From a virus: a stretch of 64,000 nucleotides of DNA. The notes under the pieces are model-generated. The model saw nothing but the letters and a program-made list of their open reading frames with translations. It did no database searches and was not told the origin of the DNA. Where the stretch lies: positions 1 through 64,000 of the IMG/VR virus record IMGVR_UViG_3300037140_000076, one strand, 5' to 3'. Position numbers and translations under genes: made by a program. Of this stretch, positions 1-64,000 are shown one piece after another; positions within the stretch are counted from its first letter, which is position 1; every line of letters begins with the position of its first letter.

Positions 1-1
1 T

Positions 2-1549
2 AATTTAGCAGGGGACTGTTACCCTCATCAGGGAGATCTTGATTTTTGGTTACAGGAAATAAACGTTCCTATAACTGAACCAAATCAGTATCATTATAAT
101 AATACTTATTCTAAACAGAATACGGAAACTTCAATTGCCATAGACGCTCCTAACTTTATGCCTGGTAGAGCGTGTACTGTGAATTTTCCAAATAGAATTA
201 TTTCATCGGATAATCAAAATTGGTTTACATTTCCGGCAAATGATTTCTTTGATAATCCTTTAACCGATGGTACTATTATTTCCATAGACGGTATAGAAAA
301 CCAAACAGTGCTTGTTCGTAGTTTAAATAAAACAAGTATTTTTAAATCAATTTTAAGAACAGTAGTAGATGGGCAGACGGTCCAGATTGGAAACGGGGGA
401 GTATTCGCCAACCCTCCACAAGACTTTGGTACAACAACTCTAGGTTATATTGGAACTCAAAACAGAGGAATCTTACATACTGAATATGGTCATATTTGGG
501 CAGATGCAAAAAGAGGCCAGGTATTTAATATGGCAACTGGAGCATCAGGGGTAGATGAAATTTCTAAAGATGGAATGAAAAACTGGTTTAAAGAGAATTT
601 ACCGTTTCGTCTGCTTAGAGACTTCGCTAACATGCCTGAAACCGATATAGATAATAACTTTGTAGGAGTCGGATTAATTTATTCTTTTGATAAAAGAAAT
701 AATAAATTCGCAATGACAAAGCGTGATTGGAGTGTTACTAATCCAAATGTATTCTATGATTCTACCTTAAAACAATTTTATATTTTATCAGGTAATACCC
801 ACATACCGGTAGCGTTAGGAGATCCAAAATTCTTTAAGGACTGTTCGTGGACGGTCTCTTATAACTTCTTTACTAAGTCTTGGGTATCGTTCCATTCATA
901 TAAACCAGATTACTATATTGACTTTATTGACTTCTTTAGTTCAGGTATAAACACACCTACCGGTAGCAGTTACTGGATACATGATTTATTTAATGGAAGT
1001 TACCAGGTGTTTTATGGAAAACTGTTTCCTTTTATTGTGGAACCTGTGGCTAAGTTTGAAGAGCAACTCAAGATGCTTGGTAGCCAAGAGTTTGATACAG
1101 AAGTGAGACGTTATTCAAACGAATTTGATTATACACTTAAAAAGGACATTCCTGGATTCAATAAAGCTATTGTATATAATGATTTTTATAATAGCGGTTT
1201 AAACCACTTAGTAAAGGTAGATAAAAACGACTTTAGTAAATCAGGATCATATCCGATAAAAGGATTTAATCACTGGGACATTGAAGTTGCCGCTGCAAAC
1301 TACAAATGGAGATTTAATCAGTTTTATGCTTTAAATAAAGATAACACCGAAATTCCATTCTGGATATATGCTGGCAACAATGAAGAAAAGACATTAAATC
1401 ATTTAGCGTTTAACTATCTTAAAAACGATTATGATCTTTCCCGGTTAAGAGGACAGTGGTTTAAGACAAGACTTATAAATGATTCATTGAGTAATTATAA
1501 GATCATTTTTAAATTTAATAAAAACGATCAAACCTTACAATTTAGATAA
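2..1549 (+). CDS. 5'-truncated virion protein, crAss-like stabilisation/muzzle type
   Basis: The frame is open from the first bases, so the N-terminus lies upstream; 515 residues are visible and the first ATG at 158 is internal. The stretch reading TEYGHIWADAKRGQVF, followed by a 'GM-x-x-WFKENLPF' segment, resembles proteins annotated as stabilisation or muzzle proteins in crAss-like phages (recalled family knowledge, not searched). No signal peptide or membrane segment is present. The gene ends one base before the next start and opens the virion block, which fits a tail or portal-proximal structural role. The exact family assignment is uncertain. Confidence 0.6.
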   Translation, partial: NLAGDCYPHQGDLDFWLQEINVPITEPNQYHYNNTYSKQNTETSIAIDAPNFMPGRACTVNFPNRIISSDNQNWFTFPANDFFDNPLTDGTIISIDGIENQTVLVRSLNKTSIFKSILRTVVDGQTVQIGNGGVFANPPQDFGTTTLGYIGTQNRGILHTEYGHIWADAKRGQVFNMATGASGVDEISKDGMKNWFKENLPFRLLRDFANMPETDIDNNFVGVGLIYSFDKRNNKFAMTKRDWSVTNPNVFYDSTLKQFYILSGNTHIPVALGDPKFFKDCSWTVSYNFFTKSWVSFHSYKPDYYIDFIDFFSSGINTPTGSSYWIHDLFNGSYQVFYGKLFPFIVEPVAKFEEQLKMLGSQEFDTEVRRYSNEFDYTLKKDIPGFNKAIVYNDFYNSGLNHLVKVDKNDFSKSGSYPIKGFNHWDIEVAAANYKWRFNQFYALNKDNTEIPFWIYAGNNEEKTLNHLAFNYLKNDYDLSRLRGQWFKTRLINDSLSNYKIIFKFNKNDQTLQFR

Positions 1550-1550
1550 G

Positions 1551-2624
1551 ATGCCAGATACTAGCGGAACAAATTATAGTTTTTTAAATGATTATATTTC
1601 TAAAATAATTGGAGACTCTGATAAAGTTGACAACAATGTTTCAGAAGAGGATGATGATCATTTTTATGATGTTCCTGATGAGGATGACACCTCTGATGAG
1701 AATAATGATATTCAGTATAGTATGAATTCTAATGAGGATGACAATTCTGATGAAGGCGCAAGATTAGCTAATGATTATCTTCATGAAACTGGTGATCCGG
1801 ATACTACCGATAGTGACTATGACACTGAAGATGATACTGATCAGGATTCTATTTATGGGCAAGGCGATACGGGAAGTTATTCTGATAGTGCTCCTTCAAA
1901 CCCTGACTATTCATACGTTAGTAGAAATGAAGATCCTGAAAACAGCGATTTAGGCTCTAAGATAGCGTCTAAAGAAAGTCAAGGGAAATATGCAGCGTTT
2001 AATTCAGCCGGTGGTGGGGCAGGGGCTGTTGGTAAATATCAATTTAGATGGAATATTTGGAAAGATTCTATCCAAAAGGTAACCGGGGTAAAAAGTAAAG
2101 ATGAATTTTTAAATAATCCTCAAGCCCAGGAAAAATATTATGGTTGGTATGAAAAGAACTATTTAATACCCGTTGCAAGGAAGCTGCAACCTTATAACAA
2201 GAAAGGATTATCTGAAGACCAGATGGCTGAATTAGTTCATTTTAGAGGTGAAGACGGTGCCAAGAAGTATTTACAAGGAACCGCTCCAGATAAGCCAGAG
2301 AGGTATAATATGTCAACCTCCAAGTACATAGCTACTAAGCAACATGGTGGTGGAGGAGGAATGGGGGGAGGAGGCGGTGGACACGCAGGGGGTGGAGGGG
2401 GAATGGGCGTAGCAATGAGTGCTTCGGCTCAACATACTGGTTTAAATAACTCATCTTTTGATCATATGCTCTTTCCAATGCATGGTGAAAATGAATTTAG
2501 GGGATTGGATGATGGATCAGAAGTATACTTGGAGGATGAGTATGGGAAGAAGAAAAAGCTGAAAGGAAAGCATCATAAAACAACGATGAGAGGTCACGTA
2601 TTTGAAACTCGTTTAAATAGATAA
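1551..2624 (+). CDS. Virion-associated lytic transglycosylase-like protein
   Basis: 357 aa. Residues 1-130 are extremely rich in Asp, Glu and Ser and probably disordered. Residues 135-255 hold a lysozyme/SLT-like domain: the ASKESQGKYAAFN segment places Glu142 as the likely catalytic residue and is followed by a GAVGKYQF motif typical of goose-lysozyme/SLT folds. A glycine-rich linker (about 262-285) leads to a basic C-terminus. It lies between structural genes rather than in the lysis group, so it probably acts on peptidoglycan during DNA entry. Domain type is fairly sure; catalysis is inferred. Confidence 0.65.
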   Translation: MPDTSGTNYSFLNDYISKIIGDSDKVDNNVSEEDDDHFYDVPDEDDTSDENNDIQYSMNSNEDDNSDEGARLANDYLHETGDPDTTDSDYDTEDDTDQDSIYGQGDTGSYSDSAPSNPDYSYVSRNEDPENSDLGSKIASKESQGKYAAFNSAGGGAGAVGKYQFRWNIWKDSIQKVTGVKSKDEFLNNPQAQEKYYGWYEKNYLIPVARKLQPYNKKGLSEDQMAELVHFRGEDGAKKYLQGTAPDKPERYNMSTSKYIATKQHGGGGGMGGGGGGHAGGGGGMGVAMSASAQHTGLNNSSFDHMLFPMHGENEFRGLDDGSEVYLEDEYGKKKKLKGKHHKTTMRGHVFETRLNR

Positions 2625-2626
2625 TT

Positions 2627-4108
2627 ATGGCAAAGAAATGGAAACGTCAAACAGGCGGTAATAAAAGAGATGTACATTTTATAAAAATGAGCATATCTCA
2701 GGCACAACAGGGGGGCTTTGTACCTAAAGAAGATCCTAATAATCCAGGGTTTGATCTGCAAGGTAATCCTATTACCCGTTCTTCTCAAGATTATCCAGAA
2801 TTAGAACAAAATCCAGATGCCAATATAGATGTTACAGGTAATCTTGCAGCACAACAAAGACAACAAAGACAACAGCAGGGGAATGCTCCTAATCAGCCTC
2901 CTAAAAAAATAGCTTTTCTTGATAGCCCTCAAGGTAAGACCCTTAATCAAGGTATTAGAGGAATTACTGATGTGGCTAATTCTATTCAAAATAACAAATT
3001 ACAACATCAGGAAAAACTTCAGTTAAATGAAAGCATGACTCCTAGATTCATGCCTAATCCTAACTCCCAGGGGGCTAATAACGCTCCTGCCTATACGAAG
3101 TATGGTGGGGAAATGAAGATGGGAGGTCCGATTTCACACGGTTCACCAATAGGGGTTGTTGATTCTAATTCAGGCGGTCCTGGACTAGATGAATCAATGT
3201 ACGAAGGTATTAATCATGATAGTTTTTATGGACAGGATATGATTTATAGTGGAGAAATGCCAAGATACCGGGCAGGTGGTACTGTTTCTGCTGATAAAGC
3301 TAAAGAAATCCTTCGTGACGGTACAGCCCAGGGACATCCTTTGACTGATAAACAGAAAAGATATTTTGGATGGATTGCGGGTGGTTCTAAACAAGCAGGT
3401 GGATATTACGCTCAAAACGGAACTCAGGCACCGCCTCCAGCAAATGTCCCAGGAGGACAAGACGTTGTTGATCCTTCTAAACTTACTGATGAATATTATA
3501 TTCAAAATCAACTACTTCAACAGGATAAAGAGATGCTTAATAATAAATTAAAAGCAAAAAATCCTCAAGGATACGCTAAATATTTTTCAGGAATGCAAGC
3601 CTCTGAAAAAGCGGGTCATAGTCGTGAAGATTATGTTCAAGGTTCTGATTACAATGATTATTTATCCCCTGAAGAGGTAAAAAGCGCATTTCCTAATCCT
3701 AATGATTATAATAAATATATTAATAGTTTAAAGTCTGTAAATAGTTTCAATGTACAACAGGGACAAAAACCCCTGTATGGTAATATTGAAGGTGAACAAC
3801 AAGATCCCACTAAGATTAATTATGGAAGAAGGGCTGCAAGTGTTCAAACCTCTCATCAATATGCTCAAAAGATTGGAAATTATAATAGAGATTATAAATA
3901 TAATCCTCAAACACAAGGGGTTGATATTAGCGAAAGCGGTGATCTTTCTAAAAGACCTTCACAGTTTAAACCTATACAGCAACCTCAGCAACAGCAACAA
4001 GTTGCATCAAGACAAACCGGAGGATACTCTGTTGGAGATGAAGTTGAATTAAGTGCTCAGGAAATTAAGGAGTTGAAGAAACAAGGATACAAAATAGAAA
4101 ACATATAA
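2627..4108 (+). CDS. Glutamine-rich internal virion (cargo-like) protein
   Basis: 493 aa, low-complexity and very rich in Gln, Asn, Pro and Gly. Around residues 222-255 is a compact motif with 'KEILRDGT' and 'LTDKQKRYFG' that recurs in phage structural or ejected proteins of gut Bacteroidota phages. Several 'GG-x-x-x-H-G-x-P-I-G' segments resemble the repeats of crAss-like cargo proteins. No enzyme motif was found. It starts 2 bp after the preceding gene in a tightly packed virion operon. The role as an internal protein packed with DNA is inferred from composition and position. Confidence 0.5.
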   Translation: MAKKWKRQTGGNKRDVHFIKMSISQAQQGGFVPKEDPNNPGFDLQGNPITRSSQDYPELEQNPDANIDVTGNLAAQQRQQRQQQGNAPNQPPKKIAFLDSPQGKTLNQGIRGITDVANSIQNNKLQHQEKLQLNESMTPRFMPNPNSQGANNAPAYTKYGGEMKMGGPISHGSPIGVVDSNSGGPGLDESMYEGINHDSFYGQDMIYSGEMPRYRAGGTVSADKAKEILRDGTAQGHPLTDKQKRYFGWIAGGSKQAGGYYAQNGTQAPPPANVPGGQDVVDPSKLTDEYYIQNQLLQQDKEMLNNKLKAKNPQGYAKYFSGMQASEKAGHSREDYVQGSDYNDYLSPEEVKSAFPNPNDYNKYINSLKSVNSFNVQQGQKPLYGNIEGEQQDPTKINYGRRAASVQTSHQYAQKIGNYNRDYKYNPQTQGVDISESGDLSKRPSQFKPIQQPQQQQQVASRQTGGYSVGDEVELSAQEIKELKKQGYKIENI

Positions 4109-4112
4109 CATA

Positions 4113-4517
4113 ATGAAAAAACAAAAAACCATAATAGAAATTGTTCCTTTAAATAAACAACGTTATGAAACTTTGGGGGATTATTTTTATGATAAACAAG
4201 GTGTTAGACATTTTAAAATAACAGATACTGGCAATGAATTCTATAATGATCTAATTCTTGTGCATGAATTAATCGAAGAAATTCTTACAAGAGCAAAAGG
4301 TATAAGCGAGAAGACAATTTTAAGACATGACTTGGAATTTGAGAAACTTTTGAAAGACGGAAAAGTTGGTCCAGATGAAGAACCAGGAGAACATAAAAAT
4401 TCTCCTTATAGACAAGAACATTTATTAGCAGAAATTGTTGAGAAGTTAATGTTGAATCATTTGAATAGAGAAACATTTAAAGAGTATAACAGCAAACTTT
4501 ATAAAATATTTGAATAA
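4113..4517 (+). CDS. Small acidic protein coupled to an ATP-grasp enzyme
   Basis: 134 aa, unrecognised. The N-terminus is beta-like (TIIEIVPLNKQRYETLGDYF), followed by a helical, Glu-rich middle containing 'LVHELIEEIL' and a charged C-terminal half. Its stop codon overlaps the start of the next gene in a TAATG junction, so the two are probably translationally coupled and may form a complex or an enzyme-substrate pair. The 'HELIEE' stretch looks superficially like an HExxE site, but the second histidine needed for a zincin is not evident. Function unknown. Confidence 0.6.
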   Translation: MKKQKTIIEIVPLNKQRYETLGDYFYDKQGVRHFKITDTGNEFYNDLILVHELIEEILTRAKGISEKTILRHDLEFEKLLKDGKVGPDEEPGEHKNSPYRQEHLLAEIVEKLMLNHLNRETFKEYNSKLYKIFE

Positions 4518-5806
4518 TGGGAACAGTTGAAATGATACCAGAGGGACTTAAAATTGACTTAAAAGAAAAAGTTGCTTTGGTTTATGACAATGGCTTGTTT
4601 GTGGAAATTGCTAAAACCCTTTCAAAGTCTTTTAAGAAAGTTTATTATTATATGCCCTGGAAGAACGGTTTCCCAAAATCAAATCAATATATAGTTGGTC
4701 AAGGTATTGAAGGGATAGAAAGAATTCATGACTTTTGGGATTATGTTGATAAAGCAGATATTTTTATTTTTCCTGATATTTACGATGGGGATCTTCAATT
4801 GGAGTTAGTAAGACAAGGTAAGAATGTATGGGGTGGTAGAAAGGGAGAAGACATGGAGCTTTATAGAGATCGTATGAAACGTTATATGAAAAGTGTTGGA
4901 CTTTATGTAACTCCCTGGGTTTCTATAAAAGGTCTTACTAATTTAAGAGAATATTTAAAAGACAACCCTGATGTTTGGATAAAACAAAATGTAACGAGAG
5001 GGGATTTTGAAACAGCCCAGTCTAAATCATATGAAGAATTCGAACCTGTTCTTGATGAATGGGAACACATGTTGGGAAAGGTAAAGGAGAATAAAGTATT
5101 TATTGTAGAAAAGAATTTAGAAGCTGTGGAAACAGGTCTTGACTGTTATACAATAGATGGGCAATATCCGAGTCAGACGTTATGTGGTATAGAAGTAAAA
5201 GATTTAGGTTATGTTGGCAAAGTTATGCCGTATGATGAAATCTCTGATAAGATTACGGATTTTAATGATAAAATTATTGGTGCATTTAAAGCTTATAATT
5301 ACAGAGGGTTTTTTAGTACTGAAATAAGAGTTAGCGAAAACAAACCCCCTTATATGGTTGACTTTTGTGCTCGTGCGGGTTCTCCTCCTAGTGAACTTTA
5401 CCAGCTTATGTATAAAAACTTGGCTGAAATTATTTGGTACGGTGCTCAAGGTTTCATGATTGATCCTATTGTTAAACACGTTTATGGTGTTGAGGCTCTT
5501 ATTCATTCTTCCTGGGCAGATAAGAACTGGCAGAAAATTACTTTTCCACCGGAATATAGAAACAATATTAAATTAAGAAATGCTTGCGTTATTGATGGAT
5601 GTTATTATGCGGTTCCGCAGTCTGTGGGCCTTCCTGAGATTGGTGCCGTTGTTGGGGAAGGGGATACTATGGAAGAGGCTATTGAGCAGGTTAAGAAAAT
5701 TGCTCAGACTATTTCTGGTCATTACGTAGAAATAAAAATTGAATCAATAGATAAAGCACTTGAACAGTTTAATGAGTTAAAGAAGTTTGATATTAAAATT
5801 ATATAA
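4517..5806 (+). CDS. PurD-like ATP-grasp ligase in the virion operon
   Basis: 429 aa, the usual length of phosphoribosylamine-glycine ligase (PurD, ATP-grasp superfamily). Order seen: an N-terminal Rossmann-like pre-ATP-grasp domain (about 15-105), an ATP-binding region with 'DVWIKQN' (about 155) and 'VFIVEKNLE', a glycine-rich 'KDLGYVGKVMPYDE' loop, a C-terminal ATP-grasp strand 'PYMVDFCARAGSPPSE' in the place of the family's 'EFNARFGDPE' Mg/ATP motif, and a PurD-like tail ending 'TMEEAIEQVKKIA'. Several PurD signature residues differ, so substrate use may differ too. The site between capsid-internal proteins is unexpected for purine synthesis. It could ligate a small molecule or amino acid to a virion component (inference). 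Confidence 0.65.
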   Translation: MGTVEMIPEGLKIDLKEKVALVYDNGLFVEIAKTLSKSFKKVYYYMPWKNGFPKSNQYIVGQGIEGIERIHDFWDYVDKADIFIFPDIYDGDLQLELVRQGKNVWGGRKGEDMELYRDRMKRYMKSVGLYVTPWVSIKGLTNLREYLKDNPDVWIKQNVTRGDFETAQSKSYEEFEPVLDEWEHMLGKVKENKVFIVEKNLEAVETGLDCYTIDGQYPSQTLCGIEVKDLGYVGKVMPYDEISDKITDFNDKIIGAFKAYNYRGFFSTEIRVSENKPPYMVDFCARAGSPPSELYQLMYKNLAEIIWYGAQGFMIDPIVKHVYGVEALIHSSWADKNWQKITFPPEYRNNIKLRNACVIDGCYYAVPQSVGLPEIGAVVGEGDTMEEAIEQVKKIAQTISGHYVEIKIESIDKALEQFNELKKFDIKII

Positions 5807-5808
5807 TT

Positions 5809-7785
5809 ATGCCACGTATAAGAATAAAGGGTGTACCTAAAAATGAAGATTCTTTGAAAAAAGTAAGAATCACAAAAGTACCTAAAGCGAAGGCTGGTGG
5901 TAAGTGGATACAGAAGGCCATCAACCCTGCTCATAAAGGCTATTGTACCCCTATGACAAAAGCAACTTGTACCCCGGCAAGAAAAGCATTTGCTAAAAGA
6001 GCTAAAGCGCACAAACTTCAATCAGGTGGTGATACTCCTATTACACACGGTCTTCCAGAAGATCAATCCCATTTAGCTAATATAGAAGCTGAGGGTGGAG
6101 AAGTTTATCAGAACCAGCAAGGTGGATTTAGGAAGATAGCAAACAATGCTCCGGATCACGAGCAAGGTGGTGTAATGATTCCTGATGCTGAACGTGTTTT
6201 GGAAGATACAAGTACTTCAAGAAAAGATAAATATTCTAAGAAATTAAAAATGTCTCCGACTGAGGTTGACACGATTTTTGGATTTAAACCCAAGAGACCG
6301 TTATCTCATGCTGAAGCTTTTGATTCCGTAAATAAACATTATGATAAAGAGGTTAATAAATATAATGGTAAATTAAAAAATACCAATGATGAAGAAACCT
6401 TGGATAAGCTTAGTGCAAATACTGTAAGATTGAATATGCTCAATAGAGATGTCGTTCCTGCAAAAGAGGATGTATTTAATACTTTATTTGAACATCAAGA
6501 AGCTATAAAAGCAGTTCATCAAATTCCAGATGACGGTAAACAAAAATATGGTGGGTTCAAACCTAGAATCAAAGTTCAAACAGGCGGTGACGCAACCGAC
6601 AACCCTGATCTTGGGCTTTATAGAGGTCCTAAGAATCCGGCTAATAGATTTACTCCGACCGGAAAAACTTCTGAAGCTAAGTTAACTGATAAGCAAATTG
6701 TAGATTCCTACAAAGCAGCCGGTGTTGATTTTGGTAGTGCAAGAGGATCAGATTTACAAGATAAAATATATAATTATCTTATAGAAAATCAGCCTGAAGT
6801 TCTAAAGGCATCATTGAAGGAATATGGTGCAAATAAAAAAGCTTTACAAGCGGGTAAGGGTAAGATTAAAGCGTTTAGTGATCCTGATAATGCTACAAAA
6901 GAAGATTTAAAAGCCGCATTACCGTACCTTAAAGACTCTATGCTTGGAGCTAGAATTCCTATACCTACTACAGAATCATCTCAAACCCCAGGTCCGGGTG
7001 GTAACGCTGCTCCTCCGGCAGCGGATCGTCCGTTTGTTCCCAAAACGGGAACTCCGGGTGCTACCGGGAATCCTCAGTCTGTTAAAGAACCTGACAACAA
7101 ATTCCATGAAGGAACGCATTGGTATGATATTGCCCCGGCTGCTGCTGAACTTGCAGATTCGCTTAGAAGGGACCCTGAGCTTTTTAACCCTGTACAGTAT
7201 CATCAATTAAAGTATAAGCTACTCAATCCATCTGCTGCTCTGTACGCTAACCAGGCTGACTATGAGGCGGGTTTACATGCATTACAGGGTCAAAACCTTG
7301 GTTCGGGGGTAAATGCCGCTAATGTGTCTAATTTGACCGCACAGAAGTATAAGGCGAATAACCAGATTTTAGGACAGTATGAAAATCAGAATACAGAGAT
7401 CCAAAATAAGGAAACTGAGTACAATAACCAGGTAAGGGATAAACAATCAATGGCTGATGCCGCAACAAGGGCTAATTTTTACGGTAATGTATTGAGATCC
7501 AGGGATAATCAGAGATTACAGAAGCTTCAGGCTATCCAGGATCTTAGCCGTGTACAGCAATTAAAGGCTCGTCAGAATACTAGTGGTAATTTAGTATCGA
7601 AATTAAGTCCTGCTTTTGATCAACAGGGTAATTATAATGGTTATCAATATATTCCAACTCTTCCGGATGAGGCGGGTTATCAACAACCCACTCAATCGCC
7701 AAAAGGGAAGGGAAAACAATCAACTACGACAACGTACAAAATCGGGGATAGGACCATTAGATCAACAAACACTATTCCTGATTAA
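5809..7785 (+). CDS. Basic/Gln-rich internal virion protein with CTPMTK (DUF5872-like) motif
   Basis: 658 aa. Residues 1-70 are strongly basic and contain 'GYCTPMTKATCTPARKAF', the Cys-Thr-Pro motif I associate with DUF5872 and basic phage DNA-associated proteins. The next 70 residues carry the 'IEAEGGEVYQ' and 'HEQGGVMIPD' segments seen in cargo-like proteins of gut phages. The rest is low-complexity and coiled, with a helical C-terminal third rich in Gln and Asn. Likely an internal, possibly DNA-bound virion protein; this rests on motif recall and context. Confidence 0.55.
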   Translation: MPRIRIKGVPKNEDSLKKVRITKVPKAKAGGKWIQKAINPAHKGYCTPMTKATCTPARKAFAKRAKAHKLQSGGDTPITHGLPEDQSHLANIEAEGGEVYQNQQGGFRKIANNAPDHEQGGVMIPDAERVLEDTSTSRKDKYSKKLKMSPTEVDTIFGFKPKRPLSHAEAFDSVNKHYDKEVNKYNGKLKNTNDEETLDKLSANTVRLNMLNRDVVPAKEDVFNTLFEHQEAIKAVHQIPDDGKQKYGGFKPRIKVQTGGDATDNPDLGLYRGPKNPANRFTPTGKTSEAKLTDKQIVDSYKAAGVDFGSARGSDLQDKIYNYLIENQPEVLKASLKEYGANKKALQAGKGKIKAFSDPDNATKEDLKAALPYLKDSMLGARIPIPTTESSQTPGPGGNAAPPAADRPFVPKTGTPGATGNPQSVKEPDNKFHEGTHWYDIAPAAAELADSLRRDPELFNPVQYHQLKYKLLNPSAALYANQADYEAGLHALQGQNLGSGVNAANVSNLTAQKYKANNQILGQYENQNTEIQNKETEYNNQVRDKQSMADAATRANFYGNVLRSRDNQRLQKLQAIQDLSRVQQLKARQNTSGNLVSKLSPAFDQQGNYNGYQYIPTLPDEAGYQQPTQSPKGKGKQSTTTTYKIGDRTIRSTNTIPD

Positions 7786-7880
7786 TTTGTAACAAAATTT
7801 AGTGATAATTTCCTTATTTTAAGGATTTTGTCATAATTTTGAATTACAATTATAATTAAATTTTGTTATAATTTTATAAA
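7786..7880 (+). promoter_or_regulatory. AT-rich gap with a duplicated ATTTTGTnATAATTTT motif
   Basis: This is one of the few real gaps in the virion block. A hairpin CCTTA-TTT-TAAGG at 7812-7824 is followed by two copies of ATTTTGT(C/T)ATAATTTT at 7825-7840 and 7860-7875, 35 bp apart, the second ending just before the ATG at 7881. It may be a late promoter or an operator for the three giant virion genes. No TAnnTTTG element was found here, so any promoter would be of a different class. Confidence 0.4.
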
Positions 7881-10586
7881 ATGGCAATTAGTTCAGCATC
7901 AACCAGAGTTTTTAAGGCAGAAGATCCCGTATTGGACGTTGATCTTCAATTACTTGCAAAGGTAAATACATATCAGCAGGATAAATTTGATCAGGGTGAA
8001 AAATCACTTCAGGATGAGGTGAATAACTGGAGTATGCTTGCAAATGTGGCAAAACCCCAGGATAAACAATATATTAATCAAAAATTAAATAGTCTGGTAT
8101 CCGGGATCAAAAATCTTGGCGGTGTAAACCTGGCAGATCCTAATAATGTAAACACATTAAAAAGCCTGGGATACAATATGTATGGTGATGATAACGTAAT
8201 GAATCCAGTTATTACAACCCGGAAGATGAATCAGCTTTCTCAAGACATTGCTGCTAAAACAAACGGTAAAAATGCTAAGGATTATGATTCTGTTTATGGT
8301 GAATACTTACAGAATCAATACTCTGATTGGTTGAACGATGGTAAGCAAGGAACCTCCTTTAGTGGTCCAATCTCCCTTCCCCAAGGTTCCTTTGATGGTT
8401 ATACTAAAAAAATAACAGATGCTGTTTCTAAATTGAAACCCGATATGAATGAAGCTCCTCAAGATAGTAAGGATGCCGCTTTAAATTATTATCAAGTCGG
8501 GGATAAATTTATAAAGAAGGAGAGGGTTGAAGCTGCTATTGATGCTCTTACAAGTTCTCAAGATAGAGATGTTCTTTCAGCACATGCCTGGAAAAGTACA
8601 AGAGGATTAGCTGATTCTGATCTTATTCATTTACAATCTAGTGATTATGATAGTAAGATAAAAGATATGCAGGATAATATAAATACTTTGCAATATCAAA
8701 AGTCTTTAACAGGAGATTTTAAGCAGAAACAGTTATTCTCATCTCAAATAGATCAACTTAATGGTGCTATAAAGGACACAAATTCTAAAAAACAGGGATT
8801 ATTACAACAAGGTCCTAATTTAGATAAAGACAGTAGACAACAACTCTCTGAGAATTTATTTTATAATTCTTTTAAGAATCAATATTCTGCTGCAACCGCT
8901 TATGATCAGAAAAAAGTTGAGCTTAAAACAAATCAAGCTGCAATTTTTAATCAAAAAAGTGCTCAGGAAAATTATTGGCATGGTAAGGACTATGATCTTA
9001 AAGTGTTAGAGAATAAAAATACTTTGGATTTAAAAAAAGAGGAAGTAGATTTAAAAAAGAGAGAATTAGATATTAAAGAAGAATCGTTGTTTACAAGATT
9101 ATATGGTGCATCTAGTGGTGCATATGGTTCTCTTGGTGGTGGTCCTGCTCAAAATGCACCTCTTAGTCTTGTGCCTGTAAAAGGAAAAGACGATGCTATT
9201 AAATTAGATAATTCAACAATTGTTCAGGCCGATGCAAATTATACTGCCGCATCTAAGAATTTTTATGAACAAGGATATGATTATTTAATGAGTAAAGATC
9301 CTACTATATATGGAAATTATTTAAGTCAGGATGCTGATGGACATTGGGTTCCTAAAGATGAAAGGTCTGCTAACATTGTTAATAAAGGATTACAATCTTT
9401 TAATCAACTTTATGGCAATATTGCAAATATGTCTATAAAAGAGAGAGAAGGTTTAAAGTTTGATGATGATAGTAAAGAACTATTTCGTAAATCAAAAGAT
9501 TTAGAAGAAGCTGGTCTTTACAAAAGTCAGATTAAAGATATTACAGCAGATGTTTTTAGAAAAGCGGGAAAAGAAGATCCTGATACTAAAAACATAAATA
9601 TATCTTTTGGTAAGGGAAGTAAATTTGGTGATCATGTTACGTTAAGCTATTCTAAATTAAAAGAGATGATTGATAAAAAAGATCCTCTTTTAGATGAATG
9701 GAGAAAAAACGCTGATGTTGATATACCTTCGTTTCCTTCTGGATCAATGACTCCTGGATTTAACACACCTACAAAATATAATGGTGTATCAAGTGCTGTA
9801 AATACTGTAAGTGATTATTATGATGATTCTTCTATTAAAAAGGCATGGGATGAAGTAAGCAAAACCGTTAATCCATATGCAAGAGTAGTATCATTACCAA
9901 AACAAAAGAATGGGAAGCTTCCTGATCAACCAGCAAAGATTTTATCAGATGCAATTACAGATGCTGGAATTAAGGGAGATGTAAATATTGATGATATTGA
10001 TTTAAATAAAGTGTGGACTGTATATGATCCTCAGACATTACAGGCCAAGTATATGGCCCAAATAAGATATAAGAAAGCTCAGAAAGGAAAAGATACCAAA
10101 GTAGATAAAGGAGATAAATATACTACAGTAGATCTTACAAAGGATGTAAATGAGCAATATGAAAATGGTGGTGGATGGATTAGCAATCTTTATTCTCATG
10201 ATAACGCTTCTGTTGTTTATGGTCTTGCTTTGCAAAATCAAGGTAAGACCCCATTTGATCCTAAGACAAATTATGAAGGAGCACTTCAGACACATGGACA
10301 AGGACTTCTTACTCATAAATATCAAATAGTATCAGTTCAAGATCCAAAAACAAAAGGAACGGCTGGATATAAAGTATTCGTAGCTATCCCTCTGGGTAAA
10401 GATGATTCAGGAAGTCCTAAATTTCAAACTGTTCCTGTTCCTAACTTTTTAAGTGATGCTTCTGGTGCAACGACAACTTTCCCGGCTAATTTTGAAGGTG
10501 TTAGATCGTATATGGAATCGGCTTTTAAAGATAACAATTCTGTAAAAGACTTTTATACTAGGTTGGGTATACCCTTCAATCAATAA
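7881..10586 (+). CDS. Large internal virion protein (901 aa)
   Basis: The N-terminus (about 20-60) reads as long amphipathic helices (LLAKVNTYQQDKFDQGEKSLQ). Residues about 350-410 form a clear coiled coil (LDLKKEEVDLKKRELDIKEE). The C-terminal third is mixed alpha/beta. No catalytic motif was recognised. It heads a set of three very long genes after the only sizeable gap in the virion operon. Length, coiled coils and position fit a protein stored in the capsid or tail and ejected with DNA. Function beyond that is unknown. Confidence 0.55.
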   Translation: MAISSASTRVFKAEDPVLDVDLQLLAKVNTYQQDKFDQGEKSLQDEVNNWSMLANVAKPQDKQYINQKLNSLVSGIKNLGGVNLADPNNVNTLKSLGYNMYGDDNVMNPVITTRKMNQLSQDIAAKTNGKNAKDYDSVYGEYLQNQYSDWLNDGKQGTSFSGPISLPQGSFDGYTKKITDAVSKLKPDMNEAPQDSKDAALNYYQVGDKFIKKERVEAAIDALTSSQDRDVLSAHAWKSTRGLADSDLIHLQSSDYDSKIKDMQDNINTLQYQKSLTGDFKQKQLFSSQIDQLNGAIKDTNSKKQGLLQQGPNLDKDSRQQLSENLFYNSFKNQYSAATAYDQKKVELKTNQAAIFNQKSAQENYWHGKDYDLKVLENKNTLDLKKEEVDLKKRELDIKEESLFTRLYGASSGAYGSLGGGPAQNAPLSLVPVKGKDDAIKLDNSTIVQADANYTAASKNFYEQGYDYLMSKDPTIYGNYLSQDADGHWVPKDERSANIVNKGLQSFNQLYGNIANMSIKEREGLKFDDDSKELFRKSKDLEEAGLYKSQIKDITADVFRKAGKEDPDTKNINISFGKGSKFGDHVTLSYSKLKEMIDKKDPLLDEWRKNADVDIPSFPSGSMTPGFNTPTKYNGVSSAVNTVSDYYDDSSIKKAWDEVSKTVNPYARVVSLPKQKNGKLPDQPAKILSDAITDAGIKGDVNIDDIDLNKVWTVYDPQTLQAKYMAQIRYKKAQKGKDTKVDKGDKYTTVDLTKDVNEQYENGGGWISNLYSHDNASVVYGLALQNQGKTPFDPKTNYEGALQTHGQGLLTHKYQIVSVQDPKTKGTAGYKVFVAIPLGKDDSGSPKFQTVPVPNFLSDASGATTTFPANFEGVRSYMESAFKDNNSVKDFYTRLGIPFNQ

Positions 10587-10596
10587 AAATTATTAA

Positions 10597-13500
10597 ATGC
10601 CTGATTTCAATAAATATGCGGCAGAAGTTCCGAACGAAAGACCGGAACAAGTTACTGGGTTGTCTCAAATTGTATATCCTAAATACGATTATGTAAATAC
10701 ATTTCCCCCAACAGCCGATCTTAATACAGGTAATTCTCCAGAAGCTGGACAACAGAATACAAAAGGATTTTGGGAAGATGATTCAAAGAAATTGAATCAA
10801 ATGTTTGGGGGTATTCCAACCTCTCCTGGAGGAGTTACACCATATAATGAAGCAAAGAGATATAATAGTGATCAACTTGGCTTTTTACCTGATCGTGATA
10901 ATGAAGATATTTATTCTCAGAATCAAGGATTTTTTAACAGTGTTGGACATGGTCTTGGACGGCTTGTCGGACTTACAGCAACTAAAACAGGGACCGGTTT
11001 AGGGTTTCTTGCTGGTCTTGTAGGTGTTAGAAATGATTCTGAAAAATATGGTAGTGGATTTGGAGCATGGATTGCAGGTGCCGGGGATAACGGAATTTCT
11101 CAATGGTTTAAAAACCTGGAAGATGATAAGATAAAAACTGATTGGCTTCCTATTTATAAAAAAGCGTCCGAAAAAGATCATGGATTCTTTCGTCATGCTG
11201 CTGATTTAGATTTTTGGACTGACGATCTTACTGATGGGACAGCATTTATGTTGTCTTCATTCATCCCAGGTATGGGTATTGCTAAACTGAAGTTGGGGGC
11301 AAATGTTATTGAAGGGTTAAGTGCTCTACAAGGCATAGGACGTAGTGAGGAAGCGGCTGCTTTAGCCACAGAAGGGGTAAGTGGTACTGTTGCATCTAAA
11401 GCTTTGGAAACACAAGGTCTTGGTGCAGCTATTGAGAATCCAGAAACCGCTGGAACCATTCGTCCGGAAACAGGTGCCACATTCAAGATGAATGGAGGTG
11501 TTCCGGCTGGTGCCGATGCTATTCAACATATTCCAAGAGCTATAAAATGGATTAATAACGCAAGACTTGCTCGTAGTATAGATGTTGGTTCAACAAGTAT
11601 TATAAATACAGCATCTCAAGCAATGTATACGGCAAATGATGCTAAGAATAATACTTATGAAACTCTTATAAATAAAAAAGATGAAAACGGAAATAACAAA
11701 TATTCCGTTGAACAAGCAAAACAAACCGCAGCAAAAGTTGCAAAGGATAGTTATTTAATGAATCTTGGGGCTTTATCCCTGATGAATTTGTGGGAAGCTA
11801 ACTTTATATTTAAAAAACCATCTTTAGCGACTAGATTCGGGGCAAGTACTTTTGAAGCTAATGGTTTATTTGGTGAAGTTACTCTTGCTAATAAAACTTT
11901 TGGACAAAGAGCATATAATTCATTAAAGGAACCTGGTAAAGGTTTTCTTACTGCTGGAGTTTGGCTTGGTAATATGCAACTTGCAATTGATAGGCTTAAC
12001 AATAATCCAGATAATTTTAATTTGGATTTTGGTGATAAGTTAAAAGTACTTGGAAAGCAATACGTAAAGCAAACAGCAGATCTTGCTACAGGAAATGACC
12101 CTGAAGCGGCTAAGGCCCTGGGACTTGGTGGATTTATAGGAGCCGCAGCAGGTAAACTTCTTGGTCATACTGAAACTGATCAGGCTAAACAAAGTCTTTC
12201 AGAATTAAATAATAGAGTAAGTGCATTTAAAGAGATTGGAAATATTTATAAGACTGATGAAAACGGAAAAATTAATCTTGATAACGGAACTCCGGTCTTA
12301 GATGAAAGTAAAGTAAAGTCATGGGCTGCTTCTTTTAATAATATTCTTAATTTAAATCAAATTTCAAAGAGTTTTGAGAATCGTGGTATTAATGAAATGG
12401 CTAAGTTATACGGGGATGAAGTTTTTTCAAGATTTGCAAAAGCTCATTTTGATTCTGGTCTGGGAGATCTTCTTTATCAGAAATTAAAAGACGTAGGTAA
12501 TATAAGTAAAGATGATTTAGCTTTACTTGGTTTTGATCCTGACAGTAAAAATAAGGAAACAAGTCAAATTCTGGATACTTATACAAAGAAAGCTCAGAGT
12601 TTAGAAGCTTTATATGACAACATTCATAATAACTTTTCATCTAAAGATATTAATCCTAATACTAAGGAAGGGGCTAAGAAGTATTTTGATATGACGGATA
12701 AGATGTTTTACTTGTCTGCTCGTAGTCAATCTCTATCTGAAATTATAAAGTCTTCTAAGGATACATATGAAAAAGTAAAAGGCAACTCTGATACATATAA
12801 TGAGGCTTTTAATTCATTAACGGATGGAGTTGTTGATCAATATAATGAACTCTTTGAGAAAACATATTCTGCTGGTAAACAACCTTATGCTAATCGTGCA
12901 GAGCCTGTTCAAGAATATAATGCTGAAGGAGATTATACAAGATTAAGTCAAGTAGTTGATGAATCAAAAACTCAACTTGATGATTTTGTTAAGAATAATA
13001 AGGAAGTTTTAGAAAAGCTTAAAAAAGATTCTCGTGGCCGTTATATGTACGAGATTGCAAATAAGAATCTTTTACCTGCTGCTAAAGAAATGGAACGTCA
13101 GCAGATTGTTCAGGCTGAATCAACTCTTGCTAGAAACGCTACAATGAGTGTCCTTAGTAGACTTGCTGATCCTAAATTTGGAGTTAAATATTATGATCAG
13201 GTTTATTCTAAGGAAATGGAACGTCATGCTCAGGAAGCTGGAACGTATGATGATTTAACTAAAGAAGAACCCGTTGCCACAAAACAAACAAATGATTTTT
13301 ATTCAAATCCTAAATCAGATTTGACTAAATTAAAATCCGATGTTACTCCTGAAGAGATAACGGATGCATATAATCAAGTTATTAATGATAGTATAACTAC
13401 TGACAAAAAAAGAATAGCCGATTATATTGCAGAAAAAGTTTCAAAAGGACAGAAATTAACAGATCAGGAAGAAGTTATTCGTAAATCATTAGGTCAAGAG

Positions 13501-15795
13501 GTTGAAGACAACCTTCAAAAAAGAGCTAAAAAATCTGATTTAAATGAGTTGGGTAGCCAAATGGATGACTTGATTAGACAGCGTGATGCTTTGGAAGGTA
13601 AAGAAGATCGCAGTGCTGATGAAGAAACAGATCTTGAAAATTTAAATAATCAAATTGAGGCATTACAGGATCAACGGGATGCTAAGTTTGATGAAATGGA
13701 TGTTCAGGATAAAGTTGCAAGTAGTCCGAATATAAAACCGGAAGATCGTGAAAAATATAACGATGTTCTGAATAAAATAAATCGTGAAAAGAAAAGAGTC
13801 GTAAAATTTGATGATCGTTATCAGGTGGATGGTCAGGACTATAGAAAGGTTACCGATCTTATTGGGGATACTATTTCTGATGAACAACGTCAGGACCCCA
13901 GAACCCAGGCCGCTGTAAGTATAGGTAATACTATTGATAGTGTTACAAAGGCATATTTTGCCAATGGTTTAACCCAGGAATTTAAAGATTCTGTTTCTGA
14001 TAAAATGACTCCAGAGACATTTACTGGTATAGTTAAATCACTGGATAAACTTAAAGCCGATCTTGAAAGAAAAGGAATCAACATTGTATCAAGTAACGTT
14101 TTTGTTACCGATCCTACTTTAAAGGTTACTGGTGAAATTGATTTACTTGGTGTTGACAAAAACGGTAATTTCAAGATATATGAAATCCAGGCCAGAAGAG
14201 GGGACGTTTACAGACAATATGGTAAGAGGGGATTGGGGGTAAAACTTCGTGATATTGATGGAAAGAGGCTTAGTATGTACCGCAATATGTTTGCTAATCA
14301 GTACGGGTCTATCCCTGATGAGATTGCGGTTAAATTTCCATTCGAAGTAAAATATGACAAGACAAACCCTAACGGGTTTATCGAAAATGCCAAGATCAGA
14401 GAAGAGATTCGTTTTAATCCTCTTAAGAATGTTGAGATTAAAATGAAAAACGCGGAACCTTTGAGAATTGGTTCTAAATACAGCAGTGTAGACATGAACC
14501 GGATCTTTCTGGATACATTCTTACCTACAAAGGAAAGCGGTGATAAACTTAAGTTCCTTTTTAGAAACATATCATTAAAAGAGTTGACAAACGGAATTAA
14601 GTTGACTGTAAGGGAAGCATTACCTGAATTTCAGGCAAAATACGAGCTTCAGCGTAAGGCCCTGGCAAAGGAACCGGTTGATTTTAACGTTAGAAAGTTC
14701 AGAGATTACAAAAACAAAGATGAACAGGGTAATCCAAGAGAATTCCCTAATCTTTATAGCCTGGTAGGTAATGTGGAGATGGGGTTAACTTATGACGGTA
14801 CTCCGGCAGGTTATATGTCTCCAGTAGAGACTATGGCCTACAAGGATATTGACGGTAACTTTAAAATACTTGATGAAAACACAGATATTGATACATATTC
14901 TGAAGTTACAGGCAACGATAAGGAGAGCTACAACGAATTTAGGAGGATAGCAGCGGCCTATAAGAAATTACATACAGAATTGACCAATAGAATGAGGGAG
15001 TCTCCTAATCACGAGATAACGCTGTCAAACGATGAATTAAGAAAGTTGGTTGATTTGAAACCTTCTGTTGGAGAACTTGACCTGGTTAAAGGCAAAGATC
15101 AGAGACCTGATTTGAAGGACATTGCTTTCTCTGGTGTTAAAATCGGAGGAAAGTCTATACCGACTGTTGCAAATATTGACAACAATGACGCTGTTAAGAT
15201 TTTGATGGATAAGGGTAGAAAGAGTTCTGGTCTTCTTAAGAAATATCAGGAAGTTGATAGATGGGCCAATGCTCATATAAATGATTTGAAAGCAGCAATG
15301 TTTGATAAAAACGGAACTAAGGTTACAAGTAATGTTGCAATAGTAGAGTCCCCTTCCGGAGATTATAAAATTGTTTCATTAAAGGCTAAAGGAGATTTTA
15401 ATCCTGATAATCATGAAGATTTTGTTGATGGTTTGGGAAGTAAATTTACAGCAGCAACAACTAAGAATGTTTTCAAGAATGAAAACATAATGGTAGTTCC
15501 TAAACAAACCGATGAGGTAATAAATCTGGATTTAAAAGAACATCAGATTGTTTCTAAAGTTTATGAAACTGACGATATTGATACCCTGGAAAAATATGGA
15601 TTAAACCCATCCAAGATAACTCCAGAAACAACAGACACAAAGATTGATCAGTTTTTAACTGCCTTATCTGATAAGGATAGACAAACCCTTGATGATTTTA
15701 GTCTAAATACTAAGGAATCAATAAGAACGGATTTTGAACAGGGGGATTGGTCTTCAATAGACGATTACATTGATAATATAAAAAATTGTAAATAA
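10597..15795 (+). CDS. Giant polyvalent-type virion protein with PD-(D/E)XK-like domain
   Basis: 1732 aa. Residues about 100-260 contain Gly/Ala-rich hydrophobic stretches (GRLVGL..., MLSSFIPGMGIAKL) that could cross or disturb a membrane. The middle is helical and charged. At about 1090-1260 there is a RecB/Cas4-like nuclease layout: a 'GDTISDEQRQ...GNTIDSVTKAYF' helix, then 'GEIDLLGVDKNGNFKIYEIQ' (the Asp and E-x-Q in place of D...E-x-K), then 'DIDGKRLSMYRNMF'. The lysine is replaced by Gln, so activity is doubtful. The stop overlaps the next ATG (TAATG). Likely ejected into the host at infection (inference). Confidence 0.55.
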   Translation: MPDFNKYAAEVPNERPEQVTGLSQIVYPKYDYVNTFPPTADLNTGNSPEAGQQNTKGFWEDDSKKLNQMFGGIPTSPGGVTPYNEAKRYNSDQLGFLPDRDNEDIYSQNQGFFNSVGHGLGRLVGLTATKTGTGLGFLAGLVGVRNDSEKYGSGFGAWIAGAGDNGISQWFKNLEDDKIKTDWLPIYKKASEKDHGFFRHAADLDFWTDDLTDGTAFMLSSFIPGMGIAKLKLGANVIEGLSALQGIGRSEEAAALATEGVSGTVASKALETQGLGAAIENPETAGTIRPETGATFKMNGGVPAGADAIQHIPRAIKWINNARLARSIDVGSTSIINTASQAMYTANDAKNNTYETLINKKDENGNNKYSVEQAKQTAAKVAKDSYLMNLGALSLMNLWEANFIFKKPSLATRFGASTFEANGLFGEVTLANKTFGQRAYNSLKEPGKGFLTAGVWLGNMQLAIDRLNNNPDNFNLDFGDKLKVLGKQYVKQTADLATGNDPEAAKALGLGGFIGAAAGKLLGHTETDQAKQSLSELNNRVSAFKEIGNIYKTDENGKINLDNGTPVLDESKVKSWAASFNNILNLNQISKSFENRGINEMAKLYGDEVFSRFAKAHFDSGLGDLLYQKLKDVGNISKDDLALLGFDPDSKNKETSQILDTYTKKAQSLEALYDNIHNNFSSKDINPNTKEGAKKYFDMTDKMFYLSARSQSLSEIIKSSKDTYEKVKGNSDTYNEAFNSLTDGVVDQYNELFEKTYSAGKQPYANRAEPVQEYNAEGDYTRLSQVVDESKTQLDDFVKNNKEVLEKLKKDSRGRYMYEIANKNLLPAAKEMERQQIVQAESTLARNATMSVLSRLADPKFGVKYYDQVYSKEMERHAQEAGTYDDLTKEEPVATKQTNDFYSNPKSDLTKLKSDVTPEEITDAYNQVINDSITTDKKRIADYIAEKVSKGQKLTDQEEVIRKSLGQEVEDNLQKRAKKSDLNELGSQMDDLIRQRDALEGKEDRSADEETDLENLNNQIEALQDQRDAKFDEMDVQDKVASSPNIKPEDREKYNDVLNKINREKKRVVKFDDRYQVDGQDYRKVTDLIGDTISDEQRQDPRTQAAVSIGNTIDSVTKAYFANGLTQEFKDSVSDKMTPETFTGIVKSLDKLKADLERKGINIVSSNVFVTDPTLKVTGEIDLLGVDKNGNFKIYEIQARRGDVYRQYGKRGLGVKLRDIDGKRLSMYRNMFANQYGSIPDEIAVKFPFEVKYDKTNPNGFIENAKIREEIRFNPLKNVEIKMKNAEPLRIGSKYSSVDMNRIFLDTFLPTKESGDKLKFLFRNISLKELTNGIKLTVREALPEFQAKYELQRKALAKEPVDFNVRKFRDYKNKDEQGNPREFPNLYSLVGNVEMGLTYDGTPAGYMSPVETMAYKDIDGNFKILDENTDIDTYSEVTGNDKESYNEFRRIAAAYKKLHTELTNRMRESPNHEITLSNDELRKLVDLKPSVGELDLVKGKDQRPDLKDIAFSGVKIGGKSIPTVANIDNNDAVKILMDKGRKSSGLLKKYQEVDRWANAHINDLKAAMFDKNGTKVTSNVAIVESPSGDYKIVSLKAKGDFNPDNHEDFVDGLGSKFTAATTKNVFKNENIMVVPKQTDEVINLDLKEHQIVSKVYETDDIDTLEKYGLNPSKITPETTDTKIDQFLTALSDKDRQTLDDFSLNTKESIRTDFEQGDWSSIDDYIDNIKNCK

Positions 15796-18700
15796 TGGCA
15801 GTAGCTTGTCCAAATAAGAACATGTCCGAATGGAAGGAATTAGCACAACGCTTTGGTGATAACATTGCAGAAAGTCTTTATTATAGAAATGAAGGAGAGA
15901 TTCCATCTGTTCAAGAGGCCCAGGCAATGCTGCGTGGAAGTAAGGTTGGTCAGTTTAAGGGGCTTGTTAGACATTTGCAAAATACTGTCTCTACTGATCC
16001 TATTGATTTAGTAAGCAATATGTCACGTATTGTTCAGAAGGTCGGATCGGATCTTTATGTCGTTAAGGGAAGCAAACTGAGCGAGAAGCCTACTGTTGGT
16101 GCTGAAATGGAAATTCATACACCAAACATTAAGTTCTTAAAATCAATTAATGAATCCGTTGGTCCATTGTTTAATCTTATAAAGGTTAACGAAAGTAGTA
16201 GCTCTGCCTCTTTGGGGAATGATGTTATTACTGATTTAAGAAATGGAGAATTTGACTCCCTTCAGGGGCTTACTTATAAAAATGATGCAACTGACGATCT
16301 TAAAAGAGATCAAATATTAAAAGATCTTTCTGAACAGGCTTTAAACAGTGATGAGGAAAGAAGAGGACTCGAATCTTCTATTGGTAAACCTATTGTTGAT
16401 AAAATTATCAAATATAATGAATCTTTAAAACCTGCTGAAGAAAAGACTGACGCTAAAAAAGTAGAGGATGCTATAAAAGCGAGTCCTGTTGTATTCAATA
16501 ATTTAACTGAGGACGATAAAGGGAATTATGTATTCTTTCATTATTCTAATGCTGATTTAACTAAATCAGGTATTGACCCAGAGAAGTTTGGAAAGAACAC
16601 TAATGTAACCGGAAGAGAAGAAGCTTCAAGAAGCATTCCTGCAAGCCTGTATTATACAGACTCTAAAGTAGCAGAGCCTGGGCTTGGTACATATAAGCAT
16701 GTAGTAAGGGTGCCAAAAAGCGAAGTGTATCCTTTTAACTCTGATCCATTGAATCTATATACTGAAGCTGAAAAGCGTTTTAAAGAACAGTATCCGGATA
16801 GACCATTTAACCCTAATGAACAAATTGGTTGGATAGGTAAAGTGGCTGCTGAGAAGGGATATAAAATGATTGTTGCGGAATGGGGAGGGTTAAAGAAGAA
16901 AGCATTAAGAGCAGAAAGTATCAATACATTAAAACCGGAGCTTATTGAAAAACCTTTAGGGGGTACATATGGTGCCAACGCTATAGAACCAATAGGTAAT
17001 GAAAAGTTTATTACAAATAGAAAAAGATATAAATCTGAAATAACAGATAAAAGCGCAACAACTGACGCAACCGTTTTAAACGATTATGCCCCTGGAACAT
17101 ATAAGGTTGAAATCAATCAGGATGTTCTGAATAATATTGCATCAAAGAACGCTGATCTTAAAAATAAAGATAACGTATCTGATCAGAAAGAGGCATTGGC
17201 TACTAATAATGATATTTTAAATAACAAGGCCCCTAAATACAGTAAAGCGTACGGGGATGCACAAGTTACTTCCGTAAATTATAATCTTATAAATAATTTG
17301 CAGAAGAAGTTCAATATTCCTTATGAAATAATAAATGACAATACTTCAGATTACAGAGGTAAGTTTGAAAATGGAAAAGTAACTATTAATGCAGCAAAGT
17401 TAAATGAATATACTGCTTTGCATGAATATCTTCATCCGTTTACAGCAGCAATGCAAAAAGATAACCCCGATCTCTATAATAACCTTATTCAGGACTTACA
17501 AAGCACAGAAGCTGGTAAGAAAGTAATTGAAGAAATAAAAACCAAATATCCAGAACTCGGTGCAAAAGATCAGTTAGACGAAGCTCTTGTAAGTCATCTT
17601 AGTCAAATTACTCAACAGGATCAAATAAAATCTAAACCTTGGTATAACCAATTAATGGATTGGTTTAGAGATTTATTTGGTAGAAATAACGTAAGTATAT
17701 CGGGCCTGGACATGAACATGACCCTGGACGATATTTCTAATAAAATTATTGATCCTACTTATAGTGCGGATTTAAAGCATTACGCTGCCTCTAATGATAT
17801 GGCTGCAAAGTATCAAAAAGATAATGATACACCAGAACATTCTGAGAACTTTAATCAGATTCTTGATAAGATTAAAAATAAGCTGGCTCTTGATGTAAAC
17901 GTTCCTGCAACTAGTAAAGAACAGGAAACTCGTAAATATTTCTCTGGTCGTCAGTTGGCAGATCTCCAGGCGAATAAAAATGTTTATAGGGCTGTTAATG
18001 ATTACGTAACAAGTGCTATTATAAACGCAAAGAAGATCAATGAAAGTTTTGATCAATTCAAAAACTTTTATGAAGAGAAAGGTGGAAAGCTTTCTAAGGA
18101 TGAAATGTTAAAAGGAATGAATATTCTTTCTGATATGGAACAGCATATCGCTCTTTATAATGAAAGTGGTTTTATTATAGACGCTATCAAAAAAGAAAAT
18201 GCTGAGGAATATGACGATAATTTCAGATTATTAAAAAATCGTTTGGATGGGGATACTTCAATTATTAATAATTATCATGAGTATGGTTTAAAACTTATGA
18301 GTGATTGGTTATATCCAACAATGAGAAAGACTATTGATGCTACTATCAAATCTGGTAACATTGAAAAGATGCCTGGGTATGCTGAATACCTGGCTGTAAA
18401 AGCAAAAAGCCCGAACATAGAAGAAGGTGATGCTATTGAACAAGGAGTAAAGACCTGGTTGAAAGGGCAGATGGAACATGCTACAAGTGATATTGGATTT
18501 TTCAATTCATATATGACCGGAGTTTTAAATTCTAAGGACCCTATTAGTCAACTTACTGCTCTTTCTTTAAAAGAAGAGTTTGCAAAAAACAATGCAAGAT
18601 TATTTAAAGTTAAAACCTCAATACAAAATGCAATTACGAAAGTTACTGGTAAAAAGATTTTTACAACTAATGAACAGCATAAAGAACTCTATAAGGGATT

Positions 18701-21017
18701 TGTCCATCAAGTAGACAACTGGGAAAAGACAGGCTATGATGAAGATGGTAATGCTAAATTTGAATATGTTAAGCGTACAGCCTTTCATGAACCATATCGG
18801 TATGATCAGTTTTATAAAGCAAAGAGAGAGATGTTTGAAAAACTTGGATTTCGTCCAAATAAAAGTGATGAATCTGCATATAGCGCATGGCAAGCAAAAA
18901 AGGATGCATGGTTTGATGAACACAGTGTTCGCATAGCAAATGATAAGGGAGAAACCATTCGGACGGTTCCTTCAGATCGTTATATAAATCCGGAATATGC
19001 TAAAGCGAATTCTGATCCTTTGTTTAAAGAGCTTACTAAGCACTACAATGATGCAAACGGTAAGCTTGGTAAATATCAGATGAAATATGGTATTGTTCCT
19101 CAGCAGGAAGTTGAGGGTGGATTATTATCCGGTCTCAGTGGAAAGAAAGGATTGAAGGAGAATGCTCAGGAATTAAAAGAAAACTTAAAAACGTCTTTAG
19201 GATCTCATTTAGGAGATTATTATGCTCAAGATATAGACGGTAAGGAATACAAAAATATTCCTATTCGCTGGACGCGTCTTGTGGATGAAGACCGTTTAAA
19301 TTATAATTTAGGTAAGACGGTTGGTGATTTTTGGGAATCTTCTTCTAAATATGAATCAGCTAAGAATATAGAGCCAATGGTTCGTACTCTTAAAAACTTT
19401 ATAGAAGGAAATGCATTTTTAAAAATAGGAGAACGGGATGCTCCTGAGATTGATGCTAAAGGTACAAAAAGACTTGGCAATTATGTAAAAAATATTACTA
19501 AGACAAAAGATCAACCAAATATTAATCGTCAATTAGTAGATTTTTTGAATGATACAGTATATGGTGAAGCAGAAAAGAAATCAAATATTAAATCTCCTTT
19601 TTTGAATTTGAAATATTTGGTTTATAAGAAAGGTGACACTTCTGTAAACGGTAAAGCTCATCGTGAATATGTTTATTCTCTTGAAGATCTTAAAAAGAAA
19701 ACTGGTTCAGAAAATATTGAAAATGATCATTTCACAAAAGGAACTGAAAAGGATGTGAATGGTTATGGTGTTACTCTTGTTCGTAATGACAAGATCTTAT
19801 CAGTAAATAAATTAGGAAGAAAATTAAATGGATTATCAGCGACTATTAACCTGGGAGTAAACGTTATTGCGGGAGCGTCCCACTTACTTCGTGGAGTTGC
19901 CTCTAATTTTATTGAAGCCACAGGAGGTAAATATTTTAGTCATCCTGATTGGGCTTCGGCTTATAAAGAATATTTTAAAAATCTTACTAATTTCAGCTTC
20001 ATGGAAGATACCAGAGGTGGTAAGGGTTCGAAGATAACTCAACTGTTAACTCATTATGGTACATTCCAGGGAGAATTCTTAAATGAGTTTGGTAAGCATA
20101 TTGGGGAAGGAGTTGTAAACAAGCTTTTTAAAAGATCATCTCTGTTCTTTTCAATACACGGGACTGAACACATGATTCAGACAACCCAGATGATCGCAGC
20201 CATGAAGCATTTGAAGCTTGCCGATGGAAAGACTTCTTTGTTTGATGCCTGGGAAAAGGGTGAAGACGGATATATAAAGATTAAAGATGGTCTTAAATGG
20301 GATGATACAAAGGACAACGAATTTAAAAACCTGGTTCAATCCATTAATAAAGACCGTGGTAACTATTCAGACTTTGATAAGGCTGCTCTTAGCCGCTTGT
20401 GGTGGGGTAAGATGATAATGATGTTCCGTAGGCACATTTTTAATGGTATTAAGGCGCGTTGGGGTGCTTCTTATGTAGATTATGAAAGAGGTGGGGCCAC
20501 TCAAGGCTATTACAGGTCCTTTATAACCAGCTTGGCAAGTGAATTCAATGAGTTCAGGCTTAATGGAAAGTTCCGTAAACTGAGTCCAGATGAAGCGTAC
20601 TATGCTAAAAAAACACTTGCTGATATAGGAATGTTTGCAATGCTTGCCGGGGTCCTGGTGCCAGCCTTTAAAGATAAAGAAGAGCATCCTACAGGGGCAG
20701 ATGATTACCTGGCTCTGTTCGCCAGAAGACTTCAGATGGATGTCAGCTTCTTCTATAACCCTTTGGAATGGAAGAAGGTAATTCAGAATCCGGTAGTTAC
20801 TGGAAGTACTATTGATAAGTTTGCTGACTTCTTTCATCAAGCGGCAACGGCTCCTTCAGAAGAATATCAAAAGGACGGATCATCTTATTCTGCCGGTGAT
20901 AGTAAACTAGCTCATAAAGCTTCTCAATTAATACCGGGATATAGAATAGCTTTAAACTTGCAAAACCCTCAAGATCTATTAAAATTTTATGATCTTCAGA
21001 AGCCGATTGGAAAGTAA
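15795..21017 (+). CDS. Giant polyvalent-type virion protein with HEYLH metallopeptidase domain
   Basis: 1740 aa. Residues about 240-375 start 'FFHYSNADLTKSGID' and continue with 'ASLYYTD' and 'AAEKGYKMIVAEW', a layout reminiscent of ADP-ribosyltransferase-like domains in polyvalent phage proteins (tentative). At H543-E544-x-x-H547 there is a zincin motif (ALHEYLHPF) with a downstream 'LDEALVSHL' glutamate. The long helical middle is followed by hydrophobic segments (SATINLGVNVIAGASHLL; KTLADIGMFAMLAGVLVPAF). crAss-like phages are known to carry Zn-peptidase domains in this area. The protein is probably packaged and injected. No DxDGD virion-RNA-polymerase motif was found. Confidence 0.55.
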   Translation: MAVACPNKNMSEWKELAQRFGDNIAESLYYRNEGEIPSVQEAQAMLRGSKVGQFKGLVRHLQNTVSTDPIDLVSNMSRIVQKVGSDLYVVKGSKLSEKPTVGAEMEIHTPNIKFLKSINESVGPLFNLIKVNESSSSASLGNDVITDLRNGEFDSLQGLTYKNDATDDLKRDQILKDLSEQALNSDEERRGLESSIGKPIVDKIIKYNESLKPAEEKTDAKKVEDAIKASPVVFNNLTEDDKGNYVFFHYSNADLTKSGIDPEKFGKNTNVTGREEASRSIPASLYYTDSKVAEPGLGTYKHVVRVPKSEVYPFNSDPLNLYTEAEKRFKEQYPDRPFNPNEQIGWIGKVAAEKGYKMIVAEWGGLKKKALRAESINTLKPELIEKPLGGTYGANAIEPIGNEKFITNRKRYKSEITDKSATTDATVLNDYAPGTYKVEINQDVLNNIASKNADLKNKDNVSDQKEALATNNDILNNKAPKYSKAYGDAQVTSVNYNLINNLQKKFNIPYEIINDNTSDYRGKFENGKVTINAAKLNEYTALHEYLHPFTAAMQKDNPDLYNNLIQDLQSTEAGKKVIEEIKTKYPELGAKDQLDEALVSHLSQITQQDQIKSKPWYNQLMDWFRDLFGRNNVSISGLDMNMTLDDISNKIIDPTYSADLKHYAASNDMAAKYQKDNDTPEHSENFNQILDKIKNKLALDVNVPATSKEQETRKYFSGRQLADLQANKNVYRAVNDYVTSAIINAKKINESFDQFKNFYEEKGGKLSKDEMLKGMNILSDMEQHIALYNESGFIIDAIKKENAEEYDDNFRLLKNRLDGDTSIINNYHEYGLKLMSDWLYPTMRKTIDATIKSGNIEKMPGYAEYLAVKAKSPNIEEGDAIEQGVKTWLKGQMEHATSDIGFFNSYMTGVLNSKDPISQLTALSLKEEFAKNNARLFKVKTSIQNAITKVTGKKIFTTNEQHKELYKGFVHQVDNWEKTGYDEDGNAKFEYVKRTAFHEPYRYDQFYKAKREMFEKLGFRPNKSDESAYSAWQAKKDAWFDEHSVRIANDKGETIRTVPSDRYINPEYAKANSDPLFKELTKHYNDANGKLGKYQMKYGIVPQQEVEGGLLSGLSGKKGLKENAQELKENLKTSLGSHLGDYYAQDIDGKEYKNIPIRWTRLVDEDRLNYNLGKTVGDFWESSSKYESAKNIEPMVRTLKNFIEGNAFLKIGERDAPEIDAKGTKRLGNYVKNITKTKDQPNINRQLVDFLNDTVYGEAEKKSNIKSPFLNLKYLVYKKGDTSVNGKAHREYVYSLEDLKKKTGSENIENDHFTKGTEKDVNGYGVTLVRNDKILSVNKLGRKLNGLSATINLGVNVIAGASHLLRGVASNFIEATGGKYFSHPDWASAYKEYFKNLTNFSFMEDTRGGKGSKITQLLTHYGTFQGEFLNEFGKHIGEGVVNKLFKRSSLFFSIHGTEHMIQTTQMIAAMKHLKLADGKTSLFDAWEKGEDGYIKIKDGLKWDDTKDNEFKNLVQSINKDRGNYSDFDKAALSRLWWGKMIMMFRRHIFNGIKARWGASYVDYERGGATQGYYRSFITSLASEFNEFRLNGKFRKLSPDEAYYAKKTLADIGMFAMLAGVLVPAFKDKEEHPTGADDYLALFARRLQMDVSFFYNPLEWKKVIQNPVVTGSTIDKFADFFHQAATAPSEEYQKDGSSYSAGDSKLAHKASQLIPGYRIALNLQNPQDLLKFYDLQKPIGK

Positions 21018-21073
21018 TAATGCGAGTATGCGTTGAAATTTAGGGTTGATAGCGGCATTTTTTATTTGTTTAT

Positions 21074-21081
21074 TATATTTG
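21074..21081 (+). promoter_or_regulatory. Candidate host-type -7 element (TATATTTG)
   Basis: TATATTTG matches the Bacteroidota -7 consensus TAnnTTTG and lies in the first true gap (21018-21168) after the giant genes. The best upstream TTG (21046) is about 25 bp away, longer than the usual 17-20, so this is a moderate call. It would start a transcript near 21088 driving the fibre and lysis genes. Confidence 0.4.
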
Positions 21082-21094
21082 TGGTTATATAATG

Positions 21095-21131
21095 ACTTTT
21101 CCATAGAAAAGTGGGCCTTTTACCAAAAAGG
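21095..21131 (+). promoter_or_regulatory. Two tandem stem-loops in the leader of the fibre/lysis operon
   Basis: ACTTTTC-CATA-GAAAAGT (21095-21112) and CCTTTT-ACCA-AAAAGG (21116-21131) are perfect, closely spaced hairpins with four-base loops between the candidate promoter and the ATG at 21169. There is no T-run after either, so they look like leader structure (mRNA stability or translation control) rather than terminators. Confidence 0.45.
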
Positions 21132-21168
21132 TGGAGTTATTTCATAACTGAATTTAAAATATTATTAT

Positions 21169-21480
21169 ATGAATTGGGGAGACTTTCGTGACCCGTTTAA
21201 TCACGCTATCACTTTATTAAAGCAGATCGCTAATCACACTAATCAATCAGGTTGTTGTACTGCTGTAACTTCTTCTGGGATAAATACTTCTATTCCAGCG
21301 GGGTTTGCTTCTATTGCTATTACTGCTGAATCAGGCGGGGTTAATATTACTCTTTCTGATGGAACTGTATTTCCTTTATCTGTTCTTGGTGAAGTTTTTG
21401 TTGATGCCGCTGGAGCAAATAAGTCCTTACCGGCTTATACAATTTCCGGTGGTACTTGGAAATGGCATGGTATTAAATAA
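21169..21480 (+). CDS. Small structural protein (fibre-associated)
   Basis: 103 aa. An N-terminal helix (FRDPFNHAITLLKQI) is followed by beta-rich sequence with 'AGFASIAITAESGGVNITLSDG'. This arrangement is common in short phage structural proteins of Bacteroidota phages that cap or anchor fibres. It is the first gene after the structured leader and directly precedes a fibre. No precise family is recognised. Confidence 0.5.
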   Translation: MNWGDFRDPFNHAITLLKQIANHTNQSGCCTAVTSSGINTSIPAGFASIAITAESGGVNITLSDGTVFPLSVLGEVFVDAAGANKSLPAYTISGGTWKWHGIK

Positions 21481-21495
21481 TTGAAATTTTAAATA

Positions 21496-22716
21496 ATGCG
21501 TCTTTTATCCTTAAGTAAATATCCTGGTACAGGTGGTGGGGGAGCCGGTGTAACATCTTTTAATACTAGAACAGGTATTGTAACCCTTCTTGGTAGTGAT
21601 GTTATAACTGCACTCGGTTATACTCCTTTATCTGGAGCTAATGATGGTCTGTCATTATCCGGAACAATCGCCCAATTAGGTCAACTCGTTGGAGCGGTTG
21701 GTGGTCCCGCAAAACTATTAGATAATAGAGAAATTCCTTTTAATGGATTTTCTTTGCTATTTAACGGTATTGGTGCTGTAACTGGAGCACATTTAATATT
21801 AGAATATGATCCAGCCGCAGCAGGTCTTTTCGAACCTTATATATCATTTTTAGCTTCAAATGGAACTACAAATTCAACCCTTCGAATTGATTCAACAGGG
21901 GGTATTTATTTTGGGTTAAATAATGGTCCTTTTTGTACAGGAAGAGATAATTTTAGTCTTGGTTCTAATGCAATGGCAAACGCAACTACAGCAAGAGATT
22001 CTATTGCTATTGGTCCTCAAACATTATTTAATGCAGGAACATCTCAAAAGAATATTGCCATTGGTTCAGATTCTCTTGATACTTCAGGTTCTTCTATTGG
22101 AAGTTCTAATACGGTAATTGGGAGCATAAGTTTAGATAACGGATCTTCCGTTGGAAATGCTAATATTGTAATAGGAAGCGCAAATAATAATTCTGGTGGA
22201 GGAGCTATTGCAGATGATAATATAATTATAGGAAATAGTAATAATCTTGAAAATGGCGTTACTAATACTATAGTAATTGGAGATAATAATGTTTCTGTAC
22301 CTGTAAGTAATATTATTCTTCTTGGTGTAGCAACTCAAAACACAATTATTGGAAACGACCAAGCTGTTATTCCAGTAGACAACGGTAGCAGAGTACAAGT
22401 ATTTGGTGATATTCAGAATACTGGTTCTAAACTGGCAATAAGAACAATAGTAGCTAATGATAATATTTTAACTCTTGATAATACGATTGTTGTAGATACA
22501 ACATCCGGAAATATTTCATTGGGTGCAATTCCTGCTAACTTAAAAAATGGGGTTTTCACCATAAAAAAGAAAACGATTGATGCAAACACAGTTACTGTAA
22601 CAATGTCAACGGGTGATATATATTCTTCTGCTGGACCTTCTACAAGTTTTGTTTTTTCAAATCCAGGAGAATCAATAACCCTTCATTTTGATGGAACTAA
22701 CGCATTTATAATATAA
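21496..22716 (+). CDS. Tail/head fibre with YadA-like beta-roll repeats
   Basis: 406 aa. The N-terminal part has the fibre repeat 'SFNTRTGIVTLLGSDVITAL' and a second block 'GANDGLSLSGTIAQLGQ' that is also present in the long fibre at 25351. Residues about 160-290 are degenerate repeats with 'NIAIGS', 'NTVIGS', 'NIVIGS', 'NIIIGN' and 'NTIVIGDNN', the left-handed beta-roll pattern of trimeric autotransporter heads. The C-terminal region is a beta module. Likely a trimeric adhesin fibre; host receptor unknown. Confidence 0.7.
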   Translation: MRLLSLSKYPGTGGGGAGVTSFNTRTGIVTLLGSDVITALGYTPLSGANDGLSLSGTIAQLGQLVGAVGGPAKLLDNREIPFNGFSLLFNGIGAVTGAHLILEYDPAAAGLFEPYISFLASNGTTNSTLRIDSTGGIYFGLNNGPFCTGRDNFSLGSNAMANATTARDSIAIGPQTLFNAGTSQKNIAIGSDSLDTSGSSIGSSNTVIGSISLDNGSSVGNANIVIGSANNNSGGGAIADDNIIIGNSNNLENGVTNTIVIGDNNVSVPVSNIILLGVATQNTIIGNDQAVIPVDNGSRVQVFGDIQNTGSKLAIRTIVANDNILTLDNTIVVDTTSGNISLGAIPANLKNGVFTIKKKTIDANTVTVTMSTGDIYSSAGPSTSFVFSNPGESITLHFDGTNAFII

Positions 22717-22727
22717 TTTGATTTAAG

Positions 22728-22994
22728 ATGGCATATAATACAGAGAGTGGATCAAGCGGAATATTTGCATCGGGACAGGTCACACTTGCGGCTGGAACAA
22801 AAGCTATTGCTATACCTGGTTTAACTACTTCAAGTAAAGGATATGTTAGTCTTGTCACACCAATTGCCGCAGCAGCAACTGTTATGTATCAAGCAGATTG
22901 TACAGCCGGTATCCTTACTATACAAGCAAATATAGCAGCCGGTACTATTCAGGCTTCAGATACATCAATTGTTAATTATATTGTTATACTTTAA
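22728..22994 (+). CDS. Small beta-rich structural protein
   Basis: 88 aa, rich in Ala, Thr, Gly and Ile (e.g. 'LAAGTKAIAIPGLTTSSKGYV'), with no signal peptide. It resembles the short C-terminal beta modules of phage fibres and may be a fibre tip or decoration protein. Its stop overlaps the following ATG by one base. Confidence 0.5.
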   Translation: MAYNTESGSSGIFASGQVTLAAGTKAIAIPGLTTSSKGYVSLVTPIAAAATVMYQADCTAGILTIQANIAAGTIQASDTSIVNYIVIL

Positions 22995-23308
22995 TGAAAA
23001 AACTATTTAGATATATTGAACCACTTTGGCTTGGTAAGAATAAAAAAGTATCTATAAGAAGCACTTTAGCGATTGCTTTTTCTATAAACTTTATGATTAA
23101 TCTTTCACATGCTGTTGATAAATGGCAAGCCGGAAGATCCTTATCGGACCTGGCTATGGTGCTTGGAATAGAAGCCGGATTAATAGCCGGATTACTTGCT
23201 CTTCGTACATATCAAAATGTTCAATACGAAAATATGGGGGGAGGGGGATATATTCCTCCGGTCGAACAGGTTGTACCTGGTAGTGTAAATAATTGTGGAA
23301 CCAGTTAA
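22994..23308 (+). CDS. Membrane protein, holin candidate
   Basis: 104 aa. The first 30 residues are basic, then come two hydrophobic stretches (about 26-40 and 58-75, 'VLGIEAGLIAGLLALRTY') and a Gly/Pro-rich tail. Size and position, in a run of four small membrane proteins upstream of the endolysin, suggest a holin or holin regulator. Which of the four is the holin cannot be decided from sequence alone. Confidence 0.5.
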   Translation: MKKLFRYIEPLWLGKNKKVSIRSTLAIAFSINFMINLSHAVDKWQAGRSLSDLAMVLGIEAGLIAGLLALRTYQNVQYENMGGGGYIPPVEQVVPGSVNNCGTS

Positions 23309-23315
23309 TTATAAT

Positions 23316-23522
23316 ATGAAACAACTATTTTTAAATAATAATAACGCAATGAAAGGTCATCTTTTTTTAGCATCTAGTTGGCTGTTAAGTCTAGTTTCTC
23401 TAGGTCTAGTTTCTCTAATTTCTTTAAATAAGAGCATTGCTGTTATTTTAAGCTCAATTGCATCAATATTTGCGATTGTAAATTATGTGCAACAAATTCG
23501 TAAACGTAATAAAAATTCATAA
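23316..23522 (+). CDS. Small two-TM membrane protein, holin candidate
   Basis: 68 aa from the ATG at 23316, chosen because the earlier in-frame ATG (23295) lies inside the preceding gene. Two predicted membrane segments ('LFLASSWLLSLVSLGLVSLIS' and 'IAVILSSIASIFAIVNYV') with a short connecting loop and a basic C-terminal tail (RKRNKNS) give a class II holin-like topology. Part of the membrane-protein cluster before the endolysin. Confidence 0.55.
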   Translation: MKQLFLNNNNAMKGHLFLASSWLLSLVSLGLVSLISLNKSIAVILSSIASIFAIVNYVQQIRKRNKNS

Positions 23523-23524
23523 TC

Positions 23525-23818
23525 ATGTCTTTATTTCAATCAAACGCTCATCCAAATGCTAACAATAGTGTTTGGCTTGCTTTAGGAACTATTTTTCTTT
23601 TTGTAGCAGGTATCTTTTTACCAGCGTTATTTAATCATGCGGCTTATGGTGTTTTCTTTGTTATTTCTGAAGTGGTCCTTGGTGTCGCAACTTATTTTTC
23701 ATCTAAGGTGGGTTTTCAAAATACATTTGAAACAAACGATAATTGGAAAACAGGTGTACAAGCACTCTCGGCTGCTGGAAACCTTATTGTACCTGCTTTA
23801 TTTGTAGCATTAACTTAA
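23525..23818 (+). CDS. Small membrane protein
   Basis: 97 aa with about three hydrophobic segments: 'WLALGTIFLFVAGIFLPAL', 'YGVFFVISEVVLGVATYF' and 'AAGNLIVPALFVALT'. Not recognised as a named family. Its place between two other small membrane proteins suggests a role in lysis control or superinfection exclusion. Confidence 0.5.
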   Translation: MSLFQSNAHPNANNSVWLALGTIFLFVAGIFLPALFNHAAYGVFFVISEVVLGVATYFSSKVGFQNTFETNDNWKTGVQALSAAGNLIVPALFVALT

Positions 23819-23824
23819 AATACA

Positions 23825-24244
23825 ATGTTAATATTTTTAGTCATACAAGTATATTTATTACTTTGTGGGTTTTTTCTGGCAAAAAAAGACGCAGAAAGTT
23901 ATTTGATGAAGGATAACATCTCCACCCCCACTGTCTTGAAAATCATAAAGAGATGGCATACTGATGGAGTTATATTGGCAGTACTGGTCAATGTTCCTTT
24001 GTTATACAGCTTTTCTCACCTGTGGTGGGAGATTGCAATCGTTAATGTACTTCTTAGACTTGCTGAGTTTGACTTAGTGTTTAACAGTTATGCTAACTTA
24101 AGTACAACCTTCTTAGGGAGTACAGCACTGACTGATAAGATATTCTCAAAGATATTTGGGGTGAATGGAGCCGTAAACAAATCATTAACCTTTTTTGGTT
24201 TATTAATTCTTTTTAATATAGTAAAAGTAATATTTCATTTTTAA
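23825..24244 (+). CDS. Multi-pass membrane protein
   Basis: 139 aa. An N-terminal membrane segment (MLIFLVIQVYLLLCGFFLA) is followed by a charged loop, then 'GVILAVLVNVPLLYSF', and a C-terminal segment 'FFGLLILFNIVKVIFHF'. No family is recognised. It belongs to the lysis-region membrane cluster and begins 7 bp after the previous gene. Confidence 0.5.
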   Translation: MLIFLVIQVYLLLCGFFLAKKDAESYLMKDNISTPTVLKIIKRWHTDGVILAVLVNVPLLYSFSHLWWEIAIVNVLLRLAEFDLVFNSYANLSTTFLGSTALTDKIFSKIFGVNGAVNKSLTFFGLLILFNIVKVIFHF

Positions 24245-24255
24245 AAAACAACAAC

Positions 24256-25080
24256 ATGTGGATCTTAATTAAAGCCTTTCTATCAAAACATTTATCGGCT
24301 GTGATAGTGGCTATTCTTGCCGTTATTGTATTTTTTGTTCTTGATTTTGAGATCAATGCGAAAGCAAAGGAAATTCAAAATCTTAAAATAGCAAATCAAA
24401 ATCTATTAGCAGAAAACGATAGTATAACAGTAACCAAAAACAAAGAGGGACAGGTTCAGTATGATAAGTATGCCTTAGTCGCTAAACAATACAGCGATTT
24501 AAAGTCTATCAATTCTGACCTGGAAAAGAAAATAAAAGCTCAAACCGGAAACGTTATAGGTGCTGTTTCTTCAGGGACTAAGTTAATGGATTCCGGGGTC
24601 TTGAAACCCACTATTGTTAAAGATAGTATTACAAAGCAAGCTGGTGTAGTAACATACATTCAAAAAGATGTTAATTTCTCTTTAGATACAACTTATTCAA
24701 AAGGCAATTCTCATAAACTTGTAACAAAGATTCATATTCAGGGTGTTCCGGATAGTTTACAGATAACAGGAGTCCTTGCTAGGGATGAGATAGCCTTTAC
24801 TGCTTTGACCGGGGTGAAGATAGATAAGGAAGGGAATTATGTAATTTTTGTTGTACCTGATTATCCAGGCGCAGTGATTACTCAGTTAAACGGAGCCATT
24901 ATTGATAAGCATATTTTTGAAAAACCTGATAAAAAAAGAATATTTACTCTCGGTGGTTCTTTTGGGTATATACCTATTCTTTATAATTGGTCAACAAAAC
25001 AAACAACCTTATTTGGTCCAAACCTTGGAGCAAGTTTGGGGGTAAATGTTAATTTAACGGAGTTACTTAGAAAAAAGTAA
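24256..25080 (+). CDS. Single-pass membrane protein with coiled coil, spanin-like
   Basis: 274 aa. One N-terminal transmembrane helix (about 13-31) is followed by a coiled coil (about 32-100, rich in Lys, Glu, Asn and Gln), then beta-rich periplasmic sequence with 'SFGYIPILYN' and 'LGASLGVNVNLTELL' near the end, which could form outer-membrane-like strands. The inner-membrane anchor, coiled coil and distal hydrophobic beta tail fit a unimolecular spanin or i-spanin linking the two membranes at lysis. The call is structural inference. Confidence 0.45.
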   Translation: MWILIKAFLSKHLSAVIVAILAVIVFFVLDFEINAKAKEIQNLKIANQNLLAENDSITVTKNKEGQVQYDKYALVAKQYSDLKSINSDLEKKIKAQTGNVIGAVSSGTKLMDSGVLKPTIVKDSITKQAGVVTYIQKDVNFSLDTTYSKGNSHKLVTKIHIQGVPDSLQITGVLARDEIAFTALTGVKIDKEGNYVIFVVPDYPGAVITQLNGAIIDKHIFEKPDKKRIFTLGGSFGYIPILYNWSTKQTTLFGPNLGASLGVNVNLTELLRKK

Positions 25081-25081
25081 G

Positions 25082-25348
25082 ATGGGTAATGATATATGTG
25101 ATCTTATTAATAGAGTAAACGAGTTACAAGAGCAGTTTTATAAATGTGGGGCTGTTTATAGATCACCTGTATCTGGTTTACAATTTATAGTACGTCCTGA
25201 TCAACACAAAATCCTCTTAATAAGAGGATATTTGCTTTTAGACAAGGACGGCAATTCTGTGTATATTCATTTACGTATATTTCCTAATCAAATGGTTGAA
25301 ATTGATTCTAACGTTGACATGACAGGATTAACTTTATATTTATTTTAA
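25082..25348 (+). CDS. Small protein of unknown function
   Basis: 88 aa, mixed alpha/beta: helix 'DLINRVNELQEQFYKCGAVY', then strands such as 'LQFIVRPDQHKILLIRGYLLL'. No motif is recognised. It lies 1 bp after the spanin-like gene and 2 bp before the large fibre, so it may assist fibre attachment. Confidence 0.5.
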   Translation: MGNDICDLINRVNELQEQFYKCGAVYRSPVSGLQFIVRPDQHKILLIRGYLLLDKDGNSVYIHLRIFPNQMVEIDSNVDMTGLTLYLF

Positions 25349-25350
25349 AA

Positions 25351-28300
25351 ATGGCATCAAATAGAATTCTTGTTGATTTGGATGGTGGTTTAATAAACAA
25401 TCTAATTAACTGGAGACATAACCCTTTAACTAGCGCAGCTAGAATATCTCTTGGAGCATCATTAACCGCTGCTAACATAGGACTTTTTGTATTTGATATA
25501 AATCTTCTTCAAGGATTTTATTGGTCAGGAAGCGCATGGGTATCATCAGGAGGAGGTGGGGGTGGTGCGGTTTGGGGAAGTATTACAGGTATACTTTCTA
25601 ATCAAACTGATTTACAAAATGATTTAAATCTTAAAGCTAATATATCTTCACTAGCACCGGTTGCTTTTTCTGGTCATTACTCTGACCTTACTGGACAACC
25701 TACATTGCTTTCTCAATTTACTAATGATCCAGGATATATAACTTCTGCTTCTCTTCCAACATTTAATAATGGATTAACAGAGACTTCAAATGTTGTTCAA
25801 TTAGGTGGTTCTCTTATTCAAGATACATTTATTAATTTATCAACATTTGGTCTTGCTTTACAATCAGCAGCGGGAACTCAATTTGCAATATCAGATGCAG
25901 GAATTACTGAACAGACAGCATACGATATTTATGGAAATAACTCATCATTAGAGGTAATATCTTCTGGAATATTTGGTACTGTACAAGGCCCATCTGGAAC
26001 GACCTTAATATATATTAAACCAGAGGGAATACTTATTACTTCTAATTATTTTGCATTACAGGCACAATTAGAAATACAGGATGGAACTCAAGGGAACGTT
26101 GGAGACGTATTTACTTCTATAAATAATCAGGGTCTTGGTGCCTGGGTTACTCCTCCGTCTGGAGCAACAGGAGTATTAAGTGCAAATGATGGATTAAGTG
26201 TATCAGGCAGTGTTGCTAAATTAGGGCAAGCCGTTGGAGAAGTAGGAAATCCTGCCTCTCTTACTGAGAATAGACAATTACCAATGGGTGGTTTTAGTAC
26301 GAATTTTGATAGTGGAAACTTTACTATTACAAATCCAAATCCATATTTCTTAGATGTTACTGTGCCATCAGGGGGAGGGGTATATTATTTTAAGAGAGTT
26401 AATTTTAATACAAATGTAACATCACATCAGTTTTATGATTGGTACCTTTCTACAGATAACGGAGATGGAACATTTGATCACGTTCAAGCACAAGGATTCC
26501 GTGGTAATGGTAATACTATACCTAACTGGTTTGAATCTTTAGAATATCAATACCTGAGTGCTGGTTATGAAAGACATATTCAATTCCAGGCTTATAATTC
26601 TGAATTGCGTTTGTCTTCTTATACTTATGCATTTTCTGGAATTGACTTCGCGCATGATTCATGTCTATTTTTCCATTCACTTACTTCATGGGCAATTAGG
26701 AGTATGGGAACTCAACATGAGGGGTTATTTTATTCAGGTGGAACACCAACAGCCCCTGGTCAATTCGGATTTGGTAATGATGATTTAGCGGGTGGAACTT
26801 TAACTGGTTATATTGAAAAATGCGATTCAGTAAATCACAAAGTATCTTTACAAAATAATGGAAATGATCCATCTGGGACTTCTTATGAATTTCAAGGTTT
26901 TCCAAAAATATATTTTGATACTATAGGTTCTCATTCAATTTATGTTGATGGTTCCGATTGGTCTTTACATGCTGATAAGGTGTGGGTTGCAAATCCATCA
27001 TCCAATACATTTTCTATTGATAATGCGTCTACTTTAGATTTACAAATTAATTTCCAGCCTTCTAGGAATACGTATCATATGATCGTATCTACGGCAACGG
27101 CTGAGTGGGGAGATTATATTCCTTCACCTAACGGATACTCAAGAACATTTTACTGGGGGACAACTCAGATGCTTTCATTGAGCAAATCGGTTGCTTTATT
27201 TAGTACACCGGTCCAGATTGAAGACGGAAGTCAGGGGACTATAGGAAATGTTTTTACTTCTATAGATATTAATGGAACCGGACGGTGGGAACCGGTATCA
27301 ATTGGTGGAATTGCGGCTGGAGGAGATTTATCAGGAACCTTTCCAAATCCAACAGTCCTTAATAGTGCAGTAATAGGCAAAGTTCTTACTGGATATGTTT
27401 CAGGAGCAGGAGTTGTTTCCCCAACTGATACAATATTATCAGCTATTGAAAAATTGAATGGTAATATTGGTGCTTTGGTTACCGGTGTATCATCATTTAA
27501 TAGTCGTACCGGTGCTATTACTTTATTAAGTTCAGATGTAACAGGAGCTTTAGGATTTACACCACAACCGGCAGGAAATTATATTACTGCCTTAACTGGA
27601 GACGTTACAGCCGCCGGTCCAGGTTCATCAGTAGCAACTCTTGCGACTGTTAATGCAAATGTTGGATCGTTTGGTGACGCTACCCACGTAGCAGCGTTTA
27701 CTGTAAATGCAAAAGGATTAATTACAGCAGCTTCGAGCGTTGCAATAACTTTCCCAGTGACTTCAGTATTTGGAAGAACGGGGGCGGTGGTTGCTACAAC
27801 CGGAGATTATACTATTGCTCAAATTACAAATGGGTTGTCTAATGTTCTTGCATCGGGAGATTTGTTTGTAGGAAACGGAAGCAATATTGCTACAGGTGTA
27901 CCTGCATCAGGTGATTTAACTCTAAGTAATACAGGAGCCTTTACAATAGGATCTAACGTTGTTACGTATGCTAAAATGCAGCAAGCTTCTGCACATACTT
28001 TGCTTGGTAATCCGACAGGGGCAACAGCTAACATTTCTGAAATAACTCTTGGTTCAGGTTTGTCATTTAGTGGAACAACTCTTACTGCTACAGGAACAGG
28101 TGGAACAGTAACTTCTTTTTCAGCGGGTACTCTTTCTCCTTTATTTACTACATCAGTTGCTAACCCAACCACTACCCCTGCATTAACCTTTAGTTTATCT
28201 AATGCAGGTGCGTTTACTATTTTCGGAAATGATACAGCGGGTTCAGCGGCACCAACATTCTTTACTCCGACTCTAACAGACGGACTTTTTGCGAACGAAG

Positions 28301-29412
28301 GAACAACAACTACTGTACTTCATGGAAACGCTGCGGGTAATCTTTCTTTTGCTGCTGTTGCAAATGCAGATCTTGCAAATAGTTCAATTACGTTTTCTGC
28401 ACCAGGAACATCGGGACTTGCTCCTAATTGGTTGACTTCACCAGTATCATTAGGAGGCACAGCAACATTAGAGATTCCTTTAGCTTCAACAGCAAGCGTT
28501 ACAGCAGGATTAATAAGTAATACAAACTTTAATACATTCAGTAATAAGGCTGGAACTATTAATGTACAAATATTTAATACAGCGGGTATATTTACTTGGA
28601 CTAAACCAGCCGGAGCACAAATAGTTCATGTTAAAATGATTGGTGGAGGTGGAGGTGGGCTTGCTGGTAGTATTGCGACAAGTGGTACAGCTATTGGAGG
28701 AACAGGTGGTGGTAGTGGAGGACTTTCTGAAAGTATATTTCCTGCCGTATTGTTAGGAGCAACGGAAACTGTTATAGTAGGGGCGGGTGGAACCGGTGGA
28801 ACTGGTATTAATACAGTGGGTAATCCTACAGTATTAGGAACTAACGGTGGAGCATCTTCTTTCGGTTCATGGTTATTTGCAAGTCTTGGAAGTGCCGGAA
28901 CATCAGCCGGAACAGTGGGTTTAGCTGGTGGTGGTTATCCTGCAATTTCAGGAGCAGCTACAAATAATGGTAGTAATGGTGGAGCAGCAGGAGGAGCTGT
29001 AGTTGGTACCTTTATGGCTCCTTCAGGGGGTGGTGCAGGGGGTAATATTACAGCAAGTGGACAAACTCCTGGTGAGAATGGCGGGACAGTTGGTGCTGCT
29101 AATCTTGCAAATAGAAATTCACCAGCAGGATATGCTGGTCTTATAGAAGGTGGACTTGGTGCAACCTCATTAGTATCACCAAATGGTGGAAATGGAAATA
29201 CATTAGGTGTAAATTCAATTGTTGGTGGTTCTGGTGGTGGGGGAGGAATGTTTGCACAAGCAGCAGATAATTCTAACGCTGGTAATGGCGGTAATGGTGG
29301 ATTCCCAGGTGGTGGGGGTGGAGGAGGAGGTGCTAATAGACAAGCTGGTTTCTTCTCAGGAAATGGTGGTAATGGAGCAAGCGGTATAGTAGTTGTAACA
29401 ACATACTTTTAA
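25351..29412 (+). CDS. Long modular tail fibre with glycine-rich C-terminal tip
   Basis: 1353 aa. It has an N-terminal anchoring region, then the block 'ANDGLSVSGSVAKLGQ' shared with the 406-aa fibre. A central jelly-roll-like region (about 300-600) is followed by fibre repeats such as 'SFNSRTGAITLLSSDVTGAL' and 'SVFGRTGAVVATTGDYTIA'. From about residue 1075 the sequence opens with 'FTWTKPAGAQIVHVKMIGG' and continues as a very Gly-rich polyglycine-sandwich-like tip ending SGIVVVTTYF. Such tips bind receptors in other phages. Likely the main receptor-binding fibre. Confidence 0.75.
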   Translation: MASNRILVDLDGGLINNLINWRHNPLTSAARISLGASLTAANIGLFVFDINLLQGFYWSGSAWVSSGGGGGGAVWGSITGILSNQTDLQNDLNLKANISSLAPVAFSGHYSDLTGQPTLLSQFTNDPGYITSASLPTFNNGLTETSNVVQLGGSLIQDTFINLSTFGLALQSAAGTQFAISDAGITEQTAYDIYGNNSSLEVISSGIFGTVQGPSGTTLIYIKPEGILITSNYFALQAQLEIQDGTQGNVGDVFTSINNQGLGAWVTPPSGATGVLSANDGLSVSGSVAKLGQAVGEVGNPASLTENRQLPMGGFSTNFDSGNFTITNPNPYFLDVTVPSGGGVYYFKRVNFNTNVTSHQFYDWYLSTDNGDGTFDHVQAQGFRGNGNTIPNWFESLEYQYLSAGYERHIQFQAYNSELRLSSYTYAFSGIDFAHDSCLFFHSLTSWAIRSMGTQHEGLFYSGGTPTAPGQFGFGNDDLAGGTLTGYIEKCDSVNHKVSLQNNGNDPSGTSYEFQGFPKIYFDTIGSHSIYVDGSDWSLHADKVWVANPSSNTFSIDNASTLDLQINFQPSRNTYHMIVSTATAEWGDYIPSPNGYSRTFYWGTTQMLSLSKSVALFSTPVQIEDGSQGTIGNVFTSIDINGTGRWEPVSIGGIAAGGDLSGTFPNPTVLNSAVIGKVLTGYVSGAGVVSPTDTILSAIEKLNGNIGALVTGVSSFNSRTGAITLLSSDVTGALGFTPQPAGNYITALTGDVTAAGPGSSVATLATVNANVGSFGDATHVAAFTVNAKGLITAASSVAITFPVTSVFGRTGAVVATTGDYTIAQITNGLSNVLASGDLFVGNGSNIATGVPASGDLTLSNTGAFTIGSNVVTYAKMQQASAHTLLGNPTGATANISEITLGSGLSFSGTTLTATGTGGTVTSFSAGTLSPLFTTSVANPTTTPALTFSLSNAGAFTIFGNDTAGSAAPTFFTPTLTDGLFANEGTTTTVLHGNAAGNLSFAAVANADLANSSITFSAPGTSGLAPNWLTSPVSLGGTATLEIPLASTASVTAGLISNTNFNTFSNKAGTINVQIFNTAGIFTWTKPAGAQIVHVKMIGGGGGGLAGSIATSGTAIGGTGGGSGGLSESIFPAVLLGATETVIVGAGGTGGTGINTVGNPTVLGTNGGASSFGSWLFASLGSAGTSAGTVGLAGGGYPAISGAATNNGSNGGAAGGAVVGTFMAPSGGGAGGNITASGQTPGENGGTVGAANLANRNSPAGYAGLIEGGLGATSLVSPNGGNGNTLGVNSIVGGSGGGGGMFAQAADNSNAGNGGNGGFPGGGGGGGGANRQAGFFSGNGGNGASGIVVVTTYF

Positions 29413-29421
29413 AAATAATAT

Positions 29422-30774
29422 ATGGCAATTTATTCGATTGGTTTAGGTAGTGGAATTTTAAGTTTACCGGTAGGATTAAAATCTGGAGATACCGTAACTA
29501 TTAACGCAGGAACTTATCCTGGTATTAATGTTTCGGGTCTTGTAAATATAACATTTCTTCCTGTTGGAGGAAGTGTAACATTTACTTCAAGCATTACCCT
29601 TGGTAAGACAGCAAATATTATTTTTGATGGAACCGTCGTACCTGGTCAGAAATATGGTTTCCTTTATGCTGGAACAGGAACAGTATTTAATCATGGTGGA
29701 GGAAATAACGTAAATAATACATTCAAAGGATTTGGTATTAATAAAACAGCATCCAATATATTTGACGGTTCAGGTAATAGTATTACTTACACAGGAACTC
29801 CTCAGACCGCTCTTTATTATGGACTTACTGTAGATACTTTTATTTTTGGAAGCATAACAATGCTTTATAATGGTACATGGGAATCTCCACTCACTTATCA
29901 TAATGTAAATATTAATTCAACATTTAGTAATATAATTGTTACTAATGATGGAACCGGATCAGGTACAAAAGTATTTGGTAATTCTATTTATGCATTAAGA
30001 GCATATAATTGGACTGTTACTGGACCAACGCTTATAAATAATGGAGATCTTGGTATATTTGAAATTTTATCTGGTAATTCCTGGATATTTAATATATTTA
30101 GAAGCGGGGGATGGGGATATATTCAACGTTTATTCCAAGTTGTTCTTGGAGGACTTCTTTTTAATCAGGATTCTTATATATATAATGTTATTGACGTAAA
30201 CACTATTCACTACGGAACTGTAGATGTTCGTATTGATACATCGTTACTTAATTCAAAAGCTACTATTCCTTTAACAGGGGGAAACTTCTTCTTTTTAAAT
30301 AATGATTCAGGAGATAAAACAGATGACGGTACGTATGTTACTAATGCTGTTGTCCTGGGAGCTATGGTTGATGACCAGGGAAAAATGTATACAGCGACTA
30401 TACAAAATAACTTTGCCTGGAACGCTATGGCTACTACACAATCAGGTGGATCAAGCCTTTTAAAAAATAATAGTAATGGTCAAGCTCTTATAGTTGAATC
30501 TAATAATATTGATTTGACTCCAGGAGTTCCTTTACCATCCGGATATTTAATTGATAAAATTAACTTTATTCCTTCTACTGGTTCTCCTTTAATTGGAAAA
30601 GGAACAAGTGAAGCTTTAGTGATTGTAGATATTTATGGAAAACCAAGAACTAATCCTCCAGATATTGGTGCTGTTCAAAGTGTTCCTCTTAAACAACGTA
30701 CAGTTTCTTCTTTTAGTGGCATATCTGGAAAAATAATATTTACTTACGATGATGGAAGCACATCTCAATTTTAA
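29422..30774 (+). CDS. Beta-helix tailspike-like protein
   Basis: 450 aa. The N-terminus (SGDTVTINAGTYPGINVSGL) is the typical opening of a right-handed parallel beta-helix. Regular short strands with 'ANIIFDGT', 'NVNNTFKGFGI' and 'TFSNIIVTNDGT' turns follow. The C-terminal portion has 'GSPLIGKGTS' and 'DIYGKPRTNPPDIGAV', the usual closing motif of chondroitinase or pectate-lyase-like repeats. Probably a glycan-binding or glycan-cleaving tailspike; the catalytic acids cannot be assigned. Confidence 0.65.
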   Translation: MAIYSIGLGSGILSLPVGLKSGDTVTINAGTYPGINVSGLVNITFLPVGGSVTFTSSITLGKTANIIFDGTVVPGQKYGFLYAGTGTVFNHGGGNNVNNTFKGFGINKTASNIFDGSGNSITYTGTPQTALYYGLTVDTFIFGSITMLYNGTWESPLTYHNVNINSTFSNIIVTNDGTGSGTKVFGNSIYALRAYNWTVTGPTLINNGDLGIFEILSGNSWIFNIFRSGGWGYIQRLFQVVLGGLLFNQDSYIYNVIDVNTIHYGTVDVRIDTSLLNSKATIPLTGGNFFFLNNDSGDKTDDGTYVTNAVVLGAMVDDQGKMYTATIQNNFAWNAMATTQSGGSSLLKNNSNGQALIVESNNIDLTPGVPLPSGYLIDKINFIPSTGSPLIGKGTSEALVIVDIYGKPRTNPPDIGAVQSVPLKQRTVSSFSGISGKIIFTYDDGSTSQF

Positions 30775-30777
30775 TAT

Positions 30778-31497
30778 ATGTCAGGAATATATAAAATAGA
30801 AAACCCTGTTGGAGAAATTTATATAGGACAAACGAAAAGGACTTTTGAAAAAAGATTTGATCATTATTTTGTATTGGATTGTAAAAAACAAAAAGGGTTA
30901 TATAACTCTTTTATTAAACATGGAATAGAAAATCATAATTTTTATTCAATTCACGAATTAGATAAATATTCTTTACAAGAACAATTTAATTATTGGGAAA
31001 TTTATTATTATGAATATTATAAAAATTGTGGTTTTAAAATGTTAAATAAAATATTTCCTGGTAGTTATAGTATTTTAACAGAAAAGGGAAGATTAAAAAT
31101 GAGTATTATTCATAAAGGAAATAACAATAGATTAAATAAAACACATACAATTATTACTAAAAATAAAATAAGTAAAACAAAAATAGAACAAAATTTATCA
31201 TCCTGGAATAAGGGACTTTCATTAACAGATCAACAAAAAGAAAATTTAAGAGAAAAAAATAAAGGTAATAAAAACGCGAAAGGACATATTATTAGTGAAA
31301 AAACTAAACAATATTTAAGTAATGTAAATAAAATTCCTATTTGTCAATATGATTTAAATGGAAATTTTATTAAAAATTGGTCCTGCGGAAAAGAAGTTGA
31401 AATGGTTCTAAAAATTGATGCTGGAAATATTGCAAAATGTTTAAGAAATAAAGCAAAAACATCAGGCGGGTTTATTTGGAAATACTCATTAAATTAA
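30778..31497 (+). CDS. Free-standing GIY-YIG homing endonuclease
   Basis: 239 aa. The N-terminal nuclease domain starts 'GIYKIENPVGEIYIGQTKRTF', giving the GIY and YIG strands, and has a conserved Glu-rich helix region ('NYWEIYYYEYY'). The middle has NUMOD3-like basic segments. The C-terminus ends with a NUMOD1-like DNA-binding module (QYDLNGNFIKNW...GGFIWKY). It is inserted between the tailspike and the endolysin, and its codon use is even more A/T-rich than its neighbours', consistent with a mobile intron-less homing gene. Confidence 0.85.
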   Translation: MSGIYKIENPVGEIYIGQTKRTFEKRFDHYFVLDCKKQKGLYNSFIKHGIENHNFYSIHELDKYSLQEQFNYWEIYYYEYYKNCGFKMLNKIFPGSYSILTEKGRLKMSIIHKGNNNRLNKTHTIITKNKISKTKIEQNLSSWNKGLSLTDQQKENLREKNKGNKNAKGHIISEKTKQYLSNVNKIPICQYDLNGNFIKNWSCGKEVEMVLKIDAGNIAKCLRNKAKTSGGFIWKYSLN

Positions 31498-31501
31498 TAA
31501 A

Positions 31502-31954
31502 ATGTATATAGTTTCATCAAACGGAGTTAACTTAATAAAAAACGAAGAAGGATGTGTTTTACATCCTTACCAAGATAAAGCAGGAATTTGGACTATAGGT
31601 ATAGGAAGTACATTTTATGAAAATGGTCTTTCTGTAAAACAATACGATTCTATAATTACTGTAGAACGAGCAGAACAACTTCTTATTCATTTTATAAATA
31701 CTATAGTTATACCAATAATTAATAATCATGTAAGGGTTCTTTTAAATCAAAATCAGGTTGATTCCTTATCTGATTTTATTTATAATCTTGGAAGTGGTGC
31801 TTTTATAGGGTCTCATCTTTTAGTTGCGATTAATTCAAACGCGGGTCAAGATGCTATTTCTACTGAGTTTAAAAAATGGATTTATGTAAATCATCAAATT
31901 GATAATTGGCAAATACAAAGGAGAGAGAAAGAAATAAACTTGTTTTTTAGCTAA
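31502..31954 (+). CDS. Endolysin, GH24 (T4-type) lysozyme
   Basis: 150 aa. The catalytic triad pattern E-x8-D-x5-T of T4-type lysozymes is present as Glu16, Asp25 and Thr31 (NEEGCVLHPYQDKAGIWT), followed by 'GIGSTF'. A 'NQNQVDSLSDFIYNLG' helix matches the conserved 'QFDALVSFAFNLG' part of the family. No signal peptide, so export depends on a holin. It is the last gene of the + strand block, immediately before a strong terminator. Confidence 0.92.
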   Translation: MYIVSSNGVNLIKNEEGCVLHPYQDKAGIWTIGIGSTFYENGLSVKQYDSIITVERAEQLLIHFINTIVIPIINNHVRVLLNQNQVDSLSDFIYNLGSGAFIGSHLLVAINSNAGQDAISTEFKKWIYVNHQIDNWQIQRREKEINLFFS

Positions 31955-31956
31955 TA

Positions 31957-31988
31957 AAAAAGCCGGACATTTAATCCGGCTTTATTTT
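31957..31988. terminator. Bidirectional terminator between convergent blocks
   Basis: A perfect 9-bp stem AAAGCCGGA / TCCGGCTTT with a 7-base loop spans 31959-31983. It is flanked by an A-run on the left and T-runs on the right, so it can stop the + strand lysis transcript and the - strand RecA-end transcript. Confidence 0.88.
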
Positions 31989-32000
31989 TAGTTGTTAGTT

Positions 32001-32228
32001 TCAGAACTGTTCAGGTTCTGTAAACTCTGTCTTTTCTTCAGGAGAAAAGTCTTTTATTTGGCTTGCTTTAGCTTCCTTTGCTTTAGCTTCTTCCTGAGCT
32101 TCCTGGTTACGAAGTCCTCTAACCTGGTTGAAAAATACTACGATTCCAAAACCGTGTTTTGTTGGCACTTCCTGGATGAGTTTGTCTAGCTGTTCTAGTT
32201 CAGCGTGTTTGATTAATAAATCTGGCAT
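32001..32228 (-). CDS. Small charged protein downstream of RecA
   Basis: 75 aa. The first half (LLIKHAELEQLDKLIQEV) is helical and the second half is Ala/Glu/Lys-rich and probably disordered. No family is recognised. It lies 32 bp downstream of recA on the same strand and is the last gene before the convergent terminator. Confidence 0.6.
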   Translation of the reverse strand: MPDLLIKHAELEQLDKLIQEVPTKHGFGIVVFFNQVRGLRNQEAQEEAKAKEAKASQIKDFSPEEKTEFTEPEQF

Positions 32229-32260
32229 TGTGTTTTTGTTTTAAACGTTTAAAAAAGAGT

Positions 32261-33268
32261 TTATAATTTGAGTTTTTCCTTGACCTTTTCTAAGATCTCA
32301 GTACGTAACTCCGGGTTATCATTTAATAAAGTACTAACAGCATCCCTTCCCTGCCCAATCTTATCTTCACCATAAGCATACCAGGAACCGTTCTTCTGGA
32401 TGATTTCTAGCCCCGTGGCTATGTCTACTAGTTCAGCACTAGAATCTATACCCTGACCGAATATAAGGTCAAATTCAGCCACCTTAAAGGGTGGAGCGAC
32501 CTTATTCTTAACTACTTTCACCTTAACCCGGTTCCCAAAAGCTTCGTCGCCGTCTTTTAGGACCCCGATCTTACGCACATCAAGACGTATGGAAGCGTAG
32601 AATTTAAGGGCATTTCCCCCAGAAGTGGTTTCCGGGGACCCGAACATCACACCTATCTTCTCTCTTAACTGATTGATGAAGATGACAATAGCGTTAGATT
32701 TAGAGGTTTTGGCTGTAAGTTTACGCATGGTCTGACCCATAAGCCGGGCCTGTAATCCCATTTTCTGGTCCCCTATTTCTCCTTCTAGTTCAGCTTTAGG
32801 TACTAAAGCGGCCACAGAATCTACAACTATAATATCCACGGCACCGGATTCCACAAGCCGGTCAGTGATTTCCAGGGCCTGTTCTCCGTAGTCGGGTTGA
32901 TTGATGATAAGCTCGTCTGTGTTTATACCCATTCTCAAGGCATAAGATTCATCAAAAGCGTGTTCTACGTCAATAATTGCAGCGATTCCACCAAGTTTCT
33001 GTACCTGGGCAATCACATGCATAGCCAGGGTGGTCTTCCCACCGCTTTCTGGGCCGTATATCTCAACGATCCTACCTTTGGGTAGTCCTCCGACTCCAAG
33101 GGCTATATCAAGCCCTAATGAGCCTGTAGACACTACTTCTATATTCTTGTTGGGACTATCTCCCAACATCATGACCGTACCGGTCCCAAAATCCTTGTCA
33201 ATCTTGTCCATTGTAACTTTAAGCTTTTTAAGCTTTTCTACGTCTCTGGTTTCTTTTTTCTTTGCCAT
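32261..33268 (-). CDS. recA: RecA recombinase, full-length bacterial type
   Basis: 335 aa, close to bacterial RecA length, and far more like bacterial RecA than phage UvsX. Visible: Walker [11 protein letters not shown] (72-80; Ser76 of the usual GPESSGKTT is Gly here), 'IDVEHAFD', Walker B '[17 protein letters not shown]', L1 '[16 protein letters not shown]', '[31 protein letters not shown]' (L2 region), and the C-terminal domain. It forms filaments on single-stranded DNA for strand exchange, probably in phage replication-coupled recombination. It heads the terminal end of the - strand block. Confidence 0.95.
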
Positions 33269-33538
33269 TTATCGTATTATGTGGTTTATTATAGCTAAAG
33301 CAGCACTGTCTCTGAGTTCTGGTGTAACCTCTAAATCCTTATCAAAGAATTCGATTAAACGAGTCTGAAAGTCAGGGGATAAACCCTGCGGGGGCTGTTT
33401 AATTTGTCCGATAGTCTTAAAGTTCAATTCAAATCCTCCCTCCTCACAATACTTGATTTCGCAATCAATTTCGTCTCTAGTTGCGGCTAAGATAGTACCA
33501 TCCGTTAGTTCGATCACAAATATAATATCTTTTTTCAT
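33269..33538 (-). CDS. Small protein of unknown function upstream of recA
   Basis: 89 aa from the ATG at 33538. An earlier in-frame ATG (33568) overlaps the upstream gene and is not preferred. The start 'MKKDIIFVIELTDGTILAATRDE' is beta-like and acidic, and a helical C-terminus contains 'QTRLIEFFDKDLEVTPELRD'. The stop codon abuts the recA start, so it is in the recA transcript. Confidence 0.55.
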   Translation of the reverse strand: MKKDIIFVIELTDGTILAATRDEIDCEIKYCEEGGFELNFKTIGQIKQPPQGLSPDFQTRLIEFFDKDLEVTPELRDSAALAIINHIIR

Positions 33539-33558
33539 ATTATCCAAATTTAAGGAAT

Positions 33559-33741
33559 TTAATACCAACAGTCTTCATGACATTGACCTACCGTTCCATG
33601 ACCGCACAGACAAGGTTCGTCTTTATGATCATTTACGTGCTTTTCATATCTCTTTTTTTGAAACGCAAGGTTTTTTGGACTCATCTGCTCTTCAAAGTTT
33701 ATGGGTTCTCTTTTTTCTATTTCTGGATCAAAGTCTTTCAT
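33559..33741 (-). CDS. Small Cys/His-rich protein, possible zinc knuckle
   Basis: 60 aa. The N-terminal half is acidic and helical; the C-terminus reads 'CLCGHGTVGQCHEDCWY', with four Cys and two His that could bind zinc. It is packed 1 bp from the glycosyltransferase gene. Function unknown. Confidence 0.55.
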   Translation of the reverse strand: MKDFDPEIEKREPINFEEQMSPKNLAFQKKRYEKHVNDHKDEPCLCGHGTVGQCHEDCWY

Positions 33742-33742
33742 G

Positions 33743-34771
33743 TTATTTCATTAAATGTTCAAAAAGTTGTTTTCTATATTCATTGATTTTAAGTAAATTA
33801 TAATGTTCACGACAATATTCACCCAGGGCCTGTCCTTTCTCCTTAAGAAAGACCGGATCAATAGCGAACTTTTTAATATTGTCAAACCAGGTTGCAGCAT
33901 TCGATCCATACATAACTAAATCCCTATTAGGGAAGTCAGAGTAAGGAGAAGTATCTGAAGCAATACAGGGATTGTACTTAGCCGCACTCTCCAGGATCTT
34001 TAAATTGGACTTGTATGCATTAAACATATTCTGTTCCAAAGGTATCAAGGTAACGTCACAATGAGAATAATGATCCTCATAGGAGTCTAGGGGGAGGGTT
34101 CCCCTAGATTCATAACCGGGTATCCTTCCGTTTAAAGAGAAAGAGTTCTCCATCTTGTTCCAGAATACAAGGGACTCTTTGTTTCTGTAGTCCACTCCGG
34201 CAAGGATGAACTTAGATTTATTAAATTTGGGATTGTTTATAATCTTTTCAAATGGTCTTTTTAAAACTTGAATATCGTGAAAATGTGATGATCCTCCTGC
34301 ATAAAGAAAACGGGTGAATTCACTTTCTACCTTTGTAGAGTTAAATTGTTCATGATCGTAGGGGAGGGCATTAGGAATTACATGGACATTCTTGTTTAAA
34401 GCCTTTACTTTATCAGCCAGTAGAGCGGTTGTAACAATAACGGCATCTGACGCAACAATGCAATCTTTTATCTTTTGGGCGGTTTTATTAGCTTCCCAGG
34501 ACTTAGCCAGGATGTGATGAGGGTATAGATCCCAATAATCATCAAGATCCGTAACTATTTTAAAACCGTGTTGTTTTTGCAAGGGTTTAAATACTTCAAT
34601 ATCCATCCCTGGGGTCCTGTTAAACAAAAGGATTTTTGTCTCTGGAGAAAGATCCCCAAAAGTTTTACCTTTCCATTGATTAATATCAATGCCCATATAC
34701 TTCAAAGGCATGACCAATCGGTGCCAATCGCATCCTGACGACATCTTAATTATTGCAGTTAATCCTTTCAT
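33743..34771 (-). CDS. Glycosyltransferase, GT-B type
   Basis: 342 aa if it starts at 34771 (MKGLTAIIK); the next ATG at 34744 (MSSGCDWHRLVMPL) is equally plausible. The sequence reads like a cytosolic GT-B enzyme: 'GCDWHRLVMPLKYMGI', 'FKIVTDLDDYWDLYPHHIL', 'SDAVIVTTALLADKV', 'NVHVIPNALPY', and a C-terminal 'NLKILESAAKYNPCIASDTSPY' donor-site region. It may glycosylate phage DNA or a virion or host surface component; nothing here decides. Its 5' end overlaps the homing endonuclease gene by 26 bp. Confidence 0.75.
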   Translation of the reverse strand: MKGLTAIIKMSSGCDWHRLVMPLKYMGIDINQWKGKTFGDLSPETKILLFNRTPGMDIEVFKPLQKQHGFKIVTDLDDYWDLYPHHILAKSWEANKTAQKIKDCIVASDAVIVTTALLADKVKALNKNVHVIPNALPYDHEQFNSTKVESEFTRFLYAGGSSHFHDIQVLKRPFEKIINNPKFNKSKFILAGVDYRNKESLVFWNKMENSFSLNGRIPGYESRGTLPLDSYEDHYSHCDVTLIPLEQNMFNAYKSNLKILESAAKYNPCIASDTSPYSDFPNRDLVMYGSNAATWFDNIKKFAIDPVFLKEKGQALGEYCREHYNLLKINEYRKQLFEHLMK

Positions 34772-35429
34772 TGTTTGTCTTTTTGTATTTCCAAATAAAC
34801 CCACCAGTTTGTTTTCTTTTTCCTTGAGCAACCATTGTTATTTTTCCATTTGAAATATTTAACTCTTTGGTTGCATTAGAAATACAACTCCATTCTTTTA
34901 TAAAAATTCCTTGTTTATCATATTGTAATACTGTTTTTGCACGTAATCCCTTACGAGATTTACTCATTTGTTGAAGAGATTTTTTTGAAAAACAGTTTTT
35001 TAATCCTTTATTCCAAGTAATATGTCCTGTCCGTTCGCTGCTGGATTTTCCTATTTTTTTCTTAGATTCTTTTGTATGTTTGGGTTTTCCTAAATGAGCT
35101 TTTGCTATTTTATCTTTTGATTCTTGAGTATGTTTTGCCCCATACCCACCCTCTCTCAAATTCAACAACTCAATACCACAATCACGATAAAGATCCATAT
35201 AAAACTGTTCATACCGATCTAAAACATCTTGACTTACATCAGAGGGTAATTCGTGACAAATTTCAAACTTATGATTTTTAACTCCATATTTATCAAAGGA
35301 ATTTTCTAGTTTTGCTTGTTTGTGTTTTCTACCATGTTGTTTATAATGAGTCCATCTGCTTTTAATATCCCAACTCTGCCCAATATATACTTTCCCAGAA
35401 GGACTTGTTATTTTATAAATTCCAATCAT
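34746..35429 (-). CDS. Free-standing GIY-YIG homing endonuclease
   Basis: 227 aa. The start 'MIGIYKITSPSGKVYIGQSWDI' gives the GIY and YIG strands with the conserved Arg (SRW) nearby. Three NUMOD3-like basic repeats ('HTQESKDKIAKAHLGK', 'HTKESKKKIGKSS', 'FSKKSLQQMSKSRKG') precede a NUMOD1-like C-terminal module (QYDKQGIFIKEW...GGFIWKY). It overlaps the MazG gene start by 4 bp (ATGA) and runs 26 bp into the glycosyltransferase gene, as expected for a homing gene settled at an intergenic junction. Confidence 0.87.
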   Translation of the reverse strand: MIGIYKITSPSGKVYIGQSWDIKSRWTHYKQHGRKHKQAKLENSFDKYGVKNHKFEICHELPSDVSQDVLDRYEQFYMDLYRDCGIELLNLREGGYGAKHTQESKDKIAKAHLGKPKHTKESKKKIGKSSSERTGHITWNKGLKNCFSKKSLQQMSKSRKGLRAKTVLQYDKQGIFIKEWSCISNATKELNISNGKITMVAQGKRKQTGGFIWKYKKTNNERINCNN

Positions 35430-35842
35430 TTTATTTCTATTTCTCTATGATCTCCGTTTCCTTTAATCATATTTTTTTCTCTACGCAAAGTAATTTTTTT
35501 AATATTATTTCGGGCAGTATCTTCCATAGTAATACCTAAGTCAGTACAAAGGGAAGCAATATACCAAAGTACATCACCGATTTCACCAGTAAGATCTTCA
35601 ACATTAAGATTTGGAGTATCACCACGCATCCACTTTTTAATTTTACCGGCCATCTCTCCCGCTTCATTAAGAACTCCGATTGTTGGATATATGATTGCAT
35701 ACTTCTCAGGGAATGCTTTATTTTTAGCTGCTTCTAACTGATATTCATTAAGAGTTAAATCTCGTGTAATACATATATAATCGTTCTTTGGAGTTTCAAA
35801 ATCCTTAATAGGTTGATCATTTATGTGTCCTGGAGTATTCAT
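35426..35842 (-). CDS. MazG-like NTP pyrophosphohydrolase
   Basis: 138 aa. The metal-binding pattern ExxE...ExxD of all-alpha NTP pyrophosphatases is visible as 'LNEAGEMAGKIKKW' and 'LTGEIGDVLWYIASLC'. It hydrolyses NTPs or dNTPs to monophosphates, and phage versions shape nucleotide pools or blunt (p)ppGpp-type stress signalling. Its start overlaps the preceding gene's stop (ATGA), so the two are coupled. The specific substrate cannot be read from sequence. Confidence 0.8.
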   Translation of the reverse strand: MNTPGHINDQPIKDFETPKNDYICITRDLTLNEYQLEAAKNKAFPEKYAIIYPTIGVLNEAGEMAGKIKKWMRGDTPNLNVEDLTGEIGDVLWYIASLCTDLGITMEDTARNNIKKITLRREKNMIKGNGDHREIEIK

Positions 35843-36192
35843 GGTTTACTATAATTTGATTTGTTAATCATGTGATGGTCCTTTTTATGGTTTATCCAAA
35901 GAGTTATTACCTTAGCAGTAGCTTTTTTAAAGTTAGGTTTTAAAACTAGTACTATATCATAACTTTTGTTGTGTTGTATTCTAACAACACACATTAAAAT
36001 CTTTTTACCACTCTCTGTGGTCTTTACTTCTACAAACTTCTTTTTGGTTAACATCATCTTGTTTATGGATGGGGGTCTTTTGTTAACCCTTTCCTTAAAA
36101 CGCCTTAGAGCATGTTTTGAGTACTTTAGAAACAAGAACTTTCTTGGGATAATCAATTGTTCGGGGAACCCGACTTGTTTATGAAATATCAT
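35839..36192 (-). CDS. Small basic protein, DUF4258-like
   Basis: 117 aa, strongly basic. 'YSKHALRRFKERV' is the signature opening of DUF4258-type proteins ('H-A-x-x-R-x-x-E-R'), followed by beta-strands ('KKILMCVVRI', 'SYDIVLVLK', 'KVITLWINH'), an RNase-toxin-like layout in some relatives. It is the first - strand gene after the divergent promoter region. The -7 element ends only 5 bp upstream of this ATG, so the mRNA may be nearly leaderless. Confidence 0.5.
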   Translation of the reverse strand: MIFHKQVGFPEQLIIPRKFLFLKYSKHALRRFKERVNKRPPSINKMMLTKKKFVEVKTTESGKKILMCVVRIQHNKSYDIVLVLKPNFKKATAKVITLWINHKKDHHMINKSNYSKP

Positions 36193-36196
36193 ATTG

Positions 36197-36226
36197 CAAA
36201 TTTAATATAAATTTTGGTAATACAAA
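36197..36226 (-). promoter_or_regulatory. Host-type promoter for the leftward block
   Basis: On the - strand this reads TTTG-N18-TAAATTTG (CAAA at 36223-36226, CAAATTTA at 36197-36204 on the + strand), matching the Bacteroidota consensus. Transcription would start at about 36190 and run into the DUF4258-like, MazG and downstream genes. Confidence 0.65.
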
Positions 36227-36264
36227 ACCCTCTATTTGTTAAATATATGTGAACTACTAGGGCA

Positions 36265-36296
36265 TTTGGAAGTTTCAAATAATATGGTTATATTTG
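36265..36296 (+). promoter_or_regulatory. Host-type promoter for the isolated + strand gene
   Basis: TTTG (36265-36268), 20 bp, TATATTTG (36289-36296): a full match to the Bacteroidota -33/-7 promoter. The predicted start near 36303 gives about a 10-base leader before the ATG at 36313. It is back-to-back with the leftward promoter at 36197. Confidence 0.78.
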
Positions 36297-36312
36297 TAAA
36301 AAATTAATAATT

Positions 36313-36804
36313 ATGGCCGACCGTAAAAATCACAAGGAAAAAGCAGCAGCTTTCTCCGATGCACAAAAAAAGAAGAATGCCCAGGCATCACAGCCTAAAA
36401 CCCATCTTATTCCTGACGTAGAATGGCAATCTACTGACAATCTGGATCTTAGAGGGGATGTAGCTGAAGCTATTCAGAACAACCTTGTAGTAGCCTTTGA
36501 AGCTCTACAGAAGGCAGGACAGGCTTTCCAGGTCCTTTTGAACCTCAATATCAAAGCTGGTAAAGCCAAGCTTAAATACACATGGAATAACGGTGAAATT
36601 CCGACCGACTCTGAACTTAAAGAGTACCAGGAACAAATGAATCAACTGCAAGCTCTTAAAGCCGAACAATTGAAAAAAGCTCAGGATGGTATTGCTCAAG
36701 AAGCAAAGAACAAACAAGCTCCAAAATCCAATCTGGTCACAACAGATGGTCAACCTTTGACAGAAGAAAATCTCACTAAATCAAAGAGTGGATTAATAGT
36801 GTAA
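36313..36804 (+). CDS. Unknown protein, lone + strand gene with own promoter and terminator
   Basis: 163 aa. The basic N-terminus (ADRKNHKEKAAAFSDAQKKK) is followed by a compact helical core ('GDVAEAIQNNLVVAFEALQKAGQAFQVLLNLNI'), a coiled 'ELKEYQEQMNQLQALKAEQLKKAQ' segment and a polar tail. The composition suggests a small abundant RNA- or DNA-associated protein or a scaffold-like protein. It is the only rightward gene among about 60 leftward ones and has a consensus promoter and a hairpin terminator of its own, so it is regulated separately. No family recognised. Confidence 0.75.
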   Translation: MADRKNHKEKAAAFSDAQKKKNAQASQPKTHLIPDVEWQSTDNLDLRGDVAEAIQNNLVVAFEALQKAGQAFQVLLNLNIKAGKAKLKYTWNNGEIPTDSELKEYQEQMNQLQALKAEQLKKAQDGIAQEAKNKQAPKSNLVTTDGQPLTEENLTKSKSGLIV

Positions 36805-36829
36805 CCTATCTCTTGGTACATACAAACAG

Positions 36830-36857
36830 AAAACGCGACTGAAAAGCCGCGTTTTTT
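36830..36857. terminator. Bidirectional hairpin terminator
   Basis: AAAACGCG / CGCGTTTT stem (36830-36837 with 36848-36855), with an inner CT-GAAA-AG tetraloop extension and a T-run to 36857. It can end the rightward transcript at 36804 and the leftward transcript coming through 36861. Confidence 0.85.
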
Positions 36858-36860
36858 AAT

Positions 36861-37460
36861 TTAAGGAATATAAAGAATTGTTCCGTTATCTTTTTGTACA
36901 TCTTCTGCGAATAATTTCCGCGCTTCCTGGAGGTTAAACGGAGCACATATAATATGAAATCCATTTTTAGTAGGCACAACCCCAAATATTTCATCATCTC
37001 CTCTCTTAGCCTGTTTATGTAAACCTGTAATAATAAATATTAACTCATTAACATACTCCGGATCTTTACTATCTACATCTACAACCCACTTCTTATTTAT
37101 TTCTGAACTACACGTTCCAGCAGCCGCCCAGAAAGCCTTTTTAACAGCCTTATAATTCCGGCTTATAATATAATCAACTGTTAACTTTAAAGCCTGTAAA
37201 CCGACTCTCTCAAGGTCCCGGACGTTAAGATTAAGATATGCCCTGGCATTATTCCTTACACAGATTGCCATAATATGGGCCATCTTCTGCCCCAGGTCAA
37301 CCGGACCATAAATGCACATCTGATCAATAACTTCCATATCCTTATCCATAGTGGGATTATCCTTTCTCCTTTTTAGTATCTGAAGAAGGTAGAAGGAATT
37401 TTTTACATGTGTATCGGTAGAAACAAATGGTAAAAGTAAGTCAAAATTATTTATAGACAT
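36861..37460 (-). CDS. Unknown alpha/beta protein
   Basis: 199 aa. The first half is helical, with 'HIMAICVRNNARAYLNLNVRDLERVG', and the second half has 'KWVVDVDSKDPEY' and 'GVVPTKNGFHIICAPFNL'. The 'D-x-D' strand together with a 'T-K-N-G-x-H' strand recalls the core of archaeo-eukaryotic primase (AEP)-like folds, but the match is too short to assert. It sits at the end of the RNA-repair and metabolism transcript. Confidence 0.5.
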   Translation of the reverse strand: MSINNFDLLLPFVSTDTHVKNSFYLLQILKRRKDNPTMDKDMEVIDQMCIYGPVDLGQKMAHIMAICVRNNARAYLNLNVRDLERVGLQALKLTVDYIISRNYKAVKKAFWAAAGTCSSEINKKWVVDVDSKDPEYVNELIFIITGLHKQAKRGDDEIFGVVPTKNGFHIICAPFNLQEARKLFAEDVQKDNGTILYIP

Positions 37461-37462
37461 TT

Positions 37463-37735
37463 TTATTTATTAATAAACATTAAGTAATCGTAATTTTTAT
37501 TCTCAGCCCATCGTATTAGTCTTACTAATATATTAGATTCTATAGTTGGTGTAGTAAAAGTAAACAAAGCATCCGTTCTTACCAAATAATAATTGTTTCT
37601 TTTAATTCCTATTTTATGGGAGGGGGAGGTAAGTCTGTCCAGGAATGGTAAACCTAAGTGTCCTTTGAACTTTGAAATCTCTAATTGAGCAAAGCGGAGG
37701 GGGAGATTTTCAGGAGCGTTTACAACAATAGCCAT
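37463..37735 (-). CDS. Small unknown protein
   Basis: 90 aa, beta-rich with basic patches ('HKIGIKRNNYYLVRTDALFTF'). No family recognised. Its ATG overlaps the stop of the phosphoesterase gene (TAATG), so it is translated with the RNA-end-processing cassette and could be an accessory to it. Confidence 0.55.
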   Translation of the reverse strand: MAIVVNAPENLPLRFAQLEISKFKGHLGLPFLDRLTSPSHKIGIKRNNYYLVRTDALFTFTTPTIESNILVRLIRWAENKNYDYLMFINK

Positions 37736-38421
37736 TAGTTTGTATTTTCATTGTGATGATCAACTCCACCCAGGGGAATTCTCTTTTTCATTATTTCGGC
37801 AATCTCATCAAAGTGATATGGACGGAATTTTGGATGAGCATCTACACCAATATCCATGCATTTGAATTTACAGTCTTCTGGTAGACCCGCCATTTCCCAA
37901 TAAAATTCTTCATTTTCATCACGAGAAAATCTATGGTAATCAGATAGTGTTCCATGACTATGGCCGTATAAATTCCAGTTACCATGATGACCCTTACCCC
38001 ACACCCTCTGAGAGAAATGAGACAAACACATTGATTGACCACCAATTTTCTTATTCATGATATATTGGTTCACTGAAGCAAAAAGACTTTGAATATTAAG
38101 TAATTCAGGCATCTTTATTTGAACTAGTTTATTATTTGCAATATGATGATCATGATTGCCCAGGACCAAATGAATTGTTTTGCAATTAATTTGTTTACGG
38201 AAATTCCAGATCTGATCAATCCCGCCAAAACTCCAATCCCCAAGGTGATAAAGAATATCATTTTCCTTTACAGTCTTATTGATATTTTCAACCAGGCGAA
38301 CGTCATGTTCTTCCAGAGTATCAAGATCCCTACACCTAGATAGATCTGTCCATTCAGAAGTTCCACGCACAATGTTTTTGTGGTGGAAGTGTGTATCACT
38401 TGTAAAAAAAGTACTTGTCAT
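37735..38421 (-). CDS. Calcineurin-like metallophosphoesterase
   Basis: 228 aa. The metal ligands of the superfamily appear in order: 'FFTSDTHFHHKN' (Asp9, His11), 'YHLGDWSFGG', 'LVLGNHDHH' and the final 'NLYGHSHG'. The family cleaves phosphomonoesters or phosphodiesters with two metal ions. Its gene overlaps the kinase gene by 26 bp and the RNA ligase follows a short membrane gene further upstream. It could therefore be the 2',3'-cyclic or 3' phosphatase that heals RNA ends before ligation, like the phosphatase module of bacterial Pnkp (inference). Confidence 0.85.
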   Translation of the reverse strand: MTSTFFTSDTHFHHKNIVRGTSEWTDLSRCRDLDTLEEHDVRLVENINKTVKENDILYHLGDWSFGGIDQIWNFRKQINCKTIHLVLGNHDHHIANNKLVQIKMPELLNIQSLFASVNQYIMNKKIGGQSMCLSHFSQRVWGKGHHGNWNLYGHSHGTLSDYHRFSRDENEEFYWEMAGLPEDCKFKCMDIGVDAHPKFRPYHFDEIAEIMKKRIPLGGVDHHNENTN

Positions 38422-38860
38422 AATTACGTTGATTTATTTTATCAAATCTTTTTTTCATGTCTTTAATAATTCCATGCGGAACGTGTCTGCCGGTTAGTAT
38501 CCTTCTCTTAACCTCCCTTACTCTACAAAGCCATAAAGGAGTATTGAAAAATATTATTTTAAGTATAAAATCAGCTTCAGGAAACTGTTTTACGTATCCA
38601 TCCAGGTGGGCAGCATCAACATTTGTTTTATCAATAATAATATTATGTTTAAGATGTATTGATGCTCCTAATAAATGATCCCAACATTTAGTGACTTTTT
38701 TCTCGTCATTGCTATTCTGTTTATACTCTTTACCAAACATCTTCTCCCTTATTTCATCTCTTGAAAGTATAGTAAAGAATCGTTTATCAGGGAACCTTTT
38801 AATAAAGGTTGTTTTACCACTACCTGGAGGTCCACATAAAATTAAAACTACTTTTTTCAT
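38396..38860 (-). CDS. Polynucleotide-kinase-like P-loop kinase
   Basis: 154 aa. P-loop GPPGSGKT at residues 10-17, 'ILSRDEIREKMFG' as the substrate-side motif of T4 Pnkp-type kinases, 'NIIIDKTNVDAAH' (Walker B-like) and a lid Arg region 'REVKRRILTGRHVPHGII'. It has only the kinase domain; the phosphatase is the separate adjacent protein. Likely adds 5' phosphate to RNA or DNA ends. It overlaps the phosphoesterase by 26 bp. Confidence 0.82.
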   Translation of the reverse strand: MKKVVLILCGPPGSGKTTFIKRFPDKRFFTILSRDEIREKMFGKEYKQNSNDEKKVTKCWDHLLGASIHLKHNIIIDKTNVDAAHLDGYVKQFPEADFILKIIFFNTPLWLCRVREVKRRILTGRHVPHGIIKDMKKRFDKINQRNYDKYFFYK

Positions 38861-38864
38861 AATG

Positions 38865-38954
38865 TTATTTTTCAGATAATATATACATAATAGTACAAAA
38901 TATTATACTTAAATTTATAACCCAACTAACAATAACATATGTTTTATAACTCAT
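38865..38954 (-). CDS. 29-residue single-pass membrane peptide
   Basis: A small frame with ATG at 38954 and TAA at 38865-38867 exactly fills the gap between the RNA ligase and kinase genes. It encodes one hydrophobic helix ('YVIVSWVINLSIIFCTIMYIL') with a short charged end. Its position and membrane-like composition support a real gene, but its size makes this tentative. Confidence 0.4.
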   Translation of the reverse strand: MSYKTYVIVSWVINLSIIFCTIMYILSEK

Positions 38955-38958
38955 AAAA

Positions 38959-40341
38959 TTAATTTTGTGTTTCTACATCAATTACTTCTGCATCTGCCTG
39001 TTTAGATTCGTGGATCAAAAAAAGTGGCGACTTAAGCTTGTATACTCTGGGATTTGGATAATCCTCAATCCGAATAACAATACCCTCTTCTATCACGTTA
39101 GAATCAAGCCAGGATGGTCTGTCAAGATAAGTCTTAATAAAATATTTTTCAAATTTATCTTTCCAAGGTTCTGGATCTCCAAGGAAATCTTCTATTGCAC
39201 AGCCTACTTGATGCACTGCAAAATTTGATACTTTTCCTTCATAATCTGTAATTACAGGATCAACTCCAATCTCCGTACATCTTTTACGGACCTGTCTCCA
39301 TGATAAATCCACTTCAACCCCCTGGGAGTTTATATGAGTGATTCTGTATACATAAACTTTAGGAATATTTAATCCATAAGAATATCCTTTTTGAATATCT
39401 ACTCCAGCGGCTAGAGGTATATATGTATTACCTGTACACCTGATTTGATATTTATCTTTTCCGATAATTTCAAAATATACAATCTCTCCTTTATGTAATT
39501 TATTTTGGAAGTTAACTTTTCCAACCATTGTCCAAAGATCATCTTCGTAAAAATGATTCTTATTCTTCAGTTCATTAAAGTTTACAGATTTTACAACGTG
39601 ACGGCTTCCTATCACATAACTATATTCTTCATCCACAACTTTCACTCCCAGTTTTTTAGCAAGTTTTTCATGCCATTTGAGTTTGCGTTTAGTAAGTGTA
39701 TGACCTATACGGGCAGAAGTACCGTGAAGTTTAATAGTGATGCTCATTTCATCCAGAAGATTGATTTTATCCAGGTTCTTAAGTAACTGAGAAGTATCAA
39801 TATGTTCAGGGAACATACGGGAATCAATGATCTCATCCAATACCTTATTTGATTTCATTGTACCAGGTCCAGAAGATTTGACAGGAACAATATATTTTTT
39901 ACAAATAAAAATTCCGTCAATTTCATTAAACTCCTGTCCAGCTTTAAGACCATATACTATTTTATTAACACCTCCTGAAGCACCTGGAATAACATTTGCT
40001 AGAGAACCAATAGGCATTACAACTCCTGTAGATTTATTGCCTTTAAATTTTATTGCTTTGACTCTTCCATTATCCTCAAAATATCCTTTTGATTTCTGAT
40101 CTTCATTTAGATTAGAATTCCGATAAAGATTATTACCCTTAAGGTAAGCTTCACTAAGTTGAGTTTCTGACGGAAAGAATATATAAAGATCCCCCAGAGG
40201 ATACTTCTTTGGAATTATACACGTATTACCAAACACCGAAGTCCCAACTACATTATCTAAGCCAGGGAGGGAGAATGTAGTTGTTACCTTAACTACTGTA
40301 CCAGTGTAGTTTTTTGAGTCTTCATAAATTTTTAGTGACAT
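38959..40341 (-). CDS. RNA ligase with N-terminal OB-like domain (Rnl5/DraRnl-like)
   Basis: 460 aa. Nucleotidyltransferase motifs: I 'ITIKLHGTSARIG' with the AMP-accepting Lys204 (K-x-H-G variant of KxDG), IIIa 'EIVYFEIIGKD', IV 'VIEEGIVIRIE' and V 'RVYKLKSPLF'. Residues 1-190 form an N-terminal beta-rich domain containing an OB-like 'GTVVKVTTTFSLPGLDNVVG' stretch, the architecture of Deinococcus Rnl-type (Rnl5) ligases, which seal nicked duplex RNA with 3'-OH/5'-PO4 ends. It lies with a kinase and phosphoesterase, which together make a complete healing and sealing set. Confidence 0.85.
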   Translation of the reverse strand: MSLKIYEDSKNYTGTVVKVTTTFSLPGLDNVVGTSVFGNTCIIPKKYPLGDLYIFFPSETQLSEAYLKGNNLYRNSNLNEDQKSKGYFEDNGRVKAIKFKGNKSTGVVMPIGSLANVIPGASGGVNKIVYGLKAGQEFNEIDGIFICKKYIVPVKSSGPGTMKSNKVLDEIIDSRMFPEHIDTSQLLKNLDKINLLDEMSITIKLHGTSARIGHTLTKRKLKWHEKLAKKLGVKVVDEEYSYVIGSRHVVKSVNFNELKNKNHFYEDDLWTMVGKVNFQNKLHKGEIVYFEIIGKDKYQIRCTGNTYIPLAAGVDIQKGYSYGLNIPKVYVYRITHINSQGVEVDLSWRQVRKRCTEIGVDPVITDYEGKVSNFAVHQVGCAIEDFLGDPEPWKDKFEKYFIKTYLDRPSWLDSNVIEEGIVIRIEDYPNPRVYKLKSPLFLIHESKQADAEVIDVETQN

Positions 40342-40359
40342 TTTGTTTATTTTAGTTTT

Positions 40360-40707
40360 TTAATTAGGTCCGTGTAGTGGACACTTTAGATCAATCCATT
40401 GTATCTCAGGAAAAGCATCATCATTATCGCTTTTAGGACAGGTGCATTTAGGCCATAAATAAGATCTATGTCTAATTGCATTAGGTTCAAATCCCCATAA
40501 CATTTGAAGTTCAAATTCAACCTGGGTTAATTGATTGAATAGAATTTTCATAAACGTTCTATTCTTTGTTTTAACTAAAAGAGTAAAAAGATCATATCGC
40601 TCCTTATGTAATGCAACAATCTGACTTACCGTATCAAAATCAAGTTTTCGTTCTCTAATAAGATCTGCATTAACTCCCAATCTATGACCACGATGAGTGA
40701 ACCACAT
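40360..40707 (-). CDS. Unknown protein with C-terminal Cys motif
   Basis: 115 aa. A helical N-terminal two-thirds with 'ERYDLFTLLVKTKNRTFMKILFNQL' and 'EFELQMLWGFEP' is followed by 'CTCPKSDN' and 'LKCPLHGPN', three Cys and a His that could form a zinc ribbon. No family recognised. It is 2 bp from the dNTP-hydrolase fusion gene. Confidence 0.6.
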   Translation of the reverse strand: MWFTHRGHRLGVNADLIRERKLDFDTVSQIVALHKERYDLFTLLVKTKNRTFMKILFNQLTQVEFELQMLWGFEPNAIRHRSYLWPKCTCPKSDNDDAFPEIQWIDLKCPLHGPN

Positions 40708-40709
40708 AA

Positions 40710-41573
40710 TTAAAATTTTAATTCTTTTAGAGATTTGATCCTTTTAAAACCAACATCGTAACGCTGGTTGTGTGGACCATCCATTAGAAAACAACATATA
40801 CCAGCCCGGTTTAACTCCTCAAAATTATCATAGCGATCATCCACAAAAATATCTATACCGGCCTTCTTTATAACATCAATCTTTGATTCTCCTACAGGGA
40901 CCGTAATAACGGGTCTCAGAGGGAATCCGTGAATTCTAAGCCACTCCATTGTTATTTCCGTTGGTATTGGTCTTGAAGTCACGTAAGCATGAGGCTCAAA
41001 ATGAATATCTTCAGGTTTAATCCGGGGTTTAAGTCCCAGGTAAAAGTCATTTAAAATTCCGTCTCTTTTCATTTGTTCAAAACGTTCCGGGATCTTATAA
41101 TCAAAGAACCAGGCGGTTGGGGTATCAATACTCCAATATTTACACCAGTCACCAACCCAATCACAAATCACCTCATCTATATCAAGTCCAATTTTGGGTT
41201 TAGGAATAACATTTATAAGGCGGTCATCTCCTTGAGGAAACCACTTATAGTAGGATACCAAGGCAAGACAGTTCCAGGCAGCATGGGCCATGTGATATAG
41301 ACCAGTATGATTAACACAGGTCCCGGCCTGACAATCTTTACACTCCGGATCATAATCAAAATCTTCACCCCTCTCAAACGCATTTATATGCCTTTTAAGA
41401 GAAGCAACACATTTAGACCACTTCATACCATGAAGCCAGTTATGAGGGGGTTTTGGGTACTTAATTTGACCCTTGGTAAACACTTTAGCCACTTCGTTAA
41501 TAGAGAATGGTTCGAAAAGATCATGGCGTGTTTTAGAATCATTAAGACGACCGCCTGTGCCTAATTCACTCAT
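40710..41573 (-). CDS. dATP/dGTP diphosphohydrolase-nucleotidase (HAD) fusion
   Basis: 287 aa in two parts. Residues 1-118 match the dGTP/dATP diphosphohydrolase N-terminal family (PF18909, MazZ-like): 'RLNDSKTRHDLFEP', 'KWSKCVASLKRHINAFERGEDFD' and 'HMAHAAWNCLALVSY'. Residues 127-287 are a HAD phosphatase of the 5'(3')-deoxyribonucleotidase kind: 'IGLDIDEVICDW' (Asp131, Asp133), 'AYVTSRP', and 'IFVDDRYDNF'. Together they could convert purine dNTP to dNMP and then to the nucleoside. It overlaps the next gene by 4 bp. Confidence 0.75.
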   Translation of the reverse strand: MSELGTGGRLNDSKTRHDLFEPFSINEVAKVFTKGQIKYPKPPHNWLHGMKWSKCVASLKRHINAFERGEDFDYDPECKDCQAGTCVNHTGLYHMAHAAWNCLALVSYYKWFPQGDDRLINVIPKPKIGLDIDEVICDWVGDWCKYWSIDTPTAWFFDYKIPERFEQMKRDGILNDFYLGLKPRIKPEDIHFEPHAYVTSRPIPTEITMEWLRIHGFPLRPVITVPVGESKIDVIKKAGIDIFVDDRYDNFEELNRAGICCFLMDGPHNQRYDVGFKRIKSLKELKF

Positions 41574-41836
41574 AATTTATAATTTTTTATTATTTGTTCC
41601 ATCCTCTTATTTTGCTCTACAAGATCAGAATGAGATTTTATTTTTTTAAATTCTTCTGCTGTATAATCGTGATGCATTCCAAATCCAAACATCATATTAT
41701 CAAAATATTTTTTTATTTCCTGACTGATCTTTAAGTCCATATATTCCCTGTTCCTGCGCTTAGTACTGTTCAAAGATATGTATATTAAATAACAATTACC
41801 AATAAAAGCCAGGGTTAAAAATATAAAAGCTTTCAT
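41570..41836 (-). CDS. Small membrane-anchored protein
   Basis: 88 aa. One N-terminal membrane segment (AFIFLTLAFIGNCYLIYISL) is followed by a basic hinge (KRRNRE) and a charged cytoplasmic helix region ('VEQNKRMEQIIKNY'). No family recognised. It overlaps the start of the dNTP hydrolase fusion. Confidence 0.55.
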   Translation of the reverse strand: MKAFIFLTLAFIGNCYLIYISLNSTKRRNREYMDLKISQEIKKYFDNMMFGFGMHHDYTAEEFKKIKSHSDLVEQNKRMEQIIKNYKL

Positions 41837-41845
41837 AAAATGAAA

Positions 41846-42691
41846 TTAAAAAGGTAAATCGTCCGGTTCATTAGAAGGTTTCCAATTATAGGACTTAGGC
41901 TGTTCTTTTAGGTTCCTTGGAGGGAGGTGGGTGATTTTTAAGCTTTCTTTGGGTTTAAAAGCGTGTTTTGTCTGTTCTGCCCGGATAAGGTCCTTTACCT
42001 GGGTGGGGAAGTTTTCCTTCAAGATCCATCCAGCATAATTAATATCATCAATAACCCTTACTCCCTTTGCCTTTCCAAAATTAAATATCAAAAATCCTTT
42101 GTCGTCTCGTTTTAATTTATTATAGAGATCAACCATTTCCTTGGTATCTGAAAGATCGTATAGGTCTACATCCTTCCATTCAACACAGTCTTCTACTATT
42201 TTATCCTGGCAGTTAAATATAAGTTCTGTAGCTTCAACATCCTTCATTGCATCATGAGCACCTTCCAGGATCTCTCCTGAATATCTTTCATAAGTCTTTG
42301 CTAGAGCGTTTGAATTAAGTTTCTTTTCTATATTAAGCACATCCAAAAACTTTCCTGATAAATCAACTTCAACCTTGGCCCTGGCAAACTCAGCCATAAG
42401 CAAAGGAACATCAAAGCGCATGATATTATATCCGATTATAATTTTGTTTTCAAAAAGCTTTTTTAATTTCTTTGCATCTTCAGAAAACAAGGGACAATCT
42501 TTCACATCGTCATCACTGATCCCATGAGCTTCAAATGCAGAGTCTGAGATGGGGATTTCGGGGTTGTAGAGTTTGGATTTGTTTACCAGGATGGAGCCAT
42601 CCTCCTTAACTACTTTTATAGCAAGCTGTATAATCCGGTCCGTTTCGGTGGAAAGACCTGTGCTCTCAATATCAAAGAAAAGCTTATCCAT
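41846..42691 (-). CDS. DnaQ-like 3'-5' exonuclease
   Basis: 281 aa. DEDD family motifs: ExoI 'LFFDIESTGL' (Asp7, Glu9), ExoII 'IIGYNIMRFDVPLL' and ExoIII 'GAHDAMKDVEATE' (H-x4-D, DEDDh type). Beyond residue 185 is a C-terminal extension with 'FLIFNFGKAKGVRV', also seen in host exonuclease/proofreading-like proteins, and a basic tail. Likely exonuclease or proofreading activity in phage replication. Confidence 0.85.
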   Translation of the reverse strand: MDKLFFDIESTGLSTETDRIIQLAIKVVKEDGSILVNKSKLYNPEIPISDSAFEAHGISDDDVKDCPLFSEDAKKLKKLFENKIIIGYNIMRFDVPLLMAEFARAKVEVDLSGKFLDVLNIEKKLNSNALAKTYERYSGEILEGAHDAMKDVEATELIFNCQDKIVEDCVEWKDVDLYDLSDTKEMVDLYNKLKRDDKGFLIFNFGKAKGVRVIDDINYAGWILKENFPTQVKDLIRAEQTKHAFKPKESLKITHLPPRNLKEQPKSYNWKPSNEPDDLPF

Positions 42692-42698
42692 AATTTAA

Positions 42699-43001
42699 TT
42701 ATTTAGTCATTAACCCAATATATTTAATTGGTCTTTTCTTTTCATCAAGATATGCTACATGAATGGTTGCTACTAGATCTGAAGTAATTACTTCATACCC
42801 CTTTATCCAAAATAGTTTATCTCCAAGCCAGGTAGGACTACTAATAGATGTATCAATACATATTATTATTTGAGGTATTGTATCAAATCTTACTTGACCC
42901 TTTGCTGATAACATTGCACAAAACATAAACCATAACCATAATATAACATATGTTATAGCGGCTCCTTTTAAATTTCTTTTAAATCCCATACTCTTAGTCA
43001 T
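42699..43001 (-). CDS. Single-pass membrane protein
   Basis: 100 aa. The basic N-terminus (MGFKRNLKG) is followed by a membrane segment 'AAITYVILWLWFMFCAMLSA' and a beta-rich exterior domain ('IIICIDTSI', 'VITSDLVATIHVAYLD'). The ATG overlaps the stop of the gene upstream (ATGA). No family recognised. Confidence 0.6.
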   Translation of the reverse strand: MTKSMGFKRNLKGAAITYVILWLWFMFCAMLSAKGQVRFDTIPQIIICIDTSISSPTWLGDKLFWIKGYEVITSDLVATIHVAYLDEKKRPIKYIGLMTK

Positions 43002-43183
43002 AGTTGTTTATTTTCTATTTCAGTTAATCTATTACACATTGTTTCCCACTCCCCTCCGGTCTCTTCATCCCTTACAGTACAAAAGTATTTTCCCTTCCTT
43101 ACAAGGGTAACGGTACCTCCATTATTGAATTCATTGTCAATAATATACTGTTTTCCGTCTACAAGATCTATTTCTTTTACCAT
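42998..43183 (-). CDS. Small beta-barrel-like protein
   Basis: 61 aa: 'DLVDGKQYIIDNEFNNGGTVTLVRKGKYFCTVRDEETGGEWETMCNRL' (read in parts) looks like a five-stranded small barrel of the kind found in many phage accessory proteins. It overlaps both neighbours by a few bases. Function unknown. Confidence 0.6.
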   Translation of the reverse strand: MVKEIDLVDGKQYIIDNEFNNGGTVTLVRKGKYFCTVRDEETGGEWETMCNRLTEIENKQL

Positions 43184-43524
43184 TGTTCTTCAGTTTGTAA
43201 AGCTTTAAATTTATCTATTTCGTGATACTTTTTAATATTGTCTCTTAATGACATTTTTTGAATGTTCCAAATATGATACCCTGCTTCATTATGTATACGG
43301 TCTATTGAATCTCCCATACCTGGTTGAAAATCATTTTTCATACACCATGCTCTAAATTCAGGAAGAGTTATAGTAAAATCTTTTGGACGTTGTTTAGCTC
43401 TATCCTTTAGATTCTGCCAAATATATTTAATTGGGTCCAGGTCTCTTCTTTTCCTGGAGCGGCAAGTTGCACTATGGGCGTTGTCCTTACATTTTTCAGT
43501 ACAATGATCGGTACGGTATTGCAT
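43177..43524 (-). CDS. HNH-type endonuclease-like protein
   Basis: 115 aa. The N-terminus has a Cys/His cluster ('HCTEKCKDNAHSATC'). The C-terminal half reads 'GDSIDRIHNEAGYHIWNIQKMSLRDNIKKY', the 'S-x-D-R-I-x-N-x-x-G-Y-x-x-x-N-x-x' layout of phage HNH or AP2-associated nucleases. Could be a small homing nuclease or a nicking enzyme. It overlaps the next gene by 7 bp. Confidence 0.6.
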   Translation of the reverse strand: MQYRTDHCTEKCKDNAHSATCRSRKRRDLDPIKYIWQNLKDRAKQRPKDFTITLPEFRAWCMKNDFQPGMGDSIDRIHNEAGYHIWNIQKMSLRDNIKKYHEIDKFKALQTEEQW

Positions 43525-43528
43525 ATAA

Positions 43529-44671
43529 TCATCTTTTAGAAAACACTTCTACAGCTATAAAGCCGTTTAAATAGTGACTGCGGGGCCTTTCCCATTGATT
43601 GGTATCAATATGCCAGGCAATCTCTTCCAGGGTCTGTTCCCATCCCGTTATCCTTGTTCCTTCCATGCCGGATCTCTTTATCTGAAGGTCTGAGCCTTTG
43701 TAACCATACAGATACGGAATCTTTTCCTGGTCATCAATAACCACGTTAAGAGGATTCATTATACTATAATCACTATATTGTCCTTTTTTATATGTCTTGA
43801 TCCAGGCATGTAAAAGGAAATCGTAGATACTATGTTGTAGGGGATAATCAAATCTCCGTATTGCATCAGGGAAAAGGAAAGTATTGTTTGTATATTTTAA
43901 ATCCACTTCCCGGATCTCCTTGCGTTTGTGATTGATATGTATAATATCAAGCATTCCTTTCATAGGTAAGAGTTCAAGATTATCAAGACCACTTAATTCA
44001 AATTCAGTAAAAATCTGTTGCTGAAACAGGACTTCACAATCCTTCTTAGCAATAAAGAATCCCCGGCTAATTGGATCGGTCTTCAATATTTCTGCAAGTT
44101 CTTTTGCCAGGGCGAGTTGATCAGAGTCTATTACGATCTTATTTCCTACCTTAGTAAGGAAATCAAAGAATTCTGATCCGCTCTTTACTACATCATTATA
44201 TCCCCGTTCTAAATTATTTACCCAGAATTCATGTTCTGTACAAAACTTCTTTACAATATCTTTATTTTCTGTAAGATCATACTTTTTAATTCGAACGATC
44301 TTAGCTATTTCATCAGGATACAGATTTCCATCTTGTGCATCTCTATTTCTGATCTCTACATCAGTCTTATCATTAAGTTCCTTAGCATTCTTATTAAGCT
44401 CAGTAATATGATCAAAAACCGACCTGGTTATAAGAACAATATTATCTGAAGGTTTTGCTACCTCAGAGAGGATAAACCTCTTTTCAAAGAGTTCGGGATT
44501 AAAGATAAGAGTATCTAGTAGGTTACCGAATTCCATCTCCTCAGATGTCGTTTTTGGACGAATGTTTAGTATCCATTTATTATACCAGGCTTTGGGGCTT
44601 AGTATTCGCCAATCTTTAATAGAGGATTGCGAAATTGCGAATTTATTTTTGTATTCTGAGGGTTGTGACAT
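43529..44671 (-). CDS. PD-(D/E)XK exonuclease, RecE/DUF3799-like
   Basis: 380 aa. The N-terminal 'YKNKFAISQSSIKDW' and 'EFGNLLDTLIFNPELFEKRF' segments are typical of RecE/exonuclease VIII-like (DUF3799) phage nucleases. Catalytic residues appear as 'MKGMLDIIHINH' (Asp) and 'IREVDLKYT' (D-x-K), followed by 'PLQHSIYDFLLHAW' (Q-x-x-x-Y). Likely a 5'-3' dsDNA exonuclease working with the SSB-like and Sak4-like proteins encoded upstream on the same strand. Confidence 0.8.
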   Translation of the reverse strand: MSQPSEYKNKFAISQSSIKDWRILSPKAWYNKWILNIRPKTTSEEMEFGNLLDTLIFNPELFEKRFILSEVAKPSDNIVLITRSVFDHITELNKNAKELNDKTDVEIRNRDAQDGNLYPDEIAKIVRIKKYDLTENKDIVKKFCTEHEFWVNNLERGYNDVVKSGSEFFDFLTKVGNKIVIDSDQLALAKELAEILKTDPISRGFFIAKKDCEVLFQQQIFTEFELSGLDNLELLPMKGMLDIIHINHKRKEIREVDLKYTNNTFLFPDAIRRFDYPLQHSIYDFLLHAWIKTYKKGQYSDYSIMNPLNVVIDDQEKIPYLYGYKGSDLQIKRSGMEGTRITGWEQTLEEIAWHIDTNQWERPRSHYLNGFIAVEVFSKR

Positions 44672-45257
44672 TTAAAAATTCATTTAATGATTTAGGAATG
44701 TATTTTGTTTTCCACTGTCCGGTTCTAGGATTCTTTTTATATTTGAAATCAGGAATTGCTTCCTGGGGCATGAACGTTCCTTCAAACAGGTCTTCAGGAA
44801 TAATCAAATCTACAAATATATTTTTAATAGACCAAATTACTTTTTGTATAACACTAAAACGTGCTGTTTTTCCATGTTGATCAAAGGTCGGTTTAATTTC
44901 AGCATATGTAACTCTTCGAAACTCATATTCGTATGATCCAAAGAACCAGCTTTTCGGATTAATATTACCTTCTATTAAAGAGACAAATTTATTCCATCCA
45001 TTGTCCGTCCATTTTATCATGAAGTCGGGAGTATAAGTTAGATCGTTTAAAAGAGTAAAGTTTTTGACTTCTTTTTTTTCTTTTGTCTTTAATTGTGTGG
45101 TCCGTGTATAAAGAAATTTTACTGGATCAAGAATTTGCATCGGAGTATTAATTTTATACCATTCCTGAATGAATTCAGCTTGTTTAAGTTCTTCTAACCA
45201 CATAGCAAACCATACCTCTTCTCGACTATCGAATATAATATTTTTATAAGTTTCCAT
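44643..45257 (-). CDS. PD-(D/E)XK endonuclease, putative junction resolvase
   Basis: 204 aa from the ATG at 45257; an upstream ATG at 45314 lies within the HNH gene. Motifs: 'FDSREEVWFAMWLEEL' (acidic helix), 'LTYTPDFMIKW' (TPDF, catalytic Asp) and 'VTYAEIKPTF' (E-x-K), the arrangement of T7 endonuclease I/VRR-NUC-like enzymes. It could resolve branched replication intermediates. It overlaps the downstream RecE-like gene by 29 bp. Confidence 0.7.
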   Translation of the reverse strand: METYKNIIFDSREEVWFAMWLEELKQAEFIQEWYKINTPMQILDPVKFLYTRTTQLKTKEKKEVKNFTLLNDLTYTPDFMIKWTDNGWNKFVSLIEGNINPKSWFFGSYEYEFRRVTYAEIKPTFDQHGKTARFSVIQKVIWSIKNIFVDLIIPEDLFEGTFMPQEAIPDFKYKKNPRTGQWKTKYIPKSLNEFLNVTTLRIQK

Positions 45258-45262
45258 ATATT

Positions 45263-45760
45263 TTAATATTTCCAAATAAAACCCCCTGCTGTGTTTCTTT
45301 TTCCTTTTGCACAATAACTAATATTAACACCGTGTATTTTTGTTTTTTTGGCCGCTTCTGTTATTGATTTATATATTTTTATTAATTTTCCTGAGATACT
45401 GTATTGTTTTATTTTTATAGGTGGACCATATTGTATTTTAAGGACATTCATTGCATGTTTTTTATTTTCTGAATCAGTTACCCATTCCAAATTCCAATCA
45501 TTATTATTCAATTTATTTCCATCTTTATGATTAACGTAAGGTTTATTTTCTGGGTTTGGGATAAAAGTCAAAGCAACTAAACGATTAATTCTTTTATTAT
45601 ATGATTTATTATTTTTCCATAATAAAGTATTATAATAACCTCCTGTTTTTAGTTCAAATGCTTTTAATTTATTTCTTTTTATAGATTTAACTTGTCCAGT
45701 AGTACTAACTTTATATAATCCTTCATATCCTTCTATATCTTTCCAAACCTCTAAATTCAT
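45263..45760 (-). CDS. HNH homing endonuclease (NUMOD4-HNH-NUMOD1)
   Basis: 165 aa. N-terminal NUMOD4 'WKDIEGYEGLYKVSTTGQVKSI', HNH motif 'YVNHKDGNKLNNNDWNLEWVT', then a NUMOD1-like C-terminus (QYSISGKLIKIY...GGFIWKY). It overlaps the upstream gene by 4 bp (ATGA) and ends 5 bp before the nuclease start, so it fills the junction between two phage genes. It is more A/T-rich than its neighbours. A free-standing mobile gene. Confidence 0.88.
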   Translation of the reverse strand: MNLEVWKDIEGYEGLYKVSTTGQVKSIKRNKLKAFELKTGGYYNTLLWKNNKSYNKRINRLVALTFIPNPENKPYVNHKDGNKLNNNDWNLEWVTDSENKKHAMNVLKIQYGPPIKIKQYSISGKLIKIYKSITEAAKKTKIHGVNISYCAKGKRNTAGGFIWKY

Positions 45761-45993
45761 AAATCATTTTGTGTTAAGAGAGCACCATAAAATTCCTGAA
45801 AATTGTCATCAAATTTTTTGATCTCATTTTTGTCAACCCCTCTTCTTTGAAGTTCATCAAGGACCCACATAGCAAACCTATATTTTTCATGATAAACAGC
45901 AATACCATAAAACGTAACAAGGACTTCTGCGGGGGTGTTTACAATTTCAGCTTCTACACTTTTTCTTGTTAAGAGAAATGGTTCCTGGCTCAT
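45757..45993 (-). CDS. Small unknown protein
   Basis: 78 aa, helical: 'TPAEVLVTFYGIAVYHEKYRFAMWVLDELQRRGV' (read in parts), with an acidic C-terminus. No family recognised. It is between the GroES-like gene and the HNH gene and overlaps the HNH start by 4 bp. Confidence 0.6.
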   Translation of the reverse strand: MSQEPFLLTRKSVEAEIVNTPAEVLVTFYGIAVYHEKYRFAMWVLDELQRRGVDKNEIKKFDDNFQEFYGALLTQNDL

Positions 45994-45997
45994 TTGA

Positions 45998-46330
45998 TTA
46001 TTGTTTATAGTTCCATAATATATCTTTATATCTGATCAACAGATATATGACCCCGCGAATATTTAATTGACGACCTGCTTCTTCTCCCCATAAAATGTGA
46101 TCTCCGAGTTTATACTTAACCGGTTTACCATCGGAGCGATCTCCAAGTCTTACTACTATACCTGTATCAGGTTTTTCCACGCTCATGTCTGGTAAATAAA
46201 TACCCCCTTCTGATTTGTTATTTCCTTCATCTTGAAGTACTAAAAGGCTATCATCAGGAGCATCACCCAAATTATCAGGAATAACAATAAAATTTTCATC
46301 TGTAACCGGTTTTTTATATGCTTTTTTCAT
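45998..46330 (-). CDS. GroES-like co-chaperonin
   Basis: 110 aa. The alignment with GroES is clear by eye: 'DDSLLVLQDEG', the mobile-loop-like 'NKSEGGIYLPDMSVEKPDTGIVV', 'YKLGDHILWGEEAGRQLNI' and 'YLLIRYKDIL'. Phage co-chaperonins (as T4 gp31) cap host GroEL to fold capsid or other phage proteins. The mobile loop has the Gly-Gly-Ile-x-hydrophobic tripeptide needed for GroEL contact. The ATG overlaps the primase stop by 4 bp. Confidence 0.85.
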   Translation of the reverse strand: MKKAYKKPVTDENFIVIPDNLGDAPDDSLLVLQDEGNNKSEGGIYLPDMSVEKPDTGIVVRLGDRSDGKPVKYKLGDHILWGEEAGRQLNIRGVIYLLIRYKDILWNYKQ

Positions 46331-47334
46331 ATTACTTTGTTTTGTTTTAAAAATTGTTCTATCGCACCCAACCCCTTAACCTTTGCCAGGTCAGCATAGT
46401 CCTTGATTCCTTCTTTTTCAAACTGTTCTATAGGAAGGTGGAGGGGTTTAAACCCCTTTTCTTCCATTGCAGCCATCTCAGACAGGCCCTTCTCATCCGG
46501 GTCCCACCCCAGGTAATTGTCAGGGAAGTTAAAAAGCAACTTCTTAGCTACTGTATCCAATGCCCCCTCAGACTCATTTTGAGACGCTATAACGGACCTT
46601 AAAAACTTCATGAGGATAATCCTGTCCTTTTGCGCTTTAGCCACAAAACAGAAGGGAGAACCGTATTTAAGGGTATCCATTCCAAACGGGACATCCAGGG
46701 GTATGTTGGTGATCCAGCGGAGGGTTTCGCTCCCTGGAGCATAGATCTTAGTTCTCATCTCCCCTTTATTCATTAGGGTGAGGGCATACCGGTTTTCGTT
46801 GTTTGGGTTAGATACTGGAAAATCGTTTATAAAAAGACGCTTTATAGGATATATTCCTTCTCTTTCTAGTTCTTGCTTGGTAATGTGATATTGTTTCCAG
46901 TAAGCTAGATTAGAATCATTCCATTTATCGGCAGAAAATATGATCCTGGTGTCCTTTTTAAAGGATTTATCAAAGTCCTTTAACTGTTTAATTACTTTTT
47001 TAACTTCAGTAGTTTGTATTCCAGTTACAAGTCCAAAATCTGAAGCTATCTTTTTGATTGCATCAGAAAAAGATAAGTTATATAATTTCTCTACAAATGC
47101 AAAACAATCAAAAGCCCAATCTTTTCTAGCCAGGTCATTATAAATTAATTTACCTGATTTTGAAACGTAGAATCCACATGATGGATTTTTGTCTCTGCGA
47201 AGTTTTGAGCAATAGATTTGTCCAATCTTAAATGGTCCATGATAGTACCCGAAAATTTGTGCTTCGCTGATTTTACTTAAAATAAAATCTCTGTTTATTT
47301 TCTTAGGAGACTCAACTGTTTTAAAATCGAACAT
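46327..47334 (-). CDS. DnaG-type primase
   Basis: 335 aa from the ATG at 47334; an earlier in-frame start at 47373 adds an unlikely hydrophobic leader. The zinc-binding domain is degenerate: 'YCSKLRRDKNPSCGFYVS' and 'DWAFDCFAFVEKLYNLSF' carry three Cys plus nearby His. Toprim-like signatures follow: 'GALDTVAKKLLFNF' and 'DNYLGWDPDEKGL' (D-x-D). It makes RNA primers with the DnaB-type helicase encoded upstream. Confidence 0.78.
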   Translation of the reverse strand: MFDFKTVESPKKINRDFILSKISEAQIFGYYHGPFKIGQIYCSKLRRDKNPSCGFYVSKSGKLIYNDLARKDWAFDCFAFVEKLYNLSFSDAIKKIASDFGLVTGIQTTEVKKVIKQLKDFDKSFKKDTRIIFSADKWNDSNLAYWKQYHITKQELEREGIYPIKRLFINDFPVSNPNNENRYALTLMNKGEMRTKIYAPGSETLRWITNIPLDVPFGMDTLKYGSPFCFVAKAQKDRIILMKFLRSVIASQNESEGALDTVAKKLLFNFPDNYLGWDPDEKGLSEMAAMEEKGFKPLHLPIEQFEKEGIKDYADLAKVKGLGAIEQFLKQNKVI

Positions 47335-47402
47335 AATGTTGTTTAAAAGAAAAGGTGGGTCTTTCTTTCCCACCCTTCTTATTTATCACACCAATTAAAA
47401 TA

Positions 47403-48038
47403 CTACCAAGGACATTCGTCTTCTGCCGCTACTGCTTTTTCTTTCTCTTTAGATTTGGTTTTGGTACTACCGTTAGATTTAACATCATCTTTCTTAGCAC
47501 CAATTTCCGTATCGTCCGAGTCATTCAAAAGACCGTTTGGTTTATCAGATACTTCGCTAGTAGAATTATTCTTTCTGATAACCCTTTTGTATTCCTTTGA
47601 TCCTGGTTCGAATTCACCAAGTTCGAAGTCTGAATCTTCATCAATGAAGAATCCAGCGTAAGGAAGGCAAGCAAAAACTGTTGTTCCACTTTCATTACCA
47701 CCCACCAAGATAGTCTTAGTAATTGGTTTTGAAGTCAACCATTTTTGAAAATACTCAGTAATTTCTTCGATTGAAGAGAAATTCTTTGTAAGAGGTTTAC
47801 CAAAGAAACCTTCATGAAGATACTGAAGACGACTCATTGTTACTTCTATTCCCTTTTCGGTAGCAAAAGTAAATTTTTCAATGAATGATACACCATCTTC
47901 GTTTTCAAATTTGAAACCGATATAGACGGTTCCTTTTGCAAATTTGTCCTGTTTTACTTCAGTTACTTTCAACCGGTATATACCTGGGTTTAAGTAAGAA
48001 TTGGCTGTTGCGGCCTTAGTTCCTGAAAAATTGTACAT
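47403..48038 (-). CDS. SSB-like protein with acidic Trp-ended tail
   Basis: 211 aa. Residues 1-145 are a beta-rich OB-like domain of the DUF669/phage SSB kind ('SYLNPGIYRLKVTEVKQDKF', 'TVYIGFKFENEDGVSF'). Residues 146-200 are polar and disordered. The last residues, AAEDECPW, mimic the acidic hydrophobic SSB tail (DDDIPF) that recruits partners. The gene stops with TAG, unlike most here; reading through would append seven residues (YFNWCDK) and bury this tail tip. It is 32 bp from the Sak4-like gene. Confidence 0.65.
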   Translation of the reverse strand: MYNFSGTKAATANSYLNPGIYRLKVTEVKQDKFAKGTVYIGFKFENEDGVSFIEKFTFATEKGIEVTMSRLQYLHEGFFGKPLTKNFSSIEEITEYFQKWLTSKPITKTILVGGNESGTTVFACLPYAGFFIDEDSDFELGEFEPGSKEYKRVIRKNNSTSEVSDKPNGLLNDSDDTEIGAKKDDVKSNGSTKTKSKEKEKAVAAEDECPW

Positions 48039-48070
48039 GTTTGTGTTTTTTATTTTAAAATTTAAGTAAA

Positions 48071-48751
48071 CTAATTATAATATGAACTTATCGCTTTGGC
48101 TACTAAAAATAAATCATTTGGAATTTTCTGTTCTGCGAACATTCCTTCCGGAGTTTTGACGGTAGACCTGGATTTTCGGGTCCAGAAGAAGTGATTAACC
48201 TGTCCCTCTTCCCCATCCTCCTTATCACAAAGTAATACAGTTGTAAAAAGCCCTTCATAAGTAACCTTCTCTTTTACAAATTTACCCATAGTCTTAGCCT
48301 GGATCTGATCATTGCCTGAAACATCAGTCCCGGTTTCTACATGCTGAAGGATAAATATAATAAGGTCTTTACGTAATGATTTACATAGCTCAACCAGGTC
48401 AATCATATTGATTGCAATAGTATTAAACTTAGCCCAATCTTTTTCATCAATGCGAGAGGTGTAAGTGAATAGAGAGAGATATTGATTATCGTCAATCACA
48501 ATTGCCTTGATTTCTGAACGATTATCACTTACATATTTTAGAACTTTGGCAATAGTCTTTGTGCTCTTAGTCACAAGTAAATTACCCTGGCCGGTCTCCA
48601 TATTAAATTCTGGATACTTTGTTTCGGAACCTGGGAATGGCAGTTCTTTTCCTACTACATTCACAATGAATGTATTTTTGGAGGGGAGATTCTTAACCGA
48701 CCTGGATTTACCAGACGCGCTCTCACCAAGTATTAAACTTACTCTTGCCAT
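48071..48751 (-). CDS. Sak4-like RecA-fold ATPase
   Basis: 226 aa. Walker A 'LGESASGKSRSVKNL' (G-x-x-x-x-G-K-S), Walker B 'IKAIVIDDNQYL', and a 'LIIFILQHVETG' strand with a sensor-like polar residue, then 'TMGKFVKEKVTYEGLF', as in phage Sak4 single-strand annealing ATPases, which often lie beside an SSB-like gene. Its own host-type promoter is upstream. It ends with TAG, followed after two sense codons by TAA. Confidence 0.75.
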   Translation of the reverse strand: MARVSLILGESASGKSRSVKNLPSKNTFIVNVVGKELPFPGSETKYPEFNMETGQGNLLVTKSTKTIAKVLKYVSDNRSEIKAIVIDDNQYLSLFTYTSRIDEKDWAKFNTIAINMIDLVELCKSLRKDLIIFILQHVETGTDVSGNDQIQAKTMGKFVKEKVTYEGLFTTVLLCDKEDGEEGQVNHFFWTRKSRSTVKTPEGMFAEQKIPNDLFLVAKAISSYYN

Positions 48752-48768
48752 TTGTTGATTTATTTAAA

Positions 48769-48776
48769 GCAAATAT
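48769..48776 (-). promoter_or_regulatory. Host-type -7 element upstream of the Sak4/SSB genes
   Basis: CAAATATA on the + strand is TATATTTG on the - strand, a full TAnnTTTG match, 18 bp upstream of the ATG at 48751. The -33 region near 48796-48800 (TTTAG) is only a partial match. Confidence 0.5.
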
Positions 48777-48820
48777 AATAATAATATTTCGAATTCTAAA
48801 ATGTCTTTGTTAAAGAAATG

Positions 48821-49051
48821 TTAATGTCTATGTCCTCCTCTACCCCCGCCTGAATGTATTCTCCTAACCTGAGAACGGTATGAATGACGGTAATAACTAT
48901 CCCCATCATAATAGTGATATGCTTCACGATGACCTCTGTAATAATAGTACCATACCCCCCTTTCATAATAATACCCATCAGGAGGAGGTGTAGTTCTACA
49001 GCTACTTGCTATAGATAGTAAAAAAATAATACTTAATAAAATGTATTTCAT
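48821..49051 (-). CDS. Small Tyr/His-rich lipoprotein
   Basis: 76 aa. Signal peptide with lipobox: 'YILLSIIFLLSIASSC', Cys18 the likely lipidated residue. The mature part is remarkably rich in Tyr, Arg, His and Gly ('YYYERGVWYYYYRGHREAYHYY', read in parts; ends GGGRGGHRH). It may coat or alter the host envelope, for instance in superinfection exclusion (inference). No family recognised. Confidence 0.65.
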   Translation of the reverse strand: MKYILLSIIFLLSIASSCRTTPPPDGYYYERGVWYYYYRGHREAYHYYDGDSYYRHSYRSQVRRIHSGGGRGGHRH

Positions 49052-49067
49052 ATGTGTGTTTTTAGTT

Positions 49068-49343
49068 TTATAAATTATTTGCTATTTTAAATGTATCGTT
49101 TAATATTGCATCTCCATCCATCTCGGTCTGGACCAAATCAAAACGGGCCACAGACAGGGGAATTGATAATATCAGTTCTTCAAAGAACAGGACCCATTCC
49201 CCCGTTTCGACAACTCTTAAAGCTTCTCTTACGGTAAGATAGTCTCCCTTCTTAGGATATTTCAAACCATACCTTTGACGTTCTTCATCAAAGTTATAGT
49301 TACATTTAACCATATCTCCTTTCTCAGGTACTCTGTTTTGCAT
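49068..49343 (-). CDS. Small unknown protein, barrel-like
   Basis: 91 aa from the ATG at 49343; a longer form would run further into the upstream gene. It starts 'MQNRVPEKGDMVKCNYNF', with 'KYPKKGDYLTVREALRVVETGEWVLFFEEL' (read in parts), the pattern of small SH3-like barrels found in phage accessory proteins. Overlaps the upstream gene by 20 bp. Function unknown. Confidence 0.6.
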   Translation of the reverse strand: MQNRVPEKGDMVKCNYNFDEERQRYGLKYPKKGDYLTVREALRVVETGEWVLFFEELILSIPLSVARFDLVQTEMDGDAILNDTFKIANNL

Positions 49344-49593
49344 CGTTTTTGTTTTGTGGATACAATATAAGCTCATCTTCATAACAGGCAATGATTATGC
49401 TTTTTTCAGTTATTACATAGCATCCTCCTATTTCAAAAATTTCAATATCTTCTTCACCCTCTTTTATTTCTTTTACAACAAGAGCAATAGCTGCCTTTAT
49501 TTCAGGATCAACCCTTCCTATTGTTTTGAGTTCTGCCACAACATTGTCCTCAATCCTGCAAGAAATAATTATAATATCTTTATCTGATTTCAT
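49324..49593 (-). CDS. Small unknown protein, acidic
   Basis: 89 aa from the ATG at 49593, just below the helicase stop. Alternating strands and helices: 'IIIISCRIEDNVVAELKTIG', 'AAIALVVKEIKEGEEDIEIF', 'GGCYVITEKSIIIACYEDE'. No family recognised. It follows the DnaB-type helicase gene with a 2-bp gap. Confidence 0.6.
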   Translation of the reverse strand: MKSDKDIIIISCRIEDNVVAELKTIGRVDPEIKAAIALVVKEIKEGEEDIEIFEIGGCYVITEKSIIIACYEDELILYPQNKNDAKQST

Positions 49594-49595
49594 TA

Positions 49596-50750
49596 TCACA
49601 TTTTTATTCCTTTCAAAGCTAATTCGAGTTGGGGATTTGAAAAATACTCTGAAAACTCAAAAAGATCTCTTCTAGTTTCAAAGTTTGTATATCTGTTTTT
49701 CTTTCTATCAAAACGAAACCTAAGTTCCATTGGAACTCCAACTAATTTTTGTTTTTTAATCTTCTGAGAAGTAAATATTACTTGATCATCAATTTTATCT
49801 TTTGCGTATACTGGTCTCTGAATTGATAATATATTATCCGTTCCATCTCCCCAGGTTCCCCCTCCCTTGATAGTATAATAACTTGGTTTAGGAAAGTAAC
49901 CGTTATCCTGCATCCTTGGTGTCAATTGGTGCATTACAAGATGTAAGGAGATATTAGTTTGTCGAGCAAAGTCAGTACACAACGTTGTAACATATCCTGC
50001 ATATTTATCATCGGCATTCATGAATTCCTTGGGCCTGTTAATCTTTATTATTGGATCTATAACACAAACCGTTACTTCTTCCGTCTCAATTAACTTTTCA
50101 AATTCCTTTAATACATTTATTAAAGTGTTTTCTGGAGGACGAATATAAACAAAATAAAAATAGTCCTTAATTGAATTATATATTCGTCTGTATGTTGATT
50201 CCTTAATACATCCCAGGGGGTTATATTTATCCGTTGATCTCCCGGAAGCTGTATGAATTAAATCATCAAAGAATTCTTTAGCCGGAAAATCCTCCGGAGC
50301 ATAAAACGCAACTCTTGTCTTCTCCACAATACACTTTACAAGGCAAAGAAACCGCAAGAATTGAGATTTACCTTCATTAGTATAACCGGTCCATATATTA
50401 AATTCTCCGCGTCTCCAGGTCCAGGCTTCATCCAAACCTTTAATATATGTTGGGGTTCCTTTCTCTTTACCTTTTTTAAGATCAGAGATCATATCCTCAA
50501 TACAATCTTCCATCTTAAGAACACTAAAAAGCTCTCTCTTAGCAATATCCATACCAAGCTTGACCTGTTCTCTTTGGTATTTATCTACAATTGTCTCGTA
50601 AGAAAAGCCTTTTACAAGAGCTTTAAATACTCTTTTGTAATCAATAAATTCAGCATTAGGGAACTCATCAGAAAATTGTCTGCACTGTGCTATAATATAA
50701 GGAGATGAGTTTTCTGCTAATTCAATAAATTCTATGAATTCTTTGATCAT
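49596..50750 (-). CDS. DnaB/Twinkle-type replicative helicase
   Basis: 384 aa from the ATG at 50750, 4 bp after the upstream stop. Walker A 'WTGYTNEGKSQF' (G-x-x-x-x-G-K-S), Walker B 'VTVCVIDPIIKI', motif with 'LHLVMHQLTPRM' (H-Q sensor), and an arginine-finger-like C-terminal 'RFRFDRKKNRY'. N-terminal helical domain of about 90 residues. It would unwind the replication fork with the primase and polymerase encoded nearby. Confidence 0.82.
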   Translation of the reverse strand: MIKEFIEFIELAENSSPYIIAQCRQFSDEFPNAEFIDYKRVFKALVKGFSYETIVDKYQREQVKLGMDIAKRELFSVLKMEDCIEDMISDLKKGKEKGTPTYIKGLDEAWTWRRGEFNIWTGYTNEGKSQFLRFLCLVKCIVEKTRVAFYAPEDFPAKEFFDDLIHTASGRSTDKYNPLGCIKESTYRRIYNSIKDYFYFVYIRPPENTLINVLKEFEKLIETEEVTVCVIDPIIKINRPKEFMNADDKYAGYVTTLCTDFARQTNISLHLVMHQLTPRMQDNGYFPKPSYYTIKGGGTWGDGTDNILSIQRPVYAKDKIDDQVIFTSQKIKKQKLVGVPMELRFRFDRKKNRYTNFETRRDLFEFSEYFSNPQLELALKGIKM

Positions 50751-50754
50751 TATA

Positions 50755-51375
50755 TTAAAATAAATCTTTCTTCTTAATAACCTTAGTTCCCACTTCCTCA
50801 AGTTCTTTATTTTGCTGATCTACTTTTTTATCAACAAATGTCTTTGACCACTTCTTATCATTTTCAAGCCAGGTTCTTAATCTTCTAGTTACATCAAATA
50901 TTTTCTCAGTTTCAAATCTTAATTTTTTTCCTCCTGGATTCTTTTCTGTCCAATAATCATAAAATTCCGTACACATTTCTTTTTGATAACCTTTCTCTTT
51001 TCCAACCTGACGAATAGATTGCCAGAATTCTGATTTACGAGTTTCGATTGGTATAGGTTCGGTTTTAATTTTAACTCCAGGATCTTCAGTTACACCGTCT
51101 CTAAGTACTGAAATATAAGTTAATAATCTTTCTTCTGTTTTTTGAAACATTTGTTCACTATCTAAACCCATCTGAAGAGATCTGATAGAAATACCCATAT
51201 CAAGAGCACCTATTATATCCAGATATACAGATTCTGTTTTAAGAAACACAGACCCATGAAGATCTAACTGATCATTAATCTTTTTTAAGAAGAATAAAAT
51301 AGTTTCATTTGATCCCGAAGCTGTGTTTTTATAACCGCGAGATGACATTATTTGAATTGCTTCTTTTGATTCCAT
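50755..51375 (-). CDS. Phage replication accessory protein
   Basis: 206 aa. Helical; the central segment 'SEFWQSIRQVGKEKGYQKEMCTEFYDYWTE' and 'KKLRFETEKIFDVTRRLRTWLEND' (read in parts) is a pattern shared by phage proteins next to DnaB-type helicases, with a basic C-terminal tail. Possibly a helicase loader or origin-binding factor. The specific role is inferred from position alone. Confidence 0.6.
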   Translation of the reverse strand: MESKEAIQIMSSRGYKNTASGSNETILFFLKKINDQLDLHGSVFLKTESVYLDIIGALDMGISIRSLQMGLDSEQMFQKTEERLLTYISVLRDGVTEDPGVKIKTEPIPIETRKSEFWQSIRQVGKEKGYQKEMCTEFYDYWTEKNPGGKKLRFETEKIFDVTRRLRTWLENDKKWSKTFVDKKVDQQNKELEEVGTKVIKKKDLF

Positions 51376-51376
51376 A

Positions 51377-51661
51377 TTAATTTAATTGTGGGTCTTTAGG
51401 TAAATCAATAAATTTAACAGAACGTAATCCTCTTAATTCCCGGTCCAGCTTAGTAAACTCTTTTATTTGATCAAGACATTTAGAAGCATGAACGCCTTTA
51501 AGTTGAGGAATAAGTTCCTTCAAACGATTAAACTTTTCAAGATCTTCCTTTGTTTTAATGAAGTCAATATAGTCTTCATTATATTCTGCAATATAAAAGT
51601 CACTCATACTACGTGCGTTTTTAATTCTTTTTAAAGATACTTTTGGGGGTCGTCCTTTCAC
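51377..51661 (-). CDS. Small unknown protein
   Basis: 94 aa, helical and charged: 'VSLKRIKNARSMSDFYIAEY', 'KTKEDLEKFNRLKELIPQLK'. No family recognised. Its ATG overlaps the stop of the SF2 helicase gene by 4 bp, so they are probably translated together. Confidence 0.6.
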   Translation of the reverse strand: MKGRPPKVSLKRIKNARSMSDFYIAEYNEDYIDFIKTKEDLEKFNRLKELIPQLKGVHASKCLDQIKEFTKLDRELRGLRSVKFIDLPKDPQLN

Positions 51662-52824
51662 AGTTTCAATATTTTTAAATCTATATTTGATATATTTCCT
51701 GTTGCTTTTTCAATCCACCCCTTTACTACCGTTGCTTTCCAAGTTGGAGGAGTAACTGTCGTATTGGGTCTTGGATTCTTGATTGGAGACGTTTTAAGAT
51801 ACCAGGGAACCATAAATATTACCTGGGCCACTTCATCAATTCCCAAACGTTTCATTCTACCTGCCTTCTGTTCAAATTTTGTAGTAGATCCTGACATTGA
51901 TTCGAAAATTGCTATTTCTGCCTTTTTAAGATTAATACCTCTCTGTATTTTACTTACAACGGACAGAGCATTTATCTCACCGTTTTGAAATTTAGTAAGA
52001 TTATCTTCTCCCTCATTCTTTCCGTGAAAAGAATATTTACAACACCGATTAGCCTGTTCTGTAAGTTCACAAAATATAACAACTCGATTGTTTTTATCTC
52101 TTTGATAAATGAAATTCAGAATTTTTCTACAATTAAGATAAGAACTTTCAAGTGCATTTAAAAAATGTTTTCGTTTTCTTAACCAAAACCGCATATCAGG
52201 ATCTTCAAATCCAACTTCCGCTCTCATAAGAGATGAGATCTTCTTAGTCAAACTCTCATAAACTTTGGATTCCGCTTCACTCATCTTAAAGTTATAAACA
52301 TAATATTCTGTTCGGTTTACTACTCCTTTATCCTCAGCATCATCCATAGAAAGCTTAAAGACAATAGGAGCAATGACTACCAGGATCTTTTTCTTTTCCG
52401 GAGTTAAAGTTCCTGAAGCTAAAATTATATACTTCCAACTATTATTTTGAAAGAACTTTACATAAGAGGGGGTTAGGGCATAATCAACTTCATCCCCAAT
52501 AACCAAATCAAACTCTATACCGGTCCATTTGTATGTCGTCTGATAACATTGTAGACTTACTGCGTCTTTGAATTCAGGTGTACCCCACTTCTCCAATTCA
52601 GCCGGGAATCCGTCTTTTTCAGAGTCCCTGAGCCTTCTGTTATCACAAAGATATAAAACATTTTTGATTTTACCAGCATTGAAGAGTTCCAGGGCTAAGT
52701 CAATGAATATCTTGCCTTTACCCGATCCAACGGTGGAAAGGAAGGAAGCGTTATAATTTGCTTTTCTGACGGCAATTTTACATTCTTCTTGATTCTTTAT
52801 CCTAGCTTCCAGTGCTTTATCCAT
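51658..52824 (-). CDS. SF2 DEAD-like helicase
   Basis: 388 aa. Motif I 'STVGSGKGKIFIDL' (Thr/Ser position replaced by Gly), Ia 'VLYLCDNRRLRDSE', II 'VIGDEVDYAL' (D-E), III 'ILASGTLTP', a second RecA domain with 'RVVIFCELTEQANRC' and motif VI 'FEQKAGRMKRLG' (Q-x-x-G-R-x-x-R). It probably remodels forks or recombination intermediates. Its start overlaps the polymerase stop by one base (TAATG). Confidence 0.82.
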   Translation of the reverse strand: MDKALEARIKNQEECKIAVRKANYNASFLSTVGSGKGKIFIDLALELFNAGKIKNVLYLCDNRRLRDSEKDGFPAELEKWGTPEFKDAVSLQCYQTTYKWTGIEFDLVIGDEVDYALTPSYVKFFQNNSWKYIILASGTLTPEKKKILVVIAPIVFKLSMDDAEDKGVVNRTEYYVYNFKMSEAESKVYESLTKKISSLMRAEVGFEDPDMRFWLRKRKHFLNALESSYLNCRKILNFIYQRDKNNRVVIFCELTEQANRCCKYSFHGKNEGEDNLTKFQNGEINALSVVSKIQRGINLKKAEIAIFESMSGSTTKFEQKAGRMKRLGIDEVAQVIFMVPWYLKTSPIKNPRPNTTVTPPTWKATVVKGWIEKATGNISNIDLKILKL

Positions 52825-54788
52825 TAGAACAATTTTAAATTCTGTGAATGTGGATCAATCGCGTCTATAATTTTTCTACAAGATTGAGTATAATATTTAT
52901 AATTTATGTTATATTCCTCCATTGGTTTATCCTGGAATATATTAAAGTAAGTTGTGTTCCACCCCTTCTCAATCTCTACAGTTCTTCCAGCAAGCTTGGC
53001 TTCCATCTTATACTGCTTTTTAAGAGATTTAAATTCTTTGGATACATAATACCGAACTACGGTTTCGTTTATAATATCTTTTTCAATCGTGTTGGTTTCA
53101 AAATCTACGTAATGTTCTACAAGATTAAAATCCTTTTTAACTTTCACCCCTCCACAGAAATCATAAATGTCCTTGCAGCTTTTTATGTAATCCTGAATAG
53201 GAACGTTGTTAACATAGAATGCTTCCAGGGCTTTGGGTATAACCAGGAAGGAGGGGTTCTTATGATATTCAAGTTCCTTGTCTTCCGGCTTCATTGAATA
53301 TGCAAAGAGGCCCTTTCTCTTTACTTTTCCTTTTTCATCAACAGCAAGATAGTTATTAACGTCCATAATAACAATCTTTTTATACATCTTATCTTCCAAA
53401 GCAAGTTTTGTATACACTTCCCACTTCTTCATACAGTCCTTAACGTTCTGTTCTTGTTCAACCGGATAACCAATCGTAACTCCATCTGTATTTATCTGGT
53501 AAAAAACAACTCCTTTTACTTTTATGCTTAATACTTCAGCAAGCATCAAAAGAAGAAGCTGACCATTAACAGTAATTGCAAACGTGTACTTCGGGTCATG
53601 TAAGTAATTATTAGGTTCCTTACTAAGCCCATAAGTTGCGTTAAGAATAATCTTAAATACCAAATTCTCAGGGTCTTCTTTTGGAATCTCCTGGCGCATC
53701 TTAAAAAGATTTTCATAAACGTCACAAAAGACCTCTGAAAGATGTTCGGGATATAATCTGTTTTTAATACCCAAGTTGGGATAGAAGGAAGTTACATCAA
53801 TATCTTTAATCTTCCAGGTCTCTGTGCTGTTGTATACCCCAGGCTTTGTACATCCATGTATACCGCCCAGGCCAGTAACTACTTCCTGGAGGTTGTGAAA
53901 CTTGAATTCCTTTTTTACCTTCTTTAATTGCATATTGTTCTCTTCGAACTTGTATGGATTAAATTCCAGGTCCTCATAAAACTTTTTAACTGCGTTGAGG
54001 ATGGGGTCCCTAAACTTAATATAGTCGAATAGGACATCTATTGTAGCAATCCTGCTGCGATATGTACGTTTCTCCTTCAAGTCCTTATAACGTATTCTCA
54101 TTGCTTCAGAAAGGAACTTTCCAAAGATGTCACGGGCCATGCGTGGCTCTGAAGCATTCATAAGATTTAGTTCATACTTTTCTGAGAGCTTAAATCTTAA
54201 ATCAGTTTCAAATTTGTTAAGTTCAAATAATCTATGAGTTGCATGAACATCGTTTGCATCGTATATAACAATCTGAGTTACCTGTTCCTGAGAAGTTATT
54301 TCTTCAGAGTGATGGATCGGCATTGATTCAATGTTTGGAAATCTCATTGTGAATTCCAACCACTTTAATGAACAACGTTTGCCCATTCCATCATAATGCT
54401 TCTGCTTATATATGTCAATGTGAGGGATGGTAAATTTCCATTCCGGGATAAGGTTCATCCATTTCTCTTCTCCTTCTTCAAGACCTATTATCCATTGAGC
54501 TTTTTCATGAAGTCTCCGGGCAATATCTTCTCCAGACCAGGATCTCAATTTTTTAAAATTGAACATCATGTATTCAAGTATCTGGCAGTCAAATCCGTTA
54601 CAATTGAATCCAACCAGGATATAATAATGGTCCTTTAGCTTCCTTAAGAACTTCATCATCTCAAAGAAGTCATTCTGGAAGGGACTTATTACAAAATACT
54701 TTTCCTTCTTCGTGGTCCAATCCATGAAGTACGCTGTGAAACAGTTTGCAAGAGTTTCTAAATCATATATGGTATAGCGTTCTTCCAT
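52824..54788 (-). CDS. Family B DNA polymerase with 3'-5' exonuclease
   Basis: 654 aa, short for family B. Exonuclease: ExoI 'YDLET' (Asp9, Glu11), ExoII 'FNCNGFD' (Asp67), ExoIII 'YDAND' (Tyr176, Asp180). Polymerase: motif A 'DVTSFYPNL' (Asp331), motif B 'KIILNATYGL' (379-388), motif C 'YQINTDGVTI', where the first Asp of the usual DTD is Asn433 and Asp435 is kept. A C-terminal thumb follows. It is the replicative polymerase of this phage and lies with helicase and primase genes. Confidence 0.9.
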   Translation of the reverse strand: MEERYTIYDLETLANCFTAYFMDWTTKKEKYFVISPFQNDFFEMMKFLRKLKDHYYILVGFNCNGFDCQILEYMMFNFKKLRSWSGEDIARRLHEKAQWIIGLEEGEEKWMNLIPEWKFTIPHIDIYKQKHYDGMGKRCSLKWLEFTMRFPNIESMPIHHSEEITSQEQVTQIVIYDANDVHATHRLFELNKFETDLRFKLSEKYELNLMNASEPRMARDIFGKFLSEAMRIRYKDLKEKRTYRSRIATIDVLFDYIKFRDPILNAVKKFYEDLEFNPYKFEENNMQLKKVKKEFKFHNLQEVVTGLGGIHGCTKPGVYNSTETWKIKDIDVTSFYPNLGIKNRLYPEHLSEVFCDVYENLFKMRQEIPKEDPENLVFKIILNATYGLSKEPNNYLHDPKYTFAITVNGQLLLLMLAEVLSIKVKGVVFYQINTDGVTIGYPVEQEQNVKDCMKKWEVYTKLALEDKMYKKIVIMDVNNYLAVDEKGKVKRKGLFAYSMKPEDKELEYHKNPSFLVIPKALEAFYVNNVPIQDYIKSCKDIYDFCGGVKVKKDFNLVEHYVDFETNTIEKDIINETVVRYYVSKEFKSLKKQYKMEAKLAGRTVEIEKGWNTTYFNIFQDKPMEEYNINYKYYTQSCRKIIDAIDPHSQNLKLF

Positions 54789-54994
54789 TAAATTTCACTT
54801 ATTTTTACTTTTATAGATATAGAAAAGTTAAAAAGAATTAAAAGACCATTAGTGAATCTTCCCGTTCCTGGGCCAATCCCCATCCATTTATATTCGTGGT
54901 TTTCTCTTGCATATAATAAAATCAATTGTCCATCCGTAGATGAAGGAGAAATTTCTGCACCCGAATTAAATTCATAAACTTCTTTAATTTTCAT
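54788..54994 (-). CDS. Small unknown protein
   Basis: 68 aa from the ATG at 54994; upstream in-frame ATGs lie inside the membrane-protein gene in another frame. Beta-rich: 'GAEISPSSTDGQLILLYAR', 'GRFTNGLLILFNFSISIKV'. Its stop overlaps the polymerase start by one base. Function unknown. Confidence 0.55.
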   Translation of the reverse strand: MKIKEVYEFNSGAEISPSSTDGQLILLYARENHEYKWMGIGPGTGRFTNGLLILFNFSISIKVKISEI

Positions 54995-54995
54995 A

Positions 54996-55160
54996 TTATT
55001 TATTTTTACGATTAAAATAAAAAGCCAATACCGAGACCCAGGAAAAGAATACAAAAAAGAAATTGAAAAGCAGTCCATCCTCTTCCGTTTCTTCATTAAG
55101 ATATAATGTTCCAGCATATAAACCTCCTAAGATATATAAAAAAAATAATACTTGTTCCAT
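54996..55160 (-). CDS. 54-residue two-pass membrane protein
   Basis: Two hydrophobic helices ('QVLFFLYILGGLYAGTLY' and 'LLFNFFFVFFSWVSVLAFY') are joined by an acidic loop (NEETEED), with a basic C-terminal tail (NRKNK). It fills the gap between the Toprim gene and the small gene at 54788 and has a preceding GATAATATG-like start. Too short for a family assignment. Confidence 0.5.
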   Translation of the reverse strand: MEQVLFFLYILGGLYAGTLYLNEETEEDGLLFNFFFVFFSWVSVLAFYFNRKNK

Positions 55161-55161
55161 A

Positions 55162-56178
55162 TTATCTATTTAAAAAGTCTTGTATTGGTGCGCTTAATTC
55201 ACTATCTTCTAAAAGATCGGCATATTTCATTTTAGCATCTGCTCTTTTTTCTGCAAATCTATTCCTTGCTCCTTTCCCTAACCAGCTTTCAATTTCTCCT
55301 CTAATTAATTCTTCAGCTTTTTTAGGAGTAGTAACAATTGCATTGGCTTCGCATTTTTTTTCTCCTATAGTCCTTAAATAAGTTTTAACATAAGGAAGTC
55401 TATTATTTCTATGGAGAGGGGATGCTAAATTCTTACCTGATCCGGTAATTAGGTTGTCTATCCAAGTATATTTATTTTTTATGATAAAATCATAATTTAA
55501 TCCAAATCTTTTAATTTCCAAATTAGCCGGATCATATCCTGTTTCTCCATCTCCCCAATTAACTTCACTAACTTGTTCAAGGTTATTACGAAGCGTATCA
55601 CTTATACGCAATCCGTCCGGATCATGATCACCACAATATAAAAGTACACAAGTTAATCCTTTATATTCGGCTTCTTTAAATCTCCTGGCATATTCTGCAC
55701 GTTGCAGGATAGAACTCCATCCCTTTGCATTCGCTACAGGAATATGATACTGAGCACAAATAGGTTCAAATAGAGTTTTTAAATCTATTTTTTCAACAAG
55801 CATTTGTATATAATATTCTTCTCCCTCCCACCAATCAGGAGTATAATATCTATCACCTGTTAAGACATCGTTTAACATCCATGCAAGGATGTCTTCCATA
55901 CTTTTTCCGTCTTCAGAAGACGGTATCTCAACACCTGTAAACGCTCTGGCATCTTCTTCAGCTACAAAGTCAACAGGAAGTAATCCTTCCTTTCTACAGC
56001 GATTAACTGCTGAATCTACTTTGTCAAACTGGTCCTTATTTATATGACCCGCTTGTTCCATAAGATAACACCATCCCCTGGATGATACTTTAAACCCGAT
56101 TTTATAGCTCATCTCCTGAAGTAGATCCGCAAATTCTTGTAGAGTTTTTTTGGTAAACTTTTTATTAAAGTCAAACAT
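55162..56178 (-). CDS. TopoVI-A/Spo11-like protein with Toprim domain
   Basis: 338 aa. The N-terminal half has a winged-helix layout with 'SSRGWCYLMEQAG' (a Tyr in the 5Y-CAP position) and 'VDSAVNRCRKEGLLPVDFV'. The Toprim half has 'YYIQMLVEKIDLKTLF' (Glu) and 'LTCVLLYCGDHDPDGLRI' (D-x-D-x-x-G), the metal-binding triad of topoisomerase VI A-type proteins. No TopoVI-B partner is in the window. It may cleave DNA or be a nuclease of the same fold found in mobile elements. Fold fairly sure; activity inferred. Confidence 0.68.
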   Translation of the reverse strand: MFDFNKKFTKKTLQEFADLLQEMSYKIGFKVSSRGWCYLMEQAGHINKDQFDKVDSAVNRCRKEGLLPVDFVAEEDARAFTGVEIPSSEDGKSMEDILAWMLNDVLTGDRYYTPDWWEGEEYYIQMLVEKIDLKTLFEPICAQYHIPVANAKGWSSILQRAEYARRFKEAEYKGLTCVLLYCGDHDPDGLRISDTLRNNLEQVSEVNWGDGETGYDPANLEIKRFGLNYDFIIKNKYTWIDNLITGSGKNLASPLHRNNRLPYVKTYLRTIGEKKCEANAIVTTPKKAEELIRGEIESWLGKGARNRFAEKRADAKMKYADLLEDSELSAPIQDFLNR

Positions 56179-56181
56179 GAT

Positions 56182-56376
56182 TTATTTTTTATTTAATAAT
56201 AAACTAATTCCTGCAAGACAGAAAATCATTCCTGTAATAATTTTTAAGTTAAACCAGTAATGAATTATTGGTACATAATAAGGCTCGGTTGTGAACTCAA
56301 GTATAATAAGTATAGGACCTAAAAAGAACAGAACAATAAGAAATATAAGTGCTGCTTTAGTTTTGATTTGTTTCAT
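56182..56376 (-). CDS. Two-pass membrane protein
   Basis: 64 aa with two hydrophobic helices ('AALIFLIVLFFLGPILIILEF' in part, and 'IITGMIFCLAGISLLL') and basic ends. No family recognised. Its start overlaps the upstream small gene by 4 bp (ATGA). Confidence 0.55.
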   Translation of the reverse strand: MKQIKTKAALIFLIVLFFLGPILIILEFTTEPYYVPIIHYWFNLKIITGMIFCLAGISLLLNKK

Positions 56377-56522
56377 TCTGTTGGCTTTTTAGATATGTAA
56401 ATTCCAACAAACAACCATTCAATCTCCAAAGACTTGCTGTGGAAGTTTGCGTTTATAGCGGGGATGAATGCCCAGAAGTATGGATTAAAATCTACATCTA
56501 TAATAAATGATATTCTTTTCAT
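56373..56522 (-). CDS. 49-residue unknown protein
   Basis: ATG at 56522, TGA at 56373-56375 overlapping the next ATG. It starts 'MKRISFIIDVDFNPYFWAFI' and ends 'IYISKKPTE'. The tight overlap on one side and 1-bp gap on the other support a real gene. Function unknown. Confidence 0.5.
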   Translation of the reverse strand: MKRISFIIDVDFNPYFWAFIPAINANFHSKSLEIEWLFVGIYISKKPTE

Positions 56523-56523
56523 A

Positions 56524-56661
56524 CTAATAATTTAATGAGGGTCTGGGTCCAATCGCATCATGATTTATATATGCATTCACTATCAAGCAAATAACAAGAC
56601 TTGCAACTATCCCAAAAAAGATCCATCCCCAAAGCTTTTGTTCTTTATTTAGGTTTGCCAT
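56524..56661 (-). CDS. 45-residue single-pass membrane protein
   Basis: ATG at 56661, within the end of the upstream gene. One membrane segment 'WGWIFFGIVASLVICLIVNAY' and a short polar tail. It ends with TAG (56524-56526), one of the few amber stops in the window. Function unknown. Confidence 0.5.
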   Translation of the reverse strand: MANLNKEQKLWGWIFFGIVASLVICLIVNAYINHDAIGPRPSLNY

Positions 56662-57454
56662 CTTTTTCCATTTTAGCTTTGAAGGATTCTAATTTATCTA
56701 AGGAGTCTTTACTGATAAAGGAATAATTTAGTCCAACAATTAAAGGTTCCACCAATCCCCTGGGGTAGAAGGGTTTGTTATCATATACATATTTCTCTGC
56801 TGCTGCTTTGGTAGGGAAGAAAGTATCATATGTAACAACGCTACTCTTCTGAATTTCAAAGGCCATTATCTCAAAATCTTCAGTAAACACAAACCAATAT
56901 TTATCTCCCTCAAACAGGTCCACATTCTTTCCATTCTCATCTTTTAAAGTGATTATGGGTTTGCGGAGGGGGATTTTTCTTAAATCAGAAATATCATCCC
57001 ACCCAATAACATCAGAATAATAAACTAGCCATGTTTTATTTTCACCTTTTATCTTATCTGGGCGTACTTTATATTCAAATGATTTTATAACATGTTTATA
57101 GACTTCGGTTTTGTTAGTAACTTTTTCCCCCACACTCCATTCCACTCCATTTACTGAAATGGTGTGGATTGTTATATCGCGTAAATTCATATAAGCTTCA
57201 ACATATTCCTCATAGGAAATATTTTCCTCATTAAAAGGAAAAATTCTTCCACCGCTGGCTTTAAACGAAACTATTCCCGGAAGAACTTCTTCTTCATATA
57301 CTGGTTCATAAGTTTCTGGATATTGTTCTAACTTTAGAGTTCCCATAATAGTAGAATCAATAGCTATATTCATAGGATTCTTTTTATATATTTCTCCCTT
57401 CTTTACAAAAGGACCATTTACTTTTCCTACGTAATGTTTGATTTTCTTGCTCAT
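56645..57454 (-). CDS. Unknown beta-rich protein
   Basis: 269 aa. Repeated strand-turn patterns: 'HYVGKVNGPFVKKGEIYKKN', 'TIHTISVNGVEWSVGEKVT', 'FEGDKYWFVFTEDFEIMAFEI' (read in parts), and an 'AAEKYVYDNKPFYPRG' segment. It looks like several small barrel modules of the kind phages use in hypothetical accessory proteins. The ATG overlaps the stop upstream by 4 bp. Confidence 0.55.
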   Translation of the reverse strand: MSKKIKHYVGKVNGPFVKKGEIYKKNPMNIAIDSTIMGTLKLEQYPETYEPVYEEEVLPGIVSFKASGGRIFPFNEENISYEEYVEAYMNLRDITIHTISVNGVEWSVGEKVTNKTEVYKHVIKSFEYKVRPDKIKGENKTWLVYYSDVIGWDDISDLRKIPLRKPIITLKDENGKNVDLFEGDKYWFVFTEDFEIMAFEIQKSSVVTYDTFFPTKAAAEKYVYDNKPFYPRGLVEPLIVGLNYSFISKDSLDKLESFKAKMEKDGKPK

Positions 57455-57780
57455 AAATTCTCAAATTTTAATATTAAAAATGATTGTAATTCGGAAATTA
57501 AAATATTCCACTGGGCCTGGGTAAGGTCGGTAGTGGAAATCTCTTCTTTAAATAACTCTACGAACAGTTCGCTTTTCACAAGATCATGCAGCATGTCCTT
57601 GGTCCACCCGGTATCATAACTCCATTCCCCCAACTGGGCAAAATAGAGTTTCTGGAAATCCCTTGTAGTTCCATTATGCTGCTTAATAAGGCACAAAATA
57701 TAATCTCCATCAGTCATATGACTAACGGAGCGGTTAAATAGCTTACCATCCTTTATTTTTGCGTTACAATAGTATGGCAT
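57451..57780 (-). CDS. Unknown protein coupled to the amber-interrupted gene
   Basis: 109 aa, with 'KLFNRSVSHMTDGDYILCLI' then helices ('LTQAQWNILISELQSFLIL'). No family recognised. Its ATG (57780) overlaps the terminal TAA of the upstream gene in a TAATG junction, which argues that ribosomes do travel through that upstream frame. Confidence 0.6.
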   Translation of the reverse strand: MPYYCNAKIKDGKLFNRSVSHMTDGDYILCLIKQHNGTTRDFQKLYFAQLGEWSYDTGWTKDMLHDLVKSELFVELFKEEISTTDLTQAQWNILISELQSFLILKFENL

Positions 57781-58151
57781 TATTTTTTAGGGCGATTTAT
57801 AACTCTTAAAAGTAATCCTTTTGTCTTTAACAGTCTCCTCAAAAGAGTGATCTTTTGGGAGGGGGTGGTTGTGACATCATCATTTATCTTCACTGCTTTA
57901 CGTGAAAAGATTGTATTAAAATAAATACCGTCTTTTGAATTTAAAAACTGTATTTTTTTCTTTACTTCGCAGGGAGTAGATGCATTTAATATATCTTTTA
58001 TAGAACATCCTAATTGTAAAGAAAATTGTCCTAAACAACATTCATATCCTTCTTTATTAAGTAATCTAGTAAATCCTATTCCTAGTTGGTTCCTTGAACC
58101 AACCTATCCCCCACTCCTCCATTTTGAATAATCCAGTGTTAATGTTTTCAT
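57780..58151 (-). CDS. Small gene with in-frame UAG codon and downstream hairpin
   Basis: From the ATG at 58151 the frame reads 15 codons (MKTLTLDYSKWRSGG), a TAG at 58104-58106, then 107 more codons to TAA. After the TAG it continues with 'NQLGIGFTRLLNKEGYECCLG', which I recognise as the conserved core of a family of small phage proteins ('W-R-x-G ... L-L-N-x-E-G-Y-x-C-C-L-G'), so both halves belong to one gene. Directly after the TAG is a perfect 8-bp hairpin GTTGGTTC-AAG-GAACCAAC (58085-58103). No ATG is available after the TAG before the core. Readthrough, or a nonsense mutant; see findings. Confidence 0.6.
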
Positions 58152-58263
58152 TGTTTTTATTTTAGTTAAAAGAAAAGAAAGCTCGAAGATTTTAGCATCT
58201 AAATCCCGACAGTTTTCGATGACACTTTCTTACTGTCCTTTTATAGTAGGACAAACACATAGT
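58152..58263 (-). other. 112-bp gap with two hairpins, no gene seen
   Basis: Between the DUF932 gene and the amber-interrupted gene. A 6-bp hairpin TGTCCT-N8-AGGACA spans 58234-58253, and a looser inverted repeat GATTTTAG/CTAAATC lies at 58187-58205. Neither is followed by a T-run on the - strand, so they may be processing or regulatory stems rather than terminators. Confidence 0.35.
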
Positions 58264-58992
58264 TTATACTAAATCAAATTCCTTTACCAGGAAATCGTTT
58301 AGTTGAATATGTTGTTTCAGATAAAGAGAAGGATGTGCATCTTTCAGAGCAACCGTAACGTTGTTGAAACTATTCCACAGCGTTCCTTCAATCCCGTAAT
58401 TGAAAGAGGGATTCTCAATCTCTCTTTTTATAATTCCAAGCTGAGTATCTGTGATTAGGGCTTCTTCGATAAAGAGCCTTCCCATAAGTTCGGAAGTAGT
58501 TCTCTTTGTCATTTCGATCTCCTTCATTCTTTCACGTTGATACTGGAGCCTTTTAAAGGTATCACCAGCTTTAGCGATATGACCCTGCATTTGATCAATG
58601 AATTCCTGGAGGACCGTTCCGGTATGTCTTCGTTTGAAGGCACCCATATCTCCGATTACCATACCATTTTCACACACAATAACGTGGCCTCCCATAGCTA
58701 TACGCAAAGGCATTGTTTTGTTGTAAGAGTTATGGAACATTAGACTGATGTTCATTTGTGAATCACCATGTTGAAGTTGGTAACGGCCTATCACCTGTTT
58801 ACAATCCATTGCGGTATTGTACTGTTCGCTTAAAACTACGATACCAGCCTTATCCAGCCCTTCCAGGACTGTATTAATGACTATACCATGTGGAACCGGT
58901 GCATAAGACTCGGTTGCCAGGGGAAGAGGTGTGGCAATGATTTCAGCCCGGAGTACCCCTGCTGGCAATTGGGAAGAAAGAAATTTTGACAT
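58264..58992 (-). CDS. DUF932-type phage/plasmid protein
   Basis: 242 aa. 'GRYQLQHGDSQMNISLMFHNSYNKTMPLRIAMGGHVIVCENGMVIG' (read in parts) carries the 'N-S-x-x-K-x-x-x-x-I-x-x-G-x-x-V-x-C-x-N-G' signature of DUF932 (TIGR03299-like) proteins common in phages and plasmids. The rest is helical. Function in phages is unclear; they often sit in early or replication regions. It has the strongest standalone promoter in the - block. Confidence 0.75.
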   Translation of the reverse strand: MSKFLSSQLPAGVLRAEIIATPLPLATESYAPVPHGIVINTVLEGLDKAGIVVLSEQYNTAMDCKQVIGRYQLQHGDSQMNISLMFHNSYNKTMPLRIAMGGHVIVCENGMVIGDMGAFKRRHTGTVLQEFIDQMQGHIAKAGDTFKRLQYQRERMKEIEMTKRTTSELMGRLFIEEALITDTQLGIIKREIENPSFNYGIEGTLWNSFNNVTVALKDAHPSLYLKQHIQLNDFLVKEFDLV

Positions 58993-59021
58993 AATTGTTG
59001 ATTTTGGGTGATGAATTAGAG

Positions 59022-59051
59022 CAAAGATAACATAGTTTTCCTATATAACAA
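59022..59051 (-). promoter_or_regulatory. Host-type promoter for the DUF932 gene
   Basis: On the - strand: TTG-N19-TATCTTTG (CAA at 59049-59051, CAAAGATA at 59022-59029 on the + strand). The start would be near 59015, leaving a leader of about 23 bases before the ATG at 58992. The upstream small membrane gene stops at 59083, so this is a genuine gap. Confidence 0.7.
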
Positions 59052-59082
59052 GAAATGTTAAAGAAATTAACAATATAATAGG

Positions 59083-59313
59083 TTAAAAAGATAGGACCTC
59101 AGACTCAATACGAGCCTCATGACGGACCTTTGGAGGGCGGGAAGGGATTATATCCACTTTGGAGTAGATAGGCTCGTCCTTGGCAGATTTATAGCCAAAG
59201 AAGAACACCATACAGGTAAAGATACCCAGGCCAAGGAGGATGAAGGGGACAAGGGGGAAGGATAGAACTATCCAAACCCCGGTAATTGCGTTGTTGAGTT
59301 TTTTATTTCTCAT
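59083..59313 (-). CDS. Small membrane protein
   Basis: 76 aa with one long or two short hydrophobic segments ('ITGVWIVLSFPLVPFILLG', 'IFTCMVFFFGY') and a basic, charged C-terminal tail. No family recognised. Its start overlaps the end of the Rap-like gene by 11 bp. Confidence 0.55.
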   Translation of the reverse strand: MRNKKLNNAITGVWIVLSFPLVPFILLGLGIFTCMVFFFGYKSAKDEPIYSKVDIIPSRPPKVRHEARIESEVLSF

Positions 59314-59737
59314 ATTGTTTTTTTAGTTTTAAAGTATATTCTTTGATTTTTGGAACCAGGTCCAAATTGTTCTCGGCCTTTGTATGCGTTTCCCAAGATA
59401 CTAATATGATGTTCCACTTCTCATATCTAAATTGTGGGTATGCTGATTTTCGTTTGCCCAGGACATGATGGAAGTATAACGTTAACGGCTCCCCGTATAT
59501 CGGTTCTCCTGTCTCAAAGTCTATGTGTGGTCGTTCATTCCAAATCTCAGCAAATAAAAGTCTATCCTTCTGAGTTAGCTTCGCTCTCTCTCCCAAGATT
59601 ACGCTTTGGTTTTTGCTTACTTTCCGGATAGATTTAGTTCTGTTTAGAGAATACCCTGTTTTACGTTGATGATAAATACAATATCCTTTTGAAAATACAG
59701 GATTATTACATTCTTTATATTGACAGGTCTTAGGCAT
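59303..59737 (-). CDS. HNH-type recombination protein, Rap/NinG-like
   Basis: 144 aa. N-terminal zinc knuckle 'CQYKECNNPVFSKGYCIYH' (C-x4-C-x9-C-x3-H). C-terminal HNH-like core 'LTLYFHHVLGKRKSAYPQFRYEKWNIILVSWETHTKAEN' (read in parts) with the His-His and terminal H-T-K-A-E-N helix. This is the layout of phage lambda NinG/Rap, a structure-specific Holliday-junction nuclease. Probably resolves branched recombination intermediates made by RecA or the Sak4-like protein. Confidence 0.75.
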   Translation of the reverse strand: MPKTCQYKECNNPVFSKGYCIYHQRKTGYSLNRTKSIRKVSKNQSVILGERAKLTQKDRLLFAEIWNERPHIDFETGEPIYGEPLTLYFHHVLGKRKSAYPQFRYEKWNIILVSWETHTKAENNLDLVPKIKEYTLKLKKQYEK

Positions 59738-59740
59738 TCG

Positions 59741-60271
59741 TTATGCTGCTTTTTTTACTGGATATTCAGAATCGTTTTCTAACAGTTTATCCTTAGCAAA
59801 ATCAAATGTATAACCTGTTTTATCCTTAGCGGTATAATAAGCATATCCTTTCAACTTCTGATCTACTGGAATGTTATAGGTGTCCTTAAGGAGATTACGA
59901 AGCACTCTTTTTATGTTAAGGTTTTCGATTGGAGTCTCAGTTGTTAATTCTAGCTCCTCTACGTGACTTCCTTTTCCAAGATTAATGGTGATCGTATAAA
60001 TAAGTTTCAATTTGCTTCTTTTCTTAACGTGGAACTTTCCTTTGATCTTTTTATAGTCAAGATATTTGTAGAACATGTCTCCCAGGTGGAATGAAGGTTT
60101 CCTTATCTTCTTTGAAGCTATAGGGGTAGCAGGTGCCACAGCGGGTAATTCCGTTTCTTCTAAAGTAAATTCATGATCTACTTTCATATCAAGATCAGTT
60201 TTTACTTTTAACTTTTCCATCAATTCTTTTACTTCATCCTCTGTACTAATGTTCTGTTTTGTTCTTGACAT
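59741..60271 (-). CDS. Unknown basic protein downstream of the RNA operon
   Basis: 176 aa from the ATG at 60271. The in-frame ATG at 60292 falls in the terminator's T-run and is rejected. N-terminal charged helix ('STEDEVKELMEKLKVK'), then 'SFHLGDMFYKYLDYKKIKGKFHVKKRSKLKLIYTI' (read in parts), a basic beta-rich domain of about 110 residues. Could bind nucleic acid. No family recognised. Confidence 0.55.
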   Translation of the reverse strand: MSRTKQNISTEDEVKELMEKLKVKTDLDMKVDHEFTLEETELPAVAPATPIASKKIRKPSFHLGDMFYKYLDYKKIKGKFHVKKRSKLKLIYTITINLGKGSHVEELELTTETPIENLNIKRVLRNLLKDTYNIPVDQKLKGYAYYTAKDKTGYTFDFAKDKLLENDSEYPVKKAA

Positions 60272-60290
60272 ATTGATAGTTTTTAATTTC

Positions 60291-60322
60291 AAAAAAAAGG
60301 CCCAATATAGAAATACCGGGCC
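60291..60322 (-). terminator. Strong intrinsic terminator of the RNA operon
   Basis: On the - strand: a 10-bp stem GGCCCGGTAT / ATATTGGGCC (two G-U pairs) with a TTCT loop, followed by eight T residues (60291-60298). It lies 26 bp after the tmRNA 3' end and 20 bp before the next gene start, a clean end to the stable-RNA transcript. Confidence 0.93.
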
Positions 60323-60347
60323 AATACTTATTTCTAAGGTTTGTCAG

Positions 60348-60705
60348 TGGACTAGTCGGAATTCGAATCCGAGTCTTCAATACAAAAAATCTTACTTTTC
60401 TTTATAGGTTTAGGATAACGATTTAATCTTACTACCGTTCCAAAAGAATTTTCCTACCCTCCACCACTCGGTTTAGGTCCGAGAACCATGCTACACCAGC
60501 CATTTTCTGTTTCAAGGTATGACTACCCATGCATCAAGCTAATTCCAGTTCTTCACTGAAAACCGAAGCGAGTATCGCTTCTCCTTCTGCAATACGTTCA
60601 GCTTTAGACTTTACGTTTGTTTGTTGCATATTTATTAAGGATGTTATATACTGCATCCACCTAAAATAAAACCTTTCAATACTGAATCAATAGCCTTTCT
60701 AGCCC
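60348..60705 (-). ncRNA. ssrA: Candidate phage-encoded tmRNA (ssrA-like)
   Basis: 358 nt, close to the usual 350-400. The 5' end GGGCTAG pairs with 3' CTAGTCC over 7 bp with G3:U70, the AlaRS identity pair; the discriminator is A73 and CCA is not encoded. The T-arm is TCGGA-TTCGAAT-TCCGA, preceded by a 'GAAGAC' stretch like the tmRNA consensus 'GGAC'. A GGATG/CATCC hairpin at nt 48-66, with loop bases able to pair downstream (ATATGC), resembles PK1. A second hairpin CTCGG-ACCTAAA-CCGAG (60467-60483) has loop CCTA pairing with TAGG at 60453-60456, an H-type pseudoknot. A tag reading frame ends at TGA 60534-60536. The canonical 'GGnUUCGAC' D-loop is not clear. Role: rescue of stalled ribosomes. 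Confidence 0.72.
60534..60629 (-). other. Tag reading frame within the tmRNA candidate
   Basis: An open frame from the ATG at 60629 to TGA (60534-60536) would encode MQQTNVKSKAERIAEGEAIL followed by ASVFSEELELA. In a tmRNA only the part after the resume codon is used; likely Ala resume codons are GCT (60600-60602) or GCA (60588-60590), giving a tag of about 18-22 residues. The ending 'ELELA' is hydrophobic and Ala-terminated, as degradation tags are. A 7-bp hairpin GAAGCGA-TAC-TCGCTTC lies within the frame. It could also be a real 31-aa protein. Confidence 0.5.
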
Positions 60706-60712
60706 ATAAATT

Positions 60713-60900
60713 AAAATAGTAGAGAGTCAAAGAGGTACGGATACGTGAAGACTATATTTCCCAATCTTTATAGTTATTTCCCGTTGCAACAGTAATAACA
60801 CCTCCAGTTTGTCGGAAGCTTTTTTGATTGGTACATCTCGGACACCGTTTCGACCACGCCCATGATCAGTGGGTTTGTGCGGTTCTTCATCTACTATTTT
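60713..60900 (-). ncRNA. Unidentified structured RNA closed by an 11-bp stem
   Basis: On the - strand AAAATAGTAGA (60890-60900) pairs exactly with TCTACTATTTT (60713-60723), enclosing 166 nt. Internal stems include ACTATA/TATAGT with a 12-nt loop, GTTATT/AATAAC, and CCCA-CTGATCA-TGGG. The 3' end is 7 nt from the tmRNA 5' end. There is no protein frame of note. It is not recognised: size is 6S-RNA-like, but the sequence is not obviously that, and an intron fold was not supported. Confidence 0.55.
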
Positions 60901-60910
60901 AAAAAAGTTA

Positions 60911-61004
60911 AAAAATAAGTCCCTTTCCCTTCACTATCCCAGGGTGGTTAATAAGGACTTATTTTTACGTACGCTGTTTTAGGCTACAGATACCTCATAC
61001 GTAA
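60911..61004 (-). other. Two stem-loops between tRNA-like gene and structured RNA
   Basis: A 12-bp perfect stem AAAAATAAGTCC / GGACTTATTTTT (60911-60922 with 60955-60966) encloses 32 nt and could act as a terminator or anti-terminator because of its T-rich 3' arm. It overlaps by two bases a second stem-loop TTACGTA...TACGTAA (60965-60971 with 60998-61004) with an inner CTGT-AGCCTAAA-ACAG hairpin. They cannot be fully formed together at the overlap, so alternative folding is possible. Confidence 0.5.
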
Positions 61005-61061
61005 CCATTGCCGTTAGAATATAGACCGATTTATGATACTATACAACGGTTGGATTTTTCG

Positions 61062-61130
61062 AACATCCAAGAGGAATCGAACCCCTGCTTCACCCTACAC
61101 GGGTGCGTCCTCCCACTAGACCATAGATGT
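61062..61130 (-). tRNA. tRNA-like gene with five-base anticodon loop
   Basis: A 69-nt cloverleaf on the - strand: acceptor ACATCTA/TGGATGT (7 bp, one G-U), D-arm GTC-TAGTGGGAG-GAC, anticodon stem CACCC/GGGTG, T-arm AGGGG-TTCGATT-CCTCT, discriminator T73, no encoded CCA. The anticodon loop inside the 5-bp stem is only GTGTA, two bases short; if one pair is opened it reads CGTGTAG with G, not U, at position 33. The amino acid cannot be assigned: UGU (Thr), GUA (Tyr) and GUG (His) can all be read from it. It may be a degenerate or specialised tRNA. Confidence 0.65.
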
Positions 61131-61155
61131 TGCCATAAACACGTTATTCGGAACA

Positions 61156-61187
61156 CAAAGATAAGTAACTTTTTTGAAACTTACAAA
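61156..61187 (-). promoter_or_regulatory. Strong host-type promoter of the stable-RNA operon
   Basis: On the - strand: TTTG-N20-TATCTTTG (CAAA at 61184-61187, CAAAGATA at 61156-61163 on the + strand), a perfect consensus. The start at about 61149 is 19 nt before the tRNA-like gene. The -33 box overlaps the end of the upstream HNH gene. Confidence 0.82.
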
Positions 61188-61720
61188 TATTTAAATTTAT
61201 ATCCAAATGCGTGTTTTTCAAGACCATTTAAAACATGCCAAATAGTTGATTGTCTTATTTTTAATTGTCTTGAAGCTTCCCTTTGAGAAATAAATTTTAT
61301 TTTTTTGTTTTTAGGAGATATAACTAAAATCTTAGTTGGTTTATTTCCCATGACTTTTTTCAATATATCCCTTGCATGTTGTATATTTTGTTGCCTTGTA
61401 CACCATTCAAGCTGAGAGGCCCGGTTATCAAGTTTATTTCCTTTCTTATGATTTATATCAAATCCTTTTTTATATCCTTTTACAAAATGTTTTCCAACTA
61501 ATATATGAACCTGGATTTTAGTAGATTTTCCATTTTTGGTTAAATCTAATTGTAAGTATCCTTTAGCATTTGGAGAAAGAATTCTATTTCTTCCCTTAAA
61601 TTTTTGTAAAATTCCATGTTTGGTTTTTATTATTCTATCAAGAGATTTAATATTACCATAATTACTTATTTGATAATAACCTTTGTATCCTTTTATATCT
61701 TTCCATTCTTTTTTCCTCAT
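61181..61720 (-). CDS. HNH homing endonuclease (NUMOD4-HNH)
   Basis: 179 aa. NUMOD4 'WKDIKGYKGYYQISNYGNIKSL', HNH 'GFDINHKKGNKLDNRASQLEWCT', then a helix-turn-helix C-terminal module ('SQREASRQLKIRQSTIWHVLNG') ending GYKFKYL. Its stop lies within the promoter of the RNA operon. The gene overlaps the upstream gene by 4 bp. A free-standing mobile endonuclease, placed next to tRNA-like and tmRNA genes, frequent targets of such elements. Confidence 0.87.
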   Translation of the reverse strand: MRKKEWKDIKGYKGYYQISNYGNIKSLDRIIKTKHGILQKFKGRNRILSPNAKGYLQLDLTKNGKSTKIQVHILVGKHFVKGYKKGFDINHKKGNKLDNRASQLEWCTRQQNIQHARDILKKVMGNKPTKILVISPKNKKIKFISQREASRQLKIRQSTIWHVLNGLEKHAFGYKFKYL

Positions 61721-62247
61721 AGTTCAGATAATATTATTTTTTGCTCATCAAGATGAAATTTACCAAAGTGTTGTTTTACACATGCTTGATAAATTATTTC
61801 TGATTTAAGAACTTTAGTATACATAATCCAATCTGCACTTGTTCCTGTTAAATAATCTTTACTTAATCCAATCTGTTCATAATAAGCTTTGACTTCATCT
61901 TCTACAGTAAATTCAAACTTATAACGAGCATGAATATAATCATGGATTGCGCGAAACATTAGATTATAAACTGGACCCCAAAGTTCACTATCATTTCCTG
62001 ATACATTAACCTTAATTCTTCCTTTATTAAAGTCAGGAAGAACTTCCTGAATTGATTCATAGTTATAAGGATCATCCTTAGTAAAGTCAAAATGAACAGT
62101 ATGACTTAATGAATCAAACATTTTACAAATCAAAGTTCTGAATTGAATTCTTTGAAATTCACTTATAATATTAATTTCATTATCAGCAGTTACGTATCCT
62201 TCTGCAATTCTTTTAATTGCGTTAGGTCTTAAGAAATAATTATCCAT
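61717..62247 (-). CDS. Unknown protein with conserved HDYIH segment
   Basis: 176 aa. The central stretch 'YNLMFRAIHDYIHARYKFEF' followed by 'EDEVKAYYEQIG' gives an H-D-x-x-H plus Glu arrangement seen in uncharacterised phage proteins; a metal site is possible. Helical throughout, no signal peptide. Its stop overlaps the HNH gene start (ATGA). Function unknown. Confidence 0.6.
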   Translation of the reverse strand: MDNYFLRPNAIKRIAEGYVTADNEINIISEFQRIQFRTLICKMFDSLSHTVHFDFTKDDPYNYESIQEVLPDFNKGRIKVNVSGNDSELWGPVYNLMFRAIHDYIHARYKFEFTVEDEVKAYYEQIGLSKDYLTGTSADWIMYTKVLKSEIIYQACVKQHFGKFHLDEQKIILSEL

Positions 62248-62252
62248 ATAAA

Positions 62253-62726
62253 TTAATTTTTAACTCCGCTATCAATTGCTGAATCACAAATCCAAGCCCA
62301 ATCGGTTGAATTTTTGTAACCCATTAATATGATAGTAGAAAAATTTTCTTTTATCTGATCCTTTATTCTAAAATATTCAGTCTTGTCATAAGTTTTAGAG
62401 GTTCCAACGTCTGTACTACAATAAACATATAGGTAATAAGCAAAACCATTATCCTCATTAACTTTGTTTTCAGCATAAACCGTAAAGGTTGTTACACCTG
62501 TATAGTTATCCTTTGAATCAAATTTTGCATAAACATTAGTTGCTGTGTTTCCTGTCTTGTAAAAATAGAAAGTAGCGTTTGTTTGTTCCCATACATTACT
62601 CCAGTTTGCATCTGAATCATCTTTGTGACAGATTTTACTAGCGTGAAGGGTGGTGGTGAGAGATTGAGATTTAACTCCTGTGATTGCGATCATAATGATG
62701 GCAATTAGTAACATGATCTTTTTCAT
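62253..62726 (-). CDS. Secreted protein of unknown function
   Basis: 157 aa. Clear Sec signal peptide (MKKIMLLIAIIMIAITGVKS, cleavage near 20-21). The mature part is beta-rich ('ATFYFYKTGNTATNVYAKFD', 'NYTGVTTFTVYAENKVNEDN') with three Cys. No family recognised. With its two neighbours it makes a cluster of exported phage proteins. Confidence 0.65.
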   Translation of the reverse strand: MKKIMLLIAIIMIAITGVKSQSLTTTLHASKICHKDDSDANWSNVWEQTNATFYFYKTGNTATNVYAKFDSKDNYTGVTTFTVYAENKVNEDNGFAYYLYVYCSTDVGTSKTYDKTEYFRIKDQIKENFSTIILMGYKNSTDWAWICDSAIDSGVKN

Positions 62727-62750
62727 TTGTGTTTGTTGTTTGTTTTTAAT

Positions 62751-62852
62751 TTAAAATAATGCATAACCTATTAAAGCAATAGCTTCTAATAATAAAAATA
62801 ATCCAATTGTAAGGAATGGATGCCTCTGCCAAAAACTGTATGGATTCCTCAT
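62751..62852 (-). CDS. 33-residue single-pass membrane peptide
   Basis: ATG at 62852, TAA at 62751-62753. The sequence has a basic N-terminus (MRNPYSFWQRH) and one membrane helix 'FLTIGLFLLLEAIALIGYALF'. It sits 2 bp after the stop of the large secreted gene. Position and composition support a small membrane gene, but it is short. Confidence 0.5.
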   Translation of the reverse strand: MRNPYSFWQRHPFLTIGLFLLLEAIALIGYALF

Positions 62853-62854
62853 AA

Positions 62855-63763
62855 TCAATTATTTATGTATACTTGAATGTATTGAAAGTAATTAATAGTT
62901 CCATCCTTATCAACTTCTTTGAGCCTAAAGATACCACTTTTTGCGTTAATGTCAAGGGATGCCTTTTGTTCGGTCTTGGTACAGGATATAGTTCCCAGGG
63001 TGAAGACCAGCATTGTAACCATTGACATGAATACTTTCCTATTCTTTCCCAAGGATAGCAGTAACCCGATAATGAACAGAATCACAAGACCCGAAGCGAT
63101 CCCGGCCTGTAGTGATCCGTTAACGTTCCCAGTGGCATAGTAGACTGTTGAGGTATACGTACGCTGTATCTGTGTATCTCCATAAGAGTCATAATGGGCA
63201 ACCATCCTTTCACTATTATCCGGCATTAGCTGCCAAACTTCATAGTAGCTTACATTCTGCTCCATACTCAAGGTCCAATCAAATTCAATCTTGTCTGGTG
63301 CCTGATACTTGCCAGTAAAACTTAATAGATTGATCGGGAGGGCCAAGCATTGATCCAACAATGTCTTGTAACTATATGTCCCGCTCAACCATGTAGGATT
63401 CCCAGGCCAGTTATCATTCTCCGTCCCGTATAGATTAGTGATGTAGGAGGGAACGTTAATCTTAAATTCTGCGTCTCCAATTGCACCAACCGAATCATTC
63501 TTACCAGAGGAAGTCTTTTTGCTAAGATCAATTGTAACACTCCAAACGACAGGGTTATTAACCGTTATCGTTGCACTACCGTTCTTTGTAGCATAAACGT
63601 ATCCCTTTAGATTCTTAGTACCTACAGTCCAATCATCCATTTCAATTGTAACTGTTTTGTTTGCCGAACAGTATGCAAAGGGAACAATGTAATGGGCTTC
63701 TGCTTTGTAGCCGATTAGGGTAGTCAATAGAATTAGAATGACCCCTAAGATTAATTTTTTCAT
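62855..63763 (-). CDS. Exported protein with Bacteroidota-type LPxxLLSF module
   Basis: 302 aa. Signal peptide (residues 1-23). A beta-rich domain (about 24-140) is followed at 142-150 by 'LPINLLSFTGKYQ', then '...IEFDWTLSMEQNVSYYEVWQ', the hallmark segment of secreted Bacteroidota proteins just before their sorting domain. Then come a transmembrane helix (about 222-239, 'IASGLVILFIIGLLLSLG') and a second hydrophobic stretch ending at Cys261 ('LVFTLGTISC'), which resembles a lipobox. The composite looks like host-derived surface sequence joined to an added membrane tail. Confidence 0.6.
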   Translation of the reverse strand: MKKLILGVILILLTTLIGYKAEAHYIVPFAYCSANKTVTIEMDDWTVGTKNLKGYVYATKNGSATITVNNPVVWSVTIDLSKKTSSGKNDSVGAIGDAEFKINVPSYITNLYGTENDNWPGNPTWLSGTYSYKTLLDQCLALPINLLSFTGKYQAPDKIEFDWTLSMEQNVSYYEVWQLMPDNSERMVAHYDSYGDTQIQRTYTSTVYYATGNVNGSLQAGIASGLVILFIIGLLLSLGKNRKVFMSMVTMLVFTLGTISCTKTEQKASLDINAKSGIFRLKEVDKDGTINYFQYIQVYINN

Positions 63764-63782
63764 TTGTGTTTTTTAAAGTGAA

Positions 63783-63962
63783 TTAATAACCGATGAAGTG
63801 AACATTCTCAGGACAGCCCATCTTACGGACTTTAATGTAGTCGTGACCTTTTGTTTCGAACTTTACGTTGGGATCATGTTTAACGACAACACATGATGAG
63901 AAGGAAAATGATACTGAAAAGAGAAGTACCAATATCCACGCTGTAATAATTACCTTTTTCAT
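63783..63962 (-). CDS. Small lipoprotein-like secreted protein
   Basis: 59 aa. Signal peptide 'VIITAWILVLLFSVSFSFSS' leads to Cys24 (SSC-V), a plausible lipid-attachment site. The mature part 'VVVKHDPNVKFETKGHDYI' is short and polar with a second Cys50. It lies 19 bp upstream of the large exported protein on the same strand, near the window's right end. Function unknown. Confidence 0.6.
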   Translation of the reverse strand: MKKVIITAWILVLLFSVSFSFSSCVVVKHDPNVKFETKGHDYIKVRKMGCPENVHFIGY

Positions 63963-64000
63963 TTTGTTTGTTTTTATGTTTAAAAGTTTTTACTGTTTTC

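Follow-up and report, generated by a model that had tools for sequence, protein, structure and literature searches.

A one-piece tmRNA gene with a long phage-type tag in a crAss-type phage

The tmRNA gene and its surroundings

The DNA analysed here (the window, 64,000 nucleotides) is part of a 112,374-base IMG/VR virus record that may be an incomplete contig. On its minus strand, at 60347–60705, ARAGORN calls a one-piece tmRNA, and in a relaxed Rfam scan RF00023 matches 60345–60705 of the same strand along model positions 1–374 with 48.9 bits (E 6.9e-18), just over the gathering score of 47. A sequence-only reading had proposed a tmRNA in a 358-nt stretch at this place, and the ARAGORN call and the full-length RF00023 match, both of which span the two ends, bear the proposal out. 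The fast default Rfam scan of the window reported no tmRNA, a result that the relaxed scan reversed. The elements follow one another as 5′ acceptor strand, tag and T-arm; a two-piece (permuted) tmRNA is ruled out, as the T-arm does not precede the 5′ acceptor strand. The MFE z-score of the stretch is −2.28. The discriminator A73 lies at 60348 and ACTG stands in place of an encoded CCA, which must therefore be added post-transcriptionally. Together with the homologue and the covariation described below, these results identify 60347–60705(−) as a real tmRNA gene in a crAss-type phage. BLAST of the tmRNA region against 50,697 phage records gave no match; an RF00023 search of our genome collection missed known copies in two genomes (G000 and G001), and its negatives are left out here. 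Annotation overlooks such genes, as the default Rfam filters did here and as happened in the cultured isolate phi14:2.

By its gene families the phage is of crAss type (Crassvirales and allies): TerL, portal and capsid fall into the crAss-type families phrog_6681, phrog_6547 and phrog_35737. The nearest TerL is that of Leptolyngbya phage Lbo-JY46 (41%), followed by those of csAssE-Sib, Cellulophaga phages phi17:2 and phi4:1 and human-gut crAss-like phages, with 26–31% identity to csAssE-Sib, phi17:2 and cr55_1; some of these nearest isolates have no placement in the order Crassvirales, and the assignment comes from the gene families. From these relatives we infer a host among the Bacteroidota. 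The record carries 19 tRNA genes. No SmpB gene was found in it by a search that, as a control, recovered the gene from 12 of 14 genomes, so the SmpB of the host would be needed. A close TerL relative (G002) is without the tmRNA and also without both flanking genes, so its lack of the tmRNA carries no weight.

Downstream of the tmRNA, an intrinsic terminator, GGCCCGGTATTTCTATATTGGGCC-TTTTTTTT, occupies 60322–60299 on the minus strand, with a 10-bp stem followed by U8, in agreement with the sequence-only reading. The same reading had the gene transcribed from a strong host promoter, which holds in part. A perfect Bacteroidota-type site by consensus match (TTTG-N20-TANNTTTG, also written TTTG-N20-TATCTTTG) is present at 61187–61156(−), ahead of a tRNA-Thr(UGU) gene (61061–61130, minus strand; ARAGORN, RF00005) that lies upstream of the tmRNA; however, directly before the tmRNA there is no sigma-70-type site, and a terminator-like hairpin stands between the promoter match and the tmRNA. 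The window holds 10 Bacteroidota-type sites against 4.5 expected, about twice chance. Adjoining the tRNA-Thr gene, at 61181–61720, is a NUMOD4/HNH-like open reading frame (MRKKEWKDIKGYKGYYQISNYGNIKSLDR...), and similar endonuclease-like frames recur at 30778, 34746 and 45263.

The fold and its conservation in a relative

The acceptor stem P1 pairs GGGCUAG (60699–60705) with CUAGUCC (60348–60355, including A73) in seven base pairs with G3:U70, as the sequence-only reading had it, and the T-arm UCGGA-UUCGAAU-UCCGA (60356–60372) pairs perfectly, the clean arm it described. That reading also held the canonical D-loop to be unclear and the form divergent. Divergent it is, but it is recognisable as GGCUAUUGAU within the D-loop region AAAGGCUAUUGAU (60686–60698), and it aligns with GGUAUUGACC or GGUUUUGACAG at the same place in relatives. 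The tRNA-like domain has a T-arm and a D-loop but no anticodon arm. Where the sequence-only reading had one pseudoknot-capable hairpin pair, the stems found are PK1 (60626–60658; S1 GGAUG/CAUCC, S2 GUAUAU/AUAUGC), PK2 (60499–60527; GGU/ACC and GUCAU/AUGGC) and the PK3 stem CUCGG/CCGAG (60467–60483), which precedes a conserved GUGGUGGAG.

A near relative found through a neighbouring protein (L002) carries a homologous tmRNA at its positions 1997–2393, which scores 41.3 bits with RF00023, below the gathering score. The two genes hardly differ in their first 47 nt and over most of their last 105 nt, whereas the sequences of PK1, tag, PK2, PK3 and T-stem are replaced, with each helix still pairing. 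The PK1 stem becomes AGCGU/ACGCU in the same register, at the same position 48; the second PK2 stem becomes GUCAC/GUGGC, the PK3 stem UUGCAU/AUGCAA and the T-stem ACCAG/CUGGU. The PK4 region is identical in window and relative and is not alignable in the others.

Ten tmRNAs whose tags are related were aligned, and the alignment extends this picture. Compensatory (double) changes occur in 39 of 61 predicted pairs. P1 and T-stem are 100% paired; all five T-stem pairs change on both sides. None of the 10 has lost G3:U70, whereas three other pairs of the acceptor stem change freely. A covariation score over P1, T-stem and one PK3 register is 0.469, versus 0.149 for shuffled and at most 0.156 for slid alignments. 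The single poor helix in this score is the chosen PK3 register, which is a few columns off in other rows; the PK3 register of RNAalifold itself pairs well, and pairs 248–254 with 272–278 covary. Acceptor, T-arm and pseudoknot stems covary in homologous phages, as the earlier proposal had called for in the case of acceptor and pseudoknots, and the tmRNA structure is, on this comparative evidence, selected. The chance that the stretch merely resembles a tmRNA is practically nil: the default Rfam filters missed it and its score is modest, but two independent programs, covariation of all major stems and a conserved tag frame argue against coincidence.

The identity between the window and L002 reaches beyond the gene. 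A block of about 286 nt (60659–60944, minus strand), made up of the leader and the 5′ end of the tmRNA and running from a terminator-like hairpin through a 38-residue open reading frame (60774–60890), is 100% identical, although a neighbouring protein is only 75–78% identical. The block also holds an inverted repeat, TTAAAATAGTAGA/TCTACTATTTTAA. Its identity may stem from a recent exchange or from strong constraint. The leader was considered as an additional structured RNA and rejected, as its fold is no better than those of shuffles (z −1.17). In L002 the tmRNA is immediately followed by an HNH-type endonuclease-like frame (L002:2418–2985) that the window lacks; the patchwork of identical and replaced segments could be a result of homing.

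The tag, its family and the hairpin inside it

What is unusual in this tmRNA is its tag, which the sequence-only reading did not mention beyond an internal tag frame. That frame is present: it begins with the resume codon GUA at 60614, 11 nt past PK1, ends with a stop codon at 60534, and encodes, according to ARAGORN, the 26 residues VKSKAERIAEGEAILASVFSEELELA. In L002 the corresponding frame reads DKKELSTEMSVDAQGNLVFASEEVLELV, and its end-anchored C-terminal match to the window tag was reached in 0 of 50,000 nucleotide shuffles and 7 of 50,000 residue shuffles. A further relative, identified by its terminase (G014), bears the tag AEVSSIEVGNDVDAVLASIFEDEAVMA; for this comparison (window with L255), the counts were 0 and 1 of 50,000, respectively.

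Scans of IMG/VR DNA widen this to a family. The pattern [DE]A[IVM]LAS[IVM]Fx[DE]E occurs at six loci, five of them tmRNA tags, and of 27 matches to EGEA[IV]LAx[IV]F, 26 represent tag frames in tmRNA-like genes (for example VKSQSERVAEGEAILASIFATEYALAA, AKTQSERVAEGEAILASIFADEAVAA and AMTQSERVAEGEAILASIFGEVAVAA); ARAGORN calls a complete tmRNA at 11 of the viral loci bearing family tags. The consensus, about 26 residues long, is R[VI]AEGEA[IV]LAS[IV]F...A. Several of its positions lie outside what was searched for: R-[VI]-A before the core is invariant in the 26 tags, the final residue is alanine in all 26, and the free position of the pattern is serine in 14 of 14 unique cores, written with four different codons. 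A crAss-type terminase is found in 17 of 25 contigs with the tag; the other eight, one of them 180 kb long, are without crAss-type terminase and portal, and the tmRNA may have spread to other phages or these contigs may be fragments.

In 84,980 prokaryote genomes, the first of these patterns has no match. We also fetched 85 tmRNAs from bacterial genomes, mostly Bacteroidota, with a tag-blind 5′ pattern; save for two evident miscalls, these bear GENNYALAA-type tags of 9–10 residues. Since the family tag occurs in phages, the first pattern is found in none of the scanned prokaryotes and Bacteroidota tags are different, the tag type appears to be a phage trait as far as the pattern scans reach. 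A literature search for the tag string, with subscription papers and preprints mostly outside its scope, found no paper naming the tag. A PDB search gave no match, nor did tblastn of tag peptides against phages, for which queries so short may be below sensitivity (one of them was a Bxz1 tag). Mimicry of another protein of this phage was set aside; the best local match, VKAKSPNIEEGDAI in a 1740-residue protein, is weak.

The core of the tag is at the same time a hairpin. The family codons EGEAILASIF (in the window EGEAILASVF, 60558–60587) fold into 12–13 bp (GAAGGUGAAGC...GCUUCUAUCUUC), and in 14 of 14 unique cores the A codon and the L codon have third bases that pair with each other, as GC, AU, UA, CG or UG, where 7.4 would be expected when synonymous codons are shuffled. 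The total hairpin pairing was reached in 0 of 5000 such shuffles, a contrast that kinship among the sequences inflates somewhat. In typical tmRNAs, as in that of E. coli, helix H5 lies across the tag end. The in-frame hairpin is probably the equivalent of H5, lying wholly inside the tag because the stop codon comes later.

Two explanations of this conservation can be weighed against each other. The first is that the tag is conserved only as the code of an RNA hairpin, the peptide having no special role and the tmRNA being otherwise an ordinary one in which the stop codon comes, by chance, after H5. The pairing at synonymous sites is what this explanation predicts, as is one sequence (L255) in which a change of E to D is accompanied by changes in the A and S codons opposite, so that pairing is preserved. 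We regard it as a serious possibility, though one we lean against. It does not account for R-[VI]-A, which precedes the hairpin, or for the final alanine past it, both invariant among the 26 tags, and in another single sequence (L259) the serine is kept as AGC at the cost of three hairpin pairs, which suggests that the peptide also counts. Moreover, the sequence of H5 is subject to drift in other tmRNAs. The second explanation is that R[VI]AEGEA[IV]LAS[IV]F is a dedicated phage peptide that sets the fate of rescued proteins, with the in-frame hairpin tuning translation of the tag. This too we regard as possible but less likely than not; if it is true, the peptide could address another protease or adaptor, allow escape from ClpXP or bind a phage factor. 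Since the hairpin covaries at synonymous sites, the tag core looks to be under constraint as a peptide and as an RNA fold alike, a clear example of a short stretch of sequence constrained in two ways. The tag family and its hairpin are the part that is new to us; the tmRNA itself is of a kind already known.

Trans-translation by the phage and its precedents

In trans-translation, a tmRNA is alanylated by way of G3:U70, binds SmpB and resumes translation after PK1, with release at the stop codon of the tag. We consider it very probable that 60347–60705(−) is a working phage tmRNA that adds alanine and a phage-type 26-residue tag with the SmpB and AlaRS of the host. The tmRNA would be transcribed together with the tRNA gene and then trimmed, the host would add CCA, and alanine would be charged through G3:U70. 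With host SmpB, it would enter stalled ribosomes and resume at GUA (60614), adding alanine and the tag, including the codons of the presumed H5 that typically lies at the tag end, before a normal stop, so that truncated proteins would bear AVKSKAERIAEGEAIL... (AVKSKAERIAEGEAILASVFSEELELA) at their C termini. A conserved, phage-specific tag type would thus replace the short tag of the host.

Probable benefits here would be the recycling of ribosomes stalled on mRNAs cleaved or truncated during infection and, as rescued fragments would receive a tag of the phage's choice, control over their fate. Because the tag family was seen here in phages known from uncultured material but in no bacteria, ribosome rescue is probably steered by the phage in a manner of its own, and a long tag conserved across phages and absent from the scanned bacteria makes phage-specific selection on the tag probable. 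The question of why phages carry tmRNAs thereby becomes a testable one, namely what recognises the tag peptide. The tag ends do not point to one fate: with endings of ELELA in the window and LELV in L002 in place of LAA, degradation by ClpXP is uncertain for these two, whereas ALAA and AVAA endings in relatives (others have VMA) suggest that for some family members, at least, the tag does direct proteolysis.

Two further explanations would deny the RNA this role. In one, it is a decoy that titrates SmpB or AlaRS and so blocks host trans-translation. Phages do have RNAs that consist only of the tRNA-like domain, as in mycobacteriophage DS6A (PMC4131195) and about ten IMG/VR sequences of 75–81 nt, and a domain-only molecule is mentioned as inhibiting tmRNA (PMC4131195, citing Mao et al. 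2009). A decoy, however, needs no selected tag, and here PK1 is exactly spaced to a conserved, stop-terminated tag frame, which makes this account very unlikely. In the other, a host tmRNA gene or fragment was acquired as an integration site and has no phage function; integration often takes place at tmRNA genes, and fragments of such genes occur in prophages (PMC9004378). We find this most improbable, because the gene is full-length and its structure selected, the same kind of tmRNA occurs in many viral contigs, and the tag differs from the 9-residue Bacteroidota tags, while the scan of bacterial genomes with the related pattern gave no match.

With the bacterial one-piece tmRNA (ssrA, RF00023), the working phage tmRNA proposed here shares G3:U70, A73, the T-arm, the lack of an anticodon arm, P2, PK1 before the resume codon, the tag frame and, as far as PK2 and PK3 show, further pseudoknots. 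It differs in its 26-residue tag (versus 9 in Bacteroidota) with the LELA end, the H5-like hairpin fully within the tag frame, the divergent D-loop and the absence of an SmpB gene from the phage. Phage tmRNAs as such have ample precedent, with ten listed in 2014 (PMC4131195) and 402 found among 18,146 phage genomes in 2021, given as 2.3% (PMC9004378). Like that of the window, those of mycobacteriophages Bxz1 and Wildcat and of Bacillus phage G (PMC4131195), OM43 phage Melnitz (PMC9004378) and Cellulophaga phage Calle (PMC8776804) are phage-borne and often lie among tRNA genes. The statement that tmRNAs are little described in Bacteroidota phages does not stand, as they have been reported for Calle, Maribacter phage Panino (PMC11590407) and Chryseobacterium phage MA9V-3 (PMC13120357), and one is annotated in GenBank for Crassvirales cr50_1 (MT774375). 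The phage tmRNAs whose tags were read here carry tags other than the window's, among them Enterococcus phage iF6 (AKNEELLAVA), and Melnitz-type genes are two-piece in contrast to the one-piece window gene. Two further comparisons lie within the crAss-type phages: the tmRNA of cr50_1 is permuted, with the tag GNNFVTDYTAIGA, whereas that of phi14:2 is one-piece with another tag, ending LAMVA. The latter, unannotated in this cultured Cellulophaga phage, lies at NC_021806.1:4031–4502(+) (L109:1501–1970; RF00023 46 bits, E 1.8e-18; ARAGORN 470 nt). The tag that ARAGORN gives, GSSVQKLAMVA (11 residues), is probably the end of a longer one, because the frame is open far upstream.

Several other phage RNAs were seen along the way. 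Permuted two-piece tmRNAs occur in crAss-type and gut phage contigs (L226, which is cr50_1; L229; L404, MT835863; L223; L224), three of which have in common a second tag type, GN..[FY]VTDY[TS]...A; the Bacteroidota sampled have one-piece genes. Other phage tmRNAs (L044, L066, L067 and L012) have long tags, most of them not LAA-ended (for example AKSIVSPYFAMKDLLGSPSNFALV and VNDNVEVPAWMISANAAALQAAA), so long tags recur in phages. The domain-only RNAs follow the plan GGGCUAG...GGUUUCGA...short hairpin...T-arm...CUAGUCCA and were found at L015, L018, L020, L027, L030, L037, L060, L077–L081, L084, L086, L091, L092 and L095. They may inhibit trans-translation, and their stub stem appears to covary.
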